Below are positions 1-64,000 of a DNA stretch of 64,000 nucleotides, in pieces. Source of the stretch: a virus. A program made the translations under genes and the position numbers. The notes under the pieces are model-generated. The model made no database searches, was not told the DNA's origin, and worked only from the letters and a program-made list of their open reading frames with translations. Each line of letters begins with the position of its first letter. Position 1 is the stretch's first letter. Location of the stretch: positions 1-64,000 of the IMG/VR virus record IMGVR_UViG_3300049043_000164; one strand, 5' to 3'.

Positions 1-2
1 TC

Positions 3-527
3 ACCGGTATGGTGATCAGCGGCTCTTCTAGCTATCCTGTTTACGTTTACCGCGCTACTATTGCAGTTGCCTCTGGTTGGGGCGATGGCCGCGTTGCTTC
101 TGGCATCTATGCTGCCACTGGTAACACCATGACCTTTGCTACTGGCCTTACTTCCAGTGGCGGTGTTGGTGAAGCTGTTTCGCAGGCTAACCTGACCTCT
201 ACCGTTTCCGGTACTCAAGCTGGTGAAATCTTCTTTGCTGGTGGCTCTGCTAACGTCAGCGCAGTCCCCGCTCTGACCGCCACTGGTGCCGCTGGTGTTA
301 CGGCTGGTAACGTTTACAAGCAACTCACTTCGGCTGCAACCTATAAGGTTCTGTCGCGTGATACTGCTACTGGTACCGTTACTTCTGGTGGTTGGTACAT
401 CTCCTCTGACGATAAAAATGCTGGCCGCATTGGCTATTTTGTTGTTGAGGTGTGCTACATCCAACCCGATGAAGCTCCTGGTTACGAAGACATCGAAGGC
501 TATCTCCTGGGTCGCACTGTTAGCTGA
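3..527 (+). CDS. Virion structural protein, C-terminal part (5' end outside window)
   Basis: The frame is open to the left edge, so the start lies outside the window; an internal ATG at 9 is not compelling. The product is Gly/Ala/Ser/Thr-rich with few charged residues until an acidic tail (DEAPGYEDIEGYLLGRTVS), as in capsid-decoration or tail proteins. Codon use (GGT, CGT, AAC, ACC, CTG) is more G+C-rich and biased than the following genes, which fits a highly expressed virion protein. I do not recognise the family. Confidence 0.6.
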   Translation, partial: TGMVISGSSSYPVYVYRATIAVASGWGDGRVASGIYAATGNTMTFATGLTSSGGVGEAVSQANLTSTVSGTQAGEIFFAGGSANVSAVPALTATGAAGVTAGNVYKQLTSAATYKVLSRDTATGTVTSGGWYISSDDKNAGRIGYFVVEVCYIQPDEAPGYEDIEGYLLGRTVS

Positions 528-539
528 TTAGGCTAAACT

Positions 540-563
540 GGGACCAGACATATTTCTGGTCCC
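540..563 (+). promoter_or_regulatory. 9-bp hairpin directly abutting the next start codon
   Basis: GGGACCAGA pairs with TCTGGTCCC around a 6-nt loop, and the stem ends on the base before the ATG at 564. No T-run follows, so it is not a classical terminator. It could shield the initiation region of the next gene or protect the 3' end of the upstream virion mRNA. Confidence 0.55.
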
Positions 564-994
564 ATGTCAACCCTTTCTGAAGAGATTCTTCATCGCCATT
601 GCAAAACAGGAGCAAGAGTTCGAATTATTAGTGAATGGGATAACGGCGATTGGTTTATGGTTGAAGACCAAGATGGTCGCCTTTATACCGCTTACAAGAA
701 CGAACTATCTCCTGATGAACCTGCAACAAAAAAGTAAAAACTCTTCAGGTAAAAGATAAAGCAGCCAAAGAAGAACCCCGCAATTTTCCTCCTGATACAC
801 GTCTTAATATCAACGGTGCTACAGCACAAATGATTGCAGACCATATCAAAGGAATTGGACTTAAAACTGCTCGAGAAATTAAAGATTTACAACTGTCACT
901 TTCTGGTGAAAGATTCAGTAATCTTGAACAGTTACGTCAAATTCGTCGAATTGATTGGGACTCTGTTTTTGCTGCTGATCTAATTAGAGTTTAA
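564..994 (+). CDS. Small protein with helix-hairpin-helix motif, split by a -1 frameshift
   Basis: The first frame (564-737) gives 57 residues (MSTLSEEILHRH... to PATKK) and stops at TAA. The -1 frame from 734 continues for about 86 residues to 994 and holds a helix-hairpin-helix-like motif (IKGIGLKTAREI), the DNA-binding hairpin of ComEA-like proteins. The two halves meet at A_AAA_AAG (728-734) immediately before the TAA, a textbook -1 slippery heptamer, so the fusion could be made by programmed frameshifting. Because single-base indels at A-runs are common in this window, an assembly error is the alternative. A strong terminator follows. Confidence 0.6.
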
Positions 995-1010
995 ATTACA
1001 TCTCTTATTT

Positions 1011-1040
1011 GCCCCTGGGAAACCAGGGGCTTTTAGTTTT
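1011..1040 (+). terminator. Rho-independent terminator
   Basis: GCCCCTGG pairs with CCAGGGGC across a GAAA tetraloop and is followed by TTTTAGTTTT. It ends the transcript of the helix-hairpin-helix gene. Confidence 0.9.
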
Positions 1041-1062
1041 AGAATAAAAAGAAAACAGGATA

Positions 1063-1749
1063 ATGGCAGGTTTAATTCCAACAGGTAGAGTTGTTGACCC
1101 AAGTAAAGATATATTTCCATCTACTGGTGCTCACCTCGATGTAAGAGTTATACCTCAATTTGGTTCTCAGAAAGGCAAGAAGATTGATCCACGAACAGCT
1201 AAAACACTTCTTCAGAATGTTTTAGTTGGTGAAGATCAAATTCCTTTAGTTCAACAGCAAGGCCAAGATTGGAAGTGGAATTTTCCAGTTACGTCTGAAT
1301 ATGGTAAAAGGGCTGCACCTACGGCAGGAGCTTCAACCTTTCATCAGGGTATTGACATCGCCTTAAGTGCTGGTACACCACTAGCCTATAAAGGTTACGG
1401 AACATATAGACCAGATGCAGGGTTTGGATCCCTACAAACCACAGATGCTCAAGGCAATCCTTATGAAATTAGGTTCTTACACACAGAGCCTGGCCAAAAA
1501 GCAGCAGTTGGTTCTTCTGAAGTTCCAAGCCCATTGGCTCTCCCTGGTGATAACACACAACAAAACAAAGAAAGAAATAATAGGTTAATGGAGGCTTTAT
1601 TTGGTAAACAACAGACTTTAAAAGATGTTTTAATTTCTAACGCACTTAATCAAGCAAAGCAAAACAGACAACAATCATTGCTTGATACCTTAACTCCGTA
1701 TTCTTCTATGGGAATTAGTCCAGAACAGGCAATGGAATTATTTGCTTGA
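1063..1749 (+). CDS. M23 peptidase-like virion protein, probably degenerate
   Basis: 228 aa starting at ATG, preceded by AACAGG. Residues 78-148 resemble the lysostaphin/M23 metallopeptidase fold: TSEYGKRAAPTAG, then FHQGIDIALSAGTPLAY, which keeps the HxxxD zinc motif. The usual terminal GpHLHFE motif is missing; only RFLHTE is seen, so one zinc-binding or catalytic histidine appears lost. The C-terminus is helical and Gln-rich. It lies among virion genes, so a structural or cell-wall-binding role is likely; activity is doubtful. Confidence 0.6.
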   Translation: MAGLIPTGRVVDPSKDIFPSTGAHLDVRVIPQFGSQKGKKIDPRTAKTLLQNVLVGEDQIPLVQQQGQDWKWNFPVTSEYGKRAAPTAGASTFHQGIDIALSAGTPLAYKGYGTYRPDAGFGSLQTTDAQGNPYEIRFLHTEPGQKAAVGSSEVPSPLALPGDNTQQNKERNNRLMEALFGKQQTLKDVLISNALNQAKQNRQQSLLDTLTPYSSMGISPEQAMELFA

Positions 1750-1760
1750 TTACGTCAACT

Positions 1761-1770
1761 TATAATAAAA
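1761..1770 (+). promoter_or_regulatory. Putative -10 element TATAATAAAA
   Basis: The same decamer occurs at 4239-4248, and each copy lies about 20 nt before a plus-strand virion gene start (GTG 1790 and ATG 4270). No clear -35 box is seen. Inferred phage promoter core. Confidence 0.4.
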
Positions 1771-1789
1771 ATTAAATAGGGCGCAAGTT

Positions 1790-3063
1790 GTGCAGCTCAG
1801 TGATTTTGAAAAAAGTAGAACTCAGGTACCATCTAGGTTACTACGTGGTTTCTGTTCCAGCGGGTGACTATGCTCGTCTGGAAGAAGCTATGAATACAGT
1901 TCCTGATTCGTATTTCTACGACAAAATCGTTATTCAATTAGGTCGTTGTGATACGGCTGAAAAGAAGACTGAGGTTGCATTAACACCCTCTACTCGCGTT
2001 GAGAACATTGTTGGCGACGTTGATCGTACAATTCGTTCCAGTAATGCTAAAGAAGCATTAAAAGTCTGGGACGAAATCTACCTTTACGAAACAAATCGTT
2101 TAGCACATATTCTTTACGTTCCTAACTACAAAGATCCATTTCAGGCTCGTTATCGGTACGAAAGATCTGGCGCTGAATTCATTCAAGCTATACCAGGAGC
2201 CAGCCGATACAAGTGTAAGTTCTCGCGTCTTATTTACATCAGGTTTGGCGATGATTGCTTTTGATCCTCTTTTAAGTGTTTCGACGGGAATTACCAGTCA
2301 GCTTCGCAGGTTTGGTTTATTGCCGCGCACTGGCATTACAACTGAATTTGGAGGAAATGCATCCAACATATCAAAATCGTCCTGTTGTAAATCGCTGAAT
2401 TTTTACGCCCTGATTATTCCGGTGCAGGAGAACGTGCACGTCGCTTTCAAGAATACCAAACAGGTCGGGATATCCCTGGAGCAAATACAGATTATTCTGA
2501 ACGGTTAAAGGTTCCTTCTACTGGCGCCCCAGCAGATAGAGCTTATCAACAAGAAAGGGCTCGTGTCTCACAATTGACAGAGCAAGATCCTTTGTTTAAA
2601 AAATATCAAGTTGCAGATTTAACAAAGGCATATAATACGGCAACAACACCAGAAGAAAAAGAACGAATTGGCCTGCAGATTTGGTCCACCACAAATCCAA
2701 GTCTTGCATCACGTTTACGTCCAGGGCAGAGCGGGCTATCAAACGTCCGCTGCAATGAGTGGTAGTCAGGTATACGGTAAAGATATTCCTGGAATCACAC
2801 AGACTATGTATCAGCAAGCCAGTGAGCAAGTCGGTGCTCCAGCGGGGGTTCAATTCCCTGGTGCAGATCAAGCAGTTAATATGAATGCATTTGGTCTTGG
2901 TGCAAACGCACAACAACTTGGTGTAAGTGCACCAGGGCAGATTCCTCCAACAATGATTGGAGAAAATGTGTTTAAACGCGGTATCCAACCACCTTCTTCT
3001 GAAGATTTAACACAAACGCAACTTGCACTGCTCAAACGTGCGTTTGAAGGGCGTTTAAAATAA
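1790..3063 (+). CDS. Virion structural protein, multiply frameshifted
   Basis: Joined pieces read as one protein of about 420 aa: start GTG 1790 (VQLSDFEKSRTQ), then YYVVSVPAGDYARLEEAMN, ERSGAEFIQAIPGA, ADTSVSSRVLFTSGLAMIAF, LLPRTGITTEFGGNAS, FLRPDYSGAGERARRFQEY and a Gln/Pro/Gly-rich C-terminus ending KRAFEGRLK. At least four frame changes are needed (near 1840, 2200, 2365-2395 and 2730). It may instead be two adjacent genes. Context suggests a capsid, neck or internal virion protein; family not recognised. Confidence 0.55.
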
Positions 3064-3167
3064 CTCCTTGGTAAACTAGTATTACTTGGCGCCACATCTG
3101 TGGGTAAGTCCACCTGCTGGATAACAGATCTTTTGATCTACGGAGACCAGTGTTCTTGCATTGACCT

Positions 3168-3285
3168 AATGATTATTTGCCGTAACTTCCTTCGCCGTCT
3201 TACTGCCAAATTGAGTTTAGTTGTGGCTCTTCAAGCAGTTTTCGTCCCTGGTCTTAAGGCAGATTCAAATTGGGTAGGAGAATAA
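3168..3285 (+). CDS. Small signal-peptide-like membrane peptide
   Basis: 38 aa: a basic N-terminus (CRNFLRRLTAK), one hydrophobic run (LSLVVALQAVFVPGL), then a short polar tail. It ends 13 nt before the hydrolase gene. It could be a small membrane protein that works with the hydrolase, or the remnant of a longer gene. Weak support. Confidence 0.35.
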
Positions 3286-3298
3286 GGAAAAAAACCAG

Positions 3299-3969
3299 AT
3301 GGCACCAAAGACTTCGCAACTCTTAGGTTTATCTAATCCTGAGCTTCATGCTGCAGCCTTTACGGCTTTGGGTGAAGCTGGTCCCGGACAAGATCCTTAT
3401 GGTGTTTTTTCTACAATTCTCTCAAGAAAAACAAACGGGAAAGTACGGTAAAAATATCGTGGATGTTGTTAAAGCCCCCTCTCAGTTTGTTGCAAATAAT
3501 CCTTATAGCGCATCTCAAGTAACAGATCCTAGCTTTGGCCGCAAGGTTTATGGGTCTCGTTATGATCAGATGCTTCAGAAGTTTGAAGACCCTTCTCAGT
3601 TGCGTCCTGTGCTTGAAAAGCATGGCGGCGCACTTCAGTTCAGGGGACAATCTCTTCTGAAGAATAGAAGACCCCGAAGATGTGATGTTTAATCCTCGCG
3701 GAAACTTTTATTTTGCTAAAGATCCGGGGGCAGCAAAATCTCTTCTTGAAAAACTTGGCGGTGTGCCAGGACAATCAAATTCTGTGACTGCAACTCAAGT
3801 TGAAAAAGGAAATCAACAAGGTCAGTCTTTGCTTCAGAATATTTTAAAATACATTCCTATGGTTGGAACAATACCAAATCTTTCTTCTGTAGAAAATATT
3901 CCGCTTCCTGATAGCCAAACATTCTTAAATACGTATCGTAAATTCTTTGAAGACGAGGATTTTGTATAA
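3299..3969 (+). CDS. SleB-like cell-wall hydrolase, frameshifted
   Basis: The start ATG 3299 has an AAGGAAA ribosome-binding sequence. Joined frames read AAAFTALGEAGPGQDPYGVF, STILSRK, YGKNIVDVVKAPSQF, which match the SleB/cell-wall hydrolase pattern (catalytic Glu in GEA, then the ILNR-like and QF motifs). The C-terminus reads FNPRGNFYFAKDPG and ends in an acidic tail (KFFEDEDFV). Frame changes are needed near 3410 (T6 run) and 3660. A virion-borne peptidoglycan hydrolase used at entry is the likely role. The stop overlaps the next start (TAATG). Confidence 0.6.
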
Positions 3970-4232
3970 TGGCACGTTATTCTGAATACCTTGATTATGA
4001 CGGCTATCTCCCTGGAGACGTTGCCCGTGCTGGCTTAAGTGAATACCAACAATACCCGCAATTAACTACAGAATACATACGAAATAAAAGATTTAAATTT
4101 CAACCGAAAGAAAATATTGATTTATTCCAAAACTTTTTAGCTCTTCAAGGAGATCCAGAAAGACTCTTCCGCTCAACAGCAAAAATGCCTGATACTCCTT
4201 TTGGTAATTTAAGTGGATACGCAGGTATCTAA
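3969..4232 (+). CDS. Hypothetical protein, coupled to hydrolase gene
   Basis: 87 aa, starting inside the TAATG overlap with the preceding stop, so translation is probably coupled. Tyr/Gln/Pro-rich (EYLDYDGYLPGDVARAGLSE, RNKRFKFQPKENIDLFQNF). No known domain; small virion component by context. Confidence 0.6.
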   Translation: MARYSEYLDYDGYLPGDVARAGLSEYQQYPQLTTEYIRNKRFKFQPKENIDLFQNFLALQGDPERLFRSTAKMPDTPFGNLSGYAGI

Positions 4233-4238
4233 ATAACC

Positions 4239-4248
4239 TATAATAAAA
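4239..4248 (+). promoter_or_regulatory. Putative -10 element TATAATAAAA
   Basis: Second copy of the decamer seen at 1761-1770, 21 nt before ATG 4270. The repeated sequence and spacing support a promoter core; no -35 element recognised. Confidence 0.4.
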
Positions 4249-4269
4249 CTAATATCAGGTAAGGCTACA

Positions 4270-5047
4270 ATGTCGTCCACCTCTACCAATAAAAGTCCTC
4301 TCTTTATTGATCGGCCGCTTTACGATTCGGTCAGGGTGACAACTCAGATTGCTGGCAGTGCAACCAATAACACTCTTTTTGTACAGGGTGGCCAGGTTCC
4401 AGCAATCCTGGTTGATATGGACGCTTCTTTAAGCGAAGACAATAACAATGGCGGTGTAATTGATTCGATTTCTATTGTTAGAAACGATTATTACAGAGAT
4501 GCGGACTACGTTGTTTCTTCTGCAACTTCTGGAACTGTTGTTTCATTTGTGAGTGGTCAAGTTGTTTTGGTTTTTCAAACTGGCGTCTTATCAACTCCAG
4601 CAGCAAGTGGATTTGGTTACTACACTTACACAGGTGCAACAACGTTAACTGGAATTAATACTTCACTTGTTTATTCGGTGGCACGAGTAGTGGCTTCGTG
4701 TTTAATGGAGTAAATTACGCATACCAACCTGAGGTAACCTTTGTTTTTTATCAGACCAGGGCACAACGAACCCAGTGCCAGCCTCCGGTGATTACAAAGT
4801 TATCTTTGCAAAACAAGTCCCTGCAAACACCCAGCGAGTAGACTGCTCGGACGTTATGCCTGAGTTGAGTGCCCCTACTGTTTCTGCTGGCAATACCACT
4901 GGTCTTGGTAATGCTTCTCCTTTACGAAATAAAGGAATTTATTTAGAGCGTGGTGATCGTATTTACGTTGGTGTTTTTCCCGACGGACCCAATATTTCTG
5001 GTTATACTCCAGGTGCTCATGTGAGTGCTCAAGGTGGTTTCTTCTGA
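4270..5047 (+). CDS. Virion structural protein, frameshifted
   Basis: Joined product of about 258 aa: an N-terminal part (SVRVTTQIAGSATNNTLFVQ, VPAILVDMDASLSEDNNNG), then GVNYAYQPEVTFVF and a C-terminal part (ASGDYKVIFAKQVPANTQR, NKGIYLERGDRIYVGVF). Two frame changes are needed, near 4680 and 4755. Beta-rich, Gly/Ser/Thr-rich composition and the neighbourhood suggest a head-decoration or tail-associated protein. Family not identified. Confidence 0.6.
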
Positions 5048-5050
5048 TAA

Positions 5051-6574
5051 ATGGCACGGAAGATTGGTAATAGTTTTGGTAACTTTCAAGAAGCTAAACC
5101 TTTTACCCCTGGTGTAATTAAACCAATTAAAACCGAGTTTTCTAAAGGCAGCATTCCGGATTCTATTTATGCTGCCAACAGGGAATCGGCATGGTCTCGT
5201 TGGCGAAAAGGTTATGAGCTTGCCAACGCATATACTTACAACAATGAATATACGTTTCCGTTTACTTACGAAACTCCTAATGCTACTACCTCAGGTAATC
5301 CCAATCCTGTAATCTCAGGTGCTTTTGTTGGTTTTCCAACTAGCAATAAAGATCTTGGCATGCATTGGAGTATTTGGCGTTACGCAGGTTCTGTTAGATG
5401 TGACAAATTGACTGATCCTATAAGTAGCCAAAAGTTATTTGTTGAGACAGTTACAGAAGATGCAAATTATTGGTATGTAAAACTTGCTGGAACCTGGAGT
5501 TCAGCTAATCCTTTACCAGCGCCTTTTTACATTCCAGTATCTGGGCAACCTGATGGATTAAAGCCTGCTAATACAGAAATTTTTGAAGACCGTATTCTTG
5601 TGTCTGATGGACCGATTATTACTAGTGACACAATCAATCCACAAACTCAAACAAGGTATGGATATGTTCAAGCCGTTGTTATTAACATCAATCAAAATAC
5701 CGGTATTTTGACTTTTAAAAAAGCAGGTTCAGTTTATGTATCTCCGGATAAGCAGTTTATTACTCCTTCTCCCGTTGGATTTGCTCCAGGGAGATTTTTA
5801 ATTACTGGCTCTAGGTATGTATGCACTTGTCAAGATTTTACACATAGAGATTATTCGTTTGTAATGGGAGCTGGTACAACAAAACAACAATTTCCTAGAA
5901 CTGGAGTTTCTTCTGTTAAGCCTGGTCGATATGAAATTACACAAGTCAGCGGTGTTATTGACAACAATGCAATGACGCGCCCAGGGATTAATCGTGGTTT
6001 GGACGTGTATGCTCCTGAAGGATTTGAACTTGATTACACCGTCACTAATAATTCAAATATTGATTTAAAATCAACACGCGATAATCCAGGTGTTTATCGA
6101 GAATTTGGCGCTATTTATAAAAGAGCCACCACAAATATTGCGTTGCCAGGATCTACGGCGGAAGGCATGCCCGGCTACGATGACTATAGCGCAACAAACT
6201 TATTTACAGATAGTAACTCAATTTCTCAAGATGTTATTCTTTCTGTTTCAGATAACTGGACTCCATTGTTAGATGAGTTGCGTTACTGTAAACATATTTA
6301 TGCACTCAAATTTAGAGACAGACTTTTTCCGCCGGAACCATCTGATTTTCCTGTAGGCATTACAGGAATGGCTGAGTGGGAACAAAGATTAGTTAAAGAA
6401 ACTGAAGTTAAGATTCAAAAAGATCGTGAATATCGCAAAACGCTACGTTCATTATCTGTCATGGATGTGCCTCCATACAACGCTCAGTCACCCATGTTAT
6501 TTCCTGTGATTCAAAAACTATTTAACATTGCAACTGATAAAATCTTAATTGAAAACTTTACAATGCTTAAATAA
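5051..6574 (+). CDS. Large virion protein with split SWIM-like CxC...CxH motif
   Basis: 507 aa, intact. The mid-region has YVCTCQDFTHRDYSFVM and, about 160 residues later, YCKHIYALKFRDRLFPPEP. This is the CxC...CxH order of a SWIM zinc finger but with a very long insert. I recall similar CTC/CKHIYA pairs in cyanophage structural proteins. The N-terminal half is beta-rich and carries Pro/Gly-rich turns. Role inferred as structural (head-tail or baseplate) from context. Confidence 0.65.
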   Translation: MARKIGNSFGNFQEAKPFTPGVIKPIKTEFSKGSIPDSIYAANRESAWSRWRKGYELANAYTYNNEYTFPFTYETPNATTSGNPNPVISGAFVGFPTSNKDLGMHWSIWRYAGSVRCDKLTDPISSQKLFVETVTEDANYWYVKLAGTWSSANPLPAPFYIPVSGQPDGLKPANTEIFEDRILVSDGPIITSDTINPQTQTRYGYVQAVVININQNTGILTFKKAGSVYVSPDKQFITPSPVGFAPGRFLITGSRYVCTCQDFTHRDYSFVMGAGTTKQQFPRTGVSSVKPGRYEITQVSGVIDNNAMTRPGINRGLDVYAPEGFELDYTVTNNSNIDLKSTRDNPGVYREFGAIYKRATTNIALPGSTAEGMPGYDDYSATNLFTDSNSISQDVILSVSDNWTPLLDELRYCKHIYALKFRDRLFPPEPSDFPVGITGMAEWEQRLVKETEVKIQKDREYRKTLRSLSVMDVPPYNAQSPMLFPVIQKLFNIATDKILIENFTMLK

Positions 6575-6609
6575 TCAATCAATATAATTACATAGTGTAT
6601 ACTGATGTG

Positions 6610-6625
6610 GAGTCTATTAAGACTC
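6610..6625 (+). terminator. Weak hairpin after the virion gene
   Basis: GAGTC pairs with GACTC over a 6-nt loop and is followed by AAAAAG rather than T-rich DNA on the plus strand. Possibly a 3'-end processing or attenuator hairpin. The 126-bp gap to the next gene shows nothing else clear. Confidence 0.3.
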
Positions 6626-6700
6626 AAAAAGATTTCCCTTTATATGCGTCCCTGGGCCTGGTAAGGTTTAAGGTTTGATTGGCCTATACGCCAGAAACCA

Positions 6701-7138
6701 ATGAAACCTATCCATCCTCCGCCTCCTGATCAGGCGATAGTAGACGACTACTTTCAGCTATCTAGACTAAAAGGATTTAGTTCCGCAGCCTGGCTCTACG
6801 GAATGATCGCTACCTATGGCGTTCATCCAAAGGAATTAAAAAGTTTTGAATGGAGTCAAGATAACACAATCAAAATCATTACCAAGAAAAATAAAATTAA
6901 GCCGCTGCATCCCCAGTGGTCATTTTTATTTCAACTAAAAGAAAAGCAGCCTTCAAATATTGAAGACTGCTTCGATAAGATTAAAAGCAAATTAAATAAA
7001 GCCATTGAAACACAAAAGGTTTCTTTGAACTTTACTGATTTACAGCTTGCATATCAGTTGAGGAAAGGCTTGTACTGCCCGAAGAAAGAGGATCCGCAAA
7101 TGCAATCCCTTTTTTCCTTAGTTCTTTCCGCACGCTAG
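6701..7138 (+). CDS. Tyrosine-recombinase-like protein, short and degenerate
   Basis: 145 aa. The segment WLYGMIATYGVHPKELKSFEW followed by IKIITKKNKIKPLHPQW has the layout of an integrase catalytic core, but the first catalytic Arg (GlRisE) is replaced by His-Pro, and no LRH or terminal Tyr-containing motif is visible. Its 3' end overlaps the convergent helix-turn-helix gene by 107 bp. It could be a truncated or inactive integrase; cyanobacterial genomes carry similar short proteins. Confidence 0.45.
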   Translation: MKPIHPPPPDQAIVDDYFQLSRLKGFSSAAWLYGMIATYGVHPKELKSFEWSQDNTIKIITKKNKIKPLHPQWSFLFQLKEKQPSNIEDCFDKIKSKLNKAIETQKVSLNFTDLQLAYQLRKGLYCPKKEDPQMQSLFSLVLSAR

Positions 7139-7304
7139 TAAGGTTCCAGCGATAGGAGTCACGAGAAAACGTATCTTTAAATGCGGCATAATGGGGTCCC
7201 AAGCGAAGGGTTCCATCATCACGCATTTTGAAGAGCGTCTTTTTGTCGAGCCCTAAGGACTCGCACGCTTTGTTGGCTGAAACCCAACTTGTTGATGCCG
7301 CCAT
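7032..7304 (-). CDS. Excisionase-like DNA-binding protein
   Basis: 90 aa. The N-terminus WVSANKACESLGLDKKTLF forms a MerR/Xis-type winged-helix segment, followed by LRLGPHYAAFKD and YRWNLTSVRKELRK, as in small cyanobacterial and phage regulators of the HTH_17 type. It converges on the recombinase-like gene and has its own promoter. A similar domain is found in the gene at 14988-15476. Confidence 0.65.
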   Translation of the reverse strand: MAASTSWVSANKACESLGLDKKTLFKMRDDGTLRLGPHYAAFKDTFSRDSYRWNLTSVRKELRKKGIAFADPLSSGSTSLSSTDMQAVNQ

Positions 7305-7328
7305 AAAAATCAGGGCGTGTTCAGATAT

Positions 7329-7356
7329 ACACTACCTAAACAAAAGGCGTTGTCAA
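7329..7356 (-). promoter_or_regulatory. Sigma70-type promoter of the excisionase-like gene
   Basis: On the minus strand a perfect TTGACA -35 box (7351-7356) is followed, after 16 nt, by TAGTGT (7329-7334), about 25 nt before the ATG. The perfect -35 box suggests recognition by host RNA polymerase early in infection. Confidence 0.55.
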
Positions 7357-7428
7357 GGGTTTTTATAAAGTTTTAAAATTTAAGATTGGCTTAGGAATCT
7401 TAGAATAAGGTAACGGCAACTAAAGAGT

Positions 7429-7791
7429 ATGTTCAATGATGAGCACGCGCCTCTTGCTCTGCTGGTCGAATTAACTCCAAGGTTAGCAAAAAGAAAATTT
7501 AGAGAATCTATATATGAAGAATGGGAAGGAAAATGTGCTTATTGCGAAGACTTTGCAACTAGTCTTGATCATATTGTTCCCAGATTTAAATCTGGTTCAA
7601 GTAATAGAAACAACTTGATTCCTGCATGTAGACGTTGCAATAGCAATAAGGGAAGTTCTGAAGTTGAAGAGTGGTATAAACGACAAGAATTTTTTACTCA
7701 GGTTAGGATGGAAAAAATAAAAATCTGGATGTCACAAGAAGTTGTTGATATCTGTTGCTATCAATCCTCAATATTAAAACCGGCTGTATAA
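7429..7791 (+). CDS. HNH endonuclease
   Basis: 120 aa. KCAYCEDFATSLDHIVPRF, then SGSSNRNNLIPACRRCNSNK gives the CxxC, DHIVP, NL.P.C..CN.KG signature of McrA-type HNH nucleases. It sits alone between the recombinase-like pair and a virion gene, which suits a mobile free-standing homing endonuclease, although a packaging or recombination role cannot be excluded. Confidence 0.85.
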   Translation: MFNDEHAPLALLVELTPRLAKRKFRESIYEEWEGKCAYCEDFATSLDHIVPRFKSGSSNRNNLIPACRRCNSNKGSSEVEEWYKRQEFFTQVRMEKIKIWMSQEVVDICCYQSSILKPAV

Positions 7792-7792
7792 C

Positions 7793-10361
7793 ATGGGAAT
7801 TTCATATGATGCTAGTGCTCGCAAGTGGAATGTTATTCGCGAACAAGAAAATATTCCACGTTTAAGAACCGATTATCCAACGGGCGATCAATCAATACCG
7901 GTGTCAGTATCGGTTTACGATTCGCCACCTCCTTTTTCATTTGATGGTTACAGTGAGCCAATAACTATTACTCGACTTGCTGCTTATGGTATTCCAACTG
8001 ATGAGAGTGGTAATCCTCTCTATCCAACACGAGAAATTACAATTAATGTAGACCCCAGAGAAATTATACGTGTTGATCAAACAGATTTTATTGCTGGCGC
8101 TTTGCGATCTGCCGGTGTCAATGTCGATATGGATGCGTATGGAAGACAGGTAGAAGATTATCGAAATAGCGGATTAAGCAGTATTGCAAATCCAGTTTTT
8201 GATAAAGCACGTGAAGTAGTTTATTACGGTAATCGAAATAGAGATTTAAATGAGAAAAACAGGACTGAAAATGAAAAAATACAAAAACAAGAAGATGAGA
8301 ATAGAGCAAAGAACGCGGCTTACGATCGCACAATGCAAACCGTTAACTCTACTCGCGGTGGTGATTATGTACAGCAAAGAGATTTAATTAGAGGGATTTC
8401 AGGGGTTAGTAATGATTTAAAAAGATCAATTGAAGAAAGCTTTAAAACTTACTATTCAACAGAAAAGCTTCAACCTTGGAGTGCTTCTTTAGGAGCAAAG
8501 CCTCCTTATGGAGAATTTGATTCAAATTTTTATAAAAATACATATCCAGACGTAACTGATGCTTGGCGCAACGCAGAAAGAAATGATGACTTAGACATAC
8601 TTGGTCGATTTGGTAGTGAGGGTAGCTTTTATTTATATCATTACACTGCTCATGGTAGGTATGAAAATAGACGCGCTAATTCAGCAGAACAACTTTCTGC
8701 TGCTAATTCTTATACAGAAAGAAAACCAACAGATCTTGAGATGCAACAAGCCAGGGATCTTCAGCTTGGTGAAGGTTTGCAAGATGAAGTTGAATTGGCA
8801 ATTGGAGAAAAAACACTTAAAGATGTTAAAAAATTTAAAGCATTGACGCAAGATGTTTTAAAAGAAACAATTGCTGAAATGAAAAAAGCAAAAGCAAAAG
8901 AACAAGAATTGTCCATGTTCTCAGGCTTTGGTGCTTTTAGTGAAATCACAAACTTAAATAAAGACTTAGCTAATTCAATCCTGGGCGATTCTGGAGTTGG
9001 TGGCGTATGGTCCTTCCTTGGTGGCAACAAAGGACAAGAGTCTCTAGAAAAAGCACTTCAAGGAGTTAGCGGAATAAATAATTCTGTTACTTATAACTGG
9101 CAACAGTGGTTTGATAATGCTTTAAAAACGCGTTACGACGAAGAAATACAACTGGGTCTTGATGCTGGGACAGCAAGTGAAAACTTAAAAATTGAAGGAG
9201 AATTTGCCAGAAAGTTTTAGATACCTATTTAATTCCTCGCTTTAATCAATCAAAGTCAATGAATGAGTTTGTTGATTACATTGATGTTAAAGAAAACGAA
9301 CAGAACCCATTTCAAACACAAGATTTGGCTAATGCTGCCAGGCAAGTTGCTGATCTTAAAGCAACGCAATATCTTAATGAAATTCAAAATGCTCCTACTC
9401 GTTATTTTAATGTTGATTTTTATATGAATCCAACAGGAAATATTGGTAGGCAGGCGGCTTATTCAGAACAAGGCAAAGTTGTCCAAGAAGATTGGGAAGC
9501 AGCAAAACGTGGAGATTCTTATTGGACTACACAGGCGTATCGTTTTGGTGTAGATGTAAACAATAAAGAACAGTTTGCAAAAATGCATTATCAGATTAAA
9601 GGTCAAGGACGTGGATATGACTCTGCTGAAGATTATTTAAATGCTGGTAAAATCAATGATTTTATTTACAACGATATTCTTCCTGCTGTAAAAAATAAAA
9701 TTGAGAATACTGAGTTAGTATTTGGACCTTTTCTTTTACCCGAAGAATTTGCAGATGAAATGTTAAAAGGTGTAAATCCAGATGATAAAACAACTTGGGA
9801 AGACATACTAAAAAGATATGGTCTTACTGATTTCAAAGGAACTATTGATGACTTACGTACATATATTATTGAAGCGTTGAGAACGGGATCTGCACAAGAG
9901 ATTCGTGAAAATATTAAGTATCTTAATGAAAAAAGACAGAAGCCTACTCAAGAAATTTTAGGCGTAACTTATATTGAGCGACCTGAAGATTACAAGCCAG
10001 ATGCCACAATTAAGGCAGATACTGAACTTTATAAAGTATTTCAATCCTCTGGATTTCAAGGAACAGAAGATGAGTTTTATCAAAACTTTTCCCCGATTTA
10101 GATAGATCTGAACAGATTGCTTTAACAAAAGCAGGTAGAAATGAGCCGTTAAAAACCACGGGTTTAGACCTTAAAAATCCGTACACTTCTCTTGAAACTC
10201 TTGAAAGTTTTTTTGATACAAGCACAGAAGATACGCAGGAAAATACTAAACCAAGCACAAGCTATTTTACAATTAACTTAGATGAAGAGCTGCCAGAGAA
10301 ATCCAAATCTGGTCAAGGCTTTTTGGGTGAGTTTACTTCTTTATTTAAGGGTTTTAGTTGA
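7793..10361 (+). CDS. Very large virion protein, two frameshifts
   Basis: Joined product of about 855 aa. The N-terminal 475 aa (7793-9220) include a long charged helix (NRNRDLNEKNRTENEKIQ) and a module FDSNFYKNTYPDV...HYTAHGRYENR, a pattern found in secreted and virion proteins. The second part (to about 10100) is intact, and the C-terminus (DLDRSEQIALTKAGR... to SLFKGFS) is in a third frame. Breaks lie near 9215 and 10095. Size, charge and location suggest an internal virion or tail protein. The stop overlaps the next start (TGATG). Confidence 0.6.
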
Positions 10362-10659
10362 TGTCTGATAAACGTAAGAAAGCTGCTACTGCGGCTAAAC
10401 TACACAAGGATTCAATGCCTTGTAATAAACCTAAAAAGACTCCTAATCATCCGACCAAATCACACGTGGTTAAAGCATGTGAAGGAGGAAAAGAAAAAAT
10501 TATTCACTTTGGGCAACAAGGTGTTAGTGGTAGTCCAAAGAAGAAGGTGAGTCAGAAGCATATCGCAAGCGTAGAGAAAGCTTTAAAGCTAGACATTCAA
10601 AAAATATTGCAAAAGGAAAGATGTCTGCTGCATATTGGTCAGATCGCGTTAAGTGGTGA
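10361..10659 (+). CDS. DUF6321-like basic protein, frameshifted
   Basis: Reads KRKKAATAAKLHKDSMPCNK, SHVVKACEGGKEKIIHFGQQ, and after one frame change near 10535 SEAYRKRRESFKARHSKNI, AKGKMSAAYWSDRVKW. This matches my memory of DUF6321 proteins, which also occur in algal viruses. Lys/Arg-rich with a CNKPKKT segment; a nucleic-acid-binding role is plausible but unproven. Starts in TGATG overlap with the virion gene. Confidence 0.65.
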
Positions 10660-10664
10660 CTTAA

Positions 10665-10793
10665 ATGGGAAAAGTAAAAGGAAACACGATTCAGAAAAAA
10701 GAATCACAGCCCAAGCTCACAAGGCAAGGACAGGGGCAAAATTCTAAGCCTTCTCATGGACGTAAAAAATCCAGAGGACAAGGTAAAGGTTAA
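10665..10793 (+). CDS. Small basic peptide
   Basis: 42 aa (MGKVKGNTIQKKESQ... GRKKSRGQGKG), with about 30 percent Lys/Arg/Gln and no hydrophobic core. It follows the DUF6321-like gene by 5 nt, so probably in one operon. Possible DNA or RNA condensing peptide. Confidence 0.45.
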   Translation: MGKVKGNTIQKKESQPKLTRQGQGQNSKPSHGRKKSRGQGKG

Positions 10794-10842
10794 CACTTTA
10801 ATTTAATTAACACTATTATGGAAAGTAATTGCTGTCTTTTCC

Positions 10843-11508
10843 ATGGCCGATTTTTTGCGTGCCATTAATATCATTAAAAAATATGAGGGGTATAGCGAAA
10901 AAGCGTATCCGGATGTAAGCACTGGCTGCGCCCCTTATACTTTTGGTTATGGAACACAGTATTATCCAGATGGTTCTCCGGTAAAACAAGGACACAGATG
11001 CACGCAACACAAAGCTCTTGAATACTTGCTTCACGAAGTGGAGCTTATTGATGATGAGCTGACGCGTTTAAATTTAGGTCTTGACCATTCCATGAAAGAG
11101 GCTCTTATTTCTTTCATTCATTCCATTGGATGGGAGCCATTTTTATATAGCGAAATTATTGATTCAATTGAAAATGAAAATTGGGGTCATGTAGCGGAGG
11201 AAATTACTCACTGGATTTTTGATCCGTACCACAAAGTGATTGGTGGTTTAGTAGATAGACGCAGAGAAGAGGCTCATCTGTTCCTTTTAGAAGTTAAAAA
11301 GCCAGTTTGCCATCCAGGGGAGATTTTACTTAAGGCATTCAGAACTTATTCAGGTGCCAAACATCAAATACAAGCGATCAGAAACCTGGAAGCAAACAGT
11401 AATCCTTACATATTGGCTGAGTTTTCAAACTGCTTTAGTGAAGGTTATTTCTTGGAATCAAACATCGAATACGAAGAAACCGATACCGAGTTTGCTTCTT
11501 GGGATTAG
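10843..11508 (+). CDS. T4-type lysozyme (GH24 muramidase) with C-terminal extension
   Basis: 221 aa. The catalytic core reads IIKKYEGYSEKAYPDVS (Glu in YEG) and YTFGYGTQYY, the GH24 Glu and GYGT motifs, followed by the helical muramidase domain to about residue 145. The last 70 residues (CHPGEILLKAFRTYSGAKHQ) do not belong to the fold and end in an acidic tail. No signal peptide is seen, so it needs a holin or acts from the virion. Confidence 0.85.
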   Translation: MADFLRAINIIKKYEGYSEKAYPDVSTGCAPYTFGYGTQYYPDGSPVKQGHRCTQHKALEYLLHEVELIDDELTRLNLGLDHSMKEALISFIHSIGWEPFLYSEIIDSIENENWGHVAEEITHWIFDPYHKVIGGLVDRRREEAHLFLLEVKKPVCHPGEILLKAFRTYSGAKHQIQAIRNLEANSNPYILAEFSNCFSEGYFLESNIEYEETDTEFASWD

Positions 11509-11533
11509 AATATTTAAAGATCAGCAAACAGAA

Positions 11534-11836
11534 ATGGAAGAGACAGTTCGTCCCCGCGAATTAGAGCTACCGCTTCAATTGCAGTTTGCAATGCGTAAAG
11601 CAGAGCTTGAAGCACAAGAAATGACTTGGGATCAGCTTTATGCTGCACTTCTAAATCTTTATCAGCGCCGTTTGATTGAGTGGGCTGCTGTTAGGGACAT
11701 CCTTGCTGGTGAAAATATTGAACTTGAGTTTGATTTGCCAACCCAACTGGAATTAGTTGAGTTGGCAATGATGTGCGAAGGAGAAGAGGATGATGAAGAT
11801 GATGAAGATGACCAAAAAGAGTATTCTGTTTTCTAA
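11534..11836 (+). CDS. NblA-like small protein
   Basis: 100 aa, ATG 11534. The helical core LPLQLQFAMRKAELEAQEMT, WDQLYAALLNLYQRRLIEW, AVRDIL follows the NblA pattern (LxLEQxF, MSxEQAxExL, LYxQxMxRE), the adaptor that targets phycobilisomes for degradation. It is longer than NblA, with an added segment and an acidic C-terminus (GEEDDEDDEDDQKE). Freshwater cyanophages are known to carry nblA; this may be a divergent member or only a fold look-alike. Its stop overlaps the convergent DUF3310 gene. Confidence 0.45.
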   Translation: MEETVRPRELELPLQLQFAMRKAELEAQEMTWDQLYAALLNLYQRRLIEWAAVRDILAGENIELEFDLPTQLELVELAMMCEGEEDDEDDEDDQKEYSVF

Positions 11837-12503
11837 GAAAGTTTTTCAATAAGCCTTTCGAGATACCACTTTGCTTTCATTGCATCACGTTTAGGGTCTT
11901 CTTTTTCCCAAAGACGATCCATGTACTTGATGACTTGCCACTGAAGACCACCAATCACAGCATTTGGCGCAAACTGAACAGCGTCTTCAATTTTATCGAT
12001 TGTTTCAATTTTCTTTTTTGAGTTGGAATAGTGTGGTGGATGGTTAACCATGTCAACTTTTGGTGTTGGCATGAAACAGAACTCATCTGTACACCCAGAA
12101 AAAACAGTGGGTGGGCTTGAAAACACAATTGAGTCCATTATTGAATCTACCGGCTCAAACCACGTCTTTTGCGAGATTGTTCCATCTCCTCCTCGTCCAC
12201 TTCCCCCAGATCCAAAACTAATGCTTTCGGCTTGGGTGATGCTCCCATCGCAAGTCCCTGTTCCATACTCGGAATGTAACCCGTCATACCACATCGTTCT
12301 GCTCCTTCAATTTGTAGGTTGGTGCGCTCACGACCTTGTTGTGTAAGCACTAGACCCCTATTGTACATATCTTGAAGGGGAACGTCATGTTTTTCGTTGT
12401 CCAAAGGCTGACCAAATTCGCTTTCACAAAGACAACGATTGATAACTTCGTCATTAATGACAAATTGATTTAAGAATGCATCTGGTGTCATTGCCGCATG
12501 CAT
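11833..12503 (-). CDS. DUF3310-domain protein, one frameshift
   Basis: Joined product of about 223 aa. The C-terminal part MVNHPPHYSNSKKKIETIDK, WQVIKYMDRLWEK, MKAKWYLERLIEKL is the DUF3310 (SaV-like) signature found in many phages near nucleotide metabolism genes. The N-terminal part (TPDAFLNQFVINDEVINRCL) is unfamiliar. One frame change near 12290. It opens a minus-strand cluster with dcd. Confidence 0.7.
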
Positions 12504-12542
12504 CGTTATTTTCCTCGGGTTTCCTTCATTTAAAATAATATC

Positions 12543-12935
12543 ATGGCAAGATTTTTCGACCCCACCTATAATACTGGACAACGTTCTGGCACTTCGGGCG
12601 CTGAAGTCTCAGATTTAAATCCAGAACAGGCTTATGACACAGATATAAGGCGTCTTGACGAAGAAGAGAGACGTATCGCTGATGAAGTTGATATTCGTAA
12701 CACTAGACAACAAGACCGTGTAGCAAAATTTATGGCAGCAGCAAAGACTGCTGGGGCGTATAGACAAAGAGCCTCTATTGATGAGCCACAGATCAGGGGT
12801 AGGACGCCCAGGAACGAGGCAATTCTTGACGGTGTAGCCCTACCAAGCCAAGGCGATACTGCGGGGCCTACAGGAGCCGTTAGTTACGCACGTAAGCCCC
12901 AACGATTTTCTGGTACCTTTAGAAGCTTTGGTTAA
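12543..12935 (+). CDS. Hypothetical protein, likely virion-associated
   Basis: 130 aa with an acidic, Arg-rich helix (DTDIRRLDEEERRIADEVDI) and a basic Gly/Pro-rich C-terminus (QRFSGTFRSFG). It lies on the opposite strand between two minus-strand genes and overlaps the dcd stop by 4 nt. No domain recognised. Confidence 0.55.
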   Translation: MARFFDPTYNTGQRSGTSGAEVSDLNPEQAYDTDIRRLDEEERRIADEVDIRNTRQQDRVAKFMAAAKTAGAYRQRASIDEPQIRGRTPRNEAILDGVALPSQGDTAGPTGAVSYARKPQRFSGTFRSFG

Positions 12936-13519
12936 ACTTTACTGAAGACAACCTCCTTAGGTTGATCTTGATATTTGCCTTTACGCATTTTATAATTCAC
13001 TTCACATTTTTCTCCACGAAAAAAGAGAAGTTGACAGATTCCTTCGTTGGCATAGATACGATTAAATAATCCAGTGCAGTTACTGATCTCCAATGTTAAG
13101 TGTCCCGCCCACGTAGACTCTGCCGGAGTAATGTTTGCAAGAATTCCCGATCGAGCATATGTGCTCTTTCCAACTGCAACAACAGTTACGTCTTCTGGAA
13201 GATCTAGATATTCTTCTGCAACACCTAGGCAGTAACCATATGGAGGCAAAAGAAAGTACTGTCCTTTTTCATCTTCTAGCAACTCTGCTGAACGAAGAAT
13301 GTTTTGATCAAAATCTTTAGGATCACAATCGCCTGATTGCGTGCGACCAAAAATTAAACATTGTTTAGGCGATAAGCGAATATCATACCCATAGGAACTA
13401 AGTCCATAGCTCAGTAATTTACGTCCATTGCTTTCATTGACAAGGTGATCCTGGAATGGCTGGATCATTCCTCGTGTAATTGAAAGTTCTTTGATTTCAC
13501 GATCAGAGAGAATGCTCAT
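12932..13519 (-). CDS. dcd: dCTP deaminase
   Basis: 195 aa, intact, normal length. LSDREIKELS at the N-terminus, SSYGYDIRLSP, and the catalytic block VGKSTYARSGILANITPAES followed by TWAGHLTLEISN, with the general-base Glu in PAES. It converts dCTP to dUTP, feeding dTMP synthesis during phage replication. Many cyanophages carry it. Confidence 0.92.
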   Translation of the reverse strand: MSILSDREIKELSITRGMIQPFQDHLVNESNGRKLLSYGLSSYGYDIRLSPKQCLIFGRTQSGDCDPKDFDQNILRSAELLEDEKGQYFLLPPYGYCLGVAEEYLDLPEDVTVVAVGKSTYARSGILANITPAESTWAGHLTLEISNCTGLFNRIYANEGICQLLFFRGEKCEVNYKMRKGKYQDQPKEVVFSKV

Positions 13520-13552
13520 AAATTCAACTGAAGCCTTAAGATCTTAGCTTGT

Positions 13553-14147
13553 TTAAATAAGAATGCGACCCATTTCGCCATAAACTTCAACAAAATGTTG
13601 TCTTGCATCTTCTACATTTCTTTTGGGTTGTAAAAATATTGCAAACGAAGTGCAGGTAGTACGTGTTTTGATTTTACCCGTGTGATAAAAATGTTGCGTT
13701 AACATTGGCCGAGTCCTAAAAATACAGATGGGATGATCAAATATATCTTGACAATACATAAACATGTCTGGTGCGTTGGCAAAATAAATACCCTGTTCTA
13801 CCTCCCCAGATAACCATTTTCTTTTCAGTGTTCTCCACCAAATTGAATAACTAGAAGTCAACGTAGGAGACAATCCACGTGTCATTTTCCAGCGTTGAGA
13901 TTTGTTGTGCCAAAAATAAGAGTGTTTTGGTGGAAATAGATAAACATTTCCAAACCATTCTTGTTCATTTAACCCGTCTTCAAACGGAGTGTAATAATTT
14001 TTTGCATTCGACATATTCGTTTGCTTTAGCTGAACTAGCTGGATCCAAATCAATGCCACCCATTACAAGATGAGCAGAGTCAATCATGTCTCTCGAACTG
14101 ATCCACTCATAGTCTTCAACCGAGTTATTCCCAAGAAAAGCTGGCAT
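13553..14147 (-). CDS. Phage DNA N6-adenine methyltransferase-like protein, frameshifted
   Basis: Joined product: ATG 14147, SRDMIDSAHLVMGGIDLDPA, SSAKANEYVECK, then in a second frame YYTPFEDGLNEQEWFGNVYL, FPPKHSYFW. This is the layout of phage Dam-type enzymes (IDLDPAS... then NPPY), but the catalytic (D/N)PPY is FPPK here, so methylation is doubtful. One frame change at an A6 run near 14000. The start overlaps the next upstream stop. Confidence 0.6.
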
Positions 14148-14533
14148 TAGGACTCAGACACCTTGTTGTAATCAATAGCAAGAAAACGAATTCCATCTTT
14201 ATCATTCAAGATGTAACCAGCGCCTTCTTCTGGGTCAATTTTTTGTGCAGCTTGAAGAATGCGTCTAAAAGTTTCAGCAAGATCACCATTATTTTCTCGT
14301 TCACACTCCTCTTGTGCACTGTTAAGTTCTTTCAATGTTAAATAAAACATTGATTTTTCAACTTGTTCAGGCTGAAAACACATTACTCCAGGCCCTTCAG
14401 TCTCCCAGAATTTAGTAAACATTTGTCCCATGTCGCCAAGAATTAATTTAAGTGTCGTATCTAGCATTTTTGCTTTATCTTGATCAAGCTCTGGACCAAT
14501 CACAGAGGCAATCAGTTTTTCGCGTCGGCTCAT
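14147..14533 (-). CDS. Hypothetical protein
   Basis: 128 aa, helical and acidic (LDTTLKLILGDMGQMFTKFW, KSMFYLTLKELNSAQEECE), ending GIRFLAIDYNKVSES. It overlaps its neighbours by 1-4 nt in an operon with a helix-turn-helix gene. Function unknown. Confidence 0.65.
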   Translation of the reverse strand: MSRREKLIASVIGPELDQDKAKMLDTTLKLILGDMGQMFTKFWETEGPGVMCFQPEQVEKSMFYLTLKELNSAQEECERENNGDLAETFRRILQAAQKIDPEEGAGYILNDKDGIRFLAIDYNKVSES

Positions 14534-14991
14534 TTCTTTATCAATCCTTGACGAACTAGGGTTTCCCGCATTTTAGGTAGCGGTTGGTAAATAACGACAA
14601 GTTTTCCGAGAATTCCTCGTTTTTTAATTAGTTTACCGCTATCGTCGCGAAGTTTATCAAATTCTCCAGCTCTAATTAAATATTCAGCTACACATCTTAA
14701 TCTACGTTTCAAAGGTAAATCTGCATTTGGGAATTTACCACAAATGGTATCTGGTCCCATATCTTGGAATGCAACACGCAATCTATTTGCTAACGTCATA
14801 GCAAAAGTAGGATCTTCTTCTTCATAATTTTTTAAGTTTTCCAGGTATCTACGCAAGATAAAAGTATCAAAAGACCCAGAAGGCGGCAAAAAAATTTCTA
14901 TTTGTACCGAAAGAGAAGCAGGAAGTAAATCCGCAAAGTTTTCTATTGTCACATCTTCTATTGACCAGCCGTCAAATCGGTGTGTCATCAC
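14530..14991 (-). CDS. Hypothetical protein
   Basis: 153 aa: DGWSIEDVTIENFADLLPAS, PSGSFDTFILRRYLENL, and a basic C-terminus (KRRLRCVAEYLIRAGEFDKL). Four-nt overlaps with both neighbours imply translational coupling. Not recognised. Confidence 0.65.
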   Translation of the reverse strand: MMTHRFDGWSIEDVTIENFADLLPASLSVQIEIFLPPSGSFDTFILRRYLENLKNYEEEDPTFAMTLANRLRVAFQDMGPDTICGKFPNADLPLKRRLRCVAEYLIRAGEFDKLRDDSGKLIKKRGILGKLVVIYQPLPKMRETLVRQGLIKK

Positions 14992-15476
14992 AACTCCTCT
15001 GTAATATTCGGATCATCAAAGTCAGGAGTCTTGGGAACAGAAGGGTTAGGAATGTGAGAGTCCTTTTCTTCTCGGATTTGAGAGCTATACTTGACAACAT
15101 CTTTCTCCATGAAACTCTTGTAACTTGGAACGGTATCCTTTGTAAAACTTTGTATCAAATTATTCCAAGGGATGCGAATAATTTGTTTATTTCCACCGAC
15201 AGGACTGATATTAATGTAGTGTAAACCGTACACCCAACCAGAATCAGGTCGTTTTTTTCCTGTAAGAATCCAGTTTCTAATTGTTTGATCAGATACGCCC
15301 AGTCTTCGGGCGCATTCATCAGTAGAAATGTATTCGTCTGCGTAAACTTCGGGGTTGATGTGGTCCGTTTCTCCGTCTTTATACCGTGAATGCCACATGC
15401 TTGAAAGGATATTTCTGATCCCTTTCAATTCGTGTGCAATGTCTAACAAACCTTTTCTTAATCCTTGGGTCATCAC
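14988..15476 (-). CDS. Helix-turn-helix DNA-binding protein
   Basis: 162 aa. Residues about 50-115 carry ISTDECARRLGVSDQTIRNW followed by a wing (GLHYINI... IRIPWNNLIQ), a MerR/Xis-type fold related to the 7032-7304 gene. First gene of the minus-strand operon 15476 to 14147, so a candidate early regulator. The C-terminus is Pro/Asp-rich. Confidence 0.7.
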   Translation of the reverse strand: MMTQGLRKGLLDIAHELKGIRNILSSMWHSRYKDGETDHINPEVYADEYISTDECARRLGVSDQTIRNWILTGKKRPDSGWVYGLHYINISPVGGNKQIIRIPWNNLIQSFTKDTVPSYKSFMEKDVVKYSSQIREEKDSHIPNPSVPKTPDFDDPNITEEL

Positions 15477-15527
15477 AACAATTACTCTGTTTAGATGCTA
15501 GTCTTTTTGTAAACGTTTTGCATGATT

Positions 15528-15874
15528 ATGGAAGACCAAATTCCTTCCAGTATTCCTCCTCAACAATTTCCTGGTCAAATCACGCCAGAAACTTTAGAGC
15601 AGATGAAGCAACAAGCCAGAGAACTTGCTGTTGCTCAATACTTTGCACAGCAGCAGCAACCACAAAAAAACAAGTATATCAAATTTCAGAACCAATTACG
15701 GAACAAATTGCTTCTCCTTTTGAACAGCCTAAAGTTATTTACGTTAGGCGTAATCTGACTATTGCCGAACTTTTGTTGATTCTTTGTATTTCGACTGGAC
15801 TTGTAACAGGCATTCAATTTGTCTGGAAATTTGCTTCTGAAAACCTTCCGAGAATTGAGATTAGGGTAAAATAA
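15528..15874 (+). CDS. Single-pass membrane or virion protein, frameshifted
   Basis: Start ATG 15528 (MEDQIPSSIPPQQFPGQ); after one frame change at an A6 run near 15670 it continues YQISEPITEQIASPFEQP, KVIYVRRNLTIAELLLILCI, STGLVTGIQFVWKF. One transmembrane helix near the C-terminus, a Gln-rich N-terminal half. It immediately precedes the tail-fibre genes. Confidence 0.55.
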
Positions 15875-15891
15875 GTTTTTAAAATTGTGCC

Positions 15892-15901
15892 GATTATAAT
15901 C
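15892..15901 (+). promoter_or_regulatory. Possible -10 element before the tail-fibre gene
   Basis: GATTATAATCAT lies about 30 nt before GTG 15928 and resembles the TATAAT cores at 1761 and 4239. Weak on its own. Confidence 0.3.
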
Positions 15902-15927
15902 ATAGGTAACGCACTGGTTTGATATAG

Positions 15928-17737
15928 GTGGCAAATAGAAGGATTACGGAACTGCCCTCAATTCAGGGCGCATCGTTGGCAGAGGACGACTTGCTGACGA
16001 TTGTTCACGTATTCGAAGTTGACCCAACCCTTAAAAATAAAAAAATTACTTTAACTGAATTTACAAACTATCTAAATACAAAATATTTAACTTTTACAGG
16101 CGGCGTCTTAACGGGACCGTTTGTTGATCAATAGTAACCTTGAGGTTACTGGTACAACTACTCTTGGTGCCACCAATGTCAATGGTGCTGCTAATTTCAA
16201 TGTTGTTTTTGTACAAAACAATTTAACTGTCACTGGGACAATCAGCGGTACCACACTGACTGGAACTAATGTAAACGCTACAAATGGAACGTTTCAAACA
16301 CTAACCACCAGTGGACATAATATTCAAAATAATTTAACTGTCAGTGGAACTTTATTTGCACGCGGTAATTCTTTCTTTACGTCTGGCGTAACGGTAAGTG
16401 GCACCTTAACAGGAACAACCATTACTGGTACCACGGGCCAATTCAGTACTATTACCGGAAATACAGCAGGATTTACAACTGTAACTGGTACAACCATCAC
16501 TGGAACAACAGCCAACTTCCAATCTGGTGTTTTTACTAGTCAGGTTTCTGGGACCCTTGTAACTGGAAGTCTTGGTGGTTTTGAAAATGTTGTTGCTGTT
16601 AGTGGTACATTTACCGATCGGATTTCCGGCGCAACAATTACTGGCAACACAGTAAGTGCAACAACAGGAACTTTTGGAACCCTGGTCACCAGTGGACACA
16701 CCGTTCAAAATAACTTAACTGTTTCAGGTAATCTCTCTGTACTTGGATCTGGATTCTTTTCGTCAGGCGTTAATATCAGTGGAACTTTAAGTGGAGTAAC
16801 GGTTACAGGAACTACTTCTAATTTCACTTCAGGTGTTTTTACTCTGTTAAGCGGCACGGTTATTACAGGCGATACAGCAGGATTTACAACTATTACCGGT
16901 ACTACGGTTACTGGTACAACCGCCAACTTTGTGTCAGGAGTCTTTACTGGTCAAGTTTCAGGCGCCACAATTACTGGAAATACTGGACGATTCACGCAAC
17001 TATCTGGAATCTCCGGAGTGTTCACCTCTCAAGTTTCTGGCGCAACCATCACTGGAAACTTAATTCAAGGCACAAATATTACAGGTACTGCCGGTGGTTT
17101 TACGACTCTAACCGGTACAACAATTACAGGTGTTACTGCTAATTTTCAATCTGGTGTTTTTACTACTCAGATTTCTGGTGCAACCATTACCGGAAATACA
17201 GGTCAATTTACGACGTTAACTGGTCAATCTGCTGGATTTAATAGTATTACCGGAGTTACAATTACCGGCGGAACAATTACTTTTCAAACGATTAGTGGTG
17301 CAAGTGGCATATTCACTTCACAGATAAGCGGCAATACAATCACTGGTAATACTATTAACAGCACCACATCTACTAGTGTTTCTGGTGTTTTTACAACCCA
17401 AGTTTCTGGTCAAACGATTACCGGAAACATCATTAGAGCTACTTCAGGTGTTTTTCAATTTTTACAAGCTGCAAACCAAAGCTTTTCTGGAGATTTCACT
17501 TTCTCTGGTAATACTTTTACTCTTGGATCTGGATTTTTTGGTTCTGGTATAAGTGTTACAGGAACAGTTTCCGGTCAAACAATTACAGGAACCGCAGGTT
17601 TATTCACAAACATAACAGGACAAACTCTTCACATTACGCAACCTTCTGGTTCAACAGTAGCAATTACATGTTCAGGTGTTGTTTCTGGTAGCACGAGTGG
17701 ATTTATTATTAAAGGACCACTGATTATTCTGCCTTAA
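15928..17737 (+). CDS. Tail fibre protein built of TGTT/SG repeats
   Basis: GTG start. The N-terminus ANRRITELPSIQGASLAEDD, LLTIVHVFEVDPTLKNKKI is the conserved attachment region of phage tail fibres; one frame change near 16130. The rest is about 500 residues of beta repeats with units such as TGTTITGTTANFQSGVFTS and SGATITGNTGQFTTLTG, expected to form an elongated beta-helical trimer. Almost no charged or aromatic residues. Likely receptor-binding or shaft fibre. Confidence 0.85.
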
Positions 17738-18420
17738 TACCTAAAGTAAAATAATAAAAGAAAAAAAGGACTGTCATGCCGTACGGAATTATTAAAGTTG
17801 AGACCATAACGTTTACAGACGGTGGTGTTGATAAAAGCGTTCAAATTTCCGGATTAGTTCAAAATCCAACTTTTAGCGGCAATGTAACCTGCACCGGAAC
17901 CATTTCAGGTGTAACAATTACGGGATCTGTTGCTCAATTCACAACAATTACTGGAAGCGCCGCAGGGTTTACTACTGTAACAGGAACTACGGTCACTGGC
18001 ACCACTGCAAACTTTGTCTCAGGTGTATTTACTACTCAGATTTCTGGCGCAACCATTACCGGAAATACAGGTCAATTTACAAACTTAACTGGTCAATCTG
18101 CGGGATTTACAACTGTTACTGGTACTACCATTACAGGCGCAACTATTAACGCTGTTTCAGGTGTATTTACTTCACGGATTTCCGGTGCAACAATTACTGG
18201 TAACACAGCAGGATTTACAACTGTTACTGGTACTACTATTACCGGCTCAACCGTTAACGCTGTTTCAGGTGTATTTACAACAAGTGTTTCTGGTGCCACA
18301 CTGATTGGTAATTTAGTTACATGTAATAGTGGAAATTTTGCTTCTGGATTAATTACTACTGGCGTAATTCAATCTACAACGGGTGGCTTTAGGTTTCCAG
18401 ATGGAACAACACAAACCAGT
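16139..18420 (+). repeat. Coding repeat tract shared by two tail-fibre genes
   Basis: Degenerate units of about 30-60 bp encoding (T/S)GTT(I/V)TG and (S/N)FxSGVFT recur dozens of times across two adjacent genes, some stretches nearly identical between them (for example around 16460 and 18215). This favours homologous exchange and length changes of the fibre. Confidence 0.85.
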
Positions 18421-18804
18421 GCAGCAACAACAACGGCAAACGTTGCAACAACAACAGGAATCAATACGTTTAGTGCTGCTCAACGAGGAACAATTATTAT
18501 TCAATCTTATGCAACTGGCATTGCATTAGATTTTAGCTCTGGAAATTACTTTCAAATCACATTAACTGGAACAACTGTTTTACAAAACCCAACAAACGTT
18601 GCTTCTGGTCAAGCAGGAGTTGTTACAATTATTCAAGGAAGTTCAGGAAACACAATGTCTTTTGGAAGTAATTGGCATTACCCAGGAGGTTCGGGCAATA
18701 CACCTTCTTTAACCACAACAAGTGGAGCTGTCGACTTGCTTGTATATTACACAAGAAGTACTACAAGTATTGGTTATAGGCTAATTCAAGACATTAAGGC
18801 TTGA
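17776..18804 (+). CDS. Second tail fibre protein with the same repeats
   Basis: 342 aa with AAAAAAAGGAC before the ATG. N-terminus PYGIIKVETITFTDGGVDKS, then the same TGTT/SGVFT repeats to about residue 215 and a distinct C-terminus (GINTFSAAQRGTIIIQSYAT, GNTMSFGSNWHYPGGSGNTP) that looks like a globular tip. The tip type is common in marine phage fibres. Paralogue of the preceding gene. Confidence 0.8.
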   Translation: MPYGIIKVETITFTDGGVDKSVQISGLVQNPTFSGNVTCTGTISGVTITGSVAQFTTITGSAAGFTTVTGTTVTGTTANFVSGVFTTQISGATITGNTGQFTNLTGQSAGFTTVTGTTITGATINAVSGVFTSRISGATITGNTAGFTTVTGTTITGSTVNAVSGVFTTSVSGATLIGNLVTCNSGNFASGLITTGVIQSTTGGFRFPDGTTQTSAATTTANVATTTGINTFSAAQRGTIIIQSYATGIALDFSSGNYFQITLTGTTVLQNPTNVASGQAGVVTIIQGSSGNTMSFGSNWHYPGGSGNTPSLTTTSGAVDLLVYYTRSTTSIGYRLIQDIKA

Positions 18805-18810
18805 TTTGAT

Positions 18811-18950
18811 ATGTCGATCTTAAATACTGCAGTAAATTTATTAATGGGTCCTCCCCTGGGACCACCGGATACTCTATTCCTAGATCTTTACGATTCAATA
18901 GTAGTGACAGTGGTTACGAGCCTCAAGAAACTGTCAATCGCATCCGCAAG
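18811..18950 (+). pseudogene. 5' fragment of a native tail gene
   Basis: Starts MSILNTAVNLLMG and, after one base shift near 18845, reads SSPGTTGYSIPRSLRFNSSD, SGYEPQETVNRIRK straight into the HNH gene frame. GYSIPRSLRFNSSDS matches GYSISRSLRFNSADS of the foreign tail gene at 19517, so the native gene was cut at this conserved motif by the inserted material. Confidence 0.6.
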
Positions 18951-19463
18951 ATGCCTCCACTCAGCTTCTTTCAAGAGCGACTGGAATACAACGCGGAGAC
19001 TGGTGAGTTCACTTGGTTGGGGGATTTCAATGCCAAGCGCGTTGGTCGGAGGGCTGGTACGACTGTTGGGGTCAAGGGCTACAGAACAATTACAATCAAA
19101 AAGCGCCGCTTTTACGAGCACCGGATTGCGTGGTACATGATGACCGGCGAAGATCCTACGAGTTTTGAAATTGATCACATTAACGGTGACAAAACTGACA
19201 ACCGTTTTTGTAACCTGCGGCTTGCCACCAGTCAAACAAACAAGGCTAACTGCAAGTTGACTGCAAGCAACAGTTCTGGCTTCAAGGGAGTTCATGCCCG
19301 TGGATCTCGCTGGATCGCTGGCATTACTCATAACCGCAAAATGATTCACATCGGCATGTTCAAAACTGCAGAAGAGGCTGCTCGTGCTTACGACGCCAAA
19401 GCCGTCGAACTTTTTGGTGAATACGCTTTGACAAACGCTCAACTGCAGGAGGTGGCAGCATGA
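18951..19463 (+). CDS. HNH homing endonuclease with AP2 domain
   Basis: 170 aa. The HNH part EHRIAWYMMTGEDPTSFEID, HINGDKTDNRFCNLRLAT is followed by an AP2 DNA-binding domain (SSGFKGVHARGSRWIAGITH, RKMIHIGMFKTAEEAARAYD). This is the classic phage homing-endonuclease architecture. G+C is clearly higher than in the upstream genes. The stop overlaps the next ATG, so it arrived with, or is coupled to, the foreign tail gene. Confidence 0.9.
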   Translation: MPPLSFFQERLEYNAETGEFTWLGDFNAKRVGRRAGTTVGVKGYRTITIKKRRFYEHRIAWYMMTGEDPTSFEIDHINGDKTDNRFCNLRLATSQTNKANCKLTASNSSGFKGVHARGSRWIAGITHNRKMIHIGMFKTAEEAARAYDAKAVELFGEYALTNAQLQEVAA

Positions 19464-21540
19464 CTATTCCAGGAAGCGCAAATCCCCTGCTCTTGACAGC
19501 CGCCGCAACTGCGGGAGGCTATTCAATTTCTCGATCCTTGCGGTTCAATTCCGCAGACTCGGCGTATTTGTCCCGCACCCCGGCATCGGCGGGCAACAGG
19601 AAGACCTGGACCTATTCACTCTGGTTTAAGCTGGGGAGTATCACTGGATATCAATACTTTATTTCTGCTAACAATCCGTCTGGCTGGGGGTACGAGTTTC
19701 GACATTCTCCAGATGGACAATAACGCCTCCACAATAGTCTTTATTGGCTATAACGGATCTTCTGGTGATTGGCTTCTAAGTTACTACGGCGGTTTTCAGA
19801 GATCCATTCTGCATGGCAGCACTTTGTTATCGCATTCGACACAACTCAAGCAACTGCGTCAGATCGTGTCTAAATGGTGGCATAACGGAAACCTGCTAAA
19901 TCTTGATCGTCAGTGGCTACACAACCTATCCAGCACTCAATGCTGACTCAATGGATTAACAACACAGTAAGTCAAAGGATGTTCAGATCAGAGCCTATGG
20001 GCTTATTCTGGCTACCTCGCCGACATCTACTTCATCGACGGCCAAGCGCTAACCCCCACCAGCTTCGGTGAGATTTGACGCCAACGGCATCTGGCAGCCC
20101 AAGGCATACACCGGGCACCTACGGCACCAACGGCTTCCACCTGCCGATTTCGCGGATAACAGCAGCAGCAACCGCCACCACATTAGGGAAGGACACTTCT
20201 GGCAACGGCAATAACTGGACGCCAAACAATCTCAGCGTCACCGCAGGTGCAGGCAACGACTCCCTCGTAGACTCCCCCACTAATGGCACCGCATCCAGCG
20301 GCGGCGATGCTGGTGGAACCGTGGTGGGGAATTATGCGACGTTGAATCCGTTAGATAAAATCCTCCTCAGTTACACTCGCAAACGGAAATCTTGACGCAT
20401 CATCAACAGCACTAGGTGAGCATCGAGCCCGTGGAACGATTGCCTATCCGGTGTCTGGCAAAGTGGTCGAGGAAGATTAACCTGCAGGCTCAACATTTGC
20501 TGGCTATGTCGGTATCGCCGTAGCGCCAGGGAGCGCCTCTGACAACTGGAGCCGGGCGCACAAACATATGGGTACAACGAGGGCGGCAACTTTTATGTAA
20601 ACGGAAGCCCGCAAGGAACGCTGTTTGCGTCATTTACCACAAACGACGTTATCGGCGTAGCCGTAGATATAGACGCTTTAACTATTGCTTTTTACAAGAA
20701 CGGAACGCAAACCGGGAATTCGCAAAGCATCAGCGGTTCATATACATACTTCCCGCTGGCAAACGCGCAGAACGGAACTTTTATTTTCAACTTTGGCCAG
20801 CGTGCGTTCGCCAGGTCAGGTGGTGCCCCCGCAGGGTTCGAGTCTCGACACCGCCAACCTGCACCACGCACAACGATCCTGGCGGGCAGTACGGCGTTTG
20901 ACACCAAGCTCTACACCGGCAACGGCAGCGCCCAGACGATGAGTGGGCTTGCCTTCTCGCCTGACTTTTCGTGGTTTAAGGCCAGAAGCGCTGCATACGA
21001 TCATCAGCTTTCGACCGTTATGCGTGGCGTCATGCAACGTACTTTTCATAGCAACCTGACCAGCGCAGAGAGCACTCTTAATACGGCTTACTGCTACAAC
21101 GTCTGACGGGTTTACCGCCAGCGGCGCACCGTATGCAGGAACAAACGGAAGATGGCACCGCGTTCTGCTCGCCTGGTGCTGGGACGCGGGGAGTTCAACC
21201 GTCACCAGCACCGGCAGCATCGCATTCTACGGCGATGGGCGAACGCTAGTGCGGGGTTATCGATTGTTAGCCGGACCTCCACCAGTTCTCGTGCAACCAT
21301 TGGCCATGGTCTTGGGGCTGACACCGTGTGTGATTATGTACCGGAGGAAGAAGCGGATCAGCACCAACGGGCCACATATCGCGATTACCGCCGGTTGGAG
21401 GCCACAAATGACTTGTATTTGAACTCCACTGATGCCGCTACTACCTACAGCGGTTCCCGGAATGATACGGCCACCGCCAAGCAGCTGGTGTCAGCAGCGG
21501 GATCGAGACGCTATCTTTACAACAAATGGACGAGCTAGGA
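19460..21540 (+). pseudogene. Decayed GC-rich tail protein with lamin-G/SPRY-like and repeat domains
   Basis: Fragments in all three frames read in order: ANPLLLTAAATAGGYSISRS, AYLSRTPASAGNRKTWTYSL (lamin-G-like start), NGFHLPIS, DTSGNGNNWTPNNLSVTAG, a SPRY-like part (FAGYVGIAVAPGSASDNWS, IGVAVDIDALTIAFYKNG), then TMSGLAFSPDFSWFKARS. I recognise this order from marine Synechococcus phage tail proteins. More than ten frame changes and stops occur, and G+C is well above the flanking fibres. Either a pseudogene of recent foreign origin or very poor sequence. Confidence 0.75.
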
Positions 21541-21654
21541 TTTCGCCGTACTGCTCGCCAGCGGTACTTGCCACACACCGCCGCCCAATGGGGTGCCGAC
21601 CAGGAGCTGAGGCATGGTCAGTGGTTCAATAGTGACTAGGCTCTGGCAATAGAA

Positions 21655-21804
21655 ATGGCTCGATCGCAGCTTCGTGGAGACTCGTATAACATCCGCAAGA
21701 CCGCCGATGTCATTGCGCCGCGCCTAAGCGCCGCACGAGCATTGAACGGCGAGCTTATGCGCTGGACTGCTACTGGAACACTTCATTCTGATGGCCTGTC
21801 ATAA
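21655..21804 (+). CDS. Small protein in GC-rich island
   Basis: 49 aa (ARSQLRGDSYNIRKTADVIA, PRLSAARALNGELMRW). It may be a separate gene or the last piece of the decayed tail gene. Its TAATG overlap with the next ATG supports a genuine end. Unknown function. Confidence 0.4.
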   Translation: MARSQLRGDSYNIRKTADVIAPRLSAARALNGELMRWTATGTLHSDGLS

Positions 21805-21913
21805 TGAGCGAACAAGCCAGCGCTACCGAGACACTGCGCATGAGAACTAACATCTATGCCGCCTTGGCGCACTGAAAGAGCGCGCCTTCTCCCATCGGCC
21901 GCCACCCCACTAG
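21804..21913 (+). CDS. Small Synechococcus-phage-type protein, frameshifted
   Basis: SEQASATETLRMRTNIYAAL then, one base later, GALKERAFSHRPPPH. I recall this short pattern from small genes of marine Synechococcus phages. One frame change near 21865. Function unknown. Confidence 0.4.
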
Positions 21914-21925
21914 CGAAACACACTA

Positions 21926-22117
21926 ATGACTACAACTACCAGCGACCTTCTTGAAAAACTATCTGACGCATGGTGTAATGCTTTGCAGTCGGATCTAGAG
22001 CACGGTGTTAGTTGCTTAAATGCAAGGGCCGCCACTGAGTTCCATCAGGAACTACAAAGCAATCTCAGCGTTGAAGAGATGCTTAATGACCTTTACATCG
22101 AGTATTGCGATGACTGA
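21926..22117 (+). CDS. Hypothetical small protein
   Basis: 63 aa, acidic and helical (DLLEKLSDAWCNALQSDLEH, EEMLNDLYIEYCDD). The end overlaps the next ATG. No domain recognised. Confidence 0.45.
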   Translation: MTTTTSDLLEKLSDAWCNALQSDLEHGVSCLNARAATEFHQELQSNLSVEEMLNDLYIEYCDD

Positions 22118-22362
22118 ACTTTCACCAGCAGCGCAGGCCATTTGGGAAGCGTTCAACGAAGACGAAGCTGGCGTCTTTGTTGGATTACGGCGACAAGCTG
22201 GCCGCCGCCCTTGAGGCGCTGGCTGATCAGGTGGTGCCGCAACCGCCGATGATCGTCGAAGGCGGGCGGAATTACGAACAAGCGTGGACGGCAACGGTTC
22301 AAGAATCCATCCGTTCCAAAATCCTTACCATCGCCGCCGAGTTGCGTGGCACACCCTCGTAG
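22110..22362 (+). CDS. Synechococcus-type small protein, frameshifted
   Basis: TELSPAAQAIWEAFNEDEAG, then after one frame change near 22170 LLDYGDKLAAALEALADQVV, PQPPMIVEGG, SKILTIAAELRGTPS. This SPAAQA...YGDKLAAALxALADQVVP layout is common in small genes of marine cyanobacteria and their phages; its role is unknown. Confidence 0.5.
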
Positions 22363-22381
22363 ACGCTTCCACTAATTGCCC

Positions 22382-22631
22382 ATGACGCAGCAACTTATCA
22401 CCTGCAGCCAAAGGCGTTCTTGAAAGAGCGATGGAGTTTTCCGGACCAGAGGCTTGAACCCGTAGAAGACCCGTCAAATGCATGTGGCGAAGCAATTCGT
22501 TATGCTGTAGCTCACACTCAGCAGTATCAAGGAACAGACTGCTTTGCTACATGAGGCATGGACCTGCGATGCGGACGAACGTCCTGGCCATTGCAGATGA
22601 GCTTGAAGCGCCAGTAGTCACCCTCACTTAT
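22382..22631 (+). pseudogene. Fragments of another small cyanophage-type gene
   Basis: Starts MTQQLIT, then AAKGVLERAMEFSGPEA, CGEAIRYAVAHTQQYQGTDC in shifting frames. Same family style as the preceding gene but interrupted several times. GC-rich like the island. Confidence 0.35.
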
Positions 22632-22814
22632 ATGCACGAAGAAATTACACCAGAAGAAAATGAACGCCGCTTCCAAGCCTGCCTTGAACAGATCCGCAAA
22701 CTTACCAGGGAGGATCTTGTTAAGCTAATGGGTAAGGAGTGGGTTGAAGATTATCGCCGCCGGTTCCAGTACGTCATTGCCACTACAAAATGGGCATTTC
22801 GTATTCTTGGGTAA
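22632..22814 (+). CDS. Hypothetical helical protein at island end
   Basis: 60 aa: HEEITPEENERRFQACLEQI, RKLTREDLVKLMGKEWVEDY. Mostly helical and charged. Its 3' end overlaps the convergent integrase by about 30 bp, where base composition falls back to the AT-rich background. Confidence 0.45.
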   Translation: MHEEITPEENERRFQACLEQIRKLTREDLVKLMGKEWVEDYRRRFQYVIATTKWAFRILG

Positions 22815-23691
22815 CATTGCAATAGTGTTTCCAAATAACTTCTGAGCTGTTACCAGCCCATGCAGCAACTTGTGCCACAGGAATTTGTGATTCAATCCAA
22901 CGAGAAATAGCTGTGTGCCTTAAATCATAAGGACGATAACGATGAGTGATAAGATCTTCTGTTTTTAATTCTTTCATGCGGTCATAGAAATAGCTTTGAA
23001 AAGCATATCTATTGTAAGGAAAAATATAAGAATCTTCTTGTGGTGTTTTATTTAAAATTTCTTGGCAACGCTGGTTAAGAGGTACCCACCTTTTGCGATT
23101 TGTTTTTGTTGAATCTTTGTGTCCATGAGTAAGCGTGTAATTTGAATGAACAAGAATCTTATTGTCTTTAATATCTTCCCAACGTAAAGCTCTTACTTCA
23201 CCAGTTCGCATAGCAGTTTGTAACATAAATTCCGAATAAAAAGCCCAGTTGTATTTAGGTTTTCTTGATTTTCCTTCTAAAGCTGAGATTACAACTGAAA
23301 CCTCGTTACAGAGGAATTACAATAATTTCTTCATCTTCTTGGGCGCCTTAGGCATTTTAAAAGACAAAATGAGATTTTTTGCTACTAATGCAATGTCTTC
23401 ATTGGTTGCCCATCGATAAAGACTTTTGACATACATGGCTACGCGCCTGCTTGTCATAATTGGTTTCTGCTGAAGTACCCATGTCATTAACTGTCTTCCT
23501 TGAGTAAGGTCAGTTACTGGACATTTTTTTAACCATTTATCAACTACTACATAATCAGAAGTCAAACTTGTAGGACAAAGGACGATTGAACGTTCTGTTT
23601 CTAAAATGAGCCCAGGCTTCTTGGATTGAGGTTGACATACCTTGAAGATGTTAGATTGTAAAATTTTAATGTTTAACAGAGACGAGGTCAA
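22783..23691 (-). CDS. int: Tyrosine recombinase (phage integrase), interrupted
   Basis: N-terminal SAM-like domain (TQGRQLMTWVLQQKPIMTS, RRVAMYVKSLYRW) and catalytic domain with Arg (TGEVRALRWEDI), the HxLR-equivalent (YRPYDLRHTAISRW), AGNSSEVIWKHY with the nucleophile Tyr. All key residues are present. The linker at about 23300 carries an in-frame TAA; reading another frame there gives EEIIVIPL, so two compensating indels, or one real disruption, are likely. It sits at the right border of the GC-rich island, as expected for an integrating element or a temperate module. Confidence 0.8.
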
Positions 23692-23732
23692 TGGGAAACT
23701 AGGTTAAAATAATTATACAGAATAAAAAAACA

Positions 23733-24332
23733 ATGTTTGTTTTAGATGGTAGGCCATTAGCCCCCGATTCACCTTTTAGTCATAATGGAATTAATTATCC
23801 TGCGAATTGGCTAAGGCTTAGTACGTGGGAAGAAAAACAAGCAATTGGAATTCAAGAGATTCCAGATCCTCCTACTTGGGATCAACGATTCTACTGGGGA
23901 TATGATTCAGAGGGGCATTTAATTCCAAAAGACCATACACAACTGATTTCCACCTGGGATCAAAACACAAATCAAACTGCTTATACTCTTTTGCTGCCAA
24001 CCGATTGGATGATTGTTAGGCAAGTTGATGAAGGAATTGAAATAGACACAAAAACAAAAACCTGGCGCCAAACAATTCGACTTGCATGTGCTACCAAAAT
24101 TACTGCTATTAAAGCAACAACAACCACCGATGAGCTAGCAGCTTTTGTCACTGGGCCTGAATATCCAGTGTGGCCACAACTTTCAGATGCAACTCAACCA
24201 TATCCAAGTTGGACTCAGGTTGCAATGACTGGTAAATGGGAAGCACCTATTAGCAAGCCAATTGAACCAGGTGAATACAAATGGAATGAAGAAACTCAAC
24301 AATGGGAACTCATTGAAACAGTTGAAAACTAA
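23733..24332 (+). CDS. Tail-associated protein of cyanophage type
   Basis: 199 aa, intact. MFVLDGRPLAPDSPFSHNGI, NYPANWLRLSTWEEKQAIGI is an N-terminus I associate with cyanophage genes next to tail fibres; the middle has TRACATKITAI-like text (RLACATKITAIKATTTTDEL) and the C-terminus is Trp/Pro/Glu-rich (YKWNEETQQWELIE). Possible tail-fibre assembly or adhesion protein. Confidence 0.55.
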   Translation: MFVLDGRPLAPDSPFSHNGINYPANWLRLSTWEEKQAIGIQEIPDPPTWDQRFYWGYDSEGHLIPKDHTQLISTWDQNTNQTAYTLLLPTDWMIVRQVDEGIEIDTKTKTWRQTIRLACATKITAIKATTTTDELAAFVTGPEYPVWPQLSDATQPYPSWTQVAMTGKWEAPISKPIEPGEYKWNEETQQWELIETVEN

Positions 24333-24346
24333 TCTATTTAAATAAA

Positions 24347-25441
24347 ATGTCAATAAAACTCATTGATGCTGCTAAAAACTTTAAAGACTTAAAGCATCAA
24401 ATTGATGCATGGGAATGGCTGCAAAAAAACATTTCACCTGAAGTTTTAGAAGAATTTGCTATTCAATATCGACAGAATACAAAAAAACCTTTAATTAATA
24501 CTTGGGACGAAATAGTAAAAATTGCAAAAAAAGCAGGTGCAAAATTTCCAGAAGTTGTTGCTGCTCAGTGGGCGTTAGAAAGTGGATACGGTAAATTTAC
24601 GTCCGGTACAAATAATTTTTTTGGATTAAAAGGTAAAGGCAGTACGTCGGGTACAAAAGAATTTATCAATAACAAATGGATTGAAATCAAAGACGATTTC
24701 ATGGATTTTCCAGATTTAGAATCATGTGTTCAGTATTTAGTAGATCATTGGTATAAAGATTACAACGTTTATAAAGGTGTAAATAGGGCAGATAATAGAA
24801 ATGAATGTGCTCAACTTTTAGTCACAGAACAATATGCAACAGATCCGGAATACACTAAAAAATTAATCAATATAATGAATGAAAAGTTGGGGCCTCTACC
24901 CATCGTCAGTAATGAAAAAGTATTAACGGTTCCATATTTTTATCAACTGGACAATCAGTCTGGTAAAGGATTTAGAGAATGTTTTTCTTCTAGTTGTGCA
25001 ATGATTGCCGCTTTCTATGGAAAAGTAACTTCTGATGATGAATACAATAAAATTCGTACAAATTTTGGAGACACCACTGACTCGATGGCTCAGCTCAAAA
25101 CATTAAGACACATGGGACTTAATGCAAAGTTTATTTCCAATGGTAATACTAAATTGATTGAAAATGAAATCAATAACAACAGACCAATTGCTGTTGGCTG
25201 GTTACATCAAGGACCTATCTCTAAGCCCTCAGGGGGCGGACATTGGTCTGTAATTAAAGGTATTACACCAACACACTTTGTTTTTAACGATCCTTATGGA
25301 GAAGCAGATATGAATTCTGGTGGCTATGTAAGTACAAAATTAAAATCTGGACAAGGTATTAAGTACAGTCGCAAAAATTGGTTACGCCGTTGGGAAGTAG
25401 ACGGACCAAATACGGGATGGGCAATTCTTATTGAAAAATGA
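24347..25441 (+). CDS. Two-domain endolysin: glucosaminidase plus C39-like peptidase
   Basis: 364 aa. Domain 1 (about 45-185) is a FlgJ/glucosaminidase-like muralytic domain: PEVVAAQWALESGYGKF with catalytic Glu, NNFFGLKGKG. Domain 2 (about 200-364) is a papain-like C39 fold: PYFYQLDNQSGKGFRECFSS with the Cys, GGGHWSVIKG with the His, FVFNDPYGE with the Asp. It would cleave both glycan and peptide bonds. No signal peptide; a holin gene follows on the other strand. Confidence 0.85.
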   Translation: MSIKLIDAAKNFKDLKHQIDAWEWLQKNISPEVLEEFAIQYRQNTKKPLINTWDEIVKIAKKAGAKFPEVVAAQWALESGYGKFTSGTNNFFGLKGKGSTSGTKEFINNKWIEIKDDFMDFPDLESCVQYLVDHWYKDYNVYKGVNRADNRNECAQLLVTEQYATDPEYTKKLINIMNEKLGPLPIVSNEKVLTVPYFYQLDNQSGKGFRECFSSSCAMIAAFYGKVTSDDEYNKIRTNFGDTTDSMAQLKTLRHMGLNAKFISNGNTKLIENEINNNRPIAVGWLHQGPISKPSGGGHWSVIKGITPTHFVFNDPYGEADMNSGGYVSTKLKSGQGIKYSRKNWLRRWEVDGPNTGWAILIEK

Positions 25442-25599
25442 AAGTAAAAAAAGATCCGAAGATTAAAGTCAATATCTGTTGGCATATAGTGGATAAAGAA
25501 AAAAAATGCGCAACACTTCCAAAAGAAGAAGCGTACGCAACAAAAGAATGGGTTGAAAAAGAAGGCGGCGTTGTGATGTGGTTTAATCCTGTGGAATAA
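25438..25599 (+). CDS. Small protein coupled to endolysin
   Basis: 53 aa in an ATGA overlap with the endolysin stop (KVKKDPKIKVNICWHIVDKE, YATKEWVEKEGGVVMWFNPV). Basic and soluble. Coupling suggests a lysis-related or regulatory role, not proven. Confidence 0.55.
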   Translation: MKVKKDPKIKVNICWHIVDKEKKCATLPKEEAYATKEWVEKEGGVVMWFNPVE

Positions 25600-25764
25600 T
25601 CAACGATCTTTAGCGCGACCAATATTTAAAGCAAGAAATTCAAGTACTTTATAGGCCTTACCAAGGAAATTGTCATCCTTCTTGGTGGGAGTTAGTGCGC
25701 AAATAATAGATGCAGCCGCATGGATAGACAGTGCAATCTCAATGTAATGGCTAAGTTTGTCCAT
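25600..25764 (-). CDS. Holin
   Basis: 54 aa: MDKLSHYIEIALSIHAAASI, ICALTPTKKDDNFLGKAYKV, LEFLALNIGRAKDR. Two weakly hydrophobic helices with a short charged turn, the pattern of the small phage holins annotated next to endolysins. It converges on the endolysin operon with a 1-nt gap between stops. Confidence 0.7.
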   Translation of the reverse strand: MDKLSHYIEIALSIHAAASIICALTPTKKDDNFLGKAYKVLEFLALNIGRAKDR

Positions 25765-25785
25765 GAGTAGTTGGTAACTCTTTTT

Positions 25786-26055
25786 TTATTCTACGCATCT
25801 TTGTTTATAAAAAGTAAAACATTTAAGTTCAGGATTTTCCTTCCATAGATATTGAACTTCTTTGTTTTTTAACCACTTACACCATACACGATACTGCTTT
25901 TCTGGCATAGCACTGGTGCAATTAAATGCAAGCATGTCACCCGGAGATAAATCATCACACCATTTTCGTAATGTATTAATAACGATTCGATAACCTTTCA
26001 AATCCAAAAGGTTTGTCAGTTTTGCTTTTAATCTTTTAACACATTTTTTATTTTT
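25786..26055 (-). CDS. Hypothetical protein, start unclear
   Basis: The frame reads DLKGYRIVINTLRKWCDDLS, PGDMLAFNCTSAMPEKQYRV, WCKWLKNKEVQYLWKENPEL. No ATG fits; a TTG near 26010 or fusion with the upstream gene by an indel is possible. Looks coding by composition; function unknown. Confidence 0.4.
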   Translation of the reverse strand, partial: KNKKCVKRLKAKLTNLLDLKGYRIVINTLRKWCDDLSPGDMLAFNCTSAMPEKQYRVWCKWLKNKEVQYLWKENPELKCFTFYKQRCVE

Positions 26056-26075
26056 TCTTTCTCTTACCCAATCAT

Positions 26076-26569
26076 TTAGTTGTCTCTTACTTTTTCCTGT
26101 AACCAAGGAGACAAGCCATATCGCTCCCGCATTGCTTTTCGTGTAAAGAGTCATCTGCATCAAAAAAAGATTTCCATTCTCCATTTGAATAACAATTGAT
26201 TTTTTCTGTTTGTATTTCCTTCTTGCCATCGTTTTTTTCGTTTGGTGTTTTCCAGAAGTAATCATCGCACTCTCCCAGCCTACCCCATTTAGGAACACAC
26301 TCAACATCAAAGTATCTTGTAGATACCTTAAAATCAGGGGTTTTTAAATTGTGGTGAGTTAGTGATGGGTCGACCATTCGGCAACGATTATTAGGATAAG
26401 CCCCAATTTGGCCATTGTCCAAAGCCACAATGTTGTGCGATTTGTGCTCATCGGGAAACTCCGCGAAATAAAAATCAGGTTCATTACGATGTGGATGATA
26501 GTTGTCAATCGTAAATAAATATGTGCCCTGCATCACACCATTCTCTCTTGTCAGTACTTCAAAACGCAT
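26076..26569 (-). CDS. Conserved cyanophage protein, frameshifted
   Basis: RFEVLTRENGVMQGTYLFTI, DNYHPHRNEPDFYFAEFPDE, LDNGQIGAYPNNRCRMVDPS, VECVPKWGRLGECDDYFWKT; the end is best read as RKAMRERYGLSPWLQEKVRD after a shift near 26140. I recall near-identical text in T4-like cyanophages, where it can be fused to the upstream gene. Role unknown, probably virion-associated. Confidence 0.55.
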
Positions 26570-26898
26570 ATTAAAGATAAGATTTTTTCGATGACCGTTA
26601 AGCCATGATCAAAACCATTCCAATACTGAAGATCTGTTAACGGCAGATCAGGTGCAGGTGCAACAGGTTTATTTGGTGCATTTGAATCCCAAGATAAAAA
26701 TGCACTGATAGGTAATTTGTCATATAAAGCGCCGTACTCTGTTAAGTATGTTTCAAAATATAATGCTCTTCCAGTAAGAGATTTACATGTTACCCAGTAA
26801 CCAGGTGTATATTCTCCATGTCCTTTTTGAAGGTCATACAAGTACTCTTTTCTGACCCACACACGAACTGGAGGTACATTGGCAACTAAAGTAGTCAT
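26551..26898 (-). CDS. Conserved cyanophage protein
   Basis: 115 aa: TTLVANVPPVRVWVRKEYLY, GHGEYTPGYWVTCKSLTGRA, YGALYDKLPISAFLSWDS, YWNGFDHGLTVIEK. The last residues change frame at an A6 run; with one extra base the protein would run straight into the 26569 gene (EKNLIFNMRFEVL), so the two may be one gene. Unknown function. Confidence 0.55.
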   Translation of the reverse strand: MTTLVANVPPVRVWVRKEYLYDLQKGHGEYTPGYWVTCKSLTGRALYFETYLTEYGALYDKLPISAFLSWDSNAPNKPVAPAPDLPLTDLQYWNGFDHGLTVIEKILSLICVLKY

Positions 26899-26916
26899 GG
26901 TTTTTTAGTTTAAAAA

Positions 26917-27030
26917 CTAAGCGTTTGTAAGTAAAGGTTCAAATACTGCTGGGAATTTGTCAGTGTCTTGGTGCTCTCTGTTCCAAGCATTTACCCATTC
27001 AGCTCTTGAGTGCTCATGATCACTATAGAA
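26917..27030 (-). CDS. Possible small protein without a clear start
   Basis: A 37-codon stretch (TDFYSDHEHSRAEWVNAWNR, EHQDTDKFPAVFEPLLTNA) looks coding but has no ATG/GTG; it may be the displaced end of a neighbour. Confidence 0.25.
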   Translation of the reverse strand, partial: FYSDHEHSRAEWVNAWNREHQDTDKFPAVFEPLLTNA

Positions 27031-27031
27031 G

Positions 27032-27373
27032 TCAGTAGCTTAAAGTTGGGTCTAAAAGAAATATGTTTTGTGGAATGCTATTACCTGGTTGGAAAGATCC
27101 AATTAACCAAGTTGAGCCCGCAGATACAGTTACTATTACACCAGAATCAATTTGTGCAACAAATGAAGTCGCTGCATTGACGCCAGGTGGAATAATGTAA
27201 TCAACAGAAAAAGTCGGTCCAATAAGATTAGTATTACTTGGATCAACAGCATCTTCAAGGGCAAGTTTGCTGCCATCAAGATCTTCAAGAAGAATAAACA
27301 AATCTTCAGAAGGAAACTCAATAACAAGACCAACGTTATAATCAATCGGTTCGTTTCGTGTTACTGGAAACAC
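27032..27373 (-). CDS. Hypothetical virion-like protein
   Basis: 113 aa with GTG start, beta-rich and acidic (FPVTRNEPIDYNVGLVIEFP, VSAGSTWLIGSFQPGNSIPQ). It lies 3 nt after the stop of the upstream gene. Possibly a minor tail component. Confidence 0.5.
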   Translation of the reverse strand: MFPVTRNEPIDYNVGLVIEFPSEDLFILLEDLDGSKLALEDAVDPSNTNLIGPTFSVDYIIPPGVNAATSFVAQIDSGVIVTVSAGSTWLIGSFQPGNSIPQNIFLLDPTLSY

Positions 27374-27376
27374 AAA

Positions 27377-27841
27377 TCAAATATCTTCCTGCACCCAGGG
27401 GGTAATACCGATCATCACCCTGAAAAGGCTGTATTGACTAAAGGTGTTATAGAGATCCGATTGAGAAGACGTTACATGTCCTACAAACGGATAAAAAACT
27501 TCTTGTTGATTATTAATTAAGAAAGTTTCAGGTACGCTATCAGCCTGGAAAATAGAGCGTCCCTCAATTGGAATTAAATTCAAGTCATAACAAGAAATCT
27601 GTACATATTTAGAACGATCACCATCTTTGGTCAAAATAATCCAGGCTGGAGAAGTGATTTCAACAGAAAACCAATGATTATATGAGCCACCTCCAAAACC
27701 GTTTTCTTGTACTTGATATGTTGCTTGTAATGTTCCTTGTAAATAACGCAAAGAAGTTTCGCTAAAAGTACCTAGCAAAAGAGGATTGTTTACAGTTCTT
27801 TGACGTTGAGAAACAGAAGAGCGAGGGCTGACTCGTGCCAT
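27377..27841 (-). CDS. Hypothetical virion-like protein
   Basis: 154 aa: ARVSPRSSVSQRQRTVNNPL, LLGTFSETSLRYLQGTLQAT, then a beta-rich domain SYNHWFSVEITSPAWIILTK and FSQYSLFRVMIGITPWVQED. The C-terminal part resembles small carbohydrate-binding or jelly-roll folds in style only. Function unknown. Confidence 0.5.
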   Translation of the reverse strand: MARVSPRSSVSQRQRTVNNPLLLGTFSETSLRYLQGTLQATYQVQENGFGGGSYNHWFSVEITSPAWIILTKDGDRSKYVQISCYDLNLIPIEGRSIFQADSVPETFLINNQQEVFYPFVGHVTSSQSDLYNTFSQYSLFRVMIGITPWVQEDI

Positions 27842-27865
27842 TTATCTATCTACTTTTTTTCTATT

Positions 27866-28504
27866 TTACTCCTCAACTTCTTTTAGTTTTTTATTGTGTT
27901 GTGGATTAGTTATAAGCATTTTAAATTGAGCAGACACTGGCTCGTCAGTTGGTAAATTTAAACGGTCTCGATTGCCAGCCAGCATTAATTTCTCATATTG
28001 AAACTCAGTTGCGAATGGTGAGATTGACTTAGGTGGATTGGCTTGGTTCCAAGCAGACTTCATATGAAGTGGATTGAAGCACTTGGGGTTCTTACACGTT
28101 CTTGTCACCCATGTGCTACCCACGTCCCCCCAGGCACACTGGTAGATCAACTTGTGAACGTTGACGTACTCCGTGAAGCGTTCAGTGTACAGGGATCTAT
28201 AGGACGGAAAGGTAATCCTACTCTTTTTCCCCTCGACCTCCCAGCACTTATCAAATGAACCCTGGGGGATACTCCTCCAGAGAGTCTCGTACCTGATCTT
28301 GTAGTCGCGATGTAGGTAGTTGACATCAAAACCGCAAATGTTGGTTTGGATTTTAAGAGCACCGTGATAGCACCAGTGCTTTTTTGTATCACGGATTACA
28401 TGACCATGGGCACACGGGAACCCTCGATAGTAGTTCAAACGATCTAGTTGCTCAATGTCCAGCTCATTAATGTTTGGGACGTAACGAAATAAGAGTTTCA
28501 ACAT
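27866..28504 (-). CDS. Zinc-binding HNH endonuclease
   Basis: About 212 aa. The N-terminus has PCAHGHVIRDTKKHWCYHGA; the C-terminal block VHKLIYQCAWGDVGSTWVTR, TCKNPKCFNPLHMKSAW is the zinc-binding homing-endonuclease signature (HrlvY...C.NP.CvNP.HL). Start chosen at ATG 28504 rather than an upstream TTG. Free-standing between virion-like genes and a glycosyltransferase. Confidence 0.75.
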   Translation of the reverse strand: MLKLLFRYVPNINELDIEQLDRLNYYRGFPCAHGHVIRDTKKHWCYHGALKIQTNICGFDVNYLHRDYKIRYETLWRSIPQGSFDKCWEVEGKKSRITFPSYRSLYTERFTEYVNVHKLIYQCAWGDVGSTWVTRTCKNPKCFNPLHMKSAWNQANPPKSISPFATEFQYEKLMLAGNRDRLNLPTDEPVSAQFKMLITNPQHNKKLKEVEE

Positions 28505-28718
28505 GAGACTCAATTGTGACGGACGGAAAGGTTTTGGTAGGACTTCGTCAGGAGTTTGACGAGAATACCCCCCTTTAATTTCTTTTTGTAGCAGGTGAAC
28601 GATTTAGTCCAATTGTACACAGAGTGTGTGTACATTCGCCATAAAACGTTCACGTATGTAAGGGTTGTTTGGAGGGGGGGTCAAGTAGCCCAATTCCCCC
28701 AAAGTCCACCCTTTCCCA

Positions 28719-28800
28719 ACCAACCATCCCTGGTAAAAATCCCCAAAACCCTTGCCACCACTACATTTTGGTGATGGGGCCGGTCTTGGGGATGGGTGGT
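28719..28800 (-). terminator. Large imperfect inverted repeat after the glycosyltransferase gene
   Basis: ACCAACCATCCC (28719-28730) pairs with GGGATGGGTGGT (28789-28800) with one mismatch, enclosing a second stem (TCCCCAA/TTGGGGA) and a CACCA/TGGTG hairpin. It lies in the 318-bp gap between two minus-strand genes. Probably a terminator or RNA-stabilising structure; the rest of the gap (28514-28718) shows short GC-rich runs only. Confidence 0.55.
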
Positions 28801-28821
28801 AGGACTTTGGTTAAAGAAAAG

Positions 28822-30081
28822 TTAAGCAGTTTTCTTCCCTTTCCTTTTCTTATTCTTCTTCTCAATTGCGACAGGTGAGACTTCCTTCTGCTCTAGTTCA
28901 TATGTATTAGAAAGTACATCTTGAAACACCTTGTGGAATTCAGCGGCAACGGTGTCCCACTGGAAGGCAACGTCCGTAGCCCTCTCGTAGCACTTCTCAG
29001 CCGTCTGAAGCAGCTCTTCAGGGCTTTCGTACAGGTTCAGCCAGAATCTCGGCTAGGTGGGCATCAGAGGGGCACGGCATCTCCCTGGCAAAATTCACGT
29101 CCACATCCACGTGGTCGCATCGAATCAGCTTCCCGTAGCCCTCAAAAATCTCTTTACAGGACGTATGGTCTGGTACCACCTGAGCCACCCTGCAGGCAGC
29201 GTGCTCAAAGTTGACCAGCCCCCAGCCCTCCCCTTTACACGTATTGACACCAACGTCAACAGAGTTATAAATCGTGTTAAGCAGCTCAACCTCAACAGCA
29301 GAGGATTAGGCGTCTGGGCAGTCATAATGATCCTTCCGTTGGGATCAAGTCCCCTACGTACCATTTCCCTACCAAACACCTGCATCACATCCCAACCCTG
29401 ATCCTTAGTTCCCATATGCAAATACAACTTTGCATTAGGCCTTTCTTTTGCAAACTCAGCAAACGCAGAAATAGTAATATCAATCCTCTTCCTGAACTGA
29501 TTCCTATTTCCATTAAAAACAATAAAGTCTTCCTCCTTCAGGCCCAACTCCTTTCGGCACTGCACCTTATCCTTGGGATAAAACTGACCATCAGTAATCC
29601 CATGGGGATAACAGTAATTGGTTTACGAATACCACCCTTAATAAATTCATACGCACCAAATTCCGTATAGGAAATCAATGCATCCCATTCATTAGCGGTA
29701 TCGCTGATACCCCAACCCATCCATACGAGTCCATGGGACAGTAGCCAACAAACTTAAACAGACCAGCCTTATGCAAATCCTGGATGCGTCGGTACTGTTC
29801 ATTAACAATCCAGATGTCATTAATAGTGAAGATAACATCAGGCTTTTCGCCTTCCACTACTTCACGAATACGGTCCTCTCCAAACGGAGCCTGCTGAAAC
29901 CTATTGGTAGCCGGAAAGATTTTGTACGTATTCTGAAGAGGATGTGGTCACCATGCCAATTGCATCCCGACACAACCACTTCATATTCTTCTTTAATTCG
30001 CTCAAGAACATTTTCTGTTACACGAGCAAATCCAGTGCGAGCGATAATATCGCCAATCCACAAAAGCTTTGGTTTAGTCAT
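28822..30081 (-). CDS. Glycosyltransferase (GT4-like), frameshifted
   Basis: Joined product of about 415 aa: TKPKLLWIGDIIARTGFARV, TENVLERIKEEYEVVVSGCN, VIFTINDIWIVNEQYRRIQD, GYCPMDSYGW, YTEFGAYEFIKGGIRKPITV, then IVFNGNRNQFRKRIDITISA, MGTKDQGWD. This is the GT-B fold order with the RKR donor-site region of GT4 enzymes. At least four frame changes. It probably decorates host or phage glycans or modifies DNA; acceptor unknown. Basic Lys-rich tail (KKNKKRKGKK). Confidence 0.75.
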
Positions 30082-30176
30082 TGGAAAATCAGAACTTGTC
30101 CGATTATATCCAATTAATCAATGAATGCTTTCCTTAATTGATCTAGTGATTTCCCTCTCTATAAAACTTTCCGCCC

Positions 30177-30476
30177 TCAACTCTTTTTCAATAATGCTTT
30201 AATTCCTTCCGTATCCGTCCTGGAATTACAAGTATAAAAATCAATTGCCGCATACCGTTCATCTGGCCAAGTATGAATGGAAGCGTGTGATTCTGCTAGT
30301 AGTACCAACAAAGTTACCCCCTGTGGTTGAAACCGATGACCAACAACCTGAAGCACTGTTGCTCTAGACAACACCAATGCCTGGGTCAACACATCAACCA
30401 ACTTTTCATAATCATCCAAGACACCTGGATCACATTGATAAAGGTCCAGAATCAAGTGGCGACCCGTATTGTTCAT
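30177..30476 (-). CDS. speD: S-adenosylmethionine decarboxylase proenzyme
   Basis: 99 aa, intact, a little shorter than typical SpeD-2 enzymes. GRHLILDLYQCDP at the N-terminus; the self-cleavage site LLAESHASIHTWPDERYAAI, where the Ser after Glu becomes the pyruvoyl group; then DFYTCN with the conserved Cys. It makes decarboxylated SAM for spermidine synthesis. Cyanophages are known to carry speD as an auxiliary metabolic gene. Its start overlaps the 3' end of the primase-helicase frame. Confidence 0.92.
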   Translation of the reverse strand: MNNTGRHLILDLYQCDPGVLDDYEKLVDVLTQALVLSRATVLQVVGHRFQPQGVTLLVLLAESHASIHTWPDERYAAIDFYTCNSRTDTEGIKALLKKS

Positions 30477-33124
30477 CAGTTTCTAGTACAGTTTCTTGAT
30501 CTTCAATTCTCGCATCTCTATTCACAGAAATCTTTACGCCATATTCAATTTCATACTTTTGTTTATCAGATGCAACCGTCACAATACTTGGGTAATTGTC
30601 GTACTTTCCATCCGATTCGCGAACGGCCACATTAAAGAACAACAACCCCTTGCTATTCCTCCTATTAAATACGTTCAAGCTCAACTGGTTTCTGCAGATA
30701 TCAAGGAACACAACCTCAAACCTACTTCTACTCATGGAATGAACGTTACACCGCTTACAGAATTCGGCATAGCTTGCGTACAGCCAGCGCGTATGGTTGT
30801 CATATGACTGGTTATTGGAGCTACCAGTCAAAAAACCAATGCATGACTTAACGCCCGGATCATACACAATCTTGTGTTCCATCCAATCAAGGATTGGGTT
30901 TGATCTTAGGTTCTGAACGTGCGCATACTTACCAAAGAACTCAACCTTCTTATTGGTTTCCATCAGGTATTCCCTCATCTCATCTTCACTCATATCCAAT
31001 AACCAATTAACCAGTCCTGGTAACAGCGGTGCAAACTCACCTTGCGGCTCACCTTTCGTGTTGAATTTAATGAGTTCTTTCTGTTCTTTTTGTGATCCAG
31101 TAAAAGGACGATCGAATGGAATCGTCAGTCGCCGCCTGGGCCAAACCAGAGGTGTAGTCTGTTGTCTGAATAGCTTCGTTGGCAGTAATCATTACCAACC
31201 CTTTGAATTGAAATGGTTCATTATTTTCGTGCTGATACTTACGTTCAGAACGAATCCAGTCGTTACCAGTGATTGCTTTCAATCTTGAAACAGAACCACC
31301 CCAACGATCTGCATCCTGGAACAGCAACAGCTTTTTACCCATGTAACCAGCGGCTTCAAACCTATTCTTCTCCAAGTTCTCAAAGTCAGTTGAGTACACA
31401 TTCCTCTTACCAACCAAAGCAACGGCCAGGTTTGCATCAGTTGACTTACCAGATTTACCTGGACCAACAATCTCAAGAAACTTTTGCAGCTCATAACGAC
31501 CCAATAATGTGGCTCTTAACCAAGCCCTGAGTACCTGAGCACGTTGCCAGTTGTTGTATTGAGTGTGTTTTAACCAAACAACAATATCTTCACAGGTAGC
31601 CGCAGGATCATAGTCATATGGCATTTGCTGAGTCATGTACTTTTCCCTCTTAAAAGGAAGAAGCTCCCTAGTCTCAACATTCAAAAGACCATTAGTAAAC
31701 AGACAGGAGATCACCACCTTCATACCAGCCGTTAAAACAAAGTGCTGATTGAAGATGTTCACTCATATCAGTCATTAACCTGGAACTAAAAACCCGATAG
31801 GCAACAAGTCACCAGACTCTTTAATCTCTTTCAACTTGTCACGAATATCACCAAGAATCTCAACTTTCTGCATGGGAGACCAAAGCCCCTTTCCTTCTTT
31901 CTCGTAAAGAAAAAATTGACCATGAGGAAGGCTATACAAAAGGTTTCCCCTATACATCTGAAGCAACAAATCTGCAATAACATCAGATGATGCGTTGCGA
32001 GTTACGTTGCTTCCATCTTTTCCCTTCTTGCTTTTTGTCTTTGTCTGAATATTTACATCTGCCCTTTTCAGCTCAACTAATTCACGTTCTGGTTCAATGG
32101 TGAGTTCCATGTCTTCTTCAATTTCCTCAAGGACTTTAGATACGTGTTCAAGTGTTTCATCATCAACGTTCATCGCCTTATAGTTCTCACTTGGCTTCCA
32201 CCCATTCTCTTTAGCAACATGAATTAGAGATCCAATACTTCTACCACCACCCTTTGAAAAAGATTGCCACCTTCTCTGACATTCCCCTGGTTTGTACTTA
32301 TCACTCTGCTTGGACCAATCATCCCAAACATCAAGAAGAGATTCATCTAGTTCATGGAGAGCCTGGCCCGCCATAATCCAAATATCGTAATCATCTGCAG
32401 CTTCTGGAGGCATAGCCCACGTTGCTTCAACAGCAAGTTGCATATCCCTTCAAGTGAAATACGAGTATTGATTGCAAACCCCTGGGCCGACAACCCTACC
32501 CTGCTCAGTGGAAGGCTTACCTTGCTTTTTATTCTTTTCTTTAATTCCTTCAAGAATCCAAGCGGGTAAATAAGGAATACTTAGCACCCACTCAAATCCC
32601 AATCCTTCAGGCGTGTAGTAACCATCAGTCTCAGGATGAGATCCCATCAAGTACACCTTGGTGCTTCTGCCAAAGAATCTCAAGTCTTTCCTTTTCTACT
32701 GATGCATGCCATACGTATTTATTACGTACAAAGTGGCCCCAATCTTTTTTATTGATTCGATATAAGCGACGTTCCCTACCTCTCTTGCCGCTGCAAATTG
32801 TCAAAGTAGATGGAAGTGCCTGGTCAAATTGATACCCCGAAACCTCTTCCACCAACTGGTAAACACTAGATCCGTCAACGTCAACCCAAACGTAACCATA
32901 TGGTTCGGTTGTAGCAAGGACCTGAAATAAGACCAACAGCTCTACACTCTCCCCTGAATCTCATTTGCAATATCTTCTGGAGTACAGGGCTTGTTCTGCC
33001 AACCAGTCAAATATGGATTTTTATTCTCCCCCAACGGAGTAAGAGGCCATTCGATCGGGATCCACTGGAGGTTAATTTCACCTGGCTTCAAGGTCAGTAA
33101 ATTTGCACTAGTCACAACAAACAC
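30430..33124 (-). CDS. D5-like primase-polymerase/helicase, multiply frameshifted
   Basis: Joined product of about 890 aa. N-terminus WPLTPLGENKNPYLTGWQNK, then primase-polymerase motif I in YGYVWVDVDGSSVY, motif II in YLMGSHPETDGYY, then FEWVLSIPYLPAWILEGI. The middle is a D5-type linker; the helicase has Walker A GPGKSGKST, Walker B KLLLFQDAD and sensor LVMITANEAIQTTDY. The C-terminus carries a domain after YDNHTRWLYASYAEFCKRC. A replicative primase-helicase. Frame changes near 32930, 32680, 32450, 31770 and 31130. Confidence 0.85.
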
Positions 33125-33145
33125 TCCAGATTCCCTACCTTAACT

Positions 33146-33298
33146 CTAAATTTTTTCTGGAAATTGCGCCTCTTTAACTAGTTCATAAGCATGAAGGTGC
33201 ATTGGCGATGGGAGAAGAAGACAATCCCCTCTTCCGCATTATTCATGCGGAAAACAAAGGTCTTGCATCCACTCCCCGACCGAGACCGGAATCTCCAT
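33146..33298 (-). CDS. Small hypothetical protein, frameshifted
   Basis: ATG 33298 (MEIPVSVGEWMQ), then CKTFVFRMNNAEEG, then HAYELVKEAQFPEKI in three frames. About 50 residues. Coding character is only moderate. Confidence 0.3.
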
Positions 33299-33367
33299 GA
33301 GAGTGAGGTTGTATTTCTTTTATCCTAATGTCCCCAACCCTGAACAATTCTTATCACTTTCCAAAGA

Positions 33368-33668
33368 TCAGTTGGTCTCATTAGACCTGTCCTGTTCATT
33401 ACTTTTTTTTACATTTTCTTCTTCAACTACCCATTTAGCCGCCAATCTCATTTCACCACCAAGCAAGCGAGACTCTCCTGTCTGCAACTCTTCATTTACC
33501 GGCTTCTCCTGGTAGACGGGCCTCAAATCTTTCTTTCCGTTCAATCTCAGTCTCTACTTGTGTTTGCCATTCGATCATTTGCAAACGAGCTTTCAGCCTG
33601 GCTTCAAACCAAACTTTCTTCCACCATTTGACTAATTCTTTCCAGATTTCAGATAAGATCGGGGTCAT
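33368..33668 (-). CDS. Small coiled-coil protein, frameshifted
   Basis: ATG 33668: TPILSEIWKELVKWWKKVWF, EARLKARLQMIEWQTQVETE, IERKERFEARLPGEAG, then in a shifted frame NEELQTGESRLLGGEMRLAA, KWVVEEENVKKSNEQDRSNE. Strongly helical, Trp- and charge-rich. It overlaps the end of the exonuclease gene. Function unknown. Confidence 0.45.
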
Positions 33669-34498
33669 AATCACCTACCAACTTAATTTGTTCATAGTAC
33701 TCTTGTACCACCTTCAACCACTTTTCCCTCATAATATTAAGGTGATTCCGAGTAATCAAAAGAGTTGCGTCTTATCTTTCGTTCGAAACAAACAAGGCCC
33801 CCTGCTGGACCCTCATGCCCAAGGTCTGTTCAATTCCCAAGTCGTATGCCCCCAATTGCAAGCAGCACTTGGAAAATTTCATATAACCTGTTAGATTGGC
33901 CCTCCATTCAGGCGACCCTTCTCTAAGTTCTTGGGCCATCGTCTGTAATATGATCCATTCGATGTCTTTAAGTCAGCAAGCGTCGTTGTTACCGGCTACC
34001 CCAATAATATCTGGAGATACCAGACCATGCTCGCCTTCTCCATCACATCCCCGCACCCTTCCCACACCATCTTCCGATAGAGCAAATTTATGTTTTTCCA
34101 ACAAAGGAGTCTCAGCCCAAACTACCTCTTGAAACTGGTCTGAAAATCTGTGGCATCCCAGACCAAAACTCTTTACATTCTTCCGGTACATCAACGAATT
34201 CTTCTTGAGGTAATGTTCCATACATGAGTGGATGGCAGTTCCTCTCTCTGCTGCTGCCTCCTTCATACCTGGATTATATTTTAGACCACATCTCCAACTT
34301 TTTTTTGTTGGCTTCTGATGCAGTGTCGGAAATTATGGTTGTTACTGATGGCGCTGGACCCGTCAGGAACGGAGTATGGTAATGACGTTTACCATTAATT
34401 GTGACCCTGGCTGGCTTTGAGTTTAGTTCTTCAAAAAGTTCCGGCTCTTCTGAGTATCTTTTGTACCAAGGTTCAGTCGGAATATCAGCAACAACCAT
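33649..34498 (-). CDS. RecB/Cas4-like PD-(D/E)XK exonuclease, frameshifted
   Basis: ATG 34498. HYHTPFLTGPAPSVTTIISD, then AAAERGTAIHSCMEHYLKKN (RGtxiHxxiE motif I), then in shifted frames GCDGEGEHGLVSPDIIGVAG and LLDLKTSNGSYYRRWPKN (the D...xK catalytic part). Ends VGDYDPDLI. This is the usual phage RecB-like nuclease placed beside primase genes. Several frame changes between 34270 and 33700. Confidence 0.75.
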
Positions 34499-34577
34499 GA
34501 AAGATTGTGTATATTCCTTATATTTTAATACTTTTCTTTAAGTTTACGCTAGTCTTTAAGCAGTCAACTATATTTGG

Positions 34578-34733
34578 ATGACTTCAAATCTCACTCGTTT
34601 CTACTTAGAACCCGTATCTAATGATGATCCAGAAATTAGCCAGGCTTTTGAAGACGTAGAAACTATTGAAGCCAACGAGTACGAAAAAAATCTCCAACAA
34701 AAAAACATTAATTATATTCGCGTAGATCTGTGA
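34578..34733 (+). CDS. Small acidic protein
   Basis: 51 aa (TSNLTRFYLEPVSNDDPEIS, QAFEDVETIEANEYEKNLQQ). TGATG overlap with the glycosyltransferase start indicates coupling. First plus-strand gene after the divergent 80-bp spacer, where the promoter must lie. Unknown function. Confidence 0.55.
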   Translation: MTSNLTRFYLEPVSNDDPEISQAFEDVETIEANEYEKNLQQKNINYIRVDL

Positions 34734-35579
34734 TGAACACCAAAAACGTTGCTGTTCTTTCGTTGTGGAGAGATAGTTCTTCCTATCTCAAACACTCACT
34801 AGCTCAATTTGAAGCTATGGAAGAATCCCTTCTCAACAAAGGAGTTAATTGCGTATACGCTTTTTTGAAAATGATTCTCAGGACAAGACCCCTCAACTCC
34901 TTCAATCCTGGCTCTCAAAACGCATGGGCTTTGTTATTTCAGAAAGTATTGGTGCCCCCAAGTGGGGAAGTGTAGCATCCTTAGATCGTGTTCATTATCA
35001 AGCAAGGTACAGAAACATCGCTCTTGATTATTTAAATAATTACTATTACTTTGATTACCTCTTAGTCGTAGACAGTGATGTGCACTGGAAACCATCTTTA
35101 ATAATTGATATGATTGACCGCCTGGATTCCAATGAAAACTGGGGCCTGGTTTCACCAAATACCGTACAAAATGTACGTGATTTTATTGAAGATACCGAAC
35201 GCCCTTCTTATTTTGATAGTTGGTCTCTTCTTGATTCCACTGGTCAACAGGCAATGACGTTTGCCGCCAACCCATTTTTAAATCCAGAAGATCGCCAATC
35301 CTGGGACAATCAAAAACCAGTGATTTGTAATAGTGCATTTGGATCAATGGCCATGATCAAAGAAGAAGCACTAGACGATGTGAGTTGGTCTGTTATTAAT
35401 GGTGTAGAGCATTGGGAATTCTGCCGTGGAATCAGGGATAACGGTTATCTAGTCATTGCAGATCCCACACTTCATGCAGAAGTAATCCACAAAAAGAAGT
35501 TGTTCCTCACCCCAGTGTCATTGAGTTACACCGTAATCGACTTAAAGAAGCACAAATGGGAGTTTTTATTAATAAGTAG
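34733..35579 (+). CDS. Glycosyltransferase, DxD type, frameshifted
   Basis: NTKNVAVLSLWRDSSSYLKH, then RFFENDSQDKTPQLLQSWL, RVHYQARYRNIALDYLN, FDYLLVVDSDVHWKPSLI with the DSD metal motif, and NSAFGSMAMIKEEALDD, EHWEFCRGIRDNGYLVIADP. The C-terminus is best read VPHPSVIELHRNRLKEAQMG after a shift near 35500. Same family as the 37821 gene; FENDSxDxT is typical of a group common in cyanophages. Ends 11 bp into the convergent gmd gene. Confidence 0.75.
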
Positions 35580-36610
35580 GAGTATCCCACTCTTGACGTA
35601 AGTCATGTTCAACCATTTCTTCCACAAGCTGATTAAGCGTAGTCCGTGGTTGCCAATCAAGGTCTACTTGAGCTGCACTTGAATCACCTAAAAGCATATC
35701 TACTTCTGCGGGACGGTAATAATCTGGGTTAATACGAACCACAATTTCTTCCAACCGGGGGCAATAACCAACTTCATCAATACCAGACCCCCTCCAAATA
35801 ATAGGAAGATCTGCAGCTTCAAATGCCATTTCACAAAATTTTCTAACACTGGTTTGAATACCAGATGAAATCACATAATCCTTAGCCTTTGGTTGTTGCA
35901 ACATCAAATACATGGCTTCTACATAGTCACGTGCGTGACCCCAATCCCTACGTGCATCAAGATTTCCCAATTCAATACAATCTTGCTTTCCATTGAGCAA
36001 TGCGTGCAACACCCTTCGTAATCTTCCGAGTAACAAACTCTTCTCCTCTCACTGGAGATTCATGATTAAAAAGAATGCCATTACAACCAAATAGCCCATA
36101 ACTTTCTCTATAGTTAACCGTCAACCAATACCCAAACAACTTAGCGACACCATAAGGACTCCTTGGATAGAAGTACGTTGATTCACACTGCGGAACTTCC
36201 TGGACCTTACCAAACATTTCTGATGTAGATGCCTGATAAAACCTGGGCATTTTGTTTGCATTCCTACATGCTTCCAAGATGTTTAGTACTCCTAGTGCAT
36301 TGATATGTGCCGTACTCCCTGGTGATTTAAAGCTGACACCCACATGGCTTTGAGCAGCTAAGTTGTAAACCTCATCTGGACCAAAGGTATCCACTGCCCG
36401 ATGCATAGATGTAGCGTCCATCATGTCTGAATATTCAAACTTAATCCGCTCTGGAATGTAACCATTAAATAGGTATTTCAACTTATTTTTATTCCCTGGA
36501 TTTGCGTTATTCCTTACTAGGCCAAGGACTTCGTATCCCTGATCAAAAAGCAACTTGGAAAGATATGCACCATCTTGGCCAGTAATTCCAGTAATAATTG
36601 CTTTTTTCAT
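35569..36610 (-). CDS. gmd: GDP-mannose 4,6-dehydratase, one frameshift
   Basis: Joined product of about 345 aa. Rossmann motif [16 protein letters not shown], substrate loop [16 protein letters not shown], catalytic [13 protein letters not shown] and [16 protein letters not shown] (YxxxK), [18 protein letters not shown], then [20 protein letters not shown] in the second frame. It converts GDP-mannose to GDP-4-keto-6-deoxymannose, the substrate expected for the divergent ColD-like gene. One frame change near 36010. Confidence 0.93.
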
Positions 36611-36661
36611 GGGAATTATTCTTTATACTGACACTATAACCAAGAATTTATGTGGTGCAGT

Positions 36662-37833
36662 ATGTCAAAATTCAAATGGCCGCTTCAAAAAAATACCATT
36701 GGTTTTGACGAGAAGTGTGCCTTAATCAAATTCATTCTTACCAGCGACCGATTTACCAACGGTCCCAAGTGTCTTCAATTTGAAAAGGAGTGGTCCACCT
36801 GGCAGGGCAGAAAATATTCTTTGTTTGTAAGCAGTGGATCAACTGCCAATGCTCTTCTTTTGGACGCAGTACGAGACTTATATTTCAACAAAAATAAAAA
36901 GTTAAAAATTCTTTGTCCTGCCGTTAACTGGGCAACTAACATCTCAACATTTCGGCAACAGAATCATTCAATTTTCTTTTATGACATTGATTACTCAACC
37001 TACAGCCCAACCTATGAATCCCTTAAACGCTTAAAAGAAGTTGGCTTTGAGCCAGACATTGTGTATGTAACACACATTATGGGGTTTGCCAACAACTTGA
37101 AACAGATTAAACAATATTGGCCTATGGCTTACATCCTGGAAGACTGCTGCGAATCACATGGCGCTCTTAATGAAAACAAAAAGAAAGTAGGGAATGAAGG
37201 ACTTGGTTCAACCTTCTCTTTCTACTTTGGTCACCATATGACCACAATTGAGGGAGGCATGGTCTGTACTGATAATATTGACCTTTACAATTTGATGCGT
37301 GCCAAGCGTTCCCACGGCATGGCCAGAGAGATGCTACCCAAGTATCGCAACCTAGAAGAAGAGCTGGCACCTGACATTGACCCTTCATTTTTATTTCCTA
37401 CCGAAGGATACAACTTTAGAAACACAGAGTTAGGCGCAGTCCTTGGCCTGGTCCAACTTAAAAAACTCAATAGATTTATTGAACAACGCAACCGTAATTA
37501 CACAACGTTCTTCCAGAAGATGGTAGGACATCCCTGGATTAAATACATGCCCAACCCAACTGGAAACAGTGCAATGACATTACCATTCCATTGCAAATCA
37601 GAAAAAACCAAACAGCATCTCAAGGACAAACTCTTTTCTTTGGCGTAGAAACCCGACCGTTTCTTGTTGGTAATTTATTAAGACAACCATTCATGCACGA
37701 TTATCAACAAAATCCTTATCTTCCTAATAGCGAAGAGATTCACACAAATTCTTTTTATATTGGCAACAATCATTTTGTAACTGAATCTCAAATCAATCAC
37801 ATGACAAAGGAGCTTTACCGATGCGTTGCTTAA
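36662..37833 (+). CDS. DegT-family PLP enzyme of the ColD/RfbH dehydrase type, one frameshift
   Basis: ATG 36662, about 390 aa. FTNGPKCLQFEKEWSTWQGR, VSSGSTANALLLDAVRD, ILEDCCESHGAL with the PLP Asp near 161, then TFSFYFGHHMTTIEGGMVCT: the usual Schiff-base Lys is replaced by His (about residue 191-192). That replacement marks GDP-4-keto-6-deoxymannose 3-dehydrase (ColD) and CDP-sugar E1 dehydrases. Divergent from gmd with a 51-bp spacer, so the pair could make a 3,6-dideoxyhexose precursor. One frame change near 37640. Confidence 0.8.
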
Positions 37834-38558
37834 TCTCAACCATTATTCGCAACCGTGGCACGCATGTACCAACATGGTGTGACCAATTAGTTTTACTTAC
37901 CAAACAAAATCCAAACATTAAATTTTACTTATCTGTATTTGAAAATGATTCAGAGGACAATACTAAACAAGTACTTCGTTTAGTTGAAAAAAAATTCCAA
38001 AATCATTTTGAGGCCGTAAAAGTGACGACTTCTGATTTAGGTTGGCCATACTTTGGTTCAATCAAAGCAGAGGAGAGGGTTCACTATTTAGCAGAAGCAA
38101 GAAACAAAACTTTAAATCAAATGGAAGATCTTTATGGTCTTTCATTATTTGACAAAATTGCATGTGTTGAACCAGACGTTTTATATAGTCCGGAACAAAT
38201 TAGCGCCCTTCTTTATTCTGGTTTAGATATTGCTTCTGGATATAGTGCTCTTCCTCACGGATTTGGTGTACCTGATTGGATTTATGACAGTTGGGCAACA
38301 CGTGTAGACTCAAACGATACCGAATATAAAGGCCCCAAAATCTCTGAGCTTCCCAACCTTCTTCCCGTTGCTTCCACTTTTAATTGTTTTTGTGTCTATA
38401 AAGCCTTGCCATTTGCCAATGGGTTACGTTTCTCAGGTGTAAATCCTCGCACTCTCACCTGGGACTGCGATACTACAAACATTTGTTTTCTATTTGCGAA
38501 TAGCGGATACGAAAATATTGGCATGTACAACATTCCCGTATTACACAAGTTGTCTTAA
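37821..38558 (+). CDS. Glycosyltransferase of the same family
   Basis: 245 aa, intact. RCLISTIIRNRGTHVPTWCD, SVFENDSEDNTKQVLRLVEK, RVHYLAEARNKTLNQMEDLY, CVEPDVLYSPEQI, TLTWDCDTTNICFLFANSGY. Paralogue of the 34733 gene. It overlaps the dehydrase stop by 13 bp, so sugar synthesis and transfer are one operon. Confidence 0.75.
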   Translation: MRCLISTIIRNRGTHVPTWCDQLVLLTKQNPNIKFYLSVFENDSEDNTKQVLRLVEKKFQNHFEAVKVTTSDLGWPYFGSIKAEERVHYLAEARNKTLNQMEDLYGLSLFDKIACVEPDVLYSPEQISALLYSGLDIASGYSALPHGFGVPDWIYDSWATRVDSNDTEYKGPKISELPNLLPVASTFNCFCVYKALPFANGLRFSGVNPRTLTWDCDTTNICFLFANSGYENIGMYNIPVLHKLS

Positions 38559-38615
38559 AAGCATTAAAGCACTACAATTAATTAAAGTTTTCCGTATTTT
38601 GTAAAGGTATTAAAC

Positions 38616-38813
38616 ATGCAACAATATCAAAAGACTTTGGCGCAAGGTATTGAATTTTTAGATCAACATGATGCGCTGCTTCAAAGTTTAACCTTATCCA
38701 AACAAAATACTGGAAACAATGTTTATACTGACAAAGAAACCCAAGGAATCTCAAATGGCACTGAGCAGTCAAGTCAAGGAATCAATTACTCAAGCAACGA
38801 ACAACTTACGTGA
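38616..38813 (+). CDS. Hypothetical small protein
   Basis: 65 aa (QQYQKTLAQGIEFLDQHDAL, LQSLTLSKQNTGNNVYTDKE). It overlaps the next gene by 59 bp, so its true end may be earlier with an indel. Gln/Asn-rich. Unknown. Confidence 0.4.
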   Translation: MQQYQKTLAQGIEFLDQHDALLQSLTLSKQNTGNNVYTDKETQGISNGTEQSSQGINYSSNEQLT

Positions 38814-38976
38814 TGCACTTGCTTTTGCCGCAAGATCTGAGCATCCCATTGTTATTTCAAGCCTTACCGATATGTTAATGAGGCTTGAAGCAGTTGAGTC
38901 TCTTGAAGACGTGATGCGTCACATGGAAGAAAAATCTAAAAGCCCTGGTAGCAAACCCCCATTCTTTATGGGATAA
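38755..38976 (+). CDS. Hypothetical helical protein
   Basis: 73 aa (ALSSQVKESITQATNNLRDA, LAFAARSEHPIVISSLTDML). Start ATG 38755 preceded by AAGGAATC. Predicted helical bundle; no family recognised. Confidence 0.55.
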   Translation: MALSSQVKESITQATNNLRDALAFAARSEHPIVISSLTDMLMRLEAVESLEDVMRHMEEKSKSPGSKPPFFMG

Positions 38977-39018
38977 ATACTATTGATTTAAAATAGTTGT
39001 TATAACTAACGAACACGG

Positions 39019-39338
39019 ATGCTATGGCTGCAAGACAAGAGCAAGTACACCAAGCCAGACTTACGTGAGCGCATTAAAAATAAAGTCATGCGTGAATGGC
39101 CGTGGATCGGTAAACCGGGAGAATGGTCGTAGCCGTAAGGCCAACTGATTAGTGCGGCGTAAAAGCGCAACTTGTCGCACAGGAATACAAAGAAGCAGGT
39201 GGTGGATACAAAGGAGGCAAAGGAGAAAAACAAAAAGATCTAGAGAAGTGGGGAAAAGAAAAGTGGATGACCAAAGATGAGTACGAGAAACGCAGTAAGG
39301 CTAAAGCTGCTGCTAAAAAATATCAGGAAAACAAATAA
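39019..39338 (+). CDS. DUF5872-like lysine-rich protein, N-terminal module, frameshifted
   Basis: Reads LWLQDKSKYTKPDLRERIKN, KVMRE, then a disrupted G-rich stretch, then KAGGGYKGGKGEKQKDLEKW-like text (AGGGYKGGKGEKQKDLEKWG, KEKWMTKDEYEKRSKAKAAA). DUF5872 proteins of cyanobacteria, phages and algal viruses have this start; their usual second half (TKRYLPxKAW...) is encoded separately at 39980. Two frame changes near 39110-39170. Confidence 0.6.
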
Positions 39339-39362
39339 ACGGTAATTATCGGGAATCCTGTT

Positions 39363-39626
39363 ATGGCAATGCAATTTGCTGGTAAATACACTGGCGTACT
39401 AGCAAACAAACTGTATCCACCAGATATTGATTTAGCAGAAAATCTTATACGAACGGCTTATAAAATTATTCCTTGGGATCAAAAAATAGCAGGAGGCGAC
39501 CCAGAAAGTGAATTGGTTGCACGTATTCCAGCCGCTGTTTCTCGCATAAACATGCGAGGTTTAACCCCAGAAGTAGCTATTAATTTGGTATTAACATATA
39601 ACAATAAAATCAGCAACGGTATTTAA
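39363..39626 (+). CDS. Hypothetical protein
   Basis: 87 aa (AMQFAGKYTGVLANKLYPPD, IDLAENLIRTAYKIIPWDQK, RGLTPEVAINLVLTYNNKIS). Intact, moderately hydrophobic, inserted between the two DUF5872-like pieces. Unknown. Confidence 0.5.
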   Translation: MAMQFAGKYTGVLANKLYPPDIDLAENLIRTAYKIIPWDQKIAGGDPESELVARIPAAVSRINMRGLTPEVAINLVLTYNNKISNGI

Positions 39627-39723
39627 TAGAAAATTCAGATAAGATTAAATTTACTACTATACAAGGAACAGTCAAGATAATGAGTTAACATATAAACAGA
39701 AATTAAAATTAACTATTTTTGAA

Positions 39724-39939
39724 ATGGAAATCTTGCTTAAAGCAGTTAAAGTGACGTACACTCGAACTTTTACATTTATTCCTACAACTGAACACTTTGT
39801 TGATTATGAATGTCCTCCAGATCAAGAAAGCGTTGAGGACCAAGCTTGTGAGGCTTTATTTGAGATAATTCATCAGGAAATAGCAATATTTAAAAACCCA
39901 ATGCCTTACACTACTATTAAAGAACTTAAAAAGTGTTAA
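39724..39939 (+). CDS. Hypothetical protein
   Basis: 71 aa (EILLKAVKVTYTRTFTFIPT, VEDQACEALFEIIHQEIAIF). Short acidic alpha-beta protein; no known domain. Confidence 0.45.
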   Translation: MEILLKAVKVTYTRTFTFIPTTEHFVDYECPPDQESVEDQACEALFEIIHQEIAIFKNPMPYTTIKELKKC

Positions 39940-39979
39940 AATTAATTGGGAAGGGGAAGAGGAGGAAGAAGAGTAAGTA

Positions 39980-40189
39980 ATGGCAGTCGATAAAGCTATT
40001 CAAAAAGGAGAAACCAAACGGTATCTACCAGAAAAAGCATGGGCATCACTATCAAAAGAAGAGCGTGCCAAGACAGATGCCAAGAAACGTGCAGGCAGCA
40101 AACAAGGTAAACAGTTTGTGAAGAACACAGAAGCTGCAGAAAAAGCAGGACGTGCAGCACGTGCAGCTAAACGCTATAAAAATAGATAG
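39980..40189 (+). CDS. DUF5872-like lysine-rich protein, C-terminal module
   Basis: 69 aa: VDKAIQKGETKRYLPEKAWA, SLSKEERAKTDAKKRAGSKQ, GKQFVKNTEAAEKAGRAARA. TKRYLPxKAW...KKxAGSKxGKQFVxNT is the second half of DUF5872 proteins. Highly basic, histone-like composition; probably binds nucleic acid. Confidence 0.65.
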   Translation: MAVDKAIQKGETKRYLPEKAWASLSKEERAKTDAKKRAGSKQGKQFVKNTEAAEKAGRAARAAKRYKNR

Positions 40190-40222
40190 ATCACTTATAG
40201 TAGATAAAGATTCCTAATTACA

Positions 40223-40378
40223 ATGGAAAAGAAAAAAGCCGTTCCCCCAGCCAAAGGTAAGGCAGTTCCTGCTGCTAAAAGCAAGGCTGGCGCATCCGAC
40301 AAACAAGCTGCTGCCCGCGACAAGTTTAAAGAAATGATTGCAAAAAAGAAAGAAGCTGCTGCTAAAAAGAAAAAGTAA
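40223..40378 (+). CDS. Lys/Ala-rich histone H1-like peptide
   Basis: 51 aa: EKKKAVPPAKGKAVPAAKSK, AGASDKQAAARDKFKEMIAK, KKEAAAKKKK. About 40 percent Lys and 30 percent Ala with AK repeats, like the C-terminal tails of H1 and bacterial HU-like proteins. Third basic protein in a row, suggesting DNA condensation in the virion or in the host. Confidence 0.55.
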   Translation: MEKKKAVPPAKGKAVPAAKSKAGASDKQAAARDKFKEMIAKKKEAAAKKKK

Positions 40379-40429
40379 TTATAATTACACTGCTCAACTA
40401 TCCATTGGATGGGATTCCGAAAGTTAATG

Positions 40430-40460
40430 TTCCTGGCCTGAGCAACCAGGAATTTTTATT
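40430..40460 (+). terminator. Rho-independent terminator
   Basis: TTCCTGG pairs with CCAGGAA over a 9-nt loop and is followed by TTTTTATT. It ends the operon of basic proteins. Confidence 0.85.
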
Positions 40461-40474
40461 GCTAAAATAATTTT

Positions 40475-40689
40475 GATAGAGAATCAGACCCCTGTGCGCG
40501 TCATGCCCTAGAGCATGGAAGGCGACAGACCTGATTCTTTATCTATCCACAGATGCCATTTAATTCTTTCCATAGTCTGTGGTGGTAAAAAGGGTAAAGA
40601 ATCTATTACAGTCTGAACTGGGCATTTGCTTTAATGTAGGACTGTTCAAACACCCCCTAAGCCTCTCAACGATGCTCAAACCTGGGGGT
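40475..40689 (+). ncRNA. Structured noncoding RNA region
   Basis: No plausible ORF. A 13-bp stem (40475-40487 with 40531-40543, one G-U pair) encloses CTGT/ACAG, CGC/GCG and CATGC/GCATG, forming a long rod. Then come 7-bp CCACAGA/TCTGTGG (40547-40582), 6-bp ACAGTC/GACTGT (40608-40645) and ACCCCC/GGGGGT (40652-40689) hairpins. It lies between a terminator and a tRNA-like fold. Large ornate phage RNAs next to tRNAs (GOLLD, ROOL) are a precedent, but no match is claimed. Confidence 0.5.
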
Positions 40690-40693
40690 CACT

Positions 40694-40795
40694 CGTCTGT
40701 TACGAACTAATAGGATAAGGCGGCTTCCAGCCTGGACATTGGACGCAATGTTTTCAGAGGGCAAAGCGATATGGGTTCAAGTCCCATACAGACGG
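40694..40795 (+). ncRNA. tRNA-like structure, atypical and long
   Basis: A perfect 7-bp acceptor stem (CGTCTGT with ACAGACG) and a perfect T arm (ATGGG TTCAAGT CCCAT) are in tRNA register, followed by one discriminator base. The centre is about 15 nt longer than even class II tRNAs: no proper D arm is seen, AGGC/GCCT could close a loop containing TTCC, and ACATTG/CAATGT forms an extra hairpin. It may be a divergent tRNA, a pseudo-tRNA or the 3' domain of the upstream RNA. Confidence 0.5.
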
Positions 40796-40811
40796 CTACT
40801 TAAAAAATCAA

Positions 40812-41351
40812 ATGGCAAATATATTTGTTATTGCTGATACCCACTGGGGACACGCAAAAAGTTTGACATTTGTTACATCAGAAGGAGAGCGGTTACGTCC
40901 ATTTGATTCAGTAGAAGAAATGGATGAACTCATGGTTACCAACTGGAATAACACTGTTGGAAAGCATGACACTATCTATCACTTAGGCGATGTCGTTATC
41001 CCTAGACCAAGTCTTAAAGTACTCAGTCGTCTTAACGGCAGAAAGATTTTGATCCGTGGTAATCACGACCAAGGACAACTCAAAGACTTCTCTCAATATT
41101 TTGAAGATGTACGCGGAGCTTTTTTCTTTAGGCCAGGTTCAGACTTTCTTGGCGGGCTGATCTTTACACATATTCCAGTACACCCCTCTTGCCTCTCTGG
41201 CCACTACCGAGGCAATGTTCACGGCCATATCCATTGCAATCTTGTCATGGATAAAGATGAACCTGACAAAAAATATTTCAACGCATGTGTAGAACGCAAC
41301 AACTTTACTCCTGTGTCTATTGACACAATCAAACAATATTTTAGTAATTAA
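40812..41351 (+). CDS. Metallophosphoesterase
   Basis: 179 aa, intact. IFVIADTHWGHAKSLTFV (D.H motif), TIYHLGDVVIP (GD), ILIRGNHDQGQL (GNHD), GLIFTHIPVHPSC and GNVHGHIHCNL (GH.H). All metal ligands of the calcineurin-like fold are present. Substrate unknown; phage relatives are often called phosphatases or 2',3'-cyclic phosphodiesterases. Confidence 0.9.
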   Translation: MANIFVIADTHWGHAKSLTFVTSEGERLRPFDSVEEMDELMVTNWNNTVGKHDTIYHLGDVVIPRPSLKVLSRLNGRKILIRGNHDQGQLKDFSQYFEDVRGAFFFRPGSDFLGGLIFTHIPVHPSCLSGHYRGNVHGHIHCNLVMDKDEPDKKYFNACVERNNFTPVSIDTIKQYFSN

Positions 41352-41385
41352 TTGACTATACTTATTTTAGTTAGTTGTTTGCTTA

Positions 41386-41637
41386 GTGCCTAGTCGCAAC
41401 AGAACAAAAGTAAAAAACAACAGAGTCAATCTTTTAAGTTACAAAAAGACTTTATCTTGCATTAAGTGTGGAATAAAAGATTATCGCCTATTAGAATTTC
41501 ATCACATTAACGAAAAAGATAAAGCAATATCAAGTCTTGTTAGTCAAGGCTATAGCTGGAATCGAATTGAAGAAGAAATTAGTAAGTGCATTCCGCTTTG
41601 CTGTAACTGCCACAGGCTGGAACACTGGAGTGATTAA
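41386..41637 (+). CDS. Small HNH-type nuclease
   Basis: 83 aa with GTG start. CIKCGIKDYRLLEFHHINEK, then CIPLCCNCHRLEHWSD gives CxxC, FHHI and CxxCH of compact HNH endonucleases. Basic N-terminus (SRNRTKVKNNRVN). Four-nt overlap with the convergent gene. Fourth HNH gene in the window. Confidence 0.75.
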   Translation: MPSRNRTKVKNNRVNLLSYKKTLSCIKCGIKDYRLLEFHHINEKDKAISSLVSQGYSWNRIEEEISKCIPLCCNCHRLEHWSD

Positions 41638-42524
41638 TACGGAATAGTTATATTTATATCATAAGGTGTTGGTTTAATAGGTAATGCATATAACAAAGCA
41701 CGACCTAAAGCTGTAGCTGGGTTTTTGAATTGAGACTTGGTTTCTTTCATTTGACCGTACTGACCAGATTGGGTCGTAGAAGTTGGCGCCTTAGACGCAA
41801 AATATCCTTTAGTTGGATCCCAAATACTTTGTATTTCCTCAATTGCTTTAACCGGTTGAAATTTACCAGACACAAGATCTGGATCTTCAGATCGATTTAC
41901 CATGTCATAGGTATCTTTAAAAGTAATAGATTTACCTGGATCAACATTTACGTTATAAGAACCAAGTGTATTAGTAACACTTGTGCCGACATCAAGACGA
42001 CCATAAGGTCGTACAGGACCAGATTCAACCAAACCTGGTCCATATGCAGGGACGGACACCATTAAGAAATCAGGCAAGTTTCTATTTTTAATACCCTCTG
42101 CAACTGTCTGTTTTAAAAAATTTCCAAAAGGATCATTAGTATTTCTTGAGTCACGTGTTTTAATTTTTTGCTGCATACTTGCAATTGTTTCTTCTGGTAC
42201 TTTTAGTGGGTTTGGAATCATTGCTTTTGCTAAAGGTTGTTGAGCAGCAGCGGCTCTTAAATCCATTAATGTTGATGGATCTAACTGTAAGTTTGTATTA
42301 CCAACTCCAGTAAGATAACGAGCAAATAAATTAACTCGATCTGGTAGCTGATTTAACGCAGCACCAGCTATATTTTTTGTAGCCGCATTTATTTTTTCTT
42401 TTGTGGACTCAACAGCGCTTGCGGCACCCCCAGGTAATAAACCACCAAACACATTTTTATCTAATTGACCATAACCACGGCCAACTTTATTTAAAAATTG
42501 TTGAAAGATATTTGGGTCAGCCAT
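41634..42524 (-). CDS. Hypothetical protein, possibly virion-associated
   Basis: 296 aa, intact: ADPNIFQQFLNKVGRGYGQL, GGLLPGGAASAVESTKEKIN, SVPAYGPGLVESGPVRPYGR. Ala/Pro/Gly-rich without transmembrane helices. TAATG overlap with the upstream Dps-like gene shows coupling. Unknown; could be internal virion protein. Confidence 0.5.
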   Translation of the reverse strand: MADPNIFQQFLNKVGRGYGQLDKNVFGGLLPGGAASAVESTKEKINAATKNIAGAALNQLPDRVNLFARYLTGVGNTNLQLDPSTLMDLRAAAAQQPLAKAMIPNPLKVPEETIASMQQKIKTRDSRNTNDPFGNFLKQTVAEGIKNRNLPDFLMVSVPAYGPGLVESGPVRPYGRLDVGTSVTNTLGSYNVNVDPGKSITFKDTYDMVNRSEDPDLVSGKFQPVKAIEEIQSIWDPTKGYFASKAPTSTTQSGQYGQMKETKSQFKNPATALGRALLYALPIKPTPYDINITIPY

Positions 42525-43079
42525 TATCCAGTTCTTAATGTAGCTTTAATAAACCAAGCAGCTTTAAAAGCCTGACCAGTAAGGTCAGCAAGATAATTAG
42601 CAATATCAATAGCACCAACCTTTTGTGCAATAGGTTCTAAGCTTTTTAGCACTTCATTCCCAACTCTTCTAAGATTCTTATAGTAAGTACCAAGCATGTC
42701 AGTGCCTTTGTAGCTAGATACATGCTGAACACCAGGGCTTGCATCTGCTAATCCCCTGGCACACATAGGCATGAGATAATCCATGGACCTGAATGAACTC
42801 AGCTAATGTATCAAACTGTTCTAGATGAGCTTCATATTGATCTTTAAGAAATGCATGCACACCTAATAAAGTCTTGACCTTCATAGTTCAAATGAATTAA
42901 ATGACTTTGAGTCTCTAGTTCTTTTAAGTAAGAACAAAGAGAAATGCACTGTTGAATAAAAGATCCAACGTCTCCCCCTTTGATTTCCCTGGAGCTTTAG
43001 GTTTTTCTTGCGGCTGAGGAACCTCTTGAACAACAGGAGGTTGTTGCATTGGAACCACTTGAGGACCAGGAGTATACAT
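42524..43079 (-). CDS. Dps/ferritin-like protein with Pro-rich N-terminus, frameshifted
   Basis: ATG 43079. After a Pro/Gln-rich leader (YTPGPQVVPMQQPPVVQEVP), joined frames read CSYLKELETQSHLIHLNYEG, QDFLGVHAFLKDQYEAHLEQ, FDTLAEFI, then LMPMCARGLADASPGVQHVS and GAIDIANYLADLTGQAFKAA. The spacing H-x11-H-x14-D-x3-E equals the Dps ferroxidase ligands (His31, His43, Asp58, Glu62 in the usual numbering). About three frame changes (42990, 42880, 42790). A phage-borne Dps-like protein could protect or pack DNA, or store iron. Confidence 0.7.
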
Positions 43080-43155
43080 AGCTTTTATAGTCTTAGATCT
43101 AGTTTACCATTCCTAAAATCTATGGAATTAAAATAGAGCTAACAACAATAGACAA

Positions 43156-43494
43156 ATGCAAGGTCAACAAAATCTTTTCATCGACTACGCATCCCTGGAT
43201 GCCCCAGCATCAGGAGTATCAACGTTAGTTCAGTTGCCTCCTAGTTTGAACACAAAGAATTACGTGTTATTTGCAACTGTTACCAGCATTAACACTAATG
43301 TGATTATTGCATTAAACGGCTCAATTGATGGCAGCAATTGGTCAAAGATTATTGCTAACCAAACAATTACAAGCAACGGCACTACTCATTACAACGTAGC
43401 AAACCATCCAGTTAAATACGTACAACCAGTGTTTGTTTCTGAATCTGGCGGCACCGCTGCTAATGTATTGTTCAGTCTTGCTGCTGGAGACTAA
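43156..43494 (+). CDS. Hypothetical structural protein
   Basis: 112 aa: QGQQNLFIDYASLDAPASGV, YVLFATVTSINTNVIIALNG, SIDGSNWSKI, YVQPVFVSESGGTAANVLFS. A beta-sandwich style common in small virion decoration proteins. Lone plus-strand gene in a minus-strand region. Confidence 0.5.
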   Translation: MQGQQNLFIDYASLDAPASGVSTLVQLPPSLNTKNYVLFATVTSINTNVIIALNGSIDGSNWSKIIANQTITSNGTTHYNVANHPVKYVQPVFVSESGGTAANVLFSLAAGD

Positions 43495-43512
43495 TATTTA
43501 TTACTGTTTTAT

Positions 43513-43713
43513 TTAAGGGATTTTTGACGTTACTAATTGACCATAATCTCTAGGCTCAGTTACAGATACACTAATTTGATTACAAACATCACACGTACCA
43601 ATGTGATAAGTAGCACAGTGTTTAGGTGGACCAGAATACACACGACCCTGGTACCACCTACCATACTTCATACCACAGTCATGGCATACCCACTGAAATT
43701 TTTTAGGTTTCAT
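43513..43713 (-). CDS. Zinc-ribbon protein
   Basis: 66 aa. WVCHDCGMKYGRWYQGRVYS, GPPKHCATYHIGTCDVCNQI: CxxC...C...H...CxxC, a treble-clef or zinc-ribbon arrangement seen in small phage proteins. Nucleic-acid or protein binding presumed. Confidence 0.7.
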   Translation of the reverse strand: MKPKKFQWVCHDCGMKYGRWYQGRVYSGPPKHCATYHIGTCDVCNQISVSVTEPRDYGQLVTSKIP

Positions 43714-44048
43714 TGGATAGCCTTAATGATATTTTCATAATGTTCAGCTTGCTTTAAGTGATACGTCCGCTGCTCTTTTAATACTTCAAGAATTGCTTTT
43801 GCTACTTTATCTGCAGGCAATAACTCTTCAGAAGATACAACAGTATCTGAAAAGTGCTCAACAAATTCTTTATAAGCACGTTGTTCCATTAATGCATCAA
43901 AAGCAGATAAAGCCCCAGTTTCTGCGTTGGTAGTGTCGTGCATATTTTCACGTAGTTGTTTAGAGTCACCAGCGGCTGCAGTATTAGAATTCCCCAGCCT
44001 CTTGGTTGAGTTGTACTCTGAGATCAAATCCGAATCGTTTAGTTTCAT
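43710..44048 (-). CDS. Hypothetical helical protein
   Basis: 112 aa from ATG 44048 (KLNDSDLISEYNSTKRLGNS, ALMEQRAYKEFVEHFSDTVV, LEVLKEQRTYHLKQAEHYEN). It overlaps the upstream gene by 65 bp in another frame and the downstream gene by 4 bp. Unknown. Confidence 0.5.
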   Translation of the reverse strand: MKLNDSDLISEYNSTKRLGNSNTAAAGDSKQLRENMHDTTNAETGALSAFDALMEQRAYKEFVEHFSDTVVSSEELLPADKVAKAILEVLKEQRTYHLKQAEHYENIIKAIQ

Positions 44049-44202
44049 GAATAAAGTCTTCAATACATTTACCGTAGCCTTCAATAAAATCTTCTGGGTT
44101 TGGTACATCTTCATCGGGTGGATACCCAATATATGACAGCAAACTCAGATCTAAAAACCGAAGCACTCTTTTTAACAAAACTTCAACTTCTTTTTTGTCC
44201 AT
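43984..44202 (-). CDS. Hypothetical protein
   Basis: 72 aa from ATG 44202 (DKKEVEVLLKRVLRFLDLSL, DEDVPNPEDFIEGYGKCIED). The 65-bp overlap with the next gene is unusually long; both frames look coding. Unknown. Confidence 0.5.
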   Translation of the reverse strand: MDKKEVEVLLKRVLRFLDLSLLSYIGYPPDEDVPNPEDFIEGYGKCIEDFIHETKRFGFDLRVQLNQEAGEF

Positions 44203-44253
44203 AAGAATTGTTTTGGTTAGACCCACTTTGACAGTGGGCCTTAATAATGTCAA

Positions 44254-44490
44254 TCATTGATTTAGTTTTTGAATTCTTTCATATTCTTCAACTGCTTTAA
44301 GAGCTTCAAAAAACTGTGCACGAAGCAATGGACCAGCCTCCGTAGTGCAGAAACGTTCCCATAAGCCAGTGTATGTACAGCTACTAGGCTGATACACGTT
44401 GTATAAGTGTTCTTGAAAGTTTGCTTTTTGTTGCTCGAGATTTACATCCCAACTGTTTAGAACTCTTTGATAATCAAATGAATTAGTCAT
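44254..44490 (-). CDS. Hypothetical protein
   Basis: 78 aa from ATG 44490 (TNSFDYQRVLNSWDVNLEQQ, YTGLWERFCTTEAGPLLRAQ). Overlaps the upstream gene by 8 bp. Unknown. Confidence 0.55.
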   Translation of the reverse strand: MTNSFDYQRVLNSWDVNLEQQKANFQEHLYNVYQPSSCTYTGLWERFCTTEAGPLLRAQFFEALKAVEEYERIQKLNQ

Positions 44491-44677
44491 TAACAAATTT
44501 GGTTTGCATGTGATAAACATCCTGGATCTCAGGACGAACCTCATTGATGGCATCAAGAAGATCGTCTTCAATCAAGGTTAAAAATTCATTAAGAGTACGC
44601 CCCGTAAATGAGTCATACTCCAAATCAATGTTAAATGAAACGTTGATTGTTACAAGGGTTTTGGGAGGTGCTTCCAT
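44483..44677 (-). CDS. Hypothetical protein
   Basis: 64 aa (EAPPKTLVTINVSFNIDLEY, FTGRTLNEFLTLIEDDLLDA). Alpha-beta, acidic. Unknown. Confidence 0.5.
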   Translation of the reverse strand: MEAPPKTLVTINVSFNIDLEYDSFTGRTLNEFLTLIEDDLLDAINEVRPEIQDVYHMQTKFVND

Positions 44678-44714
44678 TTCTAGAAGTGTGGAACCCTAAA
44701 ACAATAGCAGGTTT

Positions 44715-44975
44715 TCATTTCTCTAGCAGCCTTTCTAAAGAATGCATTTGGTTTTGCTGGTAATAACCAAGCCGTTCTTGAATTACATGAGTGTAGTTAA
44801 TAGATGCATCAACCATTTCTTCTGCTGTCATTGATGCAGATAGATTTTCATTGGCAAGCATGGCAGCAGTAAGCACCGTAACTTGCCATTCCATCTTGTT
44901 ACCAATTAACGCAGGAAGGGGGGTGCCACCCTGTGTAAATGAATCAAACAATTTTGTCAATCCGTCGTCAACCAT
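44715..44975 (-). CDS. Hypothetical protein
   Basis: 86 aa from ATG 44975 (VDDGLTKLFDSFTQGGTPLP, ALIGNKMEWQVTVLTAAMLA, RLGYYQQNQMHSLERLLEK). Helical. Unknown. Confidence 0.5.
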   Translation of the reverse strand: MVDDGLTKLFDSFTQGGTPLPALIGNKMEWQVTVLTAAMLANENLSASMTAEEMVDASINYTHVIQERLGYYQQNQMHSLERLLEK

Positions 44976-45007
44976 GGCACCCAAATCTTTTCTTTAGTTT
45001 ATCTCCC

Positions 45008-45229
45008 CTAGTTCTTTTCTTTCATTAAATAAAACCAATATGCATTTCTAGAGTTCATATGAAACCGTTTACCGCTAAGTAACTTTAATTTTTTTTCTTC
45101 TAGTTCTTGAGCCTTTGTTTCGTTATACGGAAGCGTATCTCCGTTGTCACAAAGCATTGCCAACTCAAGACTTACCATTTCAAGTTGAAGCTGAAAATCC
45201 TCTACGGCTTGCTCATGACAACGACACAT
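45008..45229 (-). CDS. Hypothetical coiled-coil protein
   Basis: 73 aa from ATG 45229 (CRCHEQAVEDFQLQLEMVSL, ELAMLCDNGDTLPYNETKAQ, RNAYWFYLMKEKN). It follows the Gp157 gene by 19 nt; helical. May act with Gp157. Confidence 0.5.
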   Translation of the reverse strand: MCRCHEQAVEDFQLQLEMVSLELAMLCDNGDTLPYNETKAQELEEKKLKLLSGKRFHMNSRNAYWFYLMKEKN

Positions 45230-45248
45230 GATGTGTGCATCATCAAGA

Positions 45249-45961
45249 TCAGTCGGAGGTTTCAAGTTCTGGTAAAAACTCTTCTGAATATTGGGATGAA
45301 AGATTGTCCATTCCTTTGGTGTGGACGATTCGATTTCGTTTGATGTTGTAGTCTTGTTGGATTTTGACGCCTTCTGGGAGTCGTTGCCCTTCTTGGTAAG
45401 CAATGCGGAGTTTGTCGACATTTGGAATAATTTCTGTTTTGGTTATCGGTGTAGTGGTGCATTCAATTACTTCACCACTCATAGAAGTTACCACAGTTTC
45501 TTTGGTTGTGGTGACAGTTTGTTGCAAACAAAATTCATTGCGATCCGCTTCTTCCCATTCTTCCACTGGAATAGAAACCTCTACAGTTAAATCACGTTTT
45601 TTGCTAAGAACAAATTCATAATCTTTACCAACAATACGATTGGAATCTATTGGTGCAACACGTCTCAACCAATTAATTAGCCCTTTAATCTTAGTAACTT
45701 GAGACTCGTGATGTTTGCGTGCTGTTAATAAAAGCTCTTGTTCTTTCTTTGCACGTTCTACCGCATCTTCGTGGTGCGCCCATGCGTAGTACAGTCTGTC
45801 AATTTTTCTGATCGAAGGGAAAGGCATTGCTCAAGTTCAGCTTTGACCAACTCCTGGGACTCAGAAGCCAATAAAGGAATAGACTTGTCCAGGGCAGCAT
45901 AGTGTTCGTACAACTTAAAAATACTTAATTCTTTAAGATTTGTTTTGGTGATTTGAGTCAT
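45249..45961 (-). CDS. Siphovirus Gp157-family protein, one frameshift
   Basis: ATG 45961: TQITKTNLKELSIFKLYEHY, ELEQCLSLRSEK, then (A-run shift near 45815) KIDRLYYAWAHHEDAVERAK, KEQELLLTARKHHESQVTKI, KGLINWLRR, followed by the beta-rich domain (FVLSKKRDLTVEVSIPVEEW). The coiled-coil plus small beta domain is the Gp157 layout. These genes sit with recombination genes, as here (DUF5895-like and SSB upstream). Confidence 0.7.
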
Positions 45962-46148
45962 TTGTTGTAAGAAGTTTTTTGATTGTAGATTCAATATTTT
46001 TTAATGCACGTTTATCACCTGATGTTCTAGATGTAGTAATAATTTTTCCAGAAGAATGTTTGAATATAAGATGACGCTTTTGTCTTAATAATGTAAAGCC
46101 ATAAGACTTTGCAAGTTCAACAATGCGTTTAGTTGTATCAGAAGTCAT
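45933..46148 (-). CDS. HicA-like protein
   Basis: 71 aa from ATG 46148: TSDTTKRIVELAKSYGFTLL, RQKRHLIFKHSSGKIITTSR, TSGDKRALKNIESTIKKLL. The double-stranded RNA-binding-like HicA fold with the catalytic His (KRHLIFKH). No HicB partner is seen next to it, so it may act alone as an RNA-binding protein. Confidence 0.65.
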   Translation of the reverse strand: MTSDTTKRIVELAKSYGFTLLRQKRHLIFKHSSGKIITTSRTSGDKRALKNIESTIKKLLTTNDSNHQNKS

Positions 46149-46260
46149 TACCAAAGTGTGATTGAATTCTATTAATTACATAGGCCAGCAATGCTCCGCA
46201 TGCTGTCCAAAGTAAATCTTTAACAATGGGAAGAATAGAACCAAGAATAGCTTCAAACAT
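46138..46260 (-). CDS. Small membrane protein
   Basis: 40 aa: MFEAILGSILPIVKDLLWTA, CGALLAYVINRIQSHFGNDF. One or two amphipathic or hydrophobic helices. The ATG of the HicA-like gene lies within its last codons (11-bp overlap). It follows a pseudoknot leader (46283-46310). Possible pinholin or membrane modulator. Confidence 0.55.
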   Translation of the reverse strand: MFEAILGSILPIVKDLLWTACGALLAYVINRIQSHFGNDF

Positions 46261-46282
46261 GAGTAGTAATGAATTTAGTTGA

Positions 46283-46310
46283 TAAGCAGTTTAACGTCGT
46301 GCTTAGGACG
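46283..46310 (-). promoter_or_regulatory. H-type pseudoknot leader, copy 1
   Basis: RNA on the minus strand: CGUC/GACG stem 1, UAAGCA/UGCUUA stem 2, single-base loops 1 and 2, loop 3 UUAAAC. It starts 5 nt after the stop of the upstream gene (46316) and ends 22 nt before the ATG at 46260. The stretch between has no G. Confidence 0.75.
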
Positions 46311-46315
46311 ATAAC

Positions 46316-46685
46316 TTAAGCAACAAAACCAGGAATGGTATTTACAATATTAGAAACATAATCAACCAATGCTTCTGTTTTAGCATTAACAGATTTAATT
46401 TCTTCCATCAATTCATCCCTGGTAGGACCCATCCCAGGATACTGATAGCGTTTAACTTCTTCGGGAGCATGCTCTTGCTGAAACACACGAGCTTTTTCAT
46501 CTGTTGCATAAGCAATCTCAGAGAACAGATTCCAAGTAAACTTTTCTCCTAATGATGCAAGCTGTACGTTATGCCTGGCAGCAACAAGAGCAAGTTTATT
46601 CAATGCCTGCAAAGCAAAGCTCAGCTCTTCCTTCAAATAATTCAAGGTACTTATCTTCAGGAAGACCGTAGGTTTCAAGAGTCAT
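46316..46685 (-). CDS. Hypothetical protein, probable frameshift near start
   Basis: ATG 46685 (TLETYGLPEDKYLELFE) joins, after a shift near 46620, KEELSFALQALNKLALVAAR, HNVQLASLGEKFTWNLFSEI, GMGPTRDELMEEIKSVNAKT. Helical. Unknown; overlaps the preceding stop. Confidence 0.5.
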
Positions 46686-46926
46686 GGTTGTTAAGTGCGT
46701 CAGAAATTGCAGCTTGAAGAGAATCGGTAATAAATTGTTTTTGTTTTTCTTCTCCTAAGTTTGTCCACCACTGGAGATCAGCATCATCTTCATCCCATTC
46801 AATTACGATAGTACCAGCTCCATCTTCTTCTTCTTCAATGTACTTAATGTTAAGTTTAAATACAGAAGCAGGATCAGCACATTCAAACTGCATTTGAGTC
46901 ACATACTCTTTGTTTGTGTTTTCCAT
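46675..46926 (-). CDS. Hypothetical acidic protein
   Basis: 83 aa: ENTNKEYVTQMQFECADPAS, IKYIEEEEDGAGTIVIEWDE, then LQWWTNLGEEKQKQFITDSL. Acidic alpha-beta protein. It overlaps the SWIM gene end by 28 bp. Confidence 0.55.
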   Translation of the reverse strand: MENTNKEYVTQMQFECADPASVFKLNIKYIEEEEDGAGTIVIEWDEDDADLQWWTNLGEEKQKQFITDSLQAAISDALNNHDS

Positions 46927-47864
46927 GCGTTTTTTAATTGAGGAAGAGAAGTACCTGGAAATGGAACAAATCCATTTTCTAACATGTTATCAAATAAATC
47001 CCAAACATGTTTTTGAGTGAAGACTTCTTTTGGTTTGTAGGTACGCCAAGCTTTAAGTGGAGCCATAGAGCCTTGTTTGGTGTATAGAACAATAAACCGC
47101 CCTTCATCTGATTTACCTTCTGGCGGCGCATACCACCAGGCCACAGCGTTTTCTGAAACTTGACCACGGCATTGCGAACGGACTTCACCACGTTTAACAA
47201 GAAGCTGACGATAACGTTGCATCCATGTTAAATGAATACACCAAGGTTTGTAACCTTCAATCTCAGTTTGAAACGTAGAAAGATTTTCTAATTGCCTTTG
47301 GAACGAACCACAAGAGCAGTATGGACTTGCCTGCAATTTCTGTACGCCATCAATTTCAGCATCCGACTCTGGTTCAGGAGCATCAAAGTCAATGGCATCA
47401 TTAATCTCATGGAAACCATCAGGGGCAACCAGGTGCCCAAGATCAGTTTGATCTGATTGAAGTAACTGAACAAGCTTGGTTCGATCTGAGATGTGAATAA
47501 ATTTATCAACCCACGCACGCTGTATTTGCGCAGATTGCGAAAGGTATCCCAATTTATGGCTGTAGTGCCAACCTTTAAACATGATGTAGGCATTGTTTCG
47601 CCAGATTGATGGTCCACGATAGTTAGGCCCAAGATAGGAAAAGAAGTCTTTTAAACGAAAAGTAAACTGCTGGTACGCAGCTTTAACTAACTGCCTGTCA
47701 TAAGTTTGTTTAGTACCATCATTACGCACTACAGTAACAAGAGTATCTTGTAAATGAATTGCAGCAATTTCAGTGTCATCAAACCCTGGAAATGCACGCC
47801 GTAAATTACTCTTGGTATAAATAAACTGTTGAGCTTGATTAAGTTGAGTAATTAATTCAGTCAT
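46899..47864 (-). CDS. SWIM zinc-finger-like protein
   Basis: 321 aa, intact. Middle: ASPYCSCGSFQRQLENLSTF, QTEIEGYKPWCIHLTWMQRY, the CxC...CxH order of SWIM fingers with a 20-residue spacer (normal size). Flanks are rich in Gln/Trp/Tyr (FKGWHYSHKLGYLSQSAQIQ, AVAWWYAPPEGKSDEGRFIV). A DNA- or protein-binding role is likely. ATGA overlap with the upstream membrane gene. Confidence 0.6.
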   Translation of the reverse strand: MTELITQLNQAQQFIYTKSNLRRAFPGFDDTEIAAIHLQDTLVTVVRNDGTKQTYDRQLVKAAYQQFTFRLKDFFSYLGPNYRGPSIWRNNAYIMFKGWHYSHKLGYLSQSAQIQRAWVDKFIHISDRTKLVQLLQSDQTDLGHLVAPDGFHEINDAIDFDAPEPESDAEIDGVQKLQASPYCSCGSFQRQLENLSTFQTEIEGYKPWCIHLTWMQRYRQLLVKRGEVRSQCRGQVSENAVAWWYAPPEGKSDEGRFIVLYTKQGSMAPLKAWRTYKPKEVFTQKHVWDLFDNMLENGFVPFPGTSLPQLKNAWKTQTKSM

Positions 47865-48037
47865 TGTTTTGATGTTGAATTGTATTTGGAATTGTTGTAT
47901 ACATCTTTAGTGATGCGATACGTACCCCAGATAGCAATAGCCATAGCTGCGGGCGTGCCTAGCATAGCAGCAATTGTGCCAGCAGCCAACCCAGTTGTTA
48001 GTCCTGCGGTAAATGCTGCCTTGTCTTCTGGTTTCAT
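47861..48037 (-). CDS. Small glycine-zipper membrane protein
   Basis: 58 aa: KPEDKAAFTAGLTTGLAAGT, IAAMLGTPAAMAIAIWGTYR, ITKDVYNNSKYNSTSKQ. One long Ala/Gly-rich transmembrane hairpin. ATGA overlap with the next gene. Confidence 0.55.
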   Translation of the reverse strand: MKPEDKAAFTAGLTTGLAAGTIAAMLGTPAAMAIAIWGTYRITKDVYNNSKYNSTSKQ

Positions 48038-48080
48038 TTGTTTAGTTGTGTGTAGAATTAATTATCCTCCATGGTTAATT

Positions 48081-48344
48081 ATGGAAGAACATTACGTACC
48101 ACTCAGTAAGTTTGATATTGAACCATCAATTGATGATTTATTTTGGGAAGAAAAAATTAAACGCTCAATTCAGGATTGTAATTCCGTAAATGCATTGAAA
48201 GAAATGGCGACCCTTTTAGCAAGGATCGCCACACAACGTCAAGCTGTAATTAGAGGGTTAGTTAAAGACATCCATCTATTTAACAATGTGTTAATTGATA
48301 CAAATGACATTGCTAACCCTGAACTTAAAACTCAAAAAGAATAG
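48081..48344 (+). CDS. Hypothetical protein, opposite strand to neighbours
   Basis: 87 aa: EEHYVPLSKFDIEPSIDDLF, WEEKIKRSIQDCNSVNALKE, MATLLARIATQRQAVIRGLV. The LKEMATLLxRIxTQRQAVIRGL helix resembles small cyanobacterial regulatory proteins; I do not assign it. Divergent from the membrane gene with a 43-bp spacer; its end overlaps the convergent DUF5895-like stop by 13 bp. Confidence 0.55.
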   Translation: MEEHYVPLSKFDIEPSIDDLFWEEKIKRSIQDCNSVNALKEMATLLARIATQRQAVIRGLVKDIHLFNNVLIDTNDIANPELKTQKE

Positions 48345-49421
48345 TTTTCTCCTGTATCAGGATCTTGTGCAGATGCCAAGAGCTTAGCATCTACATCATT
48401 ACCCCTGGACGCAGGAAGAATTTCAACTCCTTCTTTAATACCATAGGCACCACCTAATTTTTCAGCATCTTGTTTTGCGTGTTGATTGATGTAATCTTCA
48501 AACATCTCTTGGAATTTCCAAGTAGATTCCCGATCTTCATCAGGAATTGACATTTGATTCAATGATTCGACAGCGGCTTCTTGGCTGCTGTAATCAGGGA
48601 TACCAAAAGATTCAATTGCGCAGATCTCAACGTTGTTGGCGCCACGCATCTCATTGGCAAGTACTGGAGTAAATACGGTAGTGGCGTAAAACTTTTCATT
48701 GAATGCTAATGGAATTTCAGAATCCAGTGCTTTGCTCAAACACTTAGACATTTCTTTTTCATACAATTTAATTTTGTCAGCAGCATCTGTACCATTCAAT
48801 CCCTTCAAAGTAAGGACCATTGGAATCTTATGTGCACGCTTATTCTCTTGCGTCAAAATATAAACAAGATATTTTGTACGTACACTGTACCTACGCTTGT
48901 ACATCTCTCCCTTGCTGTTAGCAAGATCAGATGCAGTTTTATCAGCTTCAAACAATTCTTTAACGGCTGGATCTTCAAAGGTACCAATCGTTTGCCTCAT
49001 CCCTGTGGTTTCCTCAACCATAAGGGGAGAACGTAAAAGGATTTGAATTCGAGGCTCAGTAAAATTAAGTCCTTCTTCAACTGAAGTATTGGGAGCCATA
49101 CCAAAAGTTTGCTTGTAGTTCCAGATAACTGAACCCTTAGCAAATTGATCTTCAGTGGCACTCCATCCACAAGCATCAAGGTCTGAGTTCCGCACGAACC
49201 AACCTCGTGTTTTAGACTTGTTAAGGGGTTGAATTGTGACGAGGTTTTGATATCCCGATACAAACTTTTTGTCTTGAAAAAGTTTAAAAGATTCCAGCCC
49301 ACGGTAGCTAGCGCAGATGTCTTTTTAGTAGTCATAACTTTTGCAGAAGTTTTAATAGTAGGTTCAGAAGTTTTTTAGTGTCAGAATCAGGTTGTCTCAG
49401 AGCATCAAGAATGGAGGTCAT
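48332..49421 (-). CDS. DUF5895-like protein, frameshifted
   Basis: ATG 49421. Joined frames: TSILDALRQPDSDTKKTSEP, then ASYRGLESFKLFQDKKFVSG, TRGWFVRNSDLDACGWSATE, NFTEPRIQILLRSPL, RTKYLVYILTQENKRAHKIP, MVLTLKGLNGTDAADKIKLY. The RGWFV...GWS...EPRIQIL...LTLKG order resembles the cyanobacterial DUF5895 family. Two frame changes between 49370 and 49200. With Gp157 and SSB nearby, a single-strand DNA recombination role is inferred. Preceded by pseudoknot copy 2. Confidence 0.55.
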
Positions 49422-49441
49422 GATAGTTTTTTGTTGAGTGA

Positions 49442-49469
49442 TAAGCAGTTTAACGTCATGCTTAGGACG
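49442..49469 (-). promoter_or_regulatory. H-type pseudoknot leader, copy 2
   Basis: CGUC/GACG stem 1, UAAGCA/UGCUUA stem 2, loop 3 UUAAAC. Begins 5 nt after the stop at 49475 and ends 20 nt before ATG 49421; the gap contains no G. Confidence 0.75.
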
Positions 49470-49474
49470 ATCAA

Positions 49475-49709
49475 TCAAATCAAGATTATCAAGATTTCTT
49501 TAATTTTTACAAGCGCTTTTTGAGTATCTCTATATTCTTCAACAATTTCTTCCATGTAACTCATTGCAAATTCTTTGGAAAACCCACAGCCGCTCATGAA
49601 GTTAATAAAAGAATCAATAACACCTGATCCAAGATTGGTATTAAATGAAACCATATAAGTAGTTTCATCATCAATGTGTTTGAAGTTCGTAGTGATTGTA
49701 AATAGTCAT
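49475..49709 (-). CDS. Hypothetical protein, frameshift near start
   Basis: ATG 49709 (MTIYN), then in a shifted frame TTNFKHIDDETTYMVSFNTN, LGSGVIDSFINFMSGCGFSK, EFAMSYMEEIVEEYRDTQKA. Lies between SSB and pseudoknot copy 2. Unknown. Confidence 0.45.
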
Positions 49710-49714
49710 TGGAT

Positions 49715-50528
49715 TTAAAACGGAGGATCAGAGTCGTCGTTAACGCCGGACATAGCATAGCCTGGAAGGTCAGGAAGGGATGAGCCGTTTTGAGCCCCCC
49801 ATGGTTCAGCAAGATCCTCTGCAACCTTGCCACCCCACAGAGCTACCGACATCCGTAGAAGATGCAACGGTTGTTTGAGCTGTGATTGGTTTTGATTCTG
49901 TGTTTCCCTTGGGAGCCAAAGTCATTGACACCAATTGAAGTTTAGTTAAATTCTTTTTCTCTTTAGTTTCTTTATCTACCCAAGAGTCAGTAACCAATTT
50001 CCCTTGAATAGTAAGACCAATTCCTTTACGCGTAAAGTTAACTAGCAGCTCTGCATTGTTTAACTTATCTTCTGCTGTATTAATTGCATAGAAGTTAAAC
50101 AGATCTGCTTGATTCCTTCCTGTATTAACAGAAAGTGTTTGATTACAAATCATCAAACCATCTGCAGTTGTTTTAAATGCACGTGCATCTTCTTGATCAA
50201 TATCTTTAACACAACGACCACTAAGAATAACAGTATTCAAAATTGGAAATGTAGTATCAACTTGAGTAACAATTCCTCCTTGCAATGAATAAGTTTTGGA
50301 ATTTAAATCATATCTAAGTTTTGAGCCATGAATGTAAATCTGTGCATTTGCCGGTACACGAGCAAAACGCTCAGCAGCTTTACCGTAGATACTAAGTTGA
50401 ATTGGAGTTGGGGCTTTATTGCCTACAGGTGGCAATAAAAGATTACATACAGTTACAAAAGAATTTTCGCTAATAGCTTTTTCTTTTGGAACATCAATGG
50501 TTTGAGCACAAAGAAATGAAAGATTCAT
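49715..50528 (-). CDS. ssb: Single-stranded DNA-binding protein, one frameshift
   Basis: About 270 aa. Two OB-like halves: NLSFLCAQTIDVPKEKAISE, LSIYGKAAERFARVPANAQI, then NTVILSGRCVKDIDQEDARA, DLFNFYAINTAEDKLNNAEL, IGLTIQGKLVTDSWVDKETK. After a shift near 49830 the tail reads PWGAQNGSSLPDLPGYAMSG, VNDDSDPPF, the acidic tip with terminal PF that SSBs use to recruit partners. Preceded by pseudoknot copy 3, like the T4 gene 32 arrangement. Confidence 0.8.
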
Positions 50529-50548
50529 TGGATCAGATGTTAGGTGGT

Positions 50549-50576
50549 AAGGCAGTTTAACGTCATACCTGGGACG
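50549..50576 (-). promoter_or_regulatory. H-type pseudoknot leader, copy 3, before SSB
   Basis: CGUC/GACG stem 1; stem 2 AGGUA/UGCCU with one U-G pair; loop 3 UUAAAC. Starts 6 nt after the stop at 50583 and ends 20 nt before the SSB ATG (50528). Confidence 0.75.
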
Positions 50577-50582
50577 GAATCA

Positions 50583-50825
50583 TTACTTAATATTATTTAA
50601 CTCTTCTGTACTTGCAATTTTTGTAACGTCATAATAACCATAACGCCCTTTAGCACTAACACGATAAAGATAATTACCGTCTTGAATTAACTCGCTGCTA
50701 TATGGAATTCTGCTAGCCATATCATCGACTTCATTCTTAAGAGCTCTTGCTTCATCAGATTTTTTTTGATACTTTTTCCAAGCAATAAACAATTGTTTAA
50801 GAGTAGGTTTGCGTTTGGTTGTCAT
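50583..50825 (-). CDS. Hypothetical protein
   Basis: 80 aa: TTKRKPTLKQLFIAWKKYQK, KSDEARALKNEVDDMASRIP, YLYRVSAKGRYGYYDVTKIA. Basic helical N-terminus and a small beta tail. Overlaps the polymerase stop by 1 bp. Possibly a polymerase accessory protein by position only. Confidence 0.55.
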   Translation of the reverse strand: MTTKRKPTLKQLFIAWKKYQKKSDEARALKNEVDDMASRIPYSSELIQDGNYLYRVSAKGRYGYYDVTKIASTEELNNIK

Positions 50826-52654
50826 TAGTGAGTATCAAACCATGTGTATCCTACCTTGGCATCGCCTTCAATAGGGCAACGGAATCCAAAGAATTGTTGC
50901 GCTGCGGGAAATGCATTTAACGCATGGTCCTTTAATGTTTCTACAAGATTTGGTTTACAGCTAATTTGAATTTCATCATGGATCATTGCATTCTGTTGCC
51001 AATCAATTCCATATTGATAGTTAGTTTTCTCCATTGACTTATGTAAATTAATAACAACTTGTTTCATGATTAATGCACCAGAAGATTGCAACAATACATT
51101 TAATCCTTTAAATTCAGATCTACAATAAAGAATACGTTTGTCTAATCCATACAACCAACCACGTTGTTGAATAGATGAAGAAATTTCACTTTTCAATCTT
51201 TTTAAAGCTGGTAAACCACGCATGAATGAATTAATTGCATTACTTCCTAATTCACGTAGAACTTCTGCATCTTTTTCATTCGGATCAATAATTGTTCCAG
51301 CCTTTAAAGATCCACATCCATAAGCAATTCCATAGAGAAGACGTTTGCTTATGTCCCTGGTAGCAACACCAAACATGTTTTGATTGTATGTATGAATATC
51401 AATATCTGGATTAGTTACAACAGATGCATATTCTCCGTTATCCCATAAAGCAAGATATCCAGCAAGGCAACGTAACTCAAGTGCTTTGGCATCAACACCA
51501 ATGAGAGACCACCCGTCAGGAGCATGGAATAAACTACGACACTCTTTTCCATATGATGAGTAAGCTGCTGGAACCTGACCCATATTTGGATTACGGTGTG
51601 CACAACGACCAGTAATGCAACCGTTAGTAACAAGATCACCGTGGATACAACTGGTGTCATTGTTAACAAGTTTTAGCCAAGCATTGTTACCATCAGCAAT
51701 TTGACCAAGACGTTTTTCAATCAACATATATTCCGCCAATGGTTTAGCTTCTGGATACGGCAACTTTTCAATGACTTCATCATCAAGAATTGGATTACCT
51801 TTCTTGGTTAATTTTTCAGGTTGCCACCCGTACTTTTGTTTTAATCGATCAGTAATTTGCTGCCTGGATCCAGGATTAAACTCTTCTATCTCTTACTTTT
51901 TCAAATGGAACACCTTTAACATAACCACGAGTTTTGTTATTTACTTTTGGTACAAATACTTCTTTATGTTCAATAGGTGGAAAAATTTCTTTTAAGTGTG
52001 TTGCAAGCTTTTGTTTCTTTTGTTCGGAGATCATCCACCAAATCAATACATGCATCAACATCAAAAGGAAAACCTGATCTAATTTGTCTTTCAATTGCCA
52101 AAGCAAAGTCATGCTCAAGTTTGAGCGCTGGTTCTGGATATTTTTGTTTTTGGATGTGCTGAAATAGTTTGTAGGTAACTGATACGTCTTGCCGACAATA
52201 AGTCGCCATCTCTTCTGAGTATTCAGAAAAATCCTTGAAGTCAATTTTGTAATCTGATAGACGATGACCCCAAGCTTTGAGCGATGCTGAACCACACAAG
52301 TTCTTTGGAACCTGCGTATATTGTTCTGTATCAAGTTCATAGAGTTTTTCCTTAGGCCAAATGAGTCGAGTACAAATAAGTGTGTCAATAATTCGTGCTG
52401 CACGAAATGAATAAAATGGATACAGTTTTTTAATTACAGCAAGGTCATAAAACAATAATATTATGGCCTATTAATACATGACCGCGAGCCAGACACTCAA
52501 GAGCATCGTTAATGCAGTCAGGCCCATAAGTAGTAGTTTTGTTTCCGTAGATATCATGGATGACAATGCAGTGAATCTTAGTAACTTTGTCATAAAGATT
52601 ATCAGATTCAATATCAAATACTAACCAGCGTTTAGTGTCTGAATTTGCCTTCAT
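50825..52654 (-). CDS. Family A DNA polymerase (T7-like) with 3'-5' exonuclease, frameshifted
   Basis: ATG 52654. Exo I RWLVFDIESDNLYD, Exo II GHVLIGHNI then YDLAVIKKLYP, Exo III YCRQDVSVTYKLF; polymerase motif A LIGVDAKALELRCLAGYLAL, motif B SKRLLYGIAYGCGSLKAG with Tyr at the selective site, motif C NAMIHDEIQISCK. About 600 aa. Frame changes near 52450, 51975 and 51880. The 5'-3' nuclease domain is absent, as in T7. Confidence 0.93.
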
Positions 52655-52865
52655 CGCAAACGTAGAGTTCTTCACTGGCGAGATCTGGTGCATTGTCATT
52701 AATCCAATCTAAGATTTGTGTTGCGCCAATCCTGTATGGATGGCAAAAAACTTTAGCTAAATCTGAATCAGATTCTACAGGAATTAAAACAAAAGAGTTT
52801 GTATTTGTCTCTGCACGAATGCAGTAATTTACATTGTCTTTACTTGTAGTAATAACGTAAGGCAT
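52632..52865 (-). CDS. Hypothetical protein before polymerase
   Basis: 77 aa from ATG 52865: PYVITTSKDNVNYCIRAETN, TNSFVLIPVESDSDLAKVFC, ELYVCDEGKFRH. Overlaps the polymerase start by 23 bp. Unknown. Confidence 0.5.
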   Translation of the reverse strand: MPYVITTSKDNVNYCIRAETNTNSFVLIPVESDSDLAKVFCHPYRIGATQILDWINDNAPDLASEELYVCDEGKFRH

Positions 52866-52876
52866 AAAAGATTCAG

Positions 52877-52910
52877 GAAAGCCTGTTAAATAATACAAGC
52901 TTTCCTGTTG
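52877..52910 (-). terminator. Strong hairpin between GP88 and polymerase genes
   Basis: On the minus strand CAGGAAAGC pairs with GCTTTCCTG (9 bp) across a 16-nt AT-rich loop. No T-run, so a processing or leader hairpin is as likely as a terminator. 11 nt before ATG 52865. Confidence 0.5.
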
Positions 52911-52938
52911 ATTGCAACTATGTCATGACATCAATATT

Positions 52939-53701
52939 TTACTTTTTGTAACCAGTCCACTTGTTTTCTTTACGTCGTTTAGTTAATGCCTTCTGTGCAT
53001 CTGACCCTTTACGTTGCACATTGTGAACAAGAAGAGCAAACGAATTATGACCAAAGCAATGATCATCGTCACTGATCAATCTCTAGTCCCATTTGCTCAG
53101 CCTGTTCTTCTGTGTATACCACATAAGCAACACGATAGAACACTTCTGGATACCTGGGAATCAAGTAATCAAGAGTGCCGCCTACTGATGCAGTTAAGTA
53201 CATGTTATCGGGAATCTCATTACGTTTTTCATACCACATTCCCAATGACTTTGTATATGCATACAATTTAAGTGTGGGGTTGTTACGTGCAACTTGCAAC
53301 CAAGCATTGAAATACACCTGAGTCCAGAAGTCACCAGATTCATGAATGCGCAATAAATCATATTTAGATTTAACAGGTTGCGCTTCATCAATTGAATGTT
53401 GAATCAAGGCAACAAGAGCGTCAGTCGGGTTGTCTGAAGCATACATGACCTCCTTGATTAGATCCCAGTTATGCCATCGACTATCACGAACGGCAGGTCT
53501 GGTTTCTGCCATAGCAGCAAAACAGCGATAGTCTTGCCAACTCGGACCATTTTCCTGGGGCAGATCAGTAATCTTTCCTGTGGTTCGATCAGCTAGTGTT
53601 TTACATACACCAGCGTGTGGACATGAATAGCCAGCAGGTAAACTAAAGATCAAACGTTTACCAAGCTTGGCATTACCAGTTGAAAAGTTAAGTAGTTTCA
53701 T
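52939..53701 (-). CDS. GP88-family phage protein, frameshift near C-terminus
   Basis: ATG 53701: KLLNFSTGNAKLGKRLIFSL, PAGYSCPHAGVCKTLADRTT, YRCFAAMAETRPAVRDSRWH, LLRIHESGDFWTQVYFNAWL, LYAYTKSLGMWYEKR. The C-terminus continues after a shift near 53050: DHCFGHNSFALLVHNVQRKG. This matches the GP88 family (conserved Cys cluster, IHxSGDF, YTKS). Biochemical role unknown. Preceded by pseudoknot copy 4. Confidence 0.75.
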
Positions 53702-53748
53702 TAGTAATAAGTTAAGTTGAATACAAACACATTAGTAAAACTAATATG

Positions 53749-53776
53749 TAGATAGTTTAACGTCATATCCAGGACG
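53749..53776 (-). promoter_or_regulatory. H-type pseudoknot leader, copy 4
   Basis: Stem 1 ACGUC/GACGU, stem 2 UGGAUA/UAUCUA with one G-U pair, loop 3 UUAAAC. 47 nt before ATG 53701, the longest spacing in the family. No minus-strand gene lies directly upstream; a promoter should lie in the 80-bp spacer to 53857. Confidence 0.7.
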
Positions 53777-53856
53777 TAAGTGTAACACTACAAACTACAT
53801 AAATCATGTAATCAATGTACAGTATTTGTAACAATAGATACAAAAGGATTAATTAG

Positions 53857-53973
53857 ATGAAAACTGGATTCATTATTTATTTAACCAACAAGAAAGCAAA
53901 AGAAGTTCGTAAAAATATTGAGCTTTCTCATGCAGCAAAACAATTAAGCAAACAACCTACTGCTGTAATGTAA
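53857..53973 (+). CDS. Small plus-strand peptide
   Basis: 38 aa: KTGFIIYLTNKKAKEVRKNI, ELSHAAKQLSKQPTAVM. AAAGGATT ribosome-binding sequence 7 nt before the ATG, rare in this region. Basic helix after a short hydrophobic start. Divergent from GP88; its end overlaps the convergent gene by 17 bp. Confidence 0.5.
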   Translation: MKTGFIIYLTNKKAKEVRKNIELSHAAKQLSKQPTAVM

Positions 53974-54205
53974 GTTCTCCCATACGTTGTTCCCATTCTG
54001 CAGCCATGATTGCAGCAGAACGTAACGTAGTACTGAGTTTAATTGGTTTCATATCTTTCCAACAAGCATAACGAATTGCTTGTCTAAATCCCATAGAGAT
54101 ATTGCCGTCACCTAATTTACGTGCAGCTTCAATCTCTTCTCTTGTCATGCGAATATTTACTGTGTAGTTACGCCCTTTGTTTTTAGGTTGACGATCGCTT
54201 GGCAT
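53957..54205 (-). CDS. Ribbon-helix-helix-like regulator
   Basis: 82 aa from ATG 54205: PSDRQPKNKGRNYTVNIRMT, REEIEAARKLGDGNISMGFR, QAIRYACWKDMKPI. The basic YTVNIRMTREEIEAARK segment followed by GFRQAI is the beta-strand plus two-helix layout of RHH repressors. Candidate phage regulator. Confidence 0.55.
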   Translation of the reverse strand: MPSDRQPKNKGRNYTVNIRMTREEIEAARKLGDGNISMGFRQAIRYACWKDMKPIKLSTTLRSAAIMAAEWEQRMGELTLQQ

Positions 54206-54209
54206 TGAA

Positions 54210-54515
54210 TTAATTCTTGTAGAGGTTTGCAGTGTATTCCTCAAGGATTTGAGGTAACTCAGATTCAAAACAAAGGCGTGCTTGTGCATGCTCACCTGTT
54301 GTATTGTTATCCCATTTCACTTGGTAATAAGTAGACTTAATACCATTGCGATTTTGTTTTTGACAAACAGAAACAATTATTCCATAGCGTTGTTTACAGT
54401 TCTTTGCAACAATTTCAGATTTCCAATTTGAAATGTAGGCAATAAATGTTGCTTTAGGTTTTTCAGCCACTCGGTCCCCTGGTTGAAAACGCACAAACTT
54501 TTTGTGTTTACCCAT
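54210..54515 (-). CDS. Hypothetical KOW/SH3-like protein
   Basis: 101 aa from ATG 54515: GKHKKFVRFQPGDRVAEKPK, CKQRYGIIVSVCQKQNRNGI, KSTYYQVKWDNNTTGEHAQA, CFESELPQILEEYTANL. FxxGDRV...GIIVxV...YYQVKWD resembles small SH3-like beta barrels. Unknown. Confidence 0.5.
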   Translation of the reverse strand: MGKHKKFVRFQPGDRVAEKPKATFIAYISNWKSEIVAKNCKQRYGIIVSVCQKQNRNGIKSTYYQVKWDNNTTGEHAQARLCFESELPQILEEYTANLYKN

Positions 54516-54728
54516 TGATTTGTTGTTTAATAAATGGTCTTTTACTTTTCCAAGACAATTGATACTTGGAAATTTCAACTTCGGGATACTGCAATGTATA
54601 CCACCCAGATGATTACAACTATTACATTTTCTGCGTTGTATCAAATGACCGTTGTCATCTTGAGTGGTAGAAACAATGTACGTAAGTTTTAAATTGCATT
54701 GAGGACATGCAGTTTGTACAGCAGGCAT
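54508..54728 (-). CDS. Zinc-ribbon protein, frameshifted
   Basis: ATG 54728: PAVQTACPQCNLKLTYIVST, TQDDNGHLIQRRKCNSCNH, then WYTLQYPEVEISKYQLSWKS after a shift near 54595. CPxC...RRKCNSC...WYT resembles NrdR-type or phage zinc-ribbon regulators. Its stop overlaps the next ATG. Confidence 0.6.
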
Positions 54729-54928
54729 CACTTTGTTTCAGTAAGTTCGTCAACAAGAATTGGTAAATAATTTTCAAGCCATACTTCAACAGACTGTTGA
54801 TCTTCAGCAGCAATCTTAGTTAATTTCCAAAATGTATCTTTATCAATTTCAAGATAAAGACGCATATCTCTATTAGTTAGAGTCATAAATTCAAGAGTAG
54901 ATTTAAGTGTTGGATGTTGATTAAACAT
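54728..54928 (-). CDS. Hypothetical protein
   Basis: 66 aa: FNQHPTLKSTLEFMTLTNRD, RLYLEIDKDTFWKLTKIAAE. Stop overlaps the next start by 1 nt. Unknown. Confidence 0.5.
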   Translation of the reverse strand: MFNQHPTLKSTLEFMTLTNRDMRLYLEIDKDTFWKLTKIAAEDQQSVEVWLENYLPILVDELTETK

Positions 54929-54937
54929 AGTTAATCA

Positions 54938-55251
54938 TCAAGTTGTTCCACAAGCACGGCGAAGAATGTTTTCATGAGCAGCATCTAGGTTTGCATCATC
55001 CAAAATAATCAGCGCCTGCTCCTTCAAGCTCGGCGGTTTTCGGACGGCGAAACGTTGCGAAGACCTTGACGATCTTGTTCATACATCAGATACTCACAAC
55101 ATGCATCCAGCTCCTGGTTAGCAGCCCAAGTGGTAGCTACTTCAACAAGCCAGCAAAGGCCAGTTTCATCGTAACCAGTGGTATTGCGAACTGTACTAAT
55201 CCACTGTTCTATTAACTCAGGCGGTGGAGTAATTGCGTTGTGGTCAGTCAT
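54938..55251 (-). CDS. Synechococcus-phage-type protein, frameshifted
   Basis: ATG 55251: TDHNAITPPPELIEQWISTV, CWLVEVATTWAANQELDACC, EYL, then RKPPSLKEQALIILDDANLD, AAHENILRRACGTT after a shift near 55035. The ITPPPEL...WAANQELxACCEYL...PSLKEQAL pattern is common in small marine cyanophage genes. Function unknown. Confidence 0.65.
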
Positions 55252-55569
55252 TGTTTGGTTGTGTAATTTCGTTGAGTTGTAAAGCGTCAAGTAAATATAC
55301 AGTTTGTTCTTCACCTAAAATCTTAAAAGAATCAACAATCAAATCTTGATTGTGTTCATTAAGCTAGTAATAATCATCAAGAATTTCAATAGCACGGGCA
55401 TCACCAGTTGGATTACCGTTAGCTTTTCAAGAATGTGAGTTGGCATTGCATCTACAATTGCATCGATTAATTGTTCTTTAACAAGACTCCAGCTTTGAAT
55501 AGGAATGTGTTTACATACTTGATCAACTAAATCCAAATTGATTGGTGGGCTTGGTTTGTTTGAAATCAT
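55244..55569 (-). CDS. Hypothetical protein with internal TAG
   Basis: ATG 55569: ISNKPSPPINLDLVDQVCKH, IPIQSWSLVKEQLIDAIVDA, then after a shift near 55425 NPTGDARAIEILDDYY and TAG at 55364-55366. The same frame continues for 39 codons (LNEHNQDLIVDSFKILGEEQ, TVYLLDALQLNEITQPNND) to TGA. Either the gene ends at TAG and the extension is non-coding, or TAG is read through or a base error. Confidence 0.45.
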
Positions 55570-55571
55570 AT

Positions 55572-55595
55572 GAAAAGCCCCCATTGCTGGGGCAC
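55572..55595 (-). terminator. Rho-independent terminator
   Basis: On the minus strand GCCCC pairs with GGGGC across AGCAATG, followed by TTTTC. It ends the 55612-55973 transcript just before ATG 55569. Confidence 0.75.
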
Positions 55596-55611
55596 CGAAC
55601 ACATGAATAGA

Positions 55612-55973
55612 TTAAGCTGCTTGTGCACTGGTGTCAATTGCTTTACCAACGACTCCAGACTCTTTTAATCTATCAAGCATTTGACACATGATTGTTGCAT
55701 GTTCGTGAGTCTTTTCCATAAAGGCCATAGCACGTTCCGCACTGATCGTGTGGACAGTGCCATTGGCTTCTGTGTATTGCCAACTACCATCGGTTGTGGC
55801 TGACCCTGGAGAGCAAGACGCTCTGAGTTACGAACGTACCTAAGTTCTAGATTGTGTGAATCAGTCAGACCCTCTGGATCTGTCCAAGTAAGTCCGAGGT
55901 TATAACGCTTGTCCTCATCCATGAAAGCATGGGGTTGAGGAATGAGATGTTTAACAACAGAAAAGATTGACAT
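55612..55973 (-). CDS. Hypothetical protein, one frameshift
   Basis: ATG 55973: SIFSVVKHLIPQPHAFMDED, KRYNLGLTWTDPEGLTDSHN, then DGSWQYTEANGTVHTISAER, AMAFMEKTHEHATIMCQMLD after a shift near 55790. Unknown; about 120 aa. Confidence 0.5.
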
Positions 55974-56004
55974 GATAGTTAAGTTAATTTAAATGTGTAT
56001 TTGG

Positions 56005-56087
56005 TAGAGATGGTGGGACTCGAACCCACACGACCAAAGGTCAACGCATTTTAAGTGCGTAGCGGCTACCGATTACGCCACATCTCC
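56005..56087 (-). tRNA. tRNA-Leu (anticodon UAA)
   Basis: 83 nt. Acceptor GGAGATG with CATCTCT, anticodon arm ACGCA CTTAAAA TGCGT giving UAA, a variable arm (TTGACCTTTGGTCG) and T arm GTGGG TTCGAGT CCCAC. A class II tRNA as expected for leucine. It decodes UUA, a codon common in this AT-rich genome. CCA is not encoded. Confidence 0.95.
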
Positions 56088-56297
56088 ATCACTTGGATTT
56101 ACACTCACATCAATTGATGTGTGATACCAAGTGTGATCACTGGGCAAGACTTCCATACCATAAGCCCACGTATCGTAATCTTCTTCGTTACGCGGATCTT
56201 CTTCAATCAATACATAGTGAGGTGAGTTGTCGTGAATAAATTCTCCAATGTTTGCCATGGCCATGGCTAGGAGTTGATCGTCTGTGTAGTTAGTCAT
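56073..56297 (-). CDS. Hypothetical acidic protein overlapping the tRNA
   Basis: 74 aa: TNYTDDQLLAMAMANIGEFI, HDNSPHYVLIEEDPRNEEDY, DTWAYGMEVLPSDHTWYHTS. Its last five codons and stop (GDVA-TAA) are the first 15 nt of the tRNA-Leu. Strongly acidic. Unknown function. Confidence 0.6.
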   Translation of the reverse strand: MTNYTDDQLLAMAMANIGEFIHDNSPHYVLIEEDPRNEEDYDTWAYGMEVLPSDHTWYHTSIDVSVNPSDGDVA

Positions 56298-56304
56298 TGG
56301 ATAA

Positions 56305-56335
56305 GGCCAGCCTTACTCAATGAATAAGACTGGCC
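56305..56335 (-). promoter_or_regulatory. Leader hairpin
   Basis: GGCCAG pairs with CTGGCC and an inner CTTA/TAAG stem, 7 nt before ATG 56297 and just after the stop at 56348. Could end the upstream transcript or gate translation. Confidence 0.55.
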
Positions 56336-56347
56336 AGCCTGTGGGGG

Positions 56348-56942
56348 CTAAACAGATACTAGCTCAGATTCACGTGCTTGGTAGCTTTGCTGAAAAGCTG
56401 TTGTGTACAGCTCTTGCTGCTCCGATGTAAGACTGGAATTTGAGATACCAACAATTTGTTTAACAGACATCAAACCATTATTAACTTCAAGTTGAATTGT
56501 GAAGTTTGGTTTGCCGTCAATCAAACACAACACAATAAAGTGCTGTTTTTTACGTACACCTTCTGCGTAATGTGCAGCGTTACCTACACAGTTACGTACT
56601 GCTTGTCCCCATTCACCCAATTGATGTGTATCAATCGGTTGAAAGAAAGACCAATTGTTGGAACCCAACTGAATTTTAATAGGTTTTGGAAACAAGTCTT
56701 GTGGTAAAGCATGGTTTGGATTTTTAATCTTCCATGCTTCTGCTTGTACATAGTCATGGAATTCTTCAATACGCCACCGTTTTGGTGGAACAAAATTTTG
56801 ATGTTCTTCATTTCAAAAATTCGACAAAGCATTGAAATAGTGTCATGCCATTCATGAAACCTATAGACATGGAGACCAAGGTTCTCGTCAAACACATAAC
56901 GATATATGTTCTTTTCTTTAGCATTTTCAACTTCTTTTGTCA
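56348..56942 (-). CDS. PcfJ-like protein, frameshifted
   Basis: ATG 56942: TKEVENAKEKNIYRYVFDEN, HEWHDTISMLCRIFEMKNIK, then RWRIEEFHDYVQAEAWKIKN, WGQAVRNCVGNAAHYAEGVR, KKQHFIVLCLIDGKPNFTIQ. The RNCV...YAEGV...IVLxxxDGKPxxTIQL block is the PcfJ-like signature found in phages and conjugative elements; role unknown. One frame change near 56780. Confidence 0.6.
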
Positions 56943-58087
56943 TATTGTTTAGCAATAATTTGAAAGAATGATGCAACAGGCATGTGCTTACAAAGCCAAT
57001 CAGATACGGCAACCGTTGGAGTTTGACGACTAAAGTCAAGACCAATTAATTGATCAATGTAATTTTGATAATAATCAATAGGGCAATCAGGCCAAATTCT
57101 ATGGACACAATAAATACGAGCCAAAAGTTTCTTTATAATTTTCCATGGTCTATTAATGTAACCACGATATTCATTTGTTACATCAAGATGCATTGCATTG
57201 ACTTCATCACATTTTGTTTGAATCCATTTTCTAAAGAATGGTTTAGAAATAATATGGAGTATCTTGTTGTATGCTCTATATTCATCACCATCATATCCAC
57301 TAGTGTGTGCATGATAAGTAATCAAGTCAAACAAATTTTCATATGAAGCTTTCCATGTTGATTTGTCACAGTGTTGAAGCCAATACTCATCACTGACTTC
57401 TGATGATAAATTAAAAACAATAGAAGCAAGATTAGTTTTATTTACAATACGATCAAAGATGTTAGGTGAATCTTTCCATATGGGAATTGTAGTTTTTAAC
57501 TGTGACTCAAATTCTGAAATTATTTTACAAATATTTTTACCTTTTTGATAATAAGAAGCAGCCCCTGGAATATTCCAATTGCGATTGATTTGTCCTTTAC
57601 AGATTGATTCTGTGGTTACAAGTTCTTGATGTTGATACATCACAGAACGACTAGTGATTATTTGTTGATAAGAATCAACTGAATTAATAATTACTTTAGG
57701 AATAATATCTCGAGCAGCTTTTGTATCTTTGAATGCAAAAGCATAGCCATATACATACTTATCTTCTTGTCCCTTGGGTGGTAGCCATGCAGCATACCAA
57801 CATTGCTCGTAGTGATAAAGGATGGCAGTAACAATTACTTCACCATTAGTAATACGAGTGAATTTTTGATGTCGATCAGATGCAGGACAAGAGTTGATGT
57901 TAGTAATAGCATCGTCAAGCATTGACTCACGCACCACATCAACAGGAATTAACCCCTTGGGATTACCAAGTGGATGTGTTGATTTTTTAGATTTAGGTTT
58001 TGAATTTGCATTTCTTGCCAGTTTCTTAAGCACTGGATCATATGCAATCAATTCAGTTTGTAAGTTAGAAGGTAGATGAAATAGCAT
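56927..58087 (-). CDS. Large conserved hypothetical protein
   Basis: 386 aa, intact: LFHLPSNLQTELIAYDPVLK, KLARNANSKPKSKKSTHPLG, VIVTAILYHYEQCWYAAWLP, SRSVMYQHQELVTTESICKG. It overlaps the PcfJ-like gene by 16 bp, so the two are coupled and probably act together. Lys-rich segment at residues 25-40. Preceded by pseudoknot copy 5. Confidence 0.6.
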   Translation of the reverse strand: MLFHLPSNLQTELIAYDPVLKKLARNANSKPKSKKSTHPLGNPKGLIPVDVVRESMLDDAITNINSCPASDRHQKFTRITNGEVIVTAILYHYEQCWYAAWLPPKGQEDKYVYGYAFAFKDTKAARDIIPKVIINSVDSYQQIITSRSVMYQHQELVTTESICKGQINRNWNIPGAASYYQKGKNICKIISEFESQLKTTIPIWKDSPNIFDRIVNKTNLASIVFNLSSEVSDEYWLQHCDKSTWKASYENLFDLITYHAHTSGYDGDEYRAYNKILHIISKPFFRKWIQTKCDEVNAMHLDVTNEYRGYINRPWKIIKKLLARIYCVHRIWPDCPIDYYQNYIDQLIGLDFSRQTPTVAVSDWLCKHMPVASFFQIIAKQYDKRS

Positions 58088-58115
58088 GGTGTGTTCGAAG
58101 TTAAGTTCAAAGTGT

Positions 58116-58143
58116 TGAGCAGTTTAAGGTCATGCTCAGGACC
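58116..58143 (-). promoter_or_regulatory. H-type pseudoknot leader, copy 5
   Basis: Stem 1 GGUC/GACC (compensatory change from CGUC/GACG), stem 2 UGAGCA/UGCUCA, loop 3 UUAAAC. Starts 5 nt after the stop at 58149 and ends 28 nt before ATG 58087. Confidence 0.75.
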
Positions 58144-58148
58144 AATGA

Positions 58149-58349
58149 TTAAAACCGCATAACTTCTTTACCGTTGCAGGTAAAGACAAGTTGATCATAA
58201 TGATCTGTTAAATACTCGTCCAAAGTTATTGTTCGATCTGATAACATAACTGGCATTTGATTAGCGAATCCAAAGGCTGAATAAACTCTACCCTTGGGAC
58301 CACGAATAACCAAATACCAACGCTTGAATTCAATTGAGAATCCAATCAT
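58149..58349 (-). CDS. Hypothetical protein
   Basis: 66 aa: IGFSIEFKRWYLVIRGPKGR, VYSAFGFANQMPVMLSDRTI. Small beta-rich protein. 1-nt overlap with the upstream gene. Confidence 0.5.
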   Translation of the reverse strand: MIGFSIEFKRWYLVIRGPKGRVYSAFGFANQMPVMLSDRTITLDEYLTDHYDQLVFTCNGKEVMRF

Positions 58350-58606
58350 TAATCTAAGCTCCAATCAGATGTGTCAACGAGTTCCCACTGAAGATCGAGG
58401 TCAGTAAGATAATTACAGAAGTCATCTTCATTGGTTGGAATAGGTAGGTCTGGATCCAACTCAAAAGATGTTGTACACAAAGCTGAAGTCCATTCTTCAG
58501 GATCGTCGCGAGTTGCTTTGAATAGAAGACGCATGCCTTCAACAACTGCTGTAACTGTGACATTAGAACCATCAATAGTTGTGTTTTCAATAGCAAGTAC
58601 TGCCAT
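58349..58606 (-). CDS. Hypothetical acidic protein
   Basis: 85 aa: AVLAIENTTIDGSNVTVTAV, VEGMRLLFKATRDDPEEWTS, ELVDTSDWSLD. Acidic alpha-beta protein. Unknown. Confidence 0.55.
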   Translation of the reverse strand: MAVLAIENTTIDGSNVTVTAVVEGMRLLFKATRDDPEEWTSALCTTSFELDPDLPIPTNEDDFCNYLTDLDLQWELVDTSDWSLD

Positions 58607-58609
58607 AAA

Positions 58610-58807
58610 TCAAACCTCCATAAGTTCTTTGGGTTTCATGAATTGAGAATTAGGACCATACTTTTCTACAAGATCAGGAAATGCATCAAGCAACCGTTGA
58701 CGATTTACTGGATCTGCATAACGCAATGCTTGAGAAATACATGATACAAATGTACCACCATGAGATTCCATCAAGGCAGTCATTGCAAAGAATTGAGCTG
58801 GGTTCAT
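58610..58807 (-). CDS. Hypothetical protein
   Basis: 65 aa from ATG 58807: NPAQFFAMTALMESHGGTFV, SCISQALRYADPVNRQRLLD. Helical. Preceded by pseudoknot copy 6. Confidence 0.55.
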   Translation of the reverse strand: MNPAQFFAMTALMESHGGTFVSCISQALRYADPVNRQRLLDAFPDLVEKYGPNSQFMKPKELMEV

Positions 58808-58828
58808 AAGATGAGTTGAGATAGAACA

Positions 58829-58856
58829 TAGACAGTTTAACGTCATGTCTAGGACG
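58829..58856 (-). promoter_or_regulatory. H-type pseudoknot leader, copy 6
   Basis: Stem 1 CGUC/GACG (possibly ACGUC/GACGU), stem 2 UAGACA/UGUCUA, a covariant of UAAGCA/UGCUUA, loop 3 UUAAAC. 21 nt before ATG 58807. The 135 bp upstream to 58992 hold only a small CTGG/CCAG hairpin. Confidence 0.75.
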
Positions 58857-58991
58857 TGATCAATGGTTAGTAATGGATATTGATAGTACTAATGAATAGT
58901 AGATATTAAGTAACGTAATAGAGATTGCTCCTGTGGTACTGGCTGTTACCAGGGGGTTATAGGGGGATCTTCATATTGTTTTAATGTTTCG

Positions 58992-59192
58992 TCAAAGTAG
59001 TTTGATGTTTCTTTTGGATAGGCCAGTGCCTGGAATACTAATAGACCCAAGCACACCCGACTCACGTGCATTAAATGTTACTTGGAATGGACCAAGTTTA
59101 ATTGATTTACTAAATGATTTAACACCACGTTCTGTGACGTTAAAGCCAGCGATTGTTTTATCGAAATTAAATAGTGATTTCTTTTGAGTCAT
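58992..59192 (-). CDS. DUF4236-like small protein
   Basis: 66 aa: TQKKSLFNFDKTIAGFNVTE, KSIKLGPFQVTFNARESGVL, GSISIPGTGLSKR. The RxSIKLGPxxxxFxxSGVxxSIxxPGTGxS pattern resembles DUF4236. Function unknown. Confidence 0.5.
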   Translation of the reverse strand: MTQKKSLFNFDKTIAGFNVTERGVKSFSKSIKLGPFQVTFNARESGVLGSISIPGTGLSKRNIKLL

Positions 59193-59362
59193 GAGTTGTT
59201 TACAATGTCATCAACAATGTGATTAATAATTTCTTGATTGTCATCTTCAAGAATTTGATCTTGAATAAGTTGTTGGATTGATTCAGAATAATCACAGTTA
59301 CTTACTGTGTATTCACGGCCATCAATTTCAATAATTTCTTTGTAAATAATTTGTTTAGTCAT
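59189..59362 (-). CDS. Hypothetical acidic protein
   Basis: 57 aa: TKQIIYKEIIEIDGREYTVS, NCDYSESIQQLIQDQILEDD. ATGA-type overlaps on both sides place it in a tightly packed operon from 60217 down to 58992. Unknown. Confidence 0.55.
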   Translation of the reverse strand: MTKQIIYKEIIEIDGREYTVSNCDYSESIQQLIQDQILEDDNQEIINHIVDDIVNNS

Positions 59363-59638
59363 TTAGTTTGTTTGCGTTGATACAGTGTAAAGCCACGCAT
59401 AGTCTTGGAATCAAGCATTGTCCAAGGCCCAATGTTGGCACAGCCAATCAAGTAATAACACTTGAAAAAACCTGGGTGTTCATCCCATGTCTTCATCTGT
59501 AACCATAAGTTTGGATCCTGTACCAAACGTATTCTTTAGGTTAGATTCCCAGATGTCCCCTGGTTGAGCAGGAAGATTACTTGTGTCTTGTTTTGAATAC
59601 TGAGGAGATTGTTTGGTTTTAGATTTAGATTGAGTCAT
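59359..59638 (-). CDS. Hypothetical protein, one frameshift
   Basis: ATG 59638: TQSKSKTKQSPQYSKQDTSN, QPGDIWESNLKNTFGTG, then WLQMKTWDEHPGFFKCYYLI, GCANIGPWTMLDSKTMRGFT after a shift near 59495. Small alpha-beta protein; overlaps at both ends. Confidence 0.5.
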
Positions 59639-59850
59639 GGAATTAACTTAAGTTGTTCTTGTTCTTTTTCAGTGAATGTTGAATACAGATATTCGAGAGC
59701 AAACATATCATCACTTGTTTTATCAAGAATGACATAAGCTCTTAACTTATCATGAGCAGTGATTGTTGCATGGGGATGAGCAATTGTTTTAGCAACATCA
59801 AACAATAACTCATCATAAAGTTGTTGTTGTATTTTAGATAAGTTAGTCAT
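59635..59850 (-). CDS. Hypothetical protein
   Basis: 71 aa from ATG 59850: TNLSKIQQQLYDELLFDVAK, ATITAHDKLRAYVILDKTSD. Helical, coupled by 4- and 8-nt overlaps. Unknown. Confidence 0.5.
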   Translation of the reverse strand: MTNLSKIQQQLYDELLFDVAKTIAHPHATITAHDKLRAYVILDKTSDDMFALEYLYSTFTEKEQEQLKLIP

Positions 59851-60217
59851 TGTTGTAATCAATAGAATTGCGAGAAGCAATTACGAATTCAAGTACAAAA
59901 TAATCATCATCTCCGTATACTGGAGCATGGTATTTAGCATGGAATCCACCAGAGCCTACTTCTTCCTTATTTTTGATAGATTCTCGAAGTAAATGTCGTG
60001 CCATTGCTTTAAGTCTTTGGATTGATGGAATTGACATCCCATTGCCTTCAGTGCACACCCATTGCCAATCAAGAGCAACCATGGCACACCTAACTCTTTC
60101 AAAGTTAAAGTTATCAATAATGTAATCAATTTGTTCTTCTGTTTTAATAGAGTTAATCAATGTATTGTTGCAATCTTCTGATTCATTAATCATAAAAAGT
60201 GATTTAGATTGAGTCAT
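59843..60217 (-). CDS. Hypothetical protein of a phage-wide type
   Basis: 124 aa: TQSKSLFMINESEDCNNTLI, EEQIDYIIDNFNFERVRCAM, VALDWQWVCTEGNGMSIPSI, SGGFHAKYHA. I recall VALDWxW...P.I..LK..A..LL as a small phage protein family of unknown role. Shares its first codons (MTQSKS) with two downstream genes. Confidence 0.6.
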   Translation of the reverse strand: MTQSKSLFMINESEDCNNTLINSIKTEEQIDYIIDNFNFERVRCAMVALDWQWVCTEGNGMSIPSIQRLKAMARHLLRESIKNKEEVGSGGFHAKYHAPVYGDDDYFVLEFVIASRNSIDYNND

Positions 60218-60225
60218 TGATTTAA

Positions 60226-60345
60226 TTAGCTAAGTTTGATGATGATTAATGTTGCACAGATGATTGATACGCAGATCACCACTGCTTCTTGTGTTGTCAT
60301 TGCAGATGATCTGGCATGAGTATTTTGAGTATCTGCTTCGTTCAT
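60226..60345 (-). CDS. Small single-span membrane protein
   Basis: 39 aa: NEADTQNTHARSSAMTTQEA, VVICVSIICATLIIIKLS. Polar N-terminus and one C-terminal transmembrane helix. Entirely nested in the 3' end of the longer frame at 60230-60517, in another frame. Confidence 0.5.
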   Translation of the reverse strand: MNEADTQNTHARSSAMTTQEAVVICVSIICATLIIIKLS

Positions 60346-60517
60346 AGTTTGTCATTACAAATTTCTCTCCATTGGGAGCTACAAAGCCACCAATGAAACC
60401 AATTCCATTACGATCGGCAGCCTCTTTCATCTTGGCAACCACTTGCATGGCTTCCAATCTTTGGAGATCTACCGAGTCAGGAATACGTGGTTTATGTGAA
60501 TCGTTAAGTGCAGACAT
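60230..60517 (-). CDS. Hypothetical protein, true end uncertain
   Basis: 95 aa: SALNDSHKPRIPDSVDLQRL, EAMQVVAKMKEAADRNGIGF, IGGFVAPNGEKFVMTN. The first 60 residues look conserved; the remainder is Asn/His/Cys-rich and overlaps the membrane gene, so the real stop may be earlier (one indel near 60340). Confidence 0.5.
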   Translation of the reverse strand: MSALNDSHKPRIPDSVDLQRLEAMQVVAKMKEAADRNGIGFIGGFVAPNGEKFVMTNYERSRYSKYSCQIICNDNTRSSGDLRINHLCNINHHQT

Positions 60518-60690
60518 TGTTTTGAATGGTGTGAGTTAATTGGACGTTGTTAGCTTACCACTATCTGTCAAGTGGAACTACTCATAACATGAGTTGTAAC
60601 ACCCATGACATGAGTAGGTTATTGAGAATGGTTCGCAATTAGCGATGGGCTTCTTGATGTTCTTTCATGCACGTAGTTACATGTATTAAA

Positions 60691-61013
60691 CTAACGATGC
60701 ATCTCTTGGTGTTCTTTCCAAGCTTTGCTGTGCATTTCATCCATGGTAATAGGTGGTTCACCATATGAATCCTCGATATCACCAGGCCATTCAATTGCTT
60801 TCTCAAGAAGATCAATGGCTTCCAATAGTTGTTCTTCCGAACCATAAGGAAGATCATTGTATCCCAAGGGACGTTCTCTTCTCGTTCAACAATAGCTTTA
60901 AGTTCTTTAATCATGAGTTCAATACGTTTATCATCATGCATTACAAAAACTTTTTCAGTGCCATCTGAAAGTTTGTAAGTACGTGATTCAAAATGAAGTT
61001 GGGTTTGTGACAT
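60691..61013 (-). CDS. Hypothetical protein, one frameshift
   Basis: ATG 61013: SQTQLHFESRTYKLSDGTEK, VFVMHDDKRIELMIKELKAI, then RPLGYNDLPYGSEEQLLEAI, DLLEKAIEWPGDIEDSYGEP after a shift near 60870; ends AWKEHQEMHR-TAG. A degenerate copy of the last codons (MKEHQEAHR-TAA) lies 40 nt downstream at 60641-60670. Confidence 0.55.
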
Positions 61014-61033
61014 AGTAAAGATGTGGTTAGTTT

Positions 61034-61165
61034 AGAAATTAATCTTGGGACTTACACCACATAAAAGTGTGGATGCCCAAGATTTATTTAAAGGTTATTG
61101 CGAAAGATTCTCAATAACCTTTGTATTGGTTGATTAGCCAATACTTGAGTAGTATTGGTAGTTTC
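61034..61165 (-). promoter_or_regulatory. Multi-hairpin leader
   Basis: Between stop 61188 and ATG 61013 are: an 11-bp perfect hairpin AAAGGTTATTG/CAATAACCTTT (61090-61122); a two-tier stem TCTTGGG/CCCAAGA enclosing CCACA/TGTGG (61043-61082); and CCAATA/TATTGG pairs that could form alternative hairpins (61124-61160). A structured terminator plus leader, possibly switching. Confidence 0.6.
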
Positions 61166-61187
61166 TTGTAGCTAAACAATACTTGAT

Positions 61188-61544
61188 TTAAATCAAGCCA
61201 AGAATCCTCAACCAACTATCTGGGTGATCAGGTTCTACTTCGTCACCTCCAGGGGTGAAGCAGACGCTATCGAACGAATACTCTTCGATGTCTTCGTTGG
61301 TTGGGATGTCGTACCAACCCGTGAGTTCGTCCTTTTCCTCTGCCGAGTAATTGTCTCCGGCTGGAATCCAATAGCAGCGGAGGACTCCCTCTTTGTTTCT
61401 GTAGACGTTACCAGTGCAGGGGATTGCTCCCTTTGGTGCGTTCTGGAAGTCGCACTCTGCCTGGAACTGTTGCTGCCCTTCTTCTTCATCGAAGGGTTCG
61501 TAACCGAAGGAAGCAGCGATTTCTTGGGTGATTGGATGAAGCAT
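61188..61544 (-). CDS. Hypothetical acidic protein
   Basis: 118 aa: LHPITQEIAASFGYEPFDEE, CTGNVYRNKEGVLRCYWIPA, GDNYSAEEKDELTGWYDIPT. G+C somewhat higher than neighbours. Acidic. Unknown; another frame (61235-61645) stays open across most of it. Confidence 0.6.
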   Translation of the reverse strand: MLHPITQEIAASFGYEPFDEEEGQQQFQAECDFQNAPKGAIPCTGNVYRNKEGVLRCYWIPAGDNYSAEEKDELTGWYDIPTNEDIEEYSFDSVCFTPGGDEVEPDHPDSWLRILGLI

Positions 61545-61645
61545 GAGATGAACTCCGTAATAATAATTGAAGTGATTGCAAGGATGACAATAATAATGTC
61601 ATCAGTTAATTGAGAATTGTTCTCAAGAACCTTGGTCGTCGTCAT
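61530..61645 (-). CDS. Possible small membrane protein, end unclear
   Basis: ATG 61645: TTTKVLENNSQLTDDIIIVI, LAITSIIITEFISCFIQ, one transmembrane helix. The frame stays open to 61235 inside the next gene; a real small membrane protein probably ends near 61530 if an indel is present. Confidence 0.35.
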
Positions 61646-61826
61646 GGATGACGCCCTCCCAATCTTGTGTGTTAGTTACTGTGAACCCAACGAATTGCTC
61701 ATTGGCTTCTATCATTGTCCATTCACTTTGCGAAGATTCTATCATTGCTTGGTATTGCTCTTCTGCCATATCAGACATGGCATCAAGCAAGTCAGCGTTG
61801 TAGTTTTGATCAAGTTGATGTGCCAT
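61623..61826 (-). CDS. Hypothetical acidic protein
   Basis: 67 aa from ATG 61826: AHQLDQNYNADLLDAMSDMA, EEQYQAMIESSQSEWTMIEA. Acidic. Preceded by pseudoknot copy 7. Confidence 0.5.
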   Translation of the reverse strand: MAHQLDQNYNADLLDAMSDMAEEQYQAMIESSQSEWTMIEANEQFVGFTVTNTQDWEGVIHDDDQGS

Positions 61827-61854
61827 TTGAGGTAGATTTGATGTAGTGTTTGTA

Positions 61855-61881
61855 GAGCAGTTTAAGGACATGCTCAGGTCC
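61855..61881 (-). promoter_or_regulatory. H-type pseudoknot leader, copy 7
   Basis: Stem 1 GGAC/GUCC, a second independent compensatory variant; stem 2 GAGCA/UGCUC; loop 3 UUAAAC. 28 nt before ATG 61826, with no G in that stretch; 42 nt after the upstream stop. Confidence 0.75.
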
Positions 61882-61923
61882 AATATTGTGATTACGAATT
61901 AATTGCAGGACTTACAGTTGTAA

Positions 61924-62190
61924 TTACGGATAAGGAACAAAGTTTGATTCCTTACCAGTCAACTGTTGAATCGTCACACAATGCTCTTGAATATCTTCAA
62001 GAGATTCGTAATCTTCTGTTTGGTTTTCAACGACTTCGCAACCGACATCTTCAAGTTCATCAATGAACTGAGACCATGAATTGGCATTGCCATAAACATG
62101 GGCATAGCGACCGGTTGCATCAGAGATTAGTGCTACGTAAGTCATAGGTTGAGTTGGTGTTAGTTCAAAGGGTCTGCGATCTGTTGCCAT
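61924..62190 (-). CDS. Hypothetical protein
   Basis: 88 aa from ATG 62190, or 73 aa from ATG 62145: TYVALISDATGRYAHVYGNA, NSWSQFIDELEDVGCEVVEN. Alpha-beta, acidic. Unknown. Confidence 0.5.
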   Translation of the reverse strand: MATDRRPFELTPTQPMTYVALISDATGRYAHVYGNANSWSQFIDELEDVGCEVVENQTEDYESLEDIQEHCVTIQQLTGKESNFVPYP

Positions 62191-62231
62191 GACAAGTGCA
62201 TGGACAGAATTCAGATCTCTGGTTGGCAAGC

Positions 62232-62471
62232 TCACCGTTTGGTTTCCACTTGAGAGCTGTGCTGAATAGGTACTCGCTTGGTGCCACCATCAAAATTAAA
62301 TGTGCTGATATCGTAACCAAGCATAGCGCCTGTAGTGATAGCAGCAATGCTGGTGGCAGTGATAAAGACAAGTGCTTTACCAACGAATGAAGCAGCTTTT
62401 TCACCCATATTCATAGTGTATGAATCAAGGTGCAAAAAACTGCGATCACTTAATTTAATAATGTGTTTCAT
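62232..62471 (-). CDS. Small membrane protein
   Basis: 79 aa: KHIIKLSDRSFLHLDSYTMN, MGEKAASFVGKALVFITATS, IAAITTGAMLGYDISTFNFD. One transmembrane helix in the middle. Unknown. Confidence 0.5.
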   Translation of the reverse strand: MKHIIKLSDRSFLHLDSYTMNMGEKAASFVGKALVFITATSIAAITTGAMLGYDISTFNFDGGTKRVPIQHSSQVETKR

Positions 62472-62485
62472 GATAATAAGTTAAA

Positions 62486-62540
62486 GAGTAAATAATCAAC
62501 CTAACGGTTGATGGGCCAATAGTACTGTTGTACTAATAAT
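62486..62540 (-). promoter_or_regulatory. Two-hairpin intercistronic element
   Basis: TAGTAC/GTACTA then ATCAACC/GGTTGAT (7 bp, GTTA loop) on the minus strand, between stop 62557 and ATG 62471. Same order as the three elements near 63 kb but without the CTGCAG core. Confidence 0.5.
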
Positions 62541-62556
62541 GGTGGATAGCCAGGAG

Positions 62557-62973
62557 TTACCACCAACTGTTATAACAAATCTTCAATCCTTTATCAAGCA
62601 AATAAAATGCTTGTTTACAGAATTCAAGATCTTGTTCTTTGTATTCTTCATCGGAATTATCTCCGAAAAAGAATCCGGTGGTATCTGAATAACCACCATT
62701 AAGTGTACTATTTTCTACATCAAGTTTTAATTCATCAATATCTTCTGAAGTAAGACTAACTTCAACACAGTTGAAATCGTCTGTTAATTTAGTGCGTTTT
62801 CTCCACAAACGCTCCATCCAACCTTGAAGATTTGGATGTTTGCGCCAAGTACAAATACGTACATGCGCTGCAATATCTAAGTTAATAATAAGTTCTTGGT
62901 CAAGAATAGTATTGTCAAGTTCTGTGGGATCAAAATTGATCAACTTGACATATGCCCATTGGTCAAGTCCCAT
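62557..62973 (-). CDS. Hypothetical phage protein
   Basis: 138 aa: GLDQWAYVKLINFDPTELDN, HVRICTWRKHPNLQGWMERL, WRKRTKLTDDFNCVEVSLTS, GFFFGDNSDEEYKEQDLEFC. MGLDQxAY...WRKHxxLxGWMExLW is a small phage family I recall from cyanophages and T4-like phages. Role unknown. Confidence 0.65.
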   Translation of the reverse strand: MGLDQWAYVKLINFDPTELDNTILDQELIINLDIAAHVRICTWRKHPNLQGWMERLWRKRTKLTDDFNCVEVSLTSEDIDELKLDVENSTLNGGYSDTTGFFFGDNSDEEYKEQDLEFCKQAFYLLDKGLKICYNSWW

Positions 62974-62996
62974 AATGTGTAATAAGTAAGATTGTG

Positions 62997-63053
62997 TGCA
63001 GGATGTTAAGTCCTGCAGAAACCCATCTTGTTACAGATGGGAATATGCAGGAA
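62997..63053 (-). promoter_or_regulatory. Two-hairpin CTGCAG element, copy 1
   Basis: Minus-strand order: UCCUGCA, hairpin CCCAUC/GAUGGG, UUU, then CUGCAGGA paired with a downstream UCCUGC. The first UCCUGCA could compete for the same CUGCAGGA. Between stop 63058 and ATG 62973. Confidence 0.65.
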
Positions 63054-63057
63054 TTAA

Positions 63058-63471
63058 TCAGATAGCTTCAAGTTCTTGCTTAACTTGAACTTTAGTCTTC
63101 TTGGTAGCAACCTTTCCTTCAGCTTTAGGCTGTGGCTTAGAACCAAATGCATAGTCAATGACTTTCATTTGGAACTCAGGTTGCTTAAGAGGAGTTAGCT
63201 CTTCATCTTTCATATAGAAGCAACGGATTGCCTGGATCTTACCAGAGACTGTAAGCTCTTGCCCTACAACCAAATTGTCATTGGTGTAAGCAGTCAATAG
63301 TCCATTGCTATTAAGAAACTTAACAGTGATTGTTGCATCACCATTAAGACGGTGATACAAGGTAACAACCAAGCAATCACGATCATCTTCAGTCTTGATG
63401 ACAGTAAGATTTGCAATGCGACCAAGCATGGTAACTGTTTGAAGGTCACCAAAGAGTGCAGCGTAAGTCAT
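63058..63471 (-). CDS. OB-fold, SSB-like protein
   Basis: 137 aa: TYAALFGDLQTVTMLGRIAN, LTVIKTEDDRDCLVVTLYHR, NDNLVVGQELTVSGKIQAIR, MKVIDYAFGSKPQPKAEGKV. The MLGRI...LVVGQxLxVSGKI pattern is that of OB-fold SSBs; the tail is Lys-rich instead of the acidic tip. A second, smaller single-strand DNA-binding protein beside the 49715 gene. Confidence 0.6.
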   Translation of the reverse strand: MTYAALFGDLQTVTMLGRIANLTVIKTEDDRDCLVVTLYHRLNGDATITVKFLNSNGLLTAYTNDNLVVGQELTVSGKIQAIRCFYMKDEELTPLKQPEFQMKVIDYAFGSKPQPKAEGKVATKKTKVQVKQELEAI

Positions 63472-63498
63472 TTGAATTGAATTGCAGTTGACTGTGTA

Positions 63499-63553
63499 GC
63501 AGGATAATAAATCCTGCAGAAAACCCTGGTGTTACTCAGGGTTAAGTGCAGGA
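63499..63553 (-). promoter_or_regulatory. Two-hairpin CTGCAG element, copy 2
   Basis: UCCUGCA, hairpin ACCCUG/CAGGGU, UUU, CUGCAGGAU paired with AUCCUGC. The first hairpin differs from copy 1 at several pairs but still pairs. Between stop 63555 and ATG 63471. Confidence 0.65.
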
Positions 63554-63554
63554 A

Positions 63555-63797
63555 TCAATCAACGATGTGTTCTTGTTCCCATTTGAGAAGTGCACGGTTG
63601 AGATCAACCTTCTTCTCGAGAACAATACAGAACGGTACTAAGTTCTGAAACTGTACCAAGCCATCCTGCCATTGGTAAAAGACCTCGAGTGCAGCCTGAC
63701 GCTGCTGTTCAAGCTCTTGGTCAATAGCAGGAGAATCTCTGCGTGCAAGCAAACGAGCTTGGTGGCAGAGTAGATGTTCAACACTTGCAGGAGACAT
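63555..63797 (-). CDS. Hypothetical protein
   Basis: 80 aa from ATG 63797: SPASVEHLLCHQARLLARRD, SPAIDQELEQQRQAALEVFY, LNRALLKWEQEHIVD. Helical, Gln-rich. Unknown. Confidence 0.55.
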   Translation of the reverse strand: MSPASVEHLLCHQARLLARRDSPAIDQELEQQRQAALEVFYQWQDGLVQFQNLVPFCIVLEKKVDLNRALLKWEQEHIVD

Positions 63798-63825
63798 AGT
63801 CCTAAATGGGTTGAGTTGAATTGAA

Positions 63826-63876
63826 TGCAGATATGAAGTCTGCAGAAACCCATCACCATTTAAAAACAGTGATGGG
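63826..63876 (-). promoter_or_regulatory. Two-hairpin CTGCAG element, copy 3
   Basis: Hairpin CCCAUCAC/GUGAUGGG (8 bp), UUU, CUGCAGA paired with UCUGCA. The second stem changes from GCAGGA/UCCUGC to GCAGA/UCUGC in step. Upstream competitor sequence is not conserved here. Confidence 0.6.
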
Positions 63877-63888
63877 AATAGGCAAACA

Positions 63889-64000
63889 TCAATCAACACT
63901 ATATACTTGACAGTAATTGTAATAATCTACGAGTTCAGCATGTAGTTCACTGACACCTGCTGGTATACCACCACCAAGAGTGCGAACCTGACAATCAATC
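63889..64000 (-). CDS. Hypothetical protein, C-terminal part (cut by window edge)
   Basis: 36 residues are visible: IDCQVRTLGGGIPAGVSELH, AELVDYYNYCQVYSVD. Starts outside the window. Unknown. Confidence 0.5.
   Translation of the reverse strand, partial: IDCQVRTLGGGIPAGVSELHAELVDYYNYCQVYSVD

Follow-up and report, generated by a model that had tools for sequence, protein, structure and literature searches.

The abiF RNA (Rfam RF03085) is the antitoxin partner of the HEPN RNase AbiF, a toxin of the Abi_2 family, with which it forms a type III toxin-antitoxin system. In C. difficile, the abiF-motif RNA RCd22 neutralises AbiF by direct binding, in trans as well as in cis, an action that needs the stem of its abiF motifs (PMC12373285); it has been proposed that the Cas13 nucleases descend from the toxin itself (reviewed in PMC12737573). 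On the phage side, PhiTE escapes the ToxIN system by means of a pseudo-antitoxin RNA (PMC3475682), and an abiF RNA of cyanophage S-CREM1 has been published, in the section devoted to it, as an Rfam hit together with a conserved motif (PMC9964418).

Here we describe an abiF RNA that lies, without its toxin, in an array of small RNAs of a cyanobacterial virus. The window analysed is a stretch of 64,000 nucleotides (positions 1 to 64,000 of the 65,069-base record IMGVR_UViG_3300049043_000164), and its locus at 40475-40794 is noncoding and structured. The open reading frames found in 40475-40795 encode 32-43 amino acids each, overlap one another and are not credible, in agreement with the sequence-only reading, which had seen no credible frame here, and the homologous phages hold RNA modules at this place instead of coding DNA. 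The fold of the locus gains only moderately on shuffled sequences (z -2.0; 2/100 shuffles), and the decisive support for its structure is comparative, not folding by itself: covariation was found in the tRNA-like element at its 3' end, in the abiF stem and in one of the upstream modules. The same reading had brought up kinship with the giant RNAs GOLLD and ROOL, an idea that finds no support, as cmscan returned no such Rfam match, and none to a tRNA, even at E<=5; tmRNA and an ordinary tRNA were likewise rejected, neither ARAGORN nor Rfam giving a match to them at the locus, and the Rfam matches to SNORA61 and MIR5038 are weak and far under the cut-off. An ordinary tRNA-Leu(TAA) is present elsewhere in the window, at 56002-56087 on the minus strand. 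What had been overlooked is the abiF antitoxin RNA itself and the modular, exchangeable make-up of the locus, which consists of distinct small RNA modules, lined up and exchanged among phages, and is not a single large RNA.

The abiF RNA lies on the plus strand at 40653-40689, where it scores 55.7 bits with RF03085 (cut-off 37; E 1.1e-7). All 22 bases of the core AAGCCUCUCAACGAUGCUCAAA agree with the consensus; the stem deviates from it, and in the phage copies linked to a tRNA-like element this stem covaries (19 double-change cells; 0/500 shuffles). A single abiF RNA is present in the record, and no Abi_2 toxin gene was found when its entire 65,069 bases were searched, so that it carries the antitoxin RNA only and not an AbiF type III toxin-antitoxin system; by its sequence, the element classes as an orphan antitoxin RNA of AbiF.

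The abiF hairpin ends 4 nt ahead of the tRNA-like element (TLE), from which it is separated by a CACT spacer (40690-40693, plus strand) whose length is kept across phages. The TLE itself (40694-40794, plus strand) is 101 nt long and consists of an acceptor, a minimal D-like arm, an extended central arm of stacked helices that carries a GACG tetraloop, and a T arm. The perfect acceptor and T arm described from the sequence were found again, with 7/7 and 5/5 pairs, respectively, as was the centre unlike that of a tRNA, which proves to be one long arm plus a minimal D-like arm. Neither ARAGORN nor RF00005 matches the element as a tRNA, and it lacks a 7-nt anticodon loop and therefore should not decode. 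RNase P reads the acceptor and T arm of its substrates, and the paired acceptor and T arm, their covariation and the fixed spacing together make the TLE a predicted RNase P substrate, with a cut expected before 40694; the earlier suggestion that the tRNA-like part serves in processing or maturation is thus one that we share, as a proposal.

Long TLEs related to that of the window occur in S-EIVl and in the loci L358, L386, L393, L394, L399, L403 and L404. A first search with the pattern CGAACTAANNGGATAAGGCGG found nothing, because most relatives miss one base, and a gapped pattern then recovered them. In the consensus of seven sequences, 13 pairs show compensatory changes (covariation 0/500 shuffles), and the long TLE is therefore under selection; a covariance model built without the window sequence recovers the window TLE at 94.9 bits (E 4e-19), and the element represents a new family. 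Weaker matches to the model in L408 and L063, the latter with the similar stretch CGAGCTAACTGGACAAGACGG, suggest that the long type arose from a TLE with a D arm. Among other TLEs, those of L018, L030, L037, L044, L069 and L076 have an anticodon-arm loop that ends in ATA, is closed by C-G and often lacks U33.

Scanning viral contigs with the 22-base abiF core gave 109 loci, in which the core is invariant because it was itself the query, and by blastn abiF RNA or a close relative of it is also present in S-SZBM1, S-CREM1, S-SRM01 and Redno2, all of them isolates. Among 80 nonredundant viral loci, a detector that requires an acceptor and a T arm only finds a TLE starting 12-17 nt past the core in 31, versus 1 of 99 bacterial loci and a background of 0.76% at randomly chosen positions (binomial p about 2e-44, with the caveat that related phages are not fully independent). 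The count of 31 is conservative, since a further set of loci (L023, L024, L027, L034, L044 and L103) show a visible TLE that misses the strict rule. The type of TLE behind abiF varies among normal tRNA, D-less, minimal and long forms: the neighbour is a recognisable tRNA in S-SZBM1, S-CREM1, S-SRM01 and about half of the loci, ARAGORN does not accept 16 of the 31 as tRNAs, and in L036, L043 and L071 the TLE is reduced to an acceptor, a T arm and one small hairpin, with the acceptor and T arm of such minimal forms still perfect or near-perfect. The abiF RNA also varies, with a hairpin of ~45 nt inserted in its loop, still before a TLE, in L001 (about 2840-2930), L358, L403 and L408, the variants of L358 and L403 falling under the Rfam cut-off. 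A T-run follows the abiF stem directly, and so forms a terminator with it, in 95 of 99 bacterial loci versus 2 of the 31 viral loci with a TLE. In these phage loci a tRNA mimic has thus taken over from the terminator as the 3' end device; this exchange and the fixed coupling are the grounds on which we propose processing by RNase P.

The toxin is distributed differently. By an HMM that was built up from a single phage toxin, an Abi_2 reading frame adjoins abiF in at least 53 of 94 bacterial loci versus 2 of 95 viral loci. None of the 50 records in the TLE-rich set yielded Abi_2, compared with 2 of 50 other records, and as many viral records are contig fragments, its absence there is weak evidence; in the complete isolates S-EIVl, S-SZBM1, S-CREM1, S-SRM01 and Redno2, a search for Abi_2 found none. 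In three Bacteroides loci (L174, L191 and L218), the abiF RNA lies, by eye, directly 5' of a RhuM-like gene and not of Abi_2, and such a gene is a possible other partner of the RNA. A DNA region of lactococcal phage sk1 reportedly shields phage 712 against AbiF (Rince 2000, as cited in PMC12737573 and PMC6105707); as an abiF carrier, sk1 was rejected, its best core match having 7 mismatches and its 3' noncoding region containing no abiF RNA. The noncoding stretch after the sk1 middle genes (27380-28033) holds one tRNA and further tRNA-like elements.

Downstream of the TLE, the window encodes a calcineurin-like metallophosphoesterase (40812-41351, plus strand), a gene that recurs after abiF-TLE arrays: it was seen in 16 of the 31 TLE loci versus 4 of 49 others, all four of which have a visible TLE (L011, L018, L029, L033, L037, L043, L045, L062, L066, L071, L076 and L097 are among the loci concerned). 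Its presence may reflect RNA-end processing or mere shared synteny.

Upstream, a terminator-like hairpin with a T tract closes the preceding gene (40430-40460, plus strand; stem 40430-40452, seen on the palindromic minus strand), followed by an extended -10 box, TGCTAAAAT, at 40460-40468 on the plus strand, from which the RNA operon is predicted to start near 40475. Both had been anticipated from the sequence, the box as TAAAAT-like, and they lend support to the earlier idea of a structured noncoding transcript of its own, initiation at this promoter being predicted. A sigma-70 -35 match upstream of TGCTAAAAT was looked for and not found. The arrangement recurs in S-EIV1-like phages, where a gene for a Lys-rich protein is followed by the terminator and then by the extended -10 box TGNTANNN: the hairpin is at the same place in L001, L012, L358, L399 and L403, and TGNTANNN(T/C) is kept at the same place in S-EIVl, L012, L358, L403 and L399. 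It is solely from this S-EIV1-like kinship that we infer the host of the window phage.

Between this promoter and abiF lie three modules, all on the plus strand, which we call E1 to E3. E1 (40475-40543) is a rod-like hairpin with a conserved GTGCGCG...AAGGCGAC, whose 13-bp stem, noticed at the outset, is predicted at 40475-40487/40531-40543; it has homologues in L012, L358 and L403 in which the outer and inner stems are changed, and among the matches listed in a pattern scan of viral contigs, most are due to chance. Relatives of E1 carry a similar CTAGGC-NGATA-GCCTAG arm, as if mimicking an anticodon arm. E2 (40547-40603) is an H-type pseudoknot by its pairing, with helices S1 (CCACAGA/TCTGTGG) and S2 (ATTCTTT/AAAGAAT) that both form in 10/10 unique sequences, with several different second stems; pair counts in the four members of equal length show covariation above all shuffles (0/500). 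It is present in single copy in the phage arrays read, and records that bear it usually also hold an abiF RNA. E3 (40608-40647) is a hairpin with a conserved GTCTGAACT-GGCA, found in about 14 loci, where it is 100% paired with one compensated pair, and it often abuts a TLE itself. The three further hairpins that had been proposed after the rod-like stem are present as elements, with the corrections that the one next to the rod, the second hairpin of the locus, is a pseudoknot and the one just before the tRNA-like part is the abiF RNA.

In related phages the order and content of the array change. The window has E1-E2-E3-abiF-long TLE; L358 has E1-E2-E3 and further modules, an abiF variant with an inserted hairpin and a long TLE; L403 has E1, E3 and others, an abiF variant and a long TLE; L012 has E1 and others, abiF and a TLE of normal size; and S-EIVl has a different first module, an abiF variant, a normal-size TLE and a long TLE. 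L393, L394, L399 and L404 have the long TLE alone, directly behind the promoter and without abiF, so that the TLE is either functional by itself or a relic. Related phages thus swap modules while keeping a single extended -10 promoter in front of them. Across 16 array loci, Rfam recognises only tRNA, abiF, wcaG, manA, tRNA-Sec (one, at threshold) and a glutamine-II riboswitch, and E1-E3 are thus undescribed in Rfam. Other recurring modules 5' of abiF, also without an Rfam match, are GGGCAAGCCTCTG...CACGCTTGCTCC, AAGTCCTG..CAGGCCAGG.. and CTGCTCTGTCGG.., in L011, L033, L045, L066, L076, L105 and L062.

On the host side, AbiF-type proteins are encoded, as far as seen in cyanobacteria on plasmids only, by pAQ3 of Picosynechococcus PCC 7002 and pSYLA of Synechocystis PCC 6714, and cyanobacteria therefore carry the target family. 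Two abiF-like RNAs lie upstream of the pAQ3 toxin (27 and 25 bits, under the Rfam cut-off) and differ from the phage core, and a similar-looking hairpin is present by eye in pSYLA.

Taken together, we consider it probable that the locus works as an RNA decoy operon against AbiF and that RNase P defines its 3' end by cutting at a tRNA mimic. The extended -10 promoter would start an operon that makes the orphan abiF antitoxin RNA along with other small structured RNAs; the 3' end of the abiF RNA would be made by the TLE, and not by a terminator as in the bacterial abiF toxin-antitoxin loci, which RNase P would cleave 5' of the TLE and RNase Z or an equivalent 3' of it; and the freed abiF RNA would bind and block the host AbiF RNase in trans, so that abortive infection fails. 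Against it speak the stripped arrays in which the long TLE stands behind the promoter without abiF, the low scores and differing core of the abiF-like RNAs on pAQ3, and the occurrence of orphan abiF RNAs in bacteria too. A broader version, which is possible but which we hold with distinctly less assurance, has the array as an exchangeable multivalent anti-defence cassette, in which several RNA antitoxin mimics share one promoter and one RNase P-cut tRNA-mimic 3' end, and the abiF RNA, the pseudoknot RNA and the others would each aim at a different RNA-controlled host toxin.

The stripped arrays also keep alive the main rival, in which the TLE is the functional product, a tRNA decoy or mimic directed perhaps at an anticodon nuclease, at an enzyme that modifies or charges tRNAs, or even at RNase P, with abiF merely a neighbour. 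Conservation of the D-like arm and of the central loop sequence beyond what processing alone needs fits such a role, but the TLE type varies freely behind the same abiF RNA at a fixed spacing, and we judge this rival rather unlikely. More doubtful still is capture of abiF in an ordinary phage tRNA cluster, whose tRNAs translate and whose tRNA-like members are decaying: the recognisable tRNA neighbours would be as expected, but the 13 compensated pairs of the long TLE, the retained acceptor and T arm of minimal TLEs, the spacing of 12-17 nt past the core and the loss of the terminator all argue against it. That the abiF RNA instead regulates a phage process, as a riboregulator or addiction remnant not aimed at host AbiF, is improbable, given that direct AbiF binding is the known action of abiF RNA (PMC12373285) and that phage loci of diverse kinds retain the core and show compensation in the stem, even though orphan abiF RNAs are also found in bacterial loci with no detected Abi_2, some of them ahead of RhuM-like genes.

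In dozens of phage genomes the AbiF antidote RNA appears to be present while the toxin is missing. AbiF would then often be the target of RNA decoys from viruses, which suggests that viruses disarm host suicide defences through RNA decoys trimmed by the host's own tRNA machinery. The neighbouring conserved RNAs would be candidate antidotes to toxins yet to be found, so that the arrays might serve as an inventory of the host defences that are under RNA control, and minimal TLEs would be handy natural RNase P tags.

Among described phage RNAs, GOLLD and ROOL are noncoding RNAs found near tRNAs, whereas the present locus, unlike these giant RNAs, measures 320 nt, is modular and has no match to them in Rfam at E<=5. 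The tRNA cluster of phage T4 likewise yields small stable RNAs, which are co-transcribed with the phage tRNAs. We know of no tRNA-like 3' element in the pseudo-ToxI of PhiTE. With the abiF RNA of RF03085 and RCd22 (PMC12373285), the window shares the 37-nt hairpin with its conserved core intact; it differs from the abiF/AbiF type III systems in lacking the toxin, in having a TLE in place of the terminator on the 3' side and in setting abiF in an array with other RNA modules. E2 shares the H-type pseudoknot with the type III ToxI-like antitoxins, whose further marks are ToxN binding and a tandem repeat array ahead of a ToxN-family gene, and is not assigned to the ToxI-like group. The abiF RNA of S-CREM1 (PMC9964418) is likewise an orphan in a cyanophage and lies, by our measurement, 4 nt before a tRNA-Gly; the section on abiF in that report describes neither the tRNA spacing nor a mechanism, non-tRNA TLEs or array modules. 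If the phage TLE is cut as predicted, it would offer a bacterial-virus parallel to the 3' end of MALAT1, which with its mascRNA, like NEAT1 with menRNA, has the 3' end of a noncoding RNA made by RNase P and RNase Z at a tRNA-like element, although those RNAs are mammalian and long, carry a triple helix and have no homology to the phage locus (PMC12941219). Closest in presumed action is the pseudo-ToxI of PhiTE (PMC3475682), which involves another toxin family and another RNA than abiF: there a phage encodes an RNA that imitates a type III antitoxin and thereby overcomes abortive infection, as the abiF RNA would do here.
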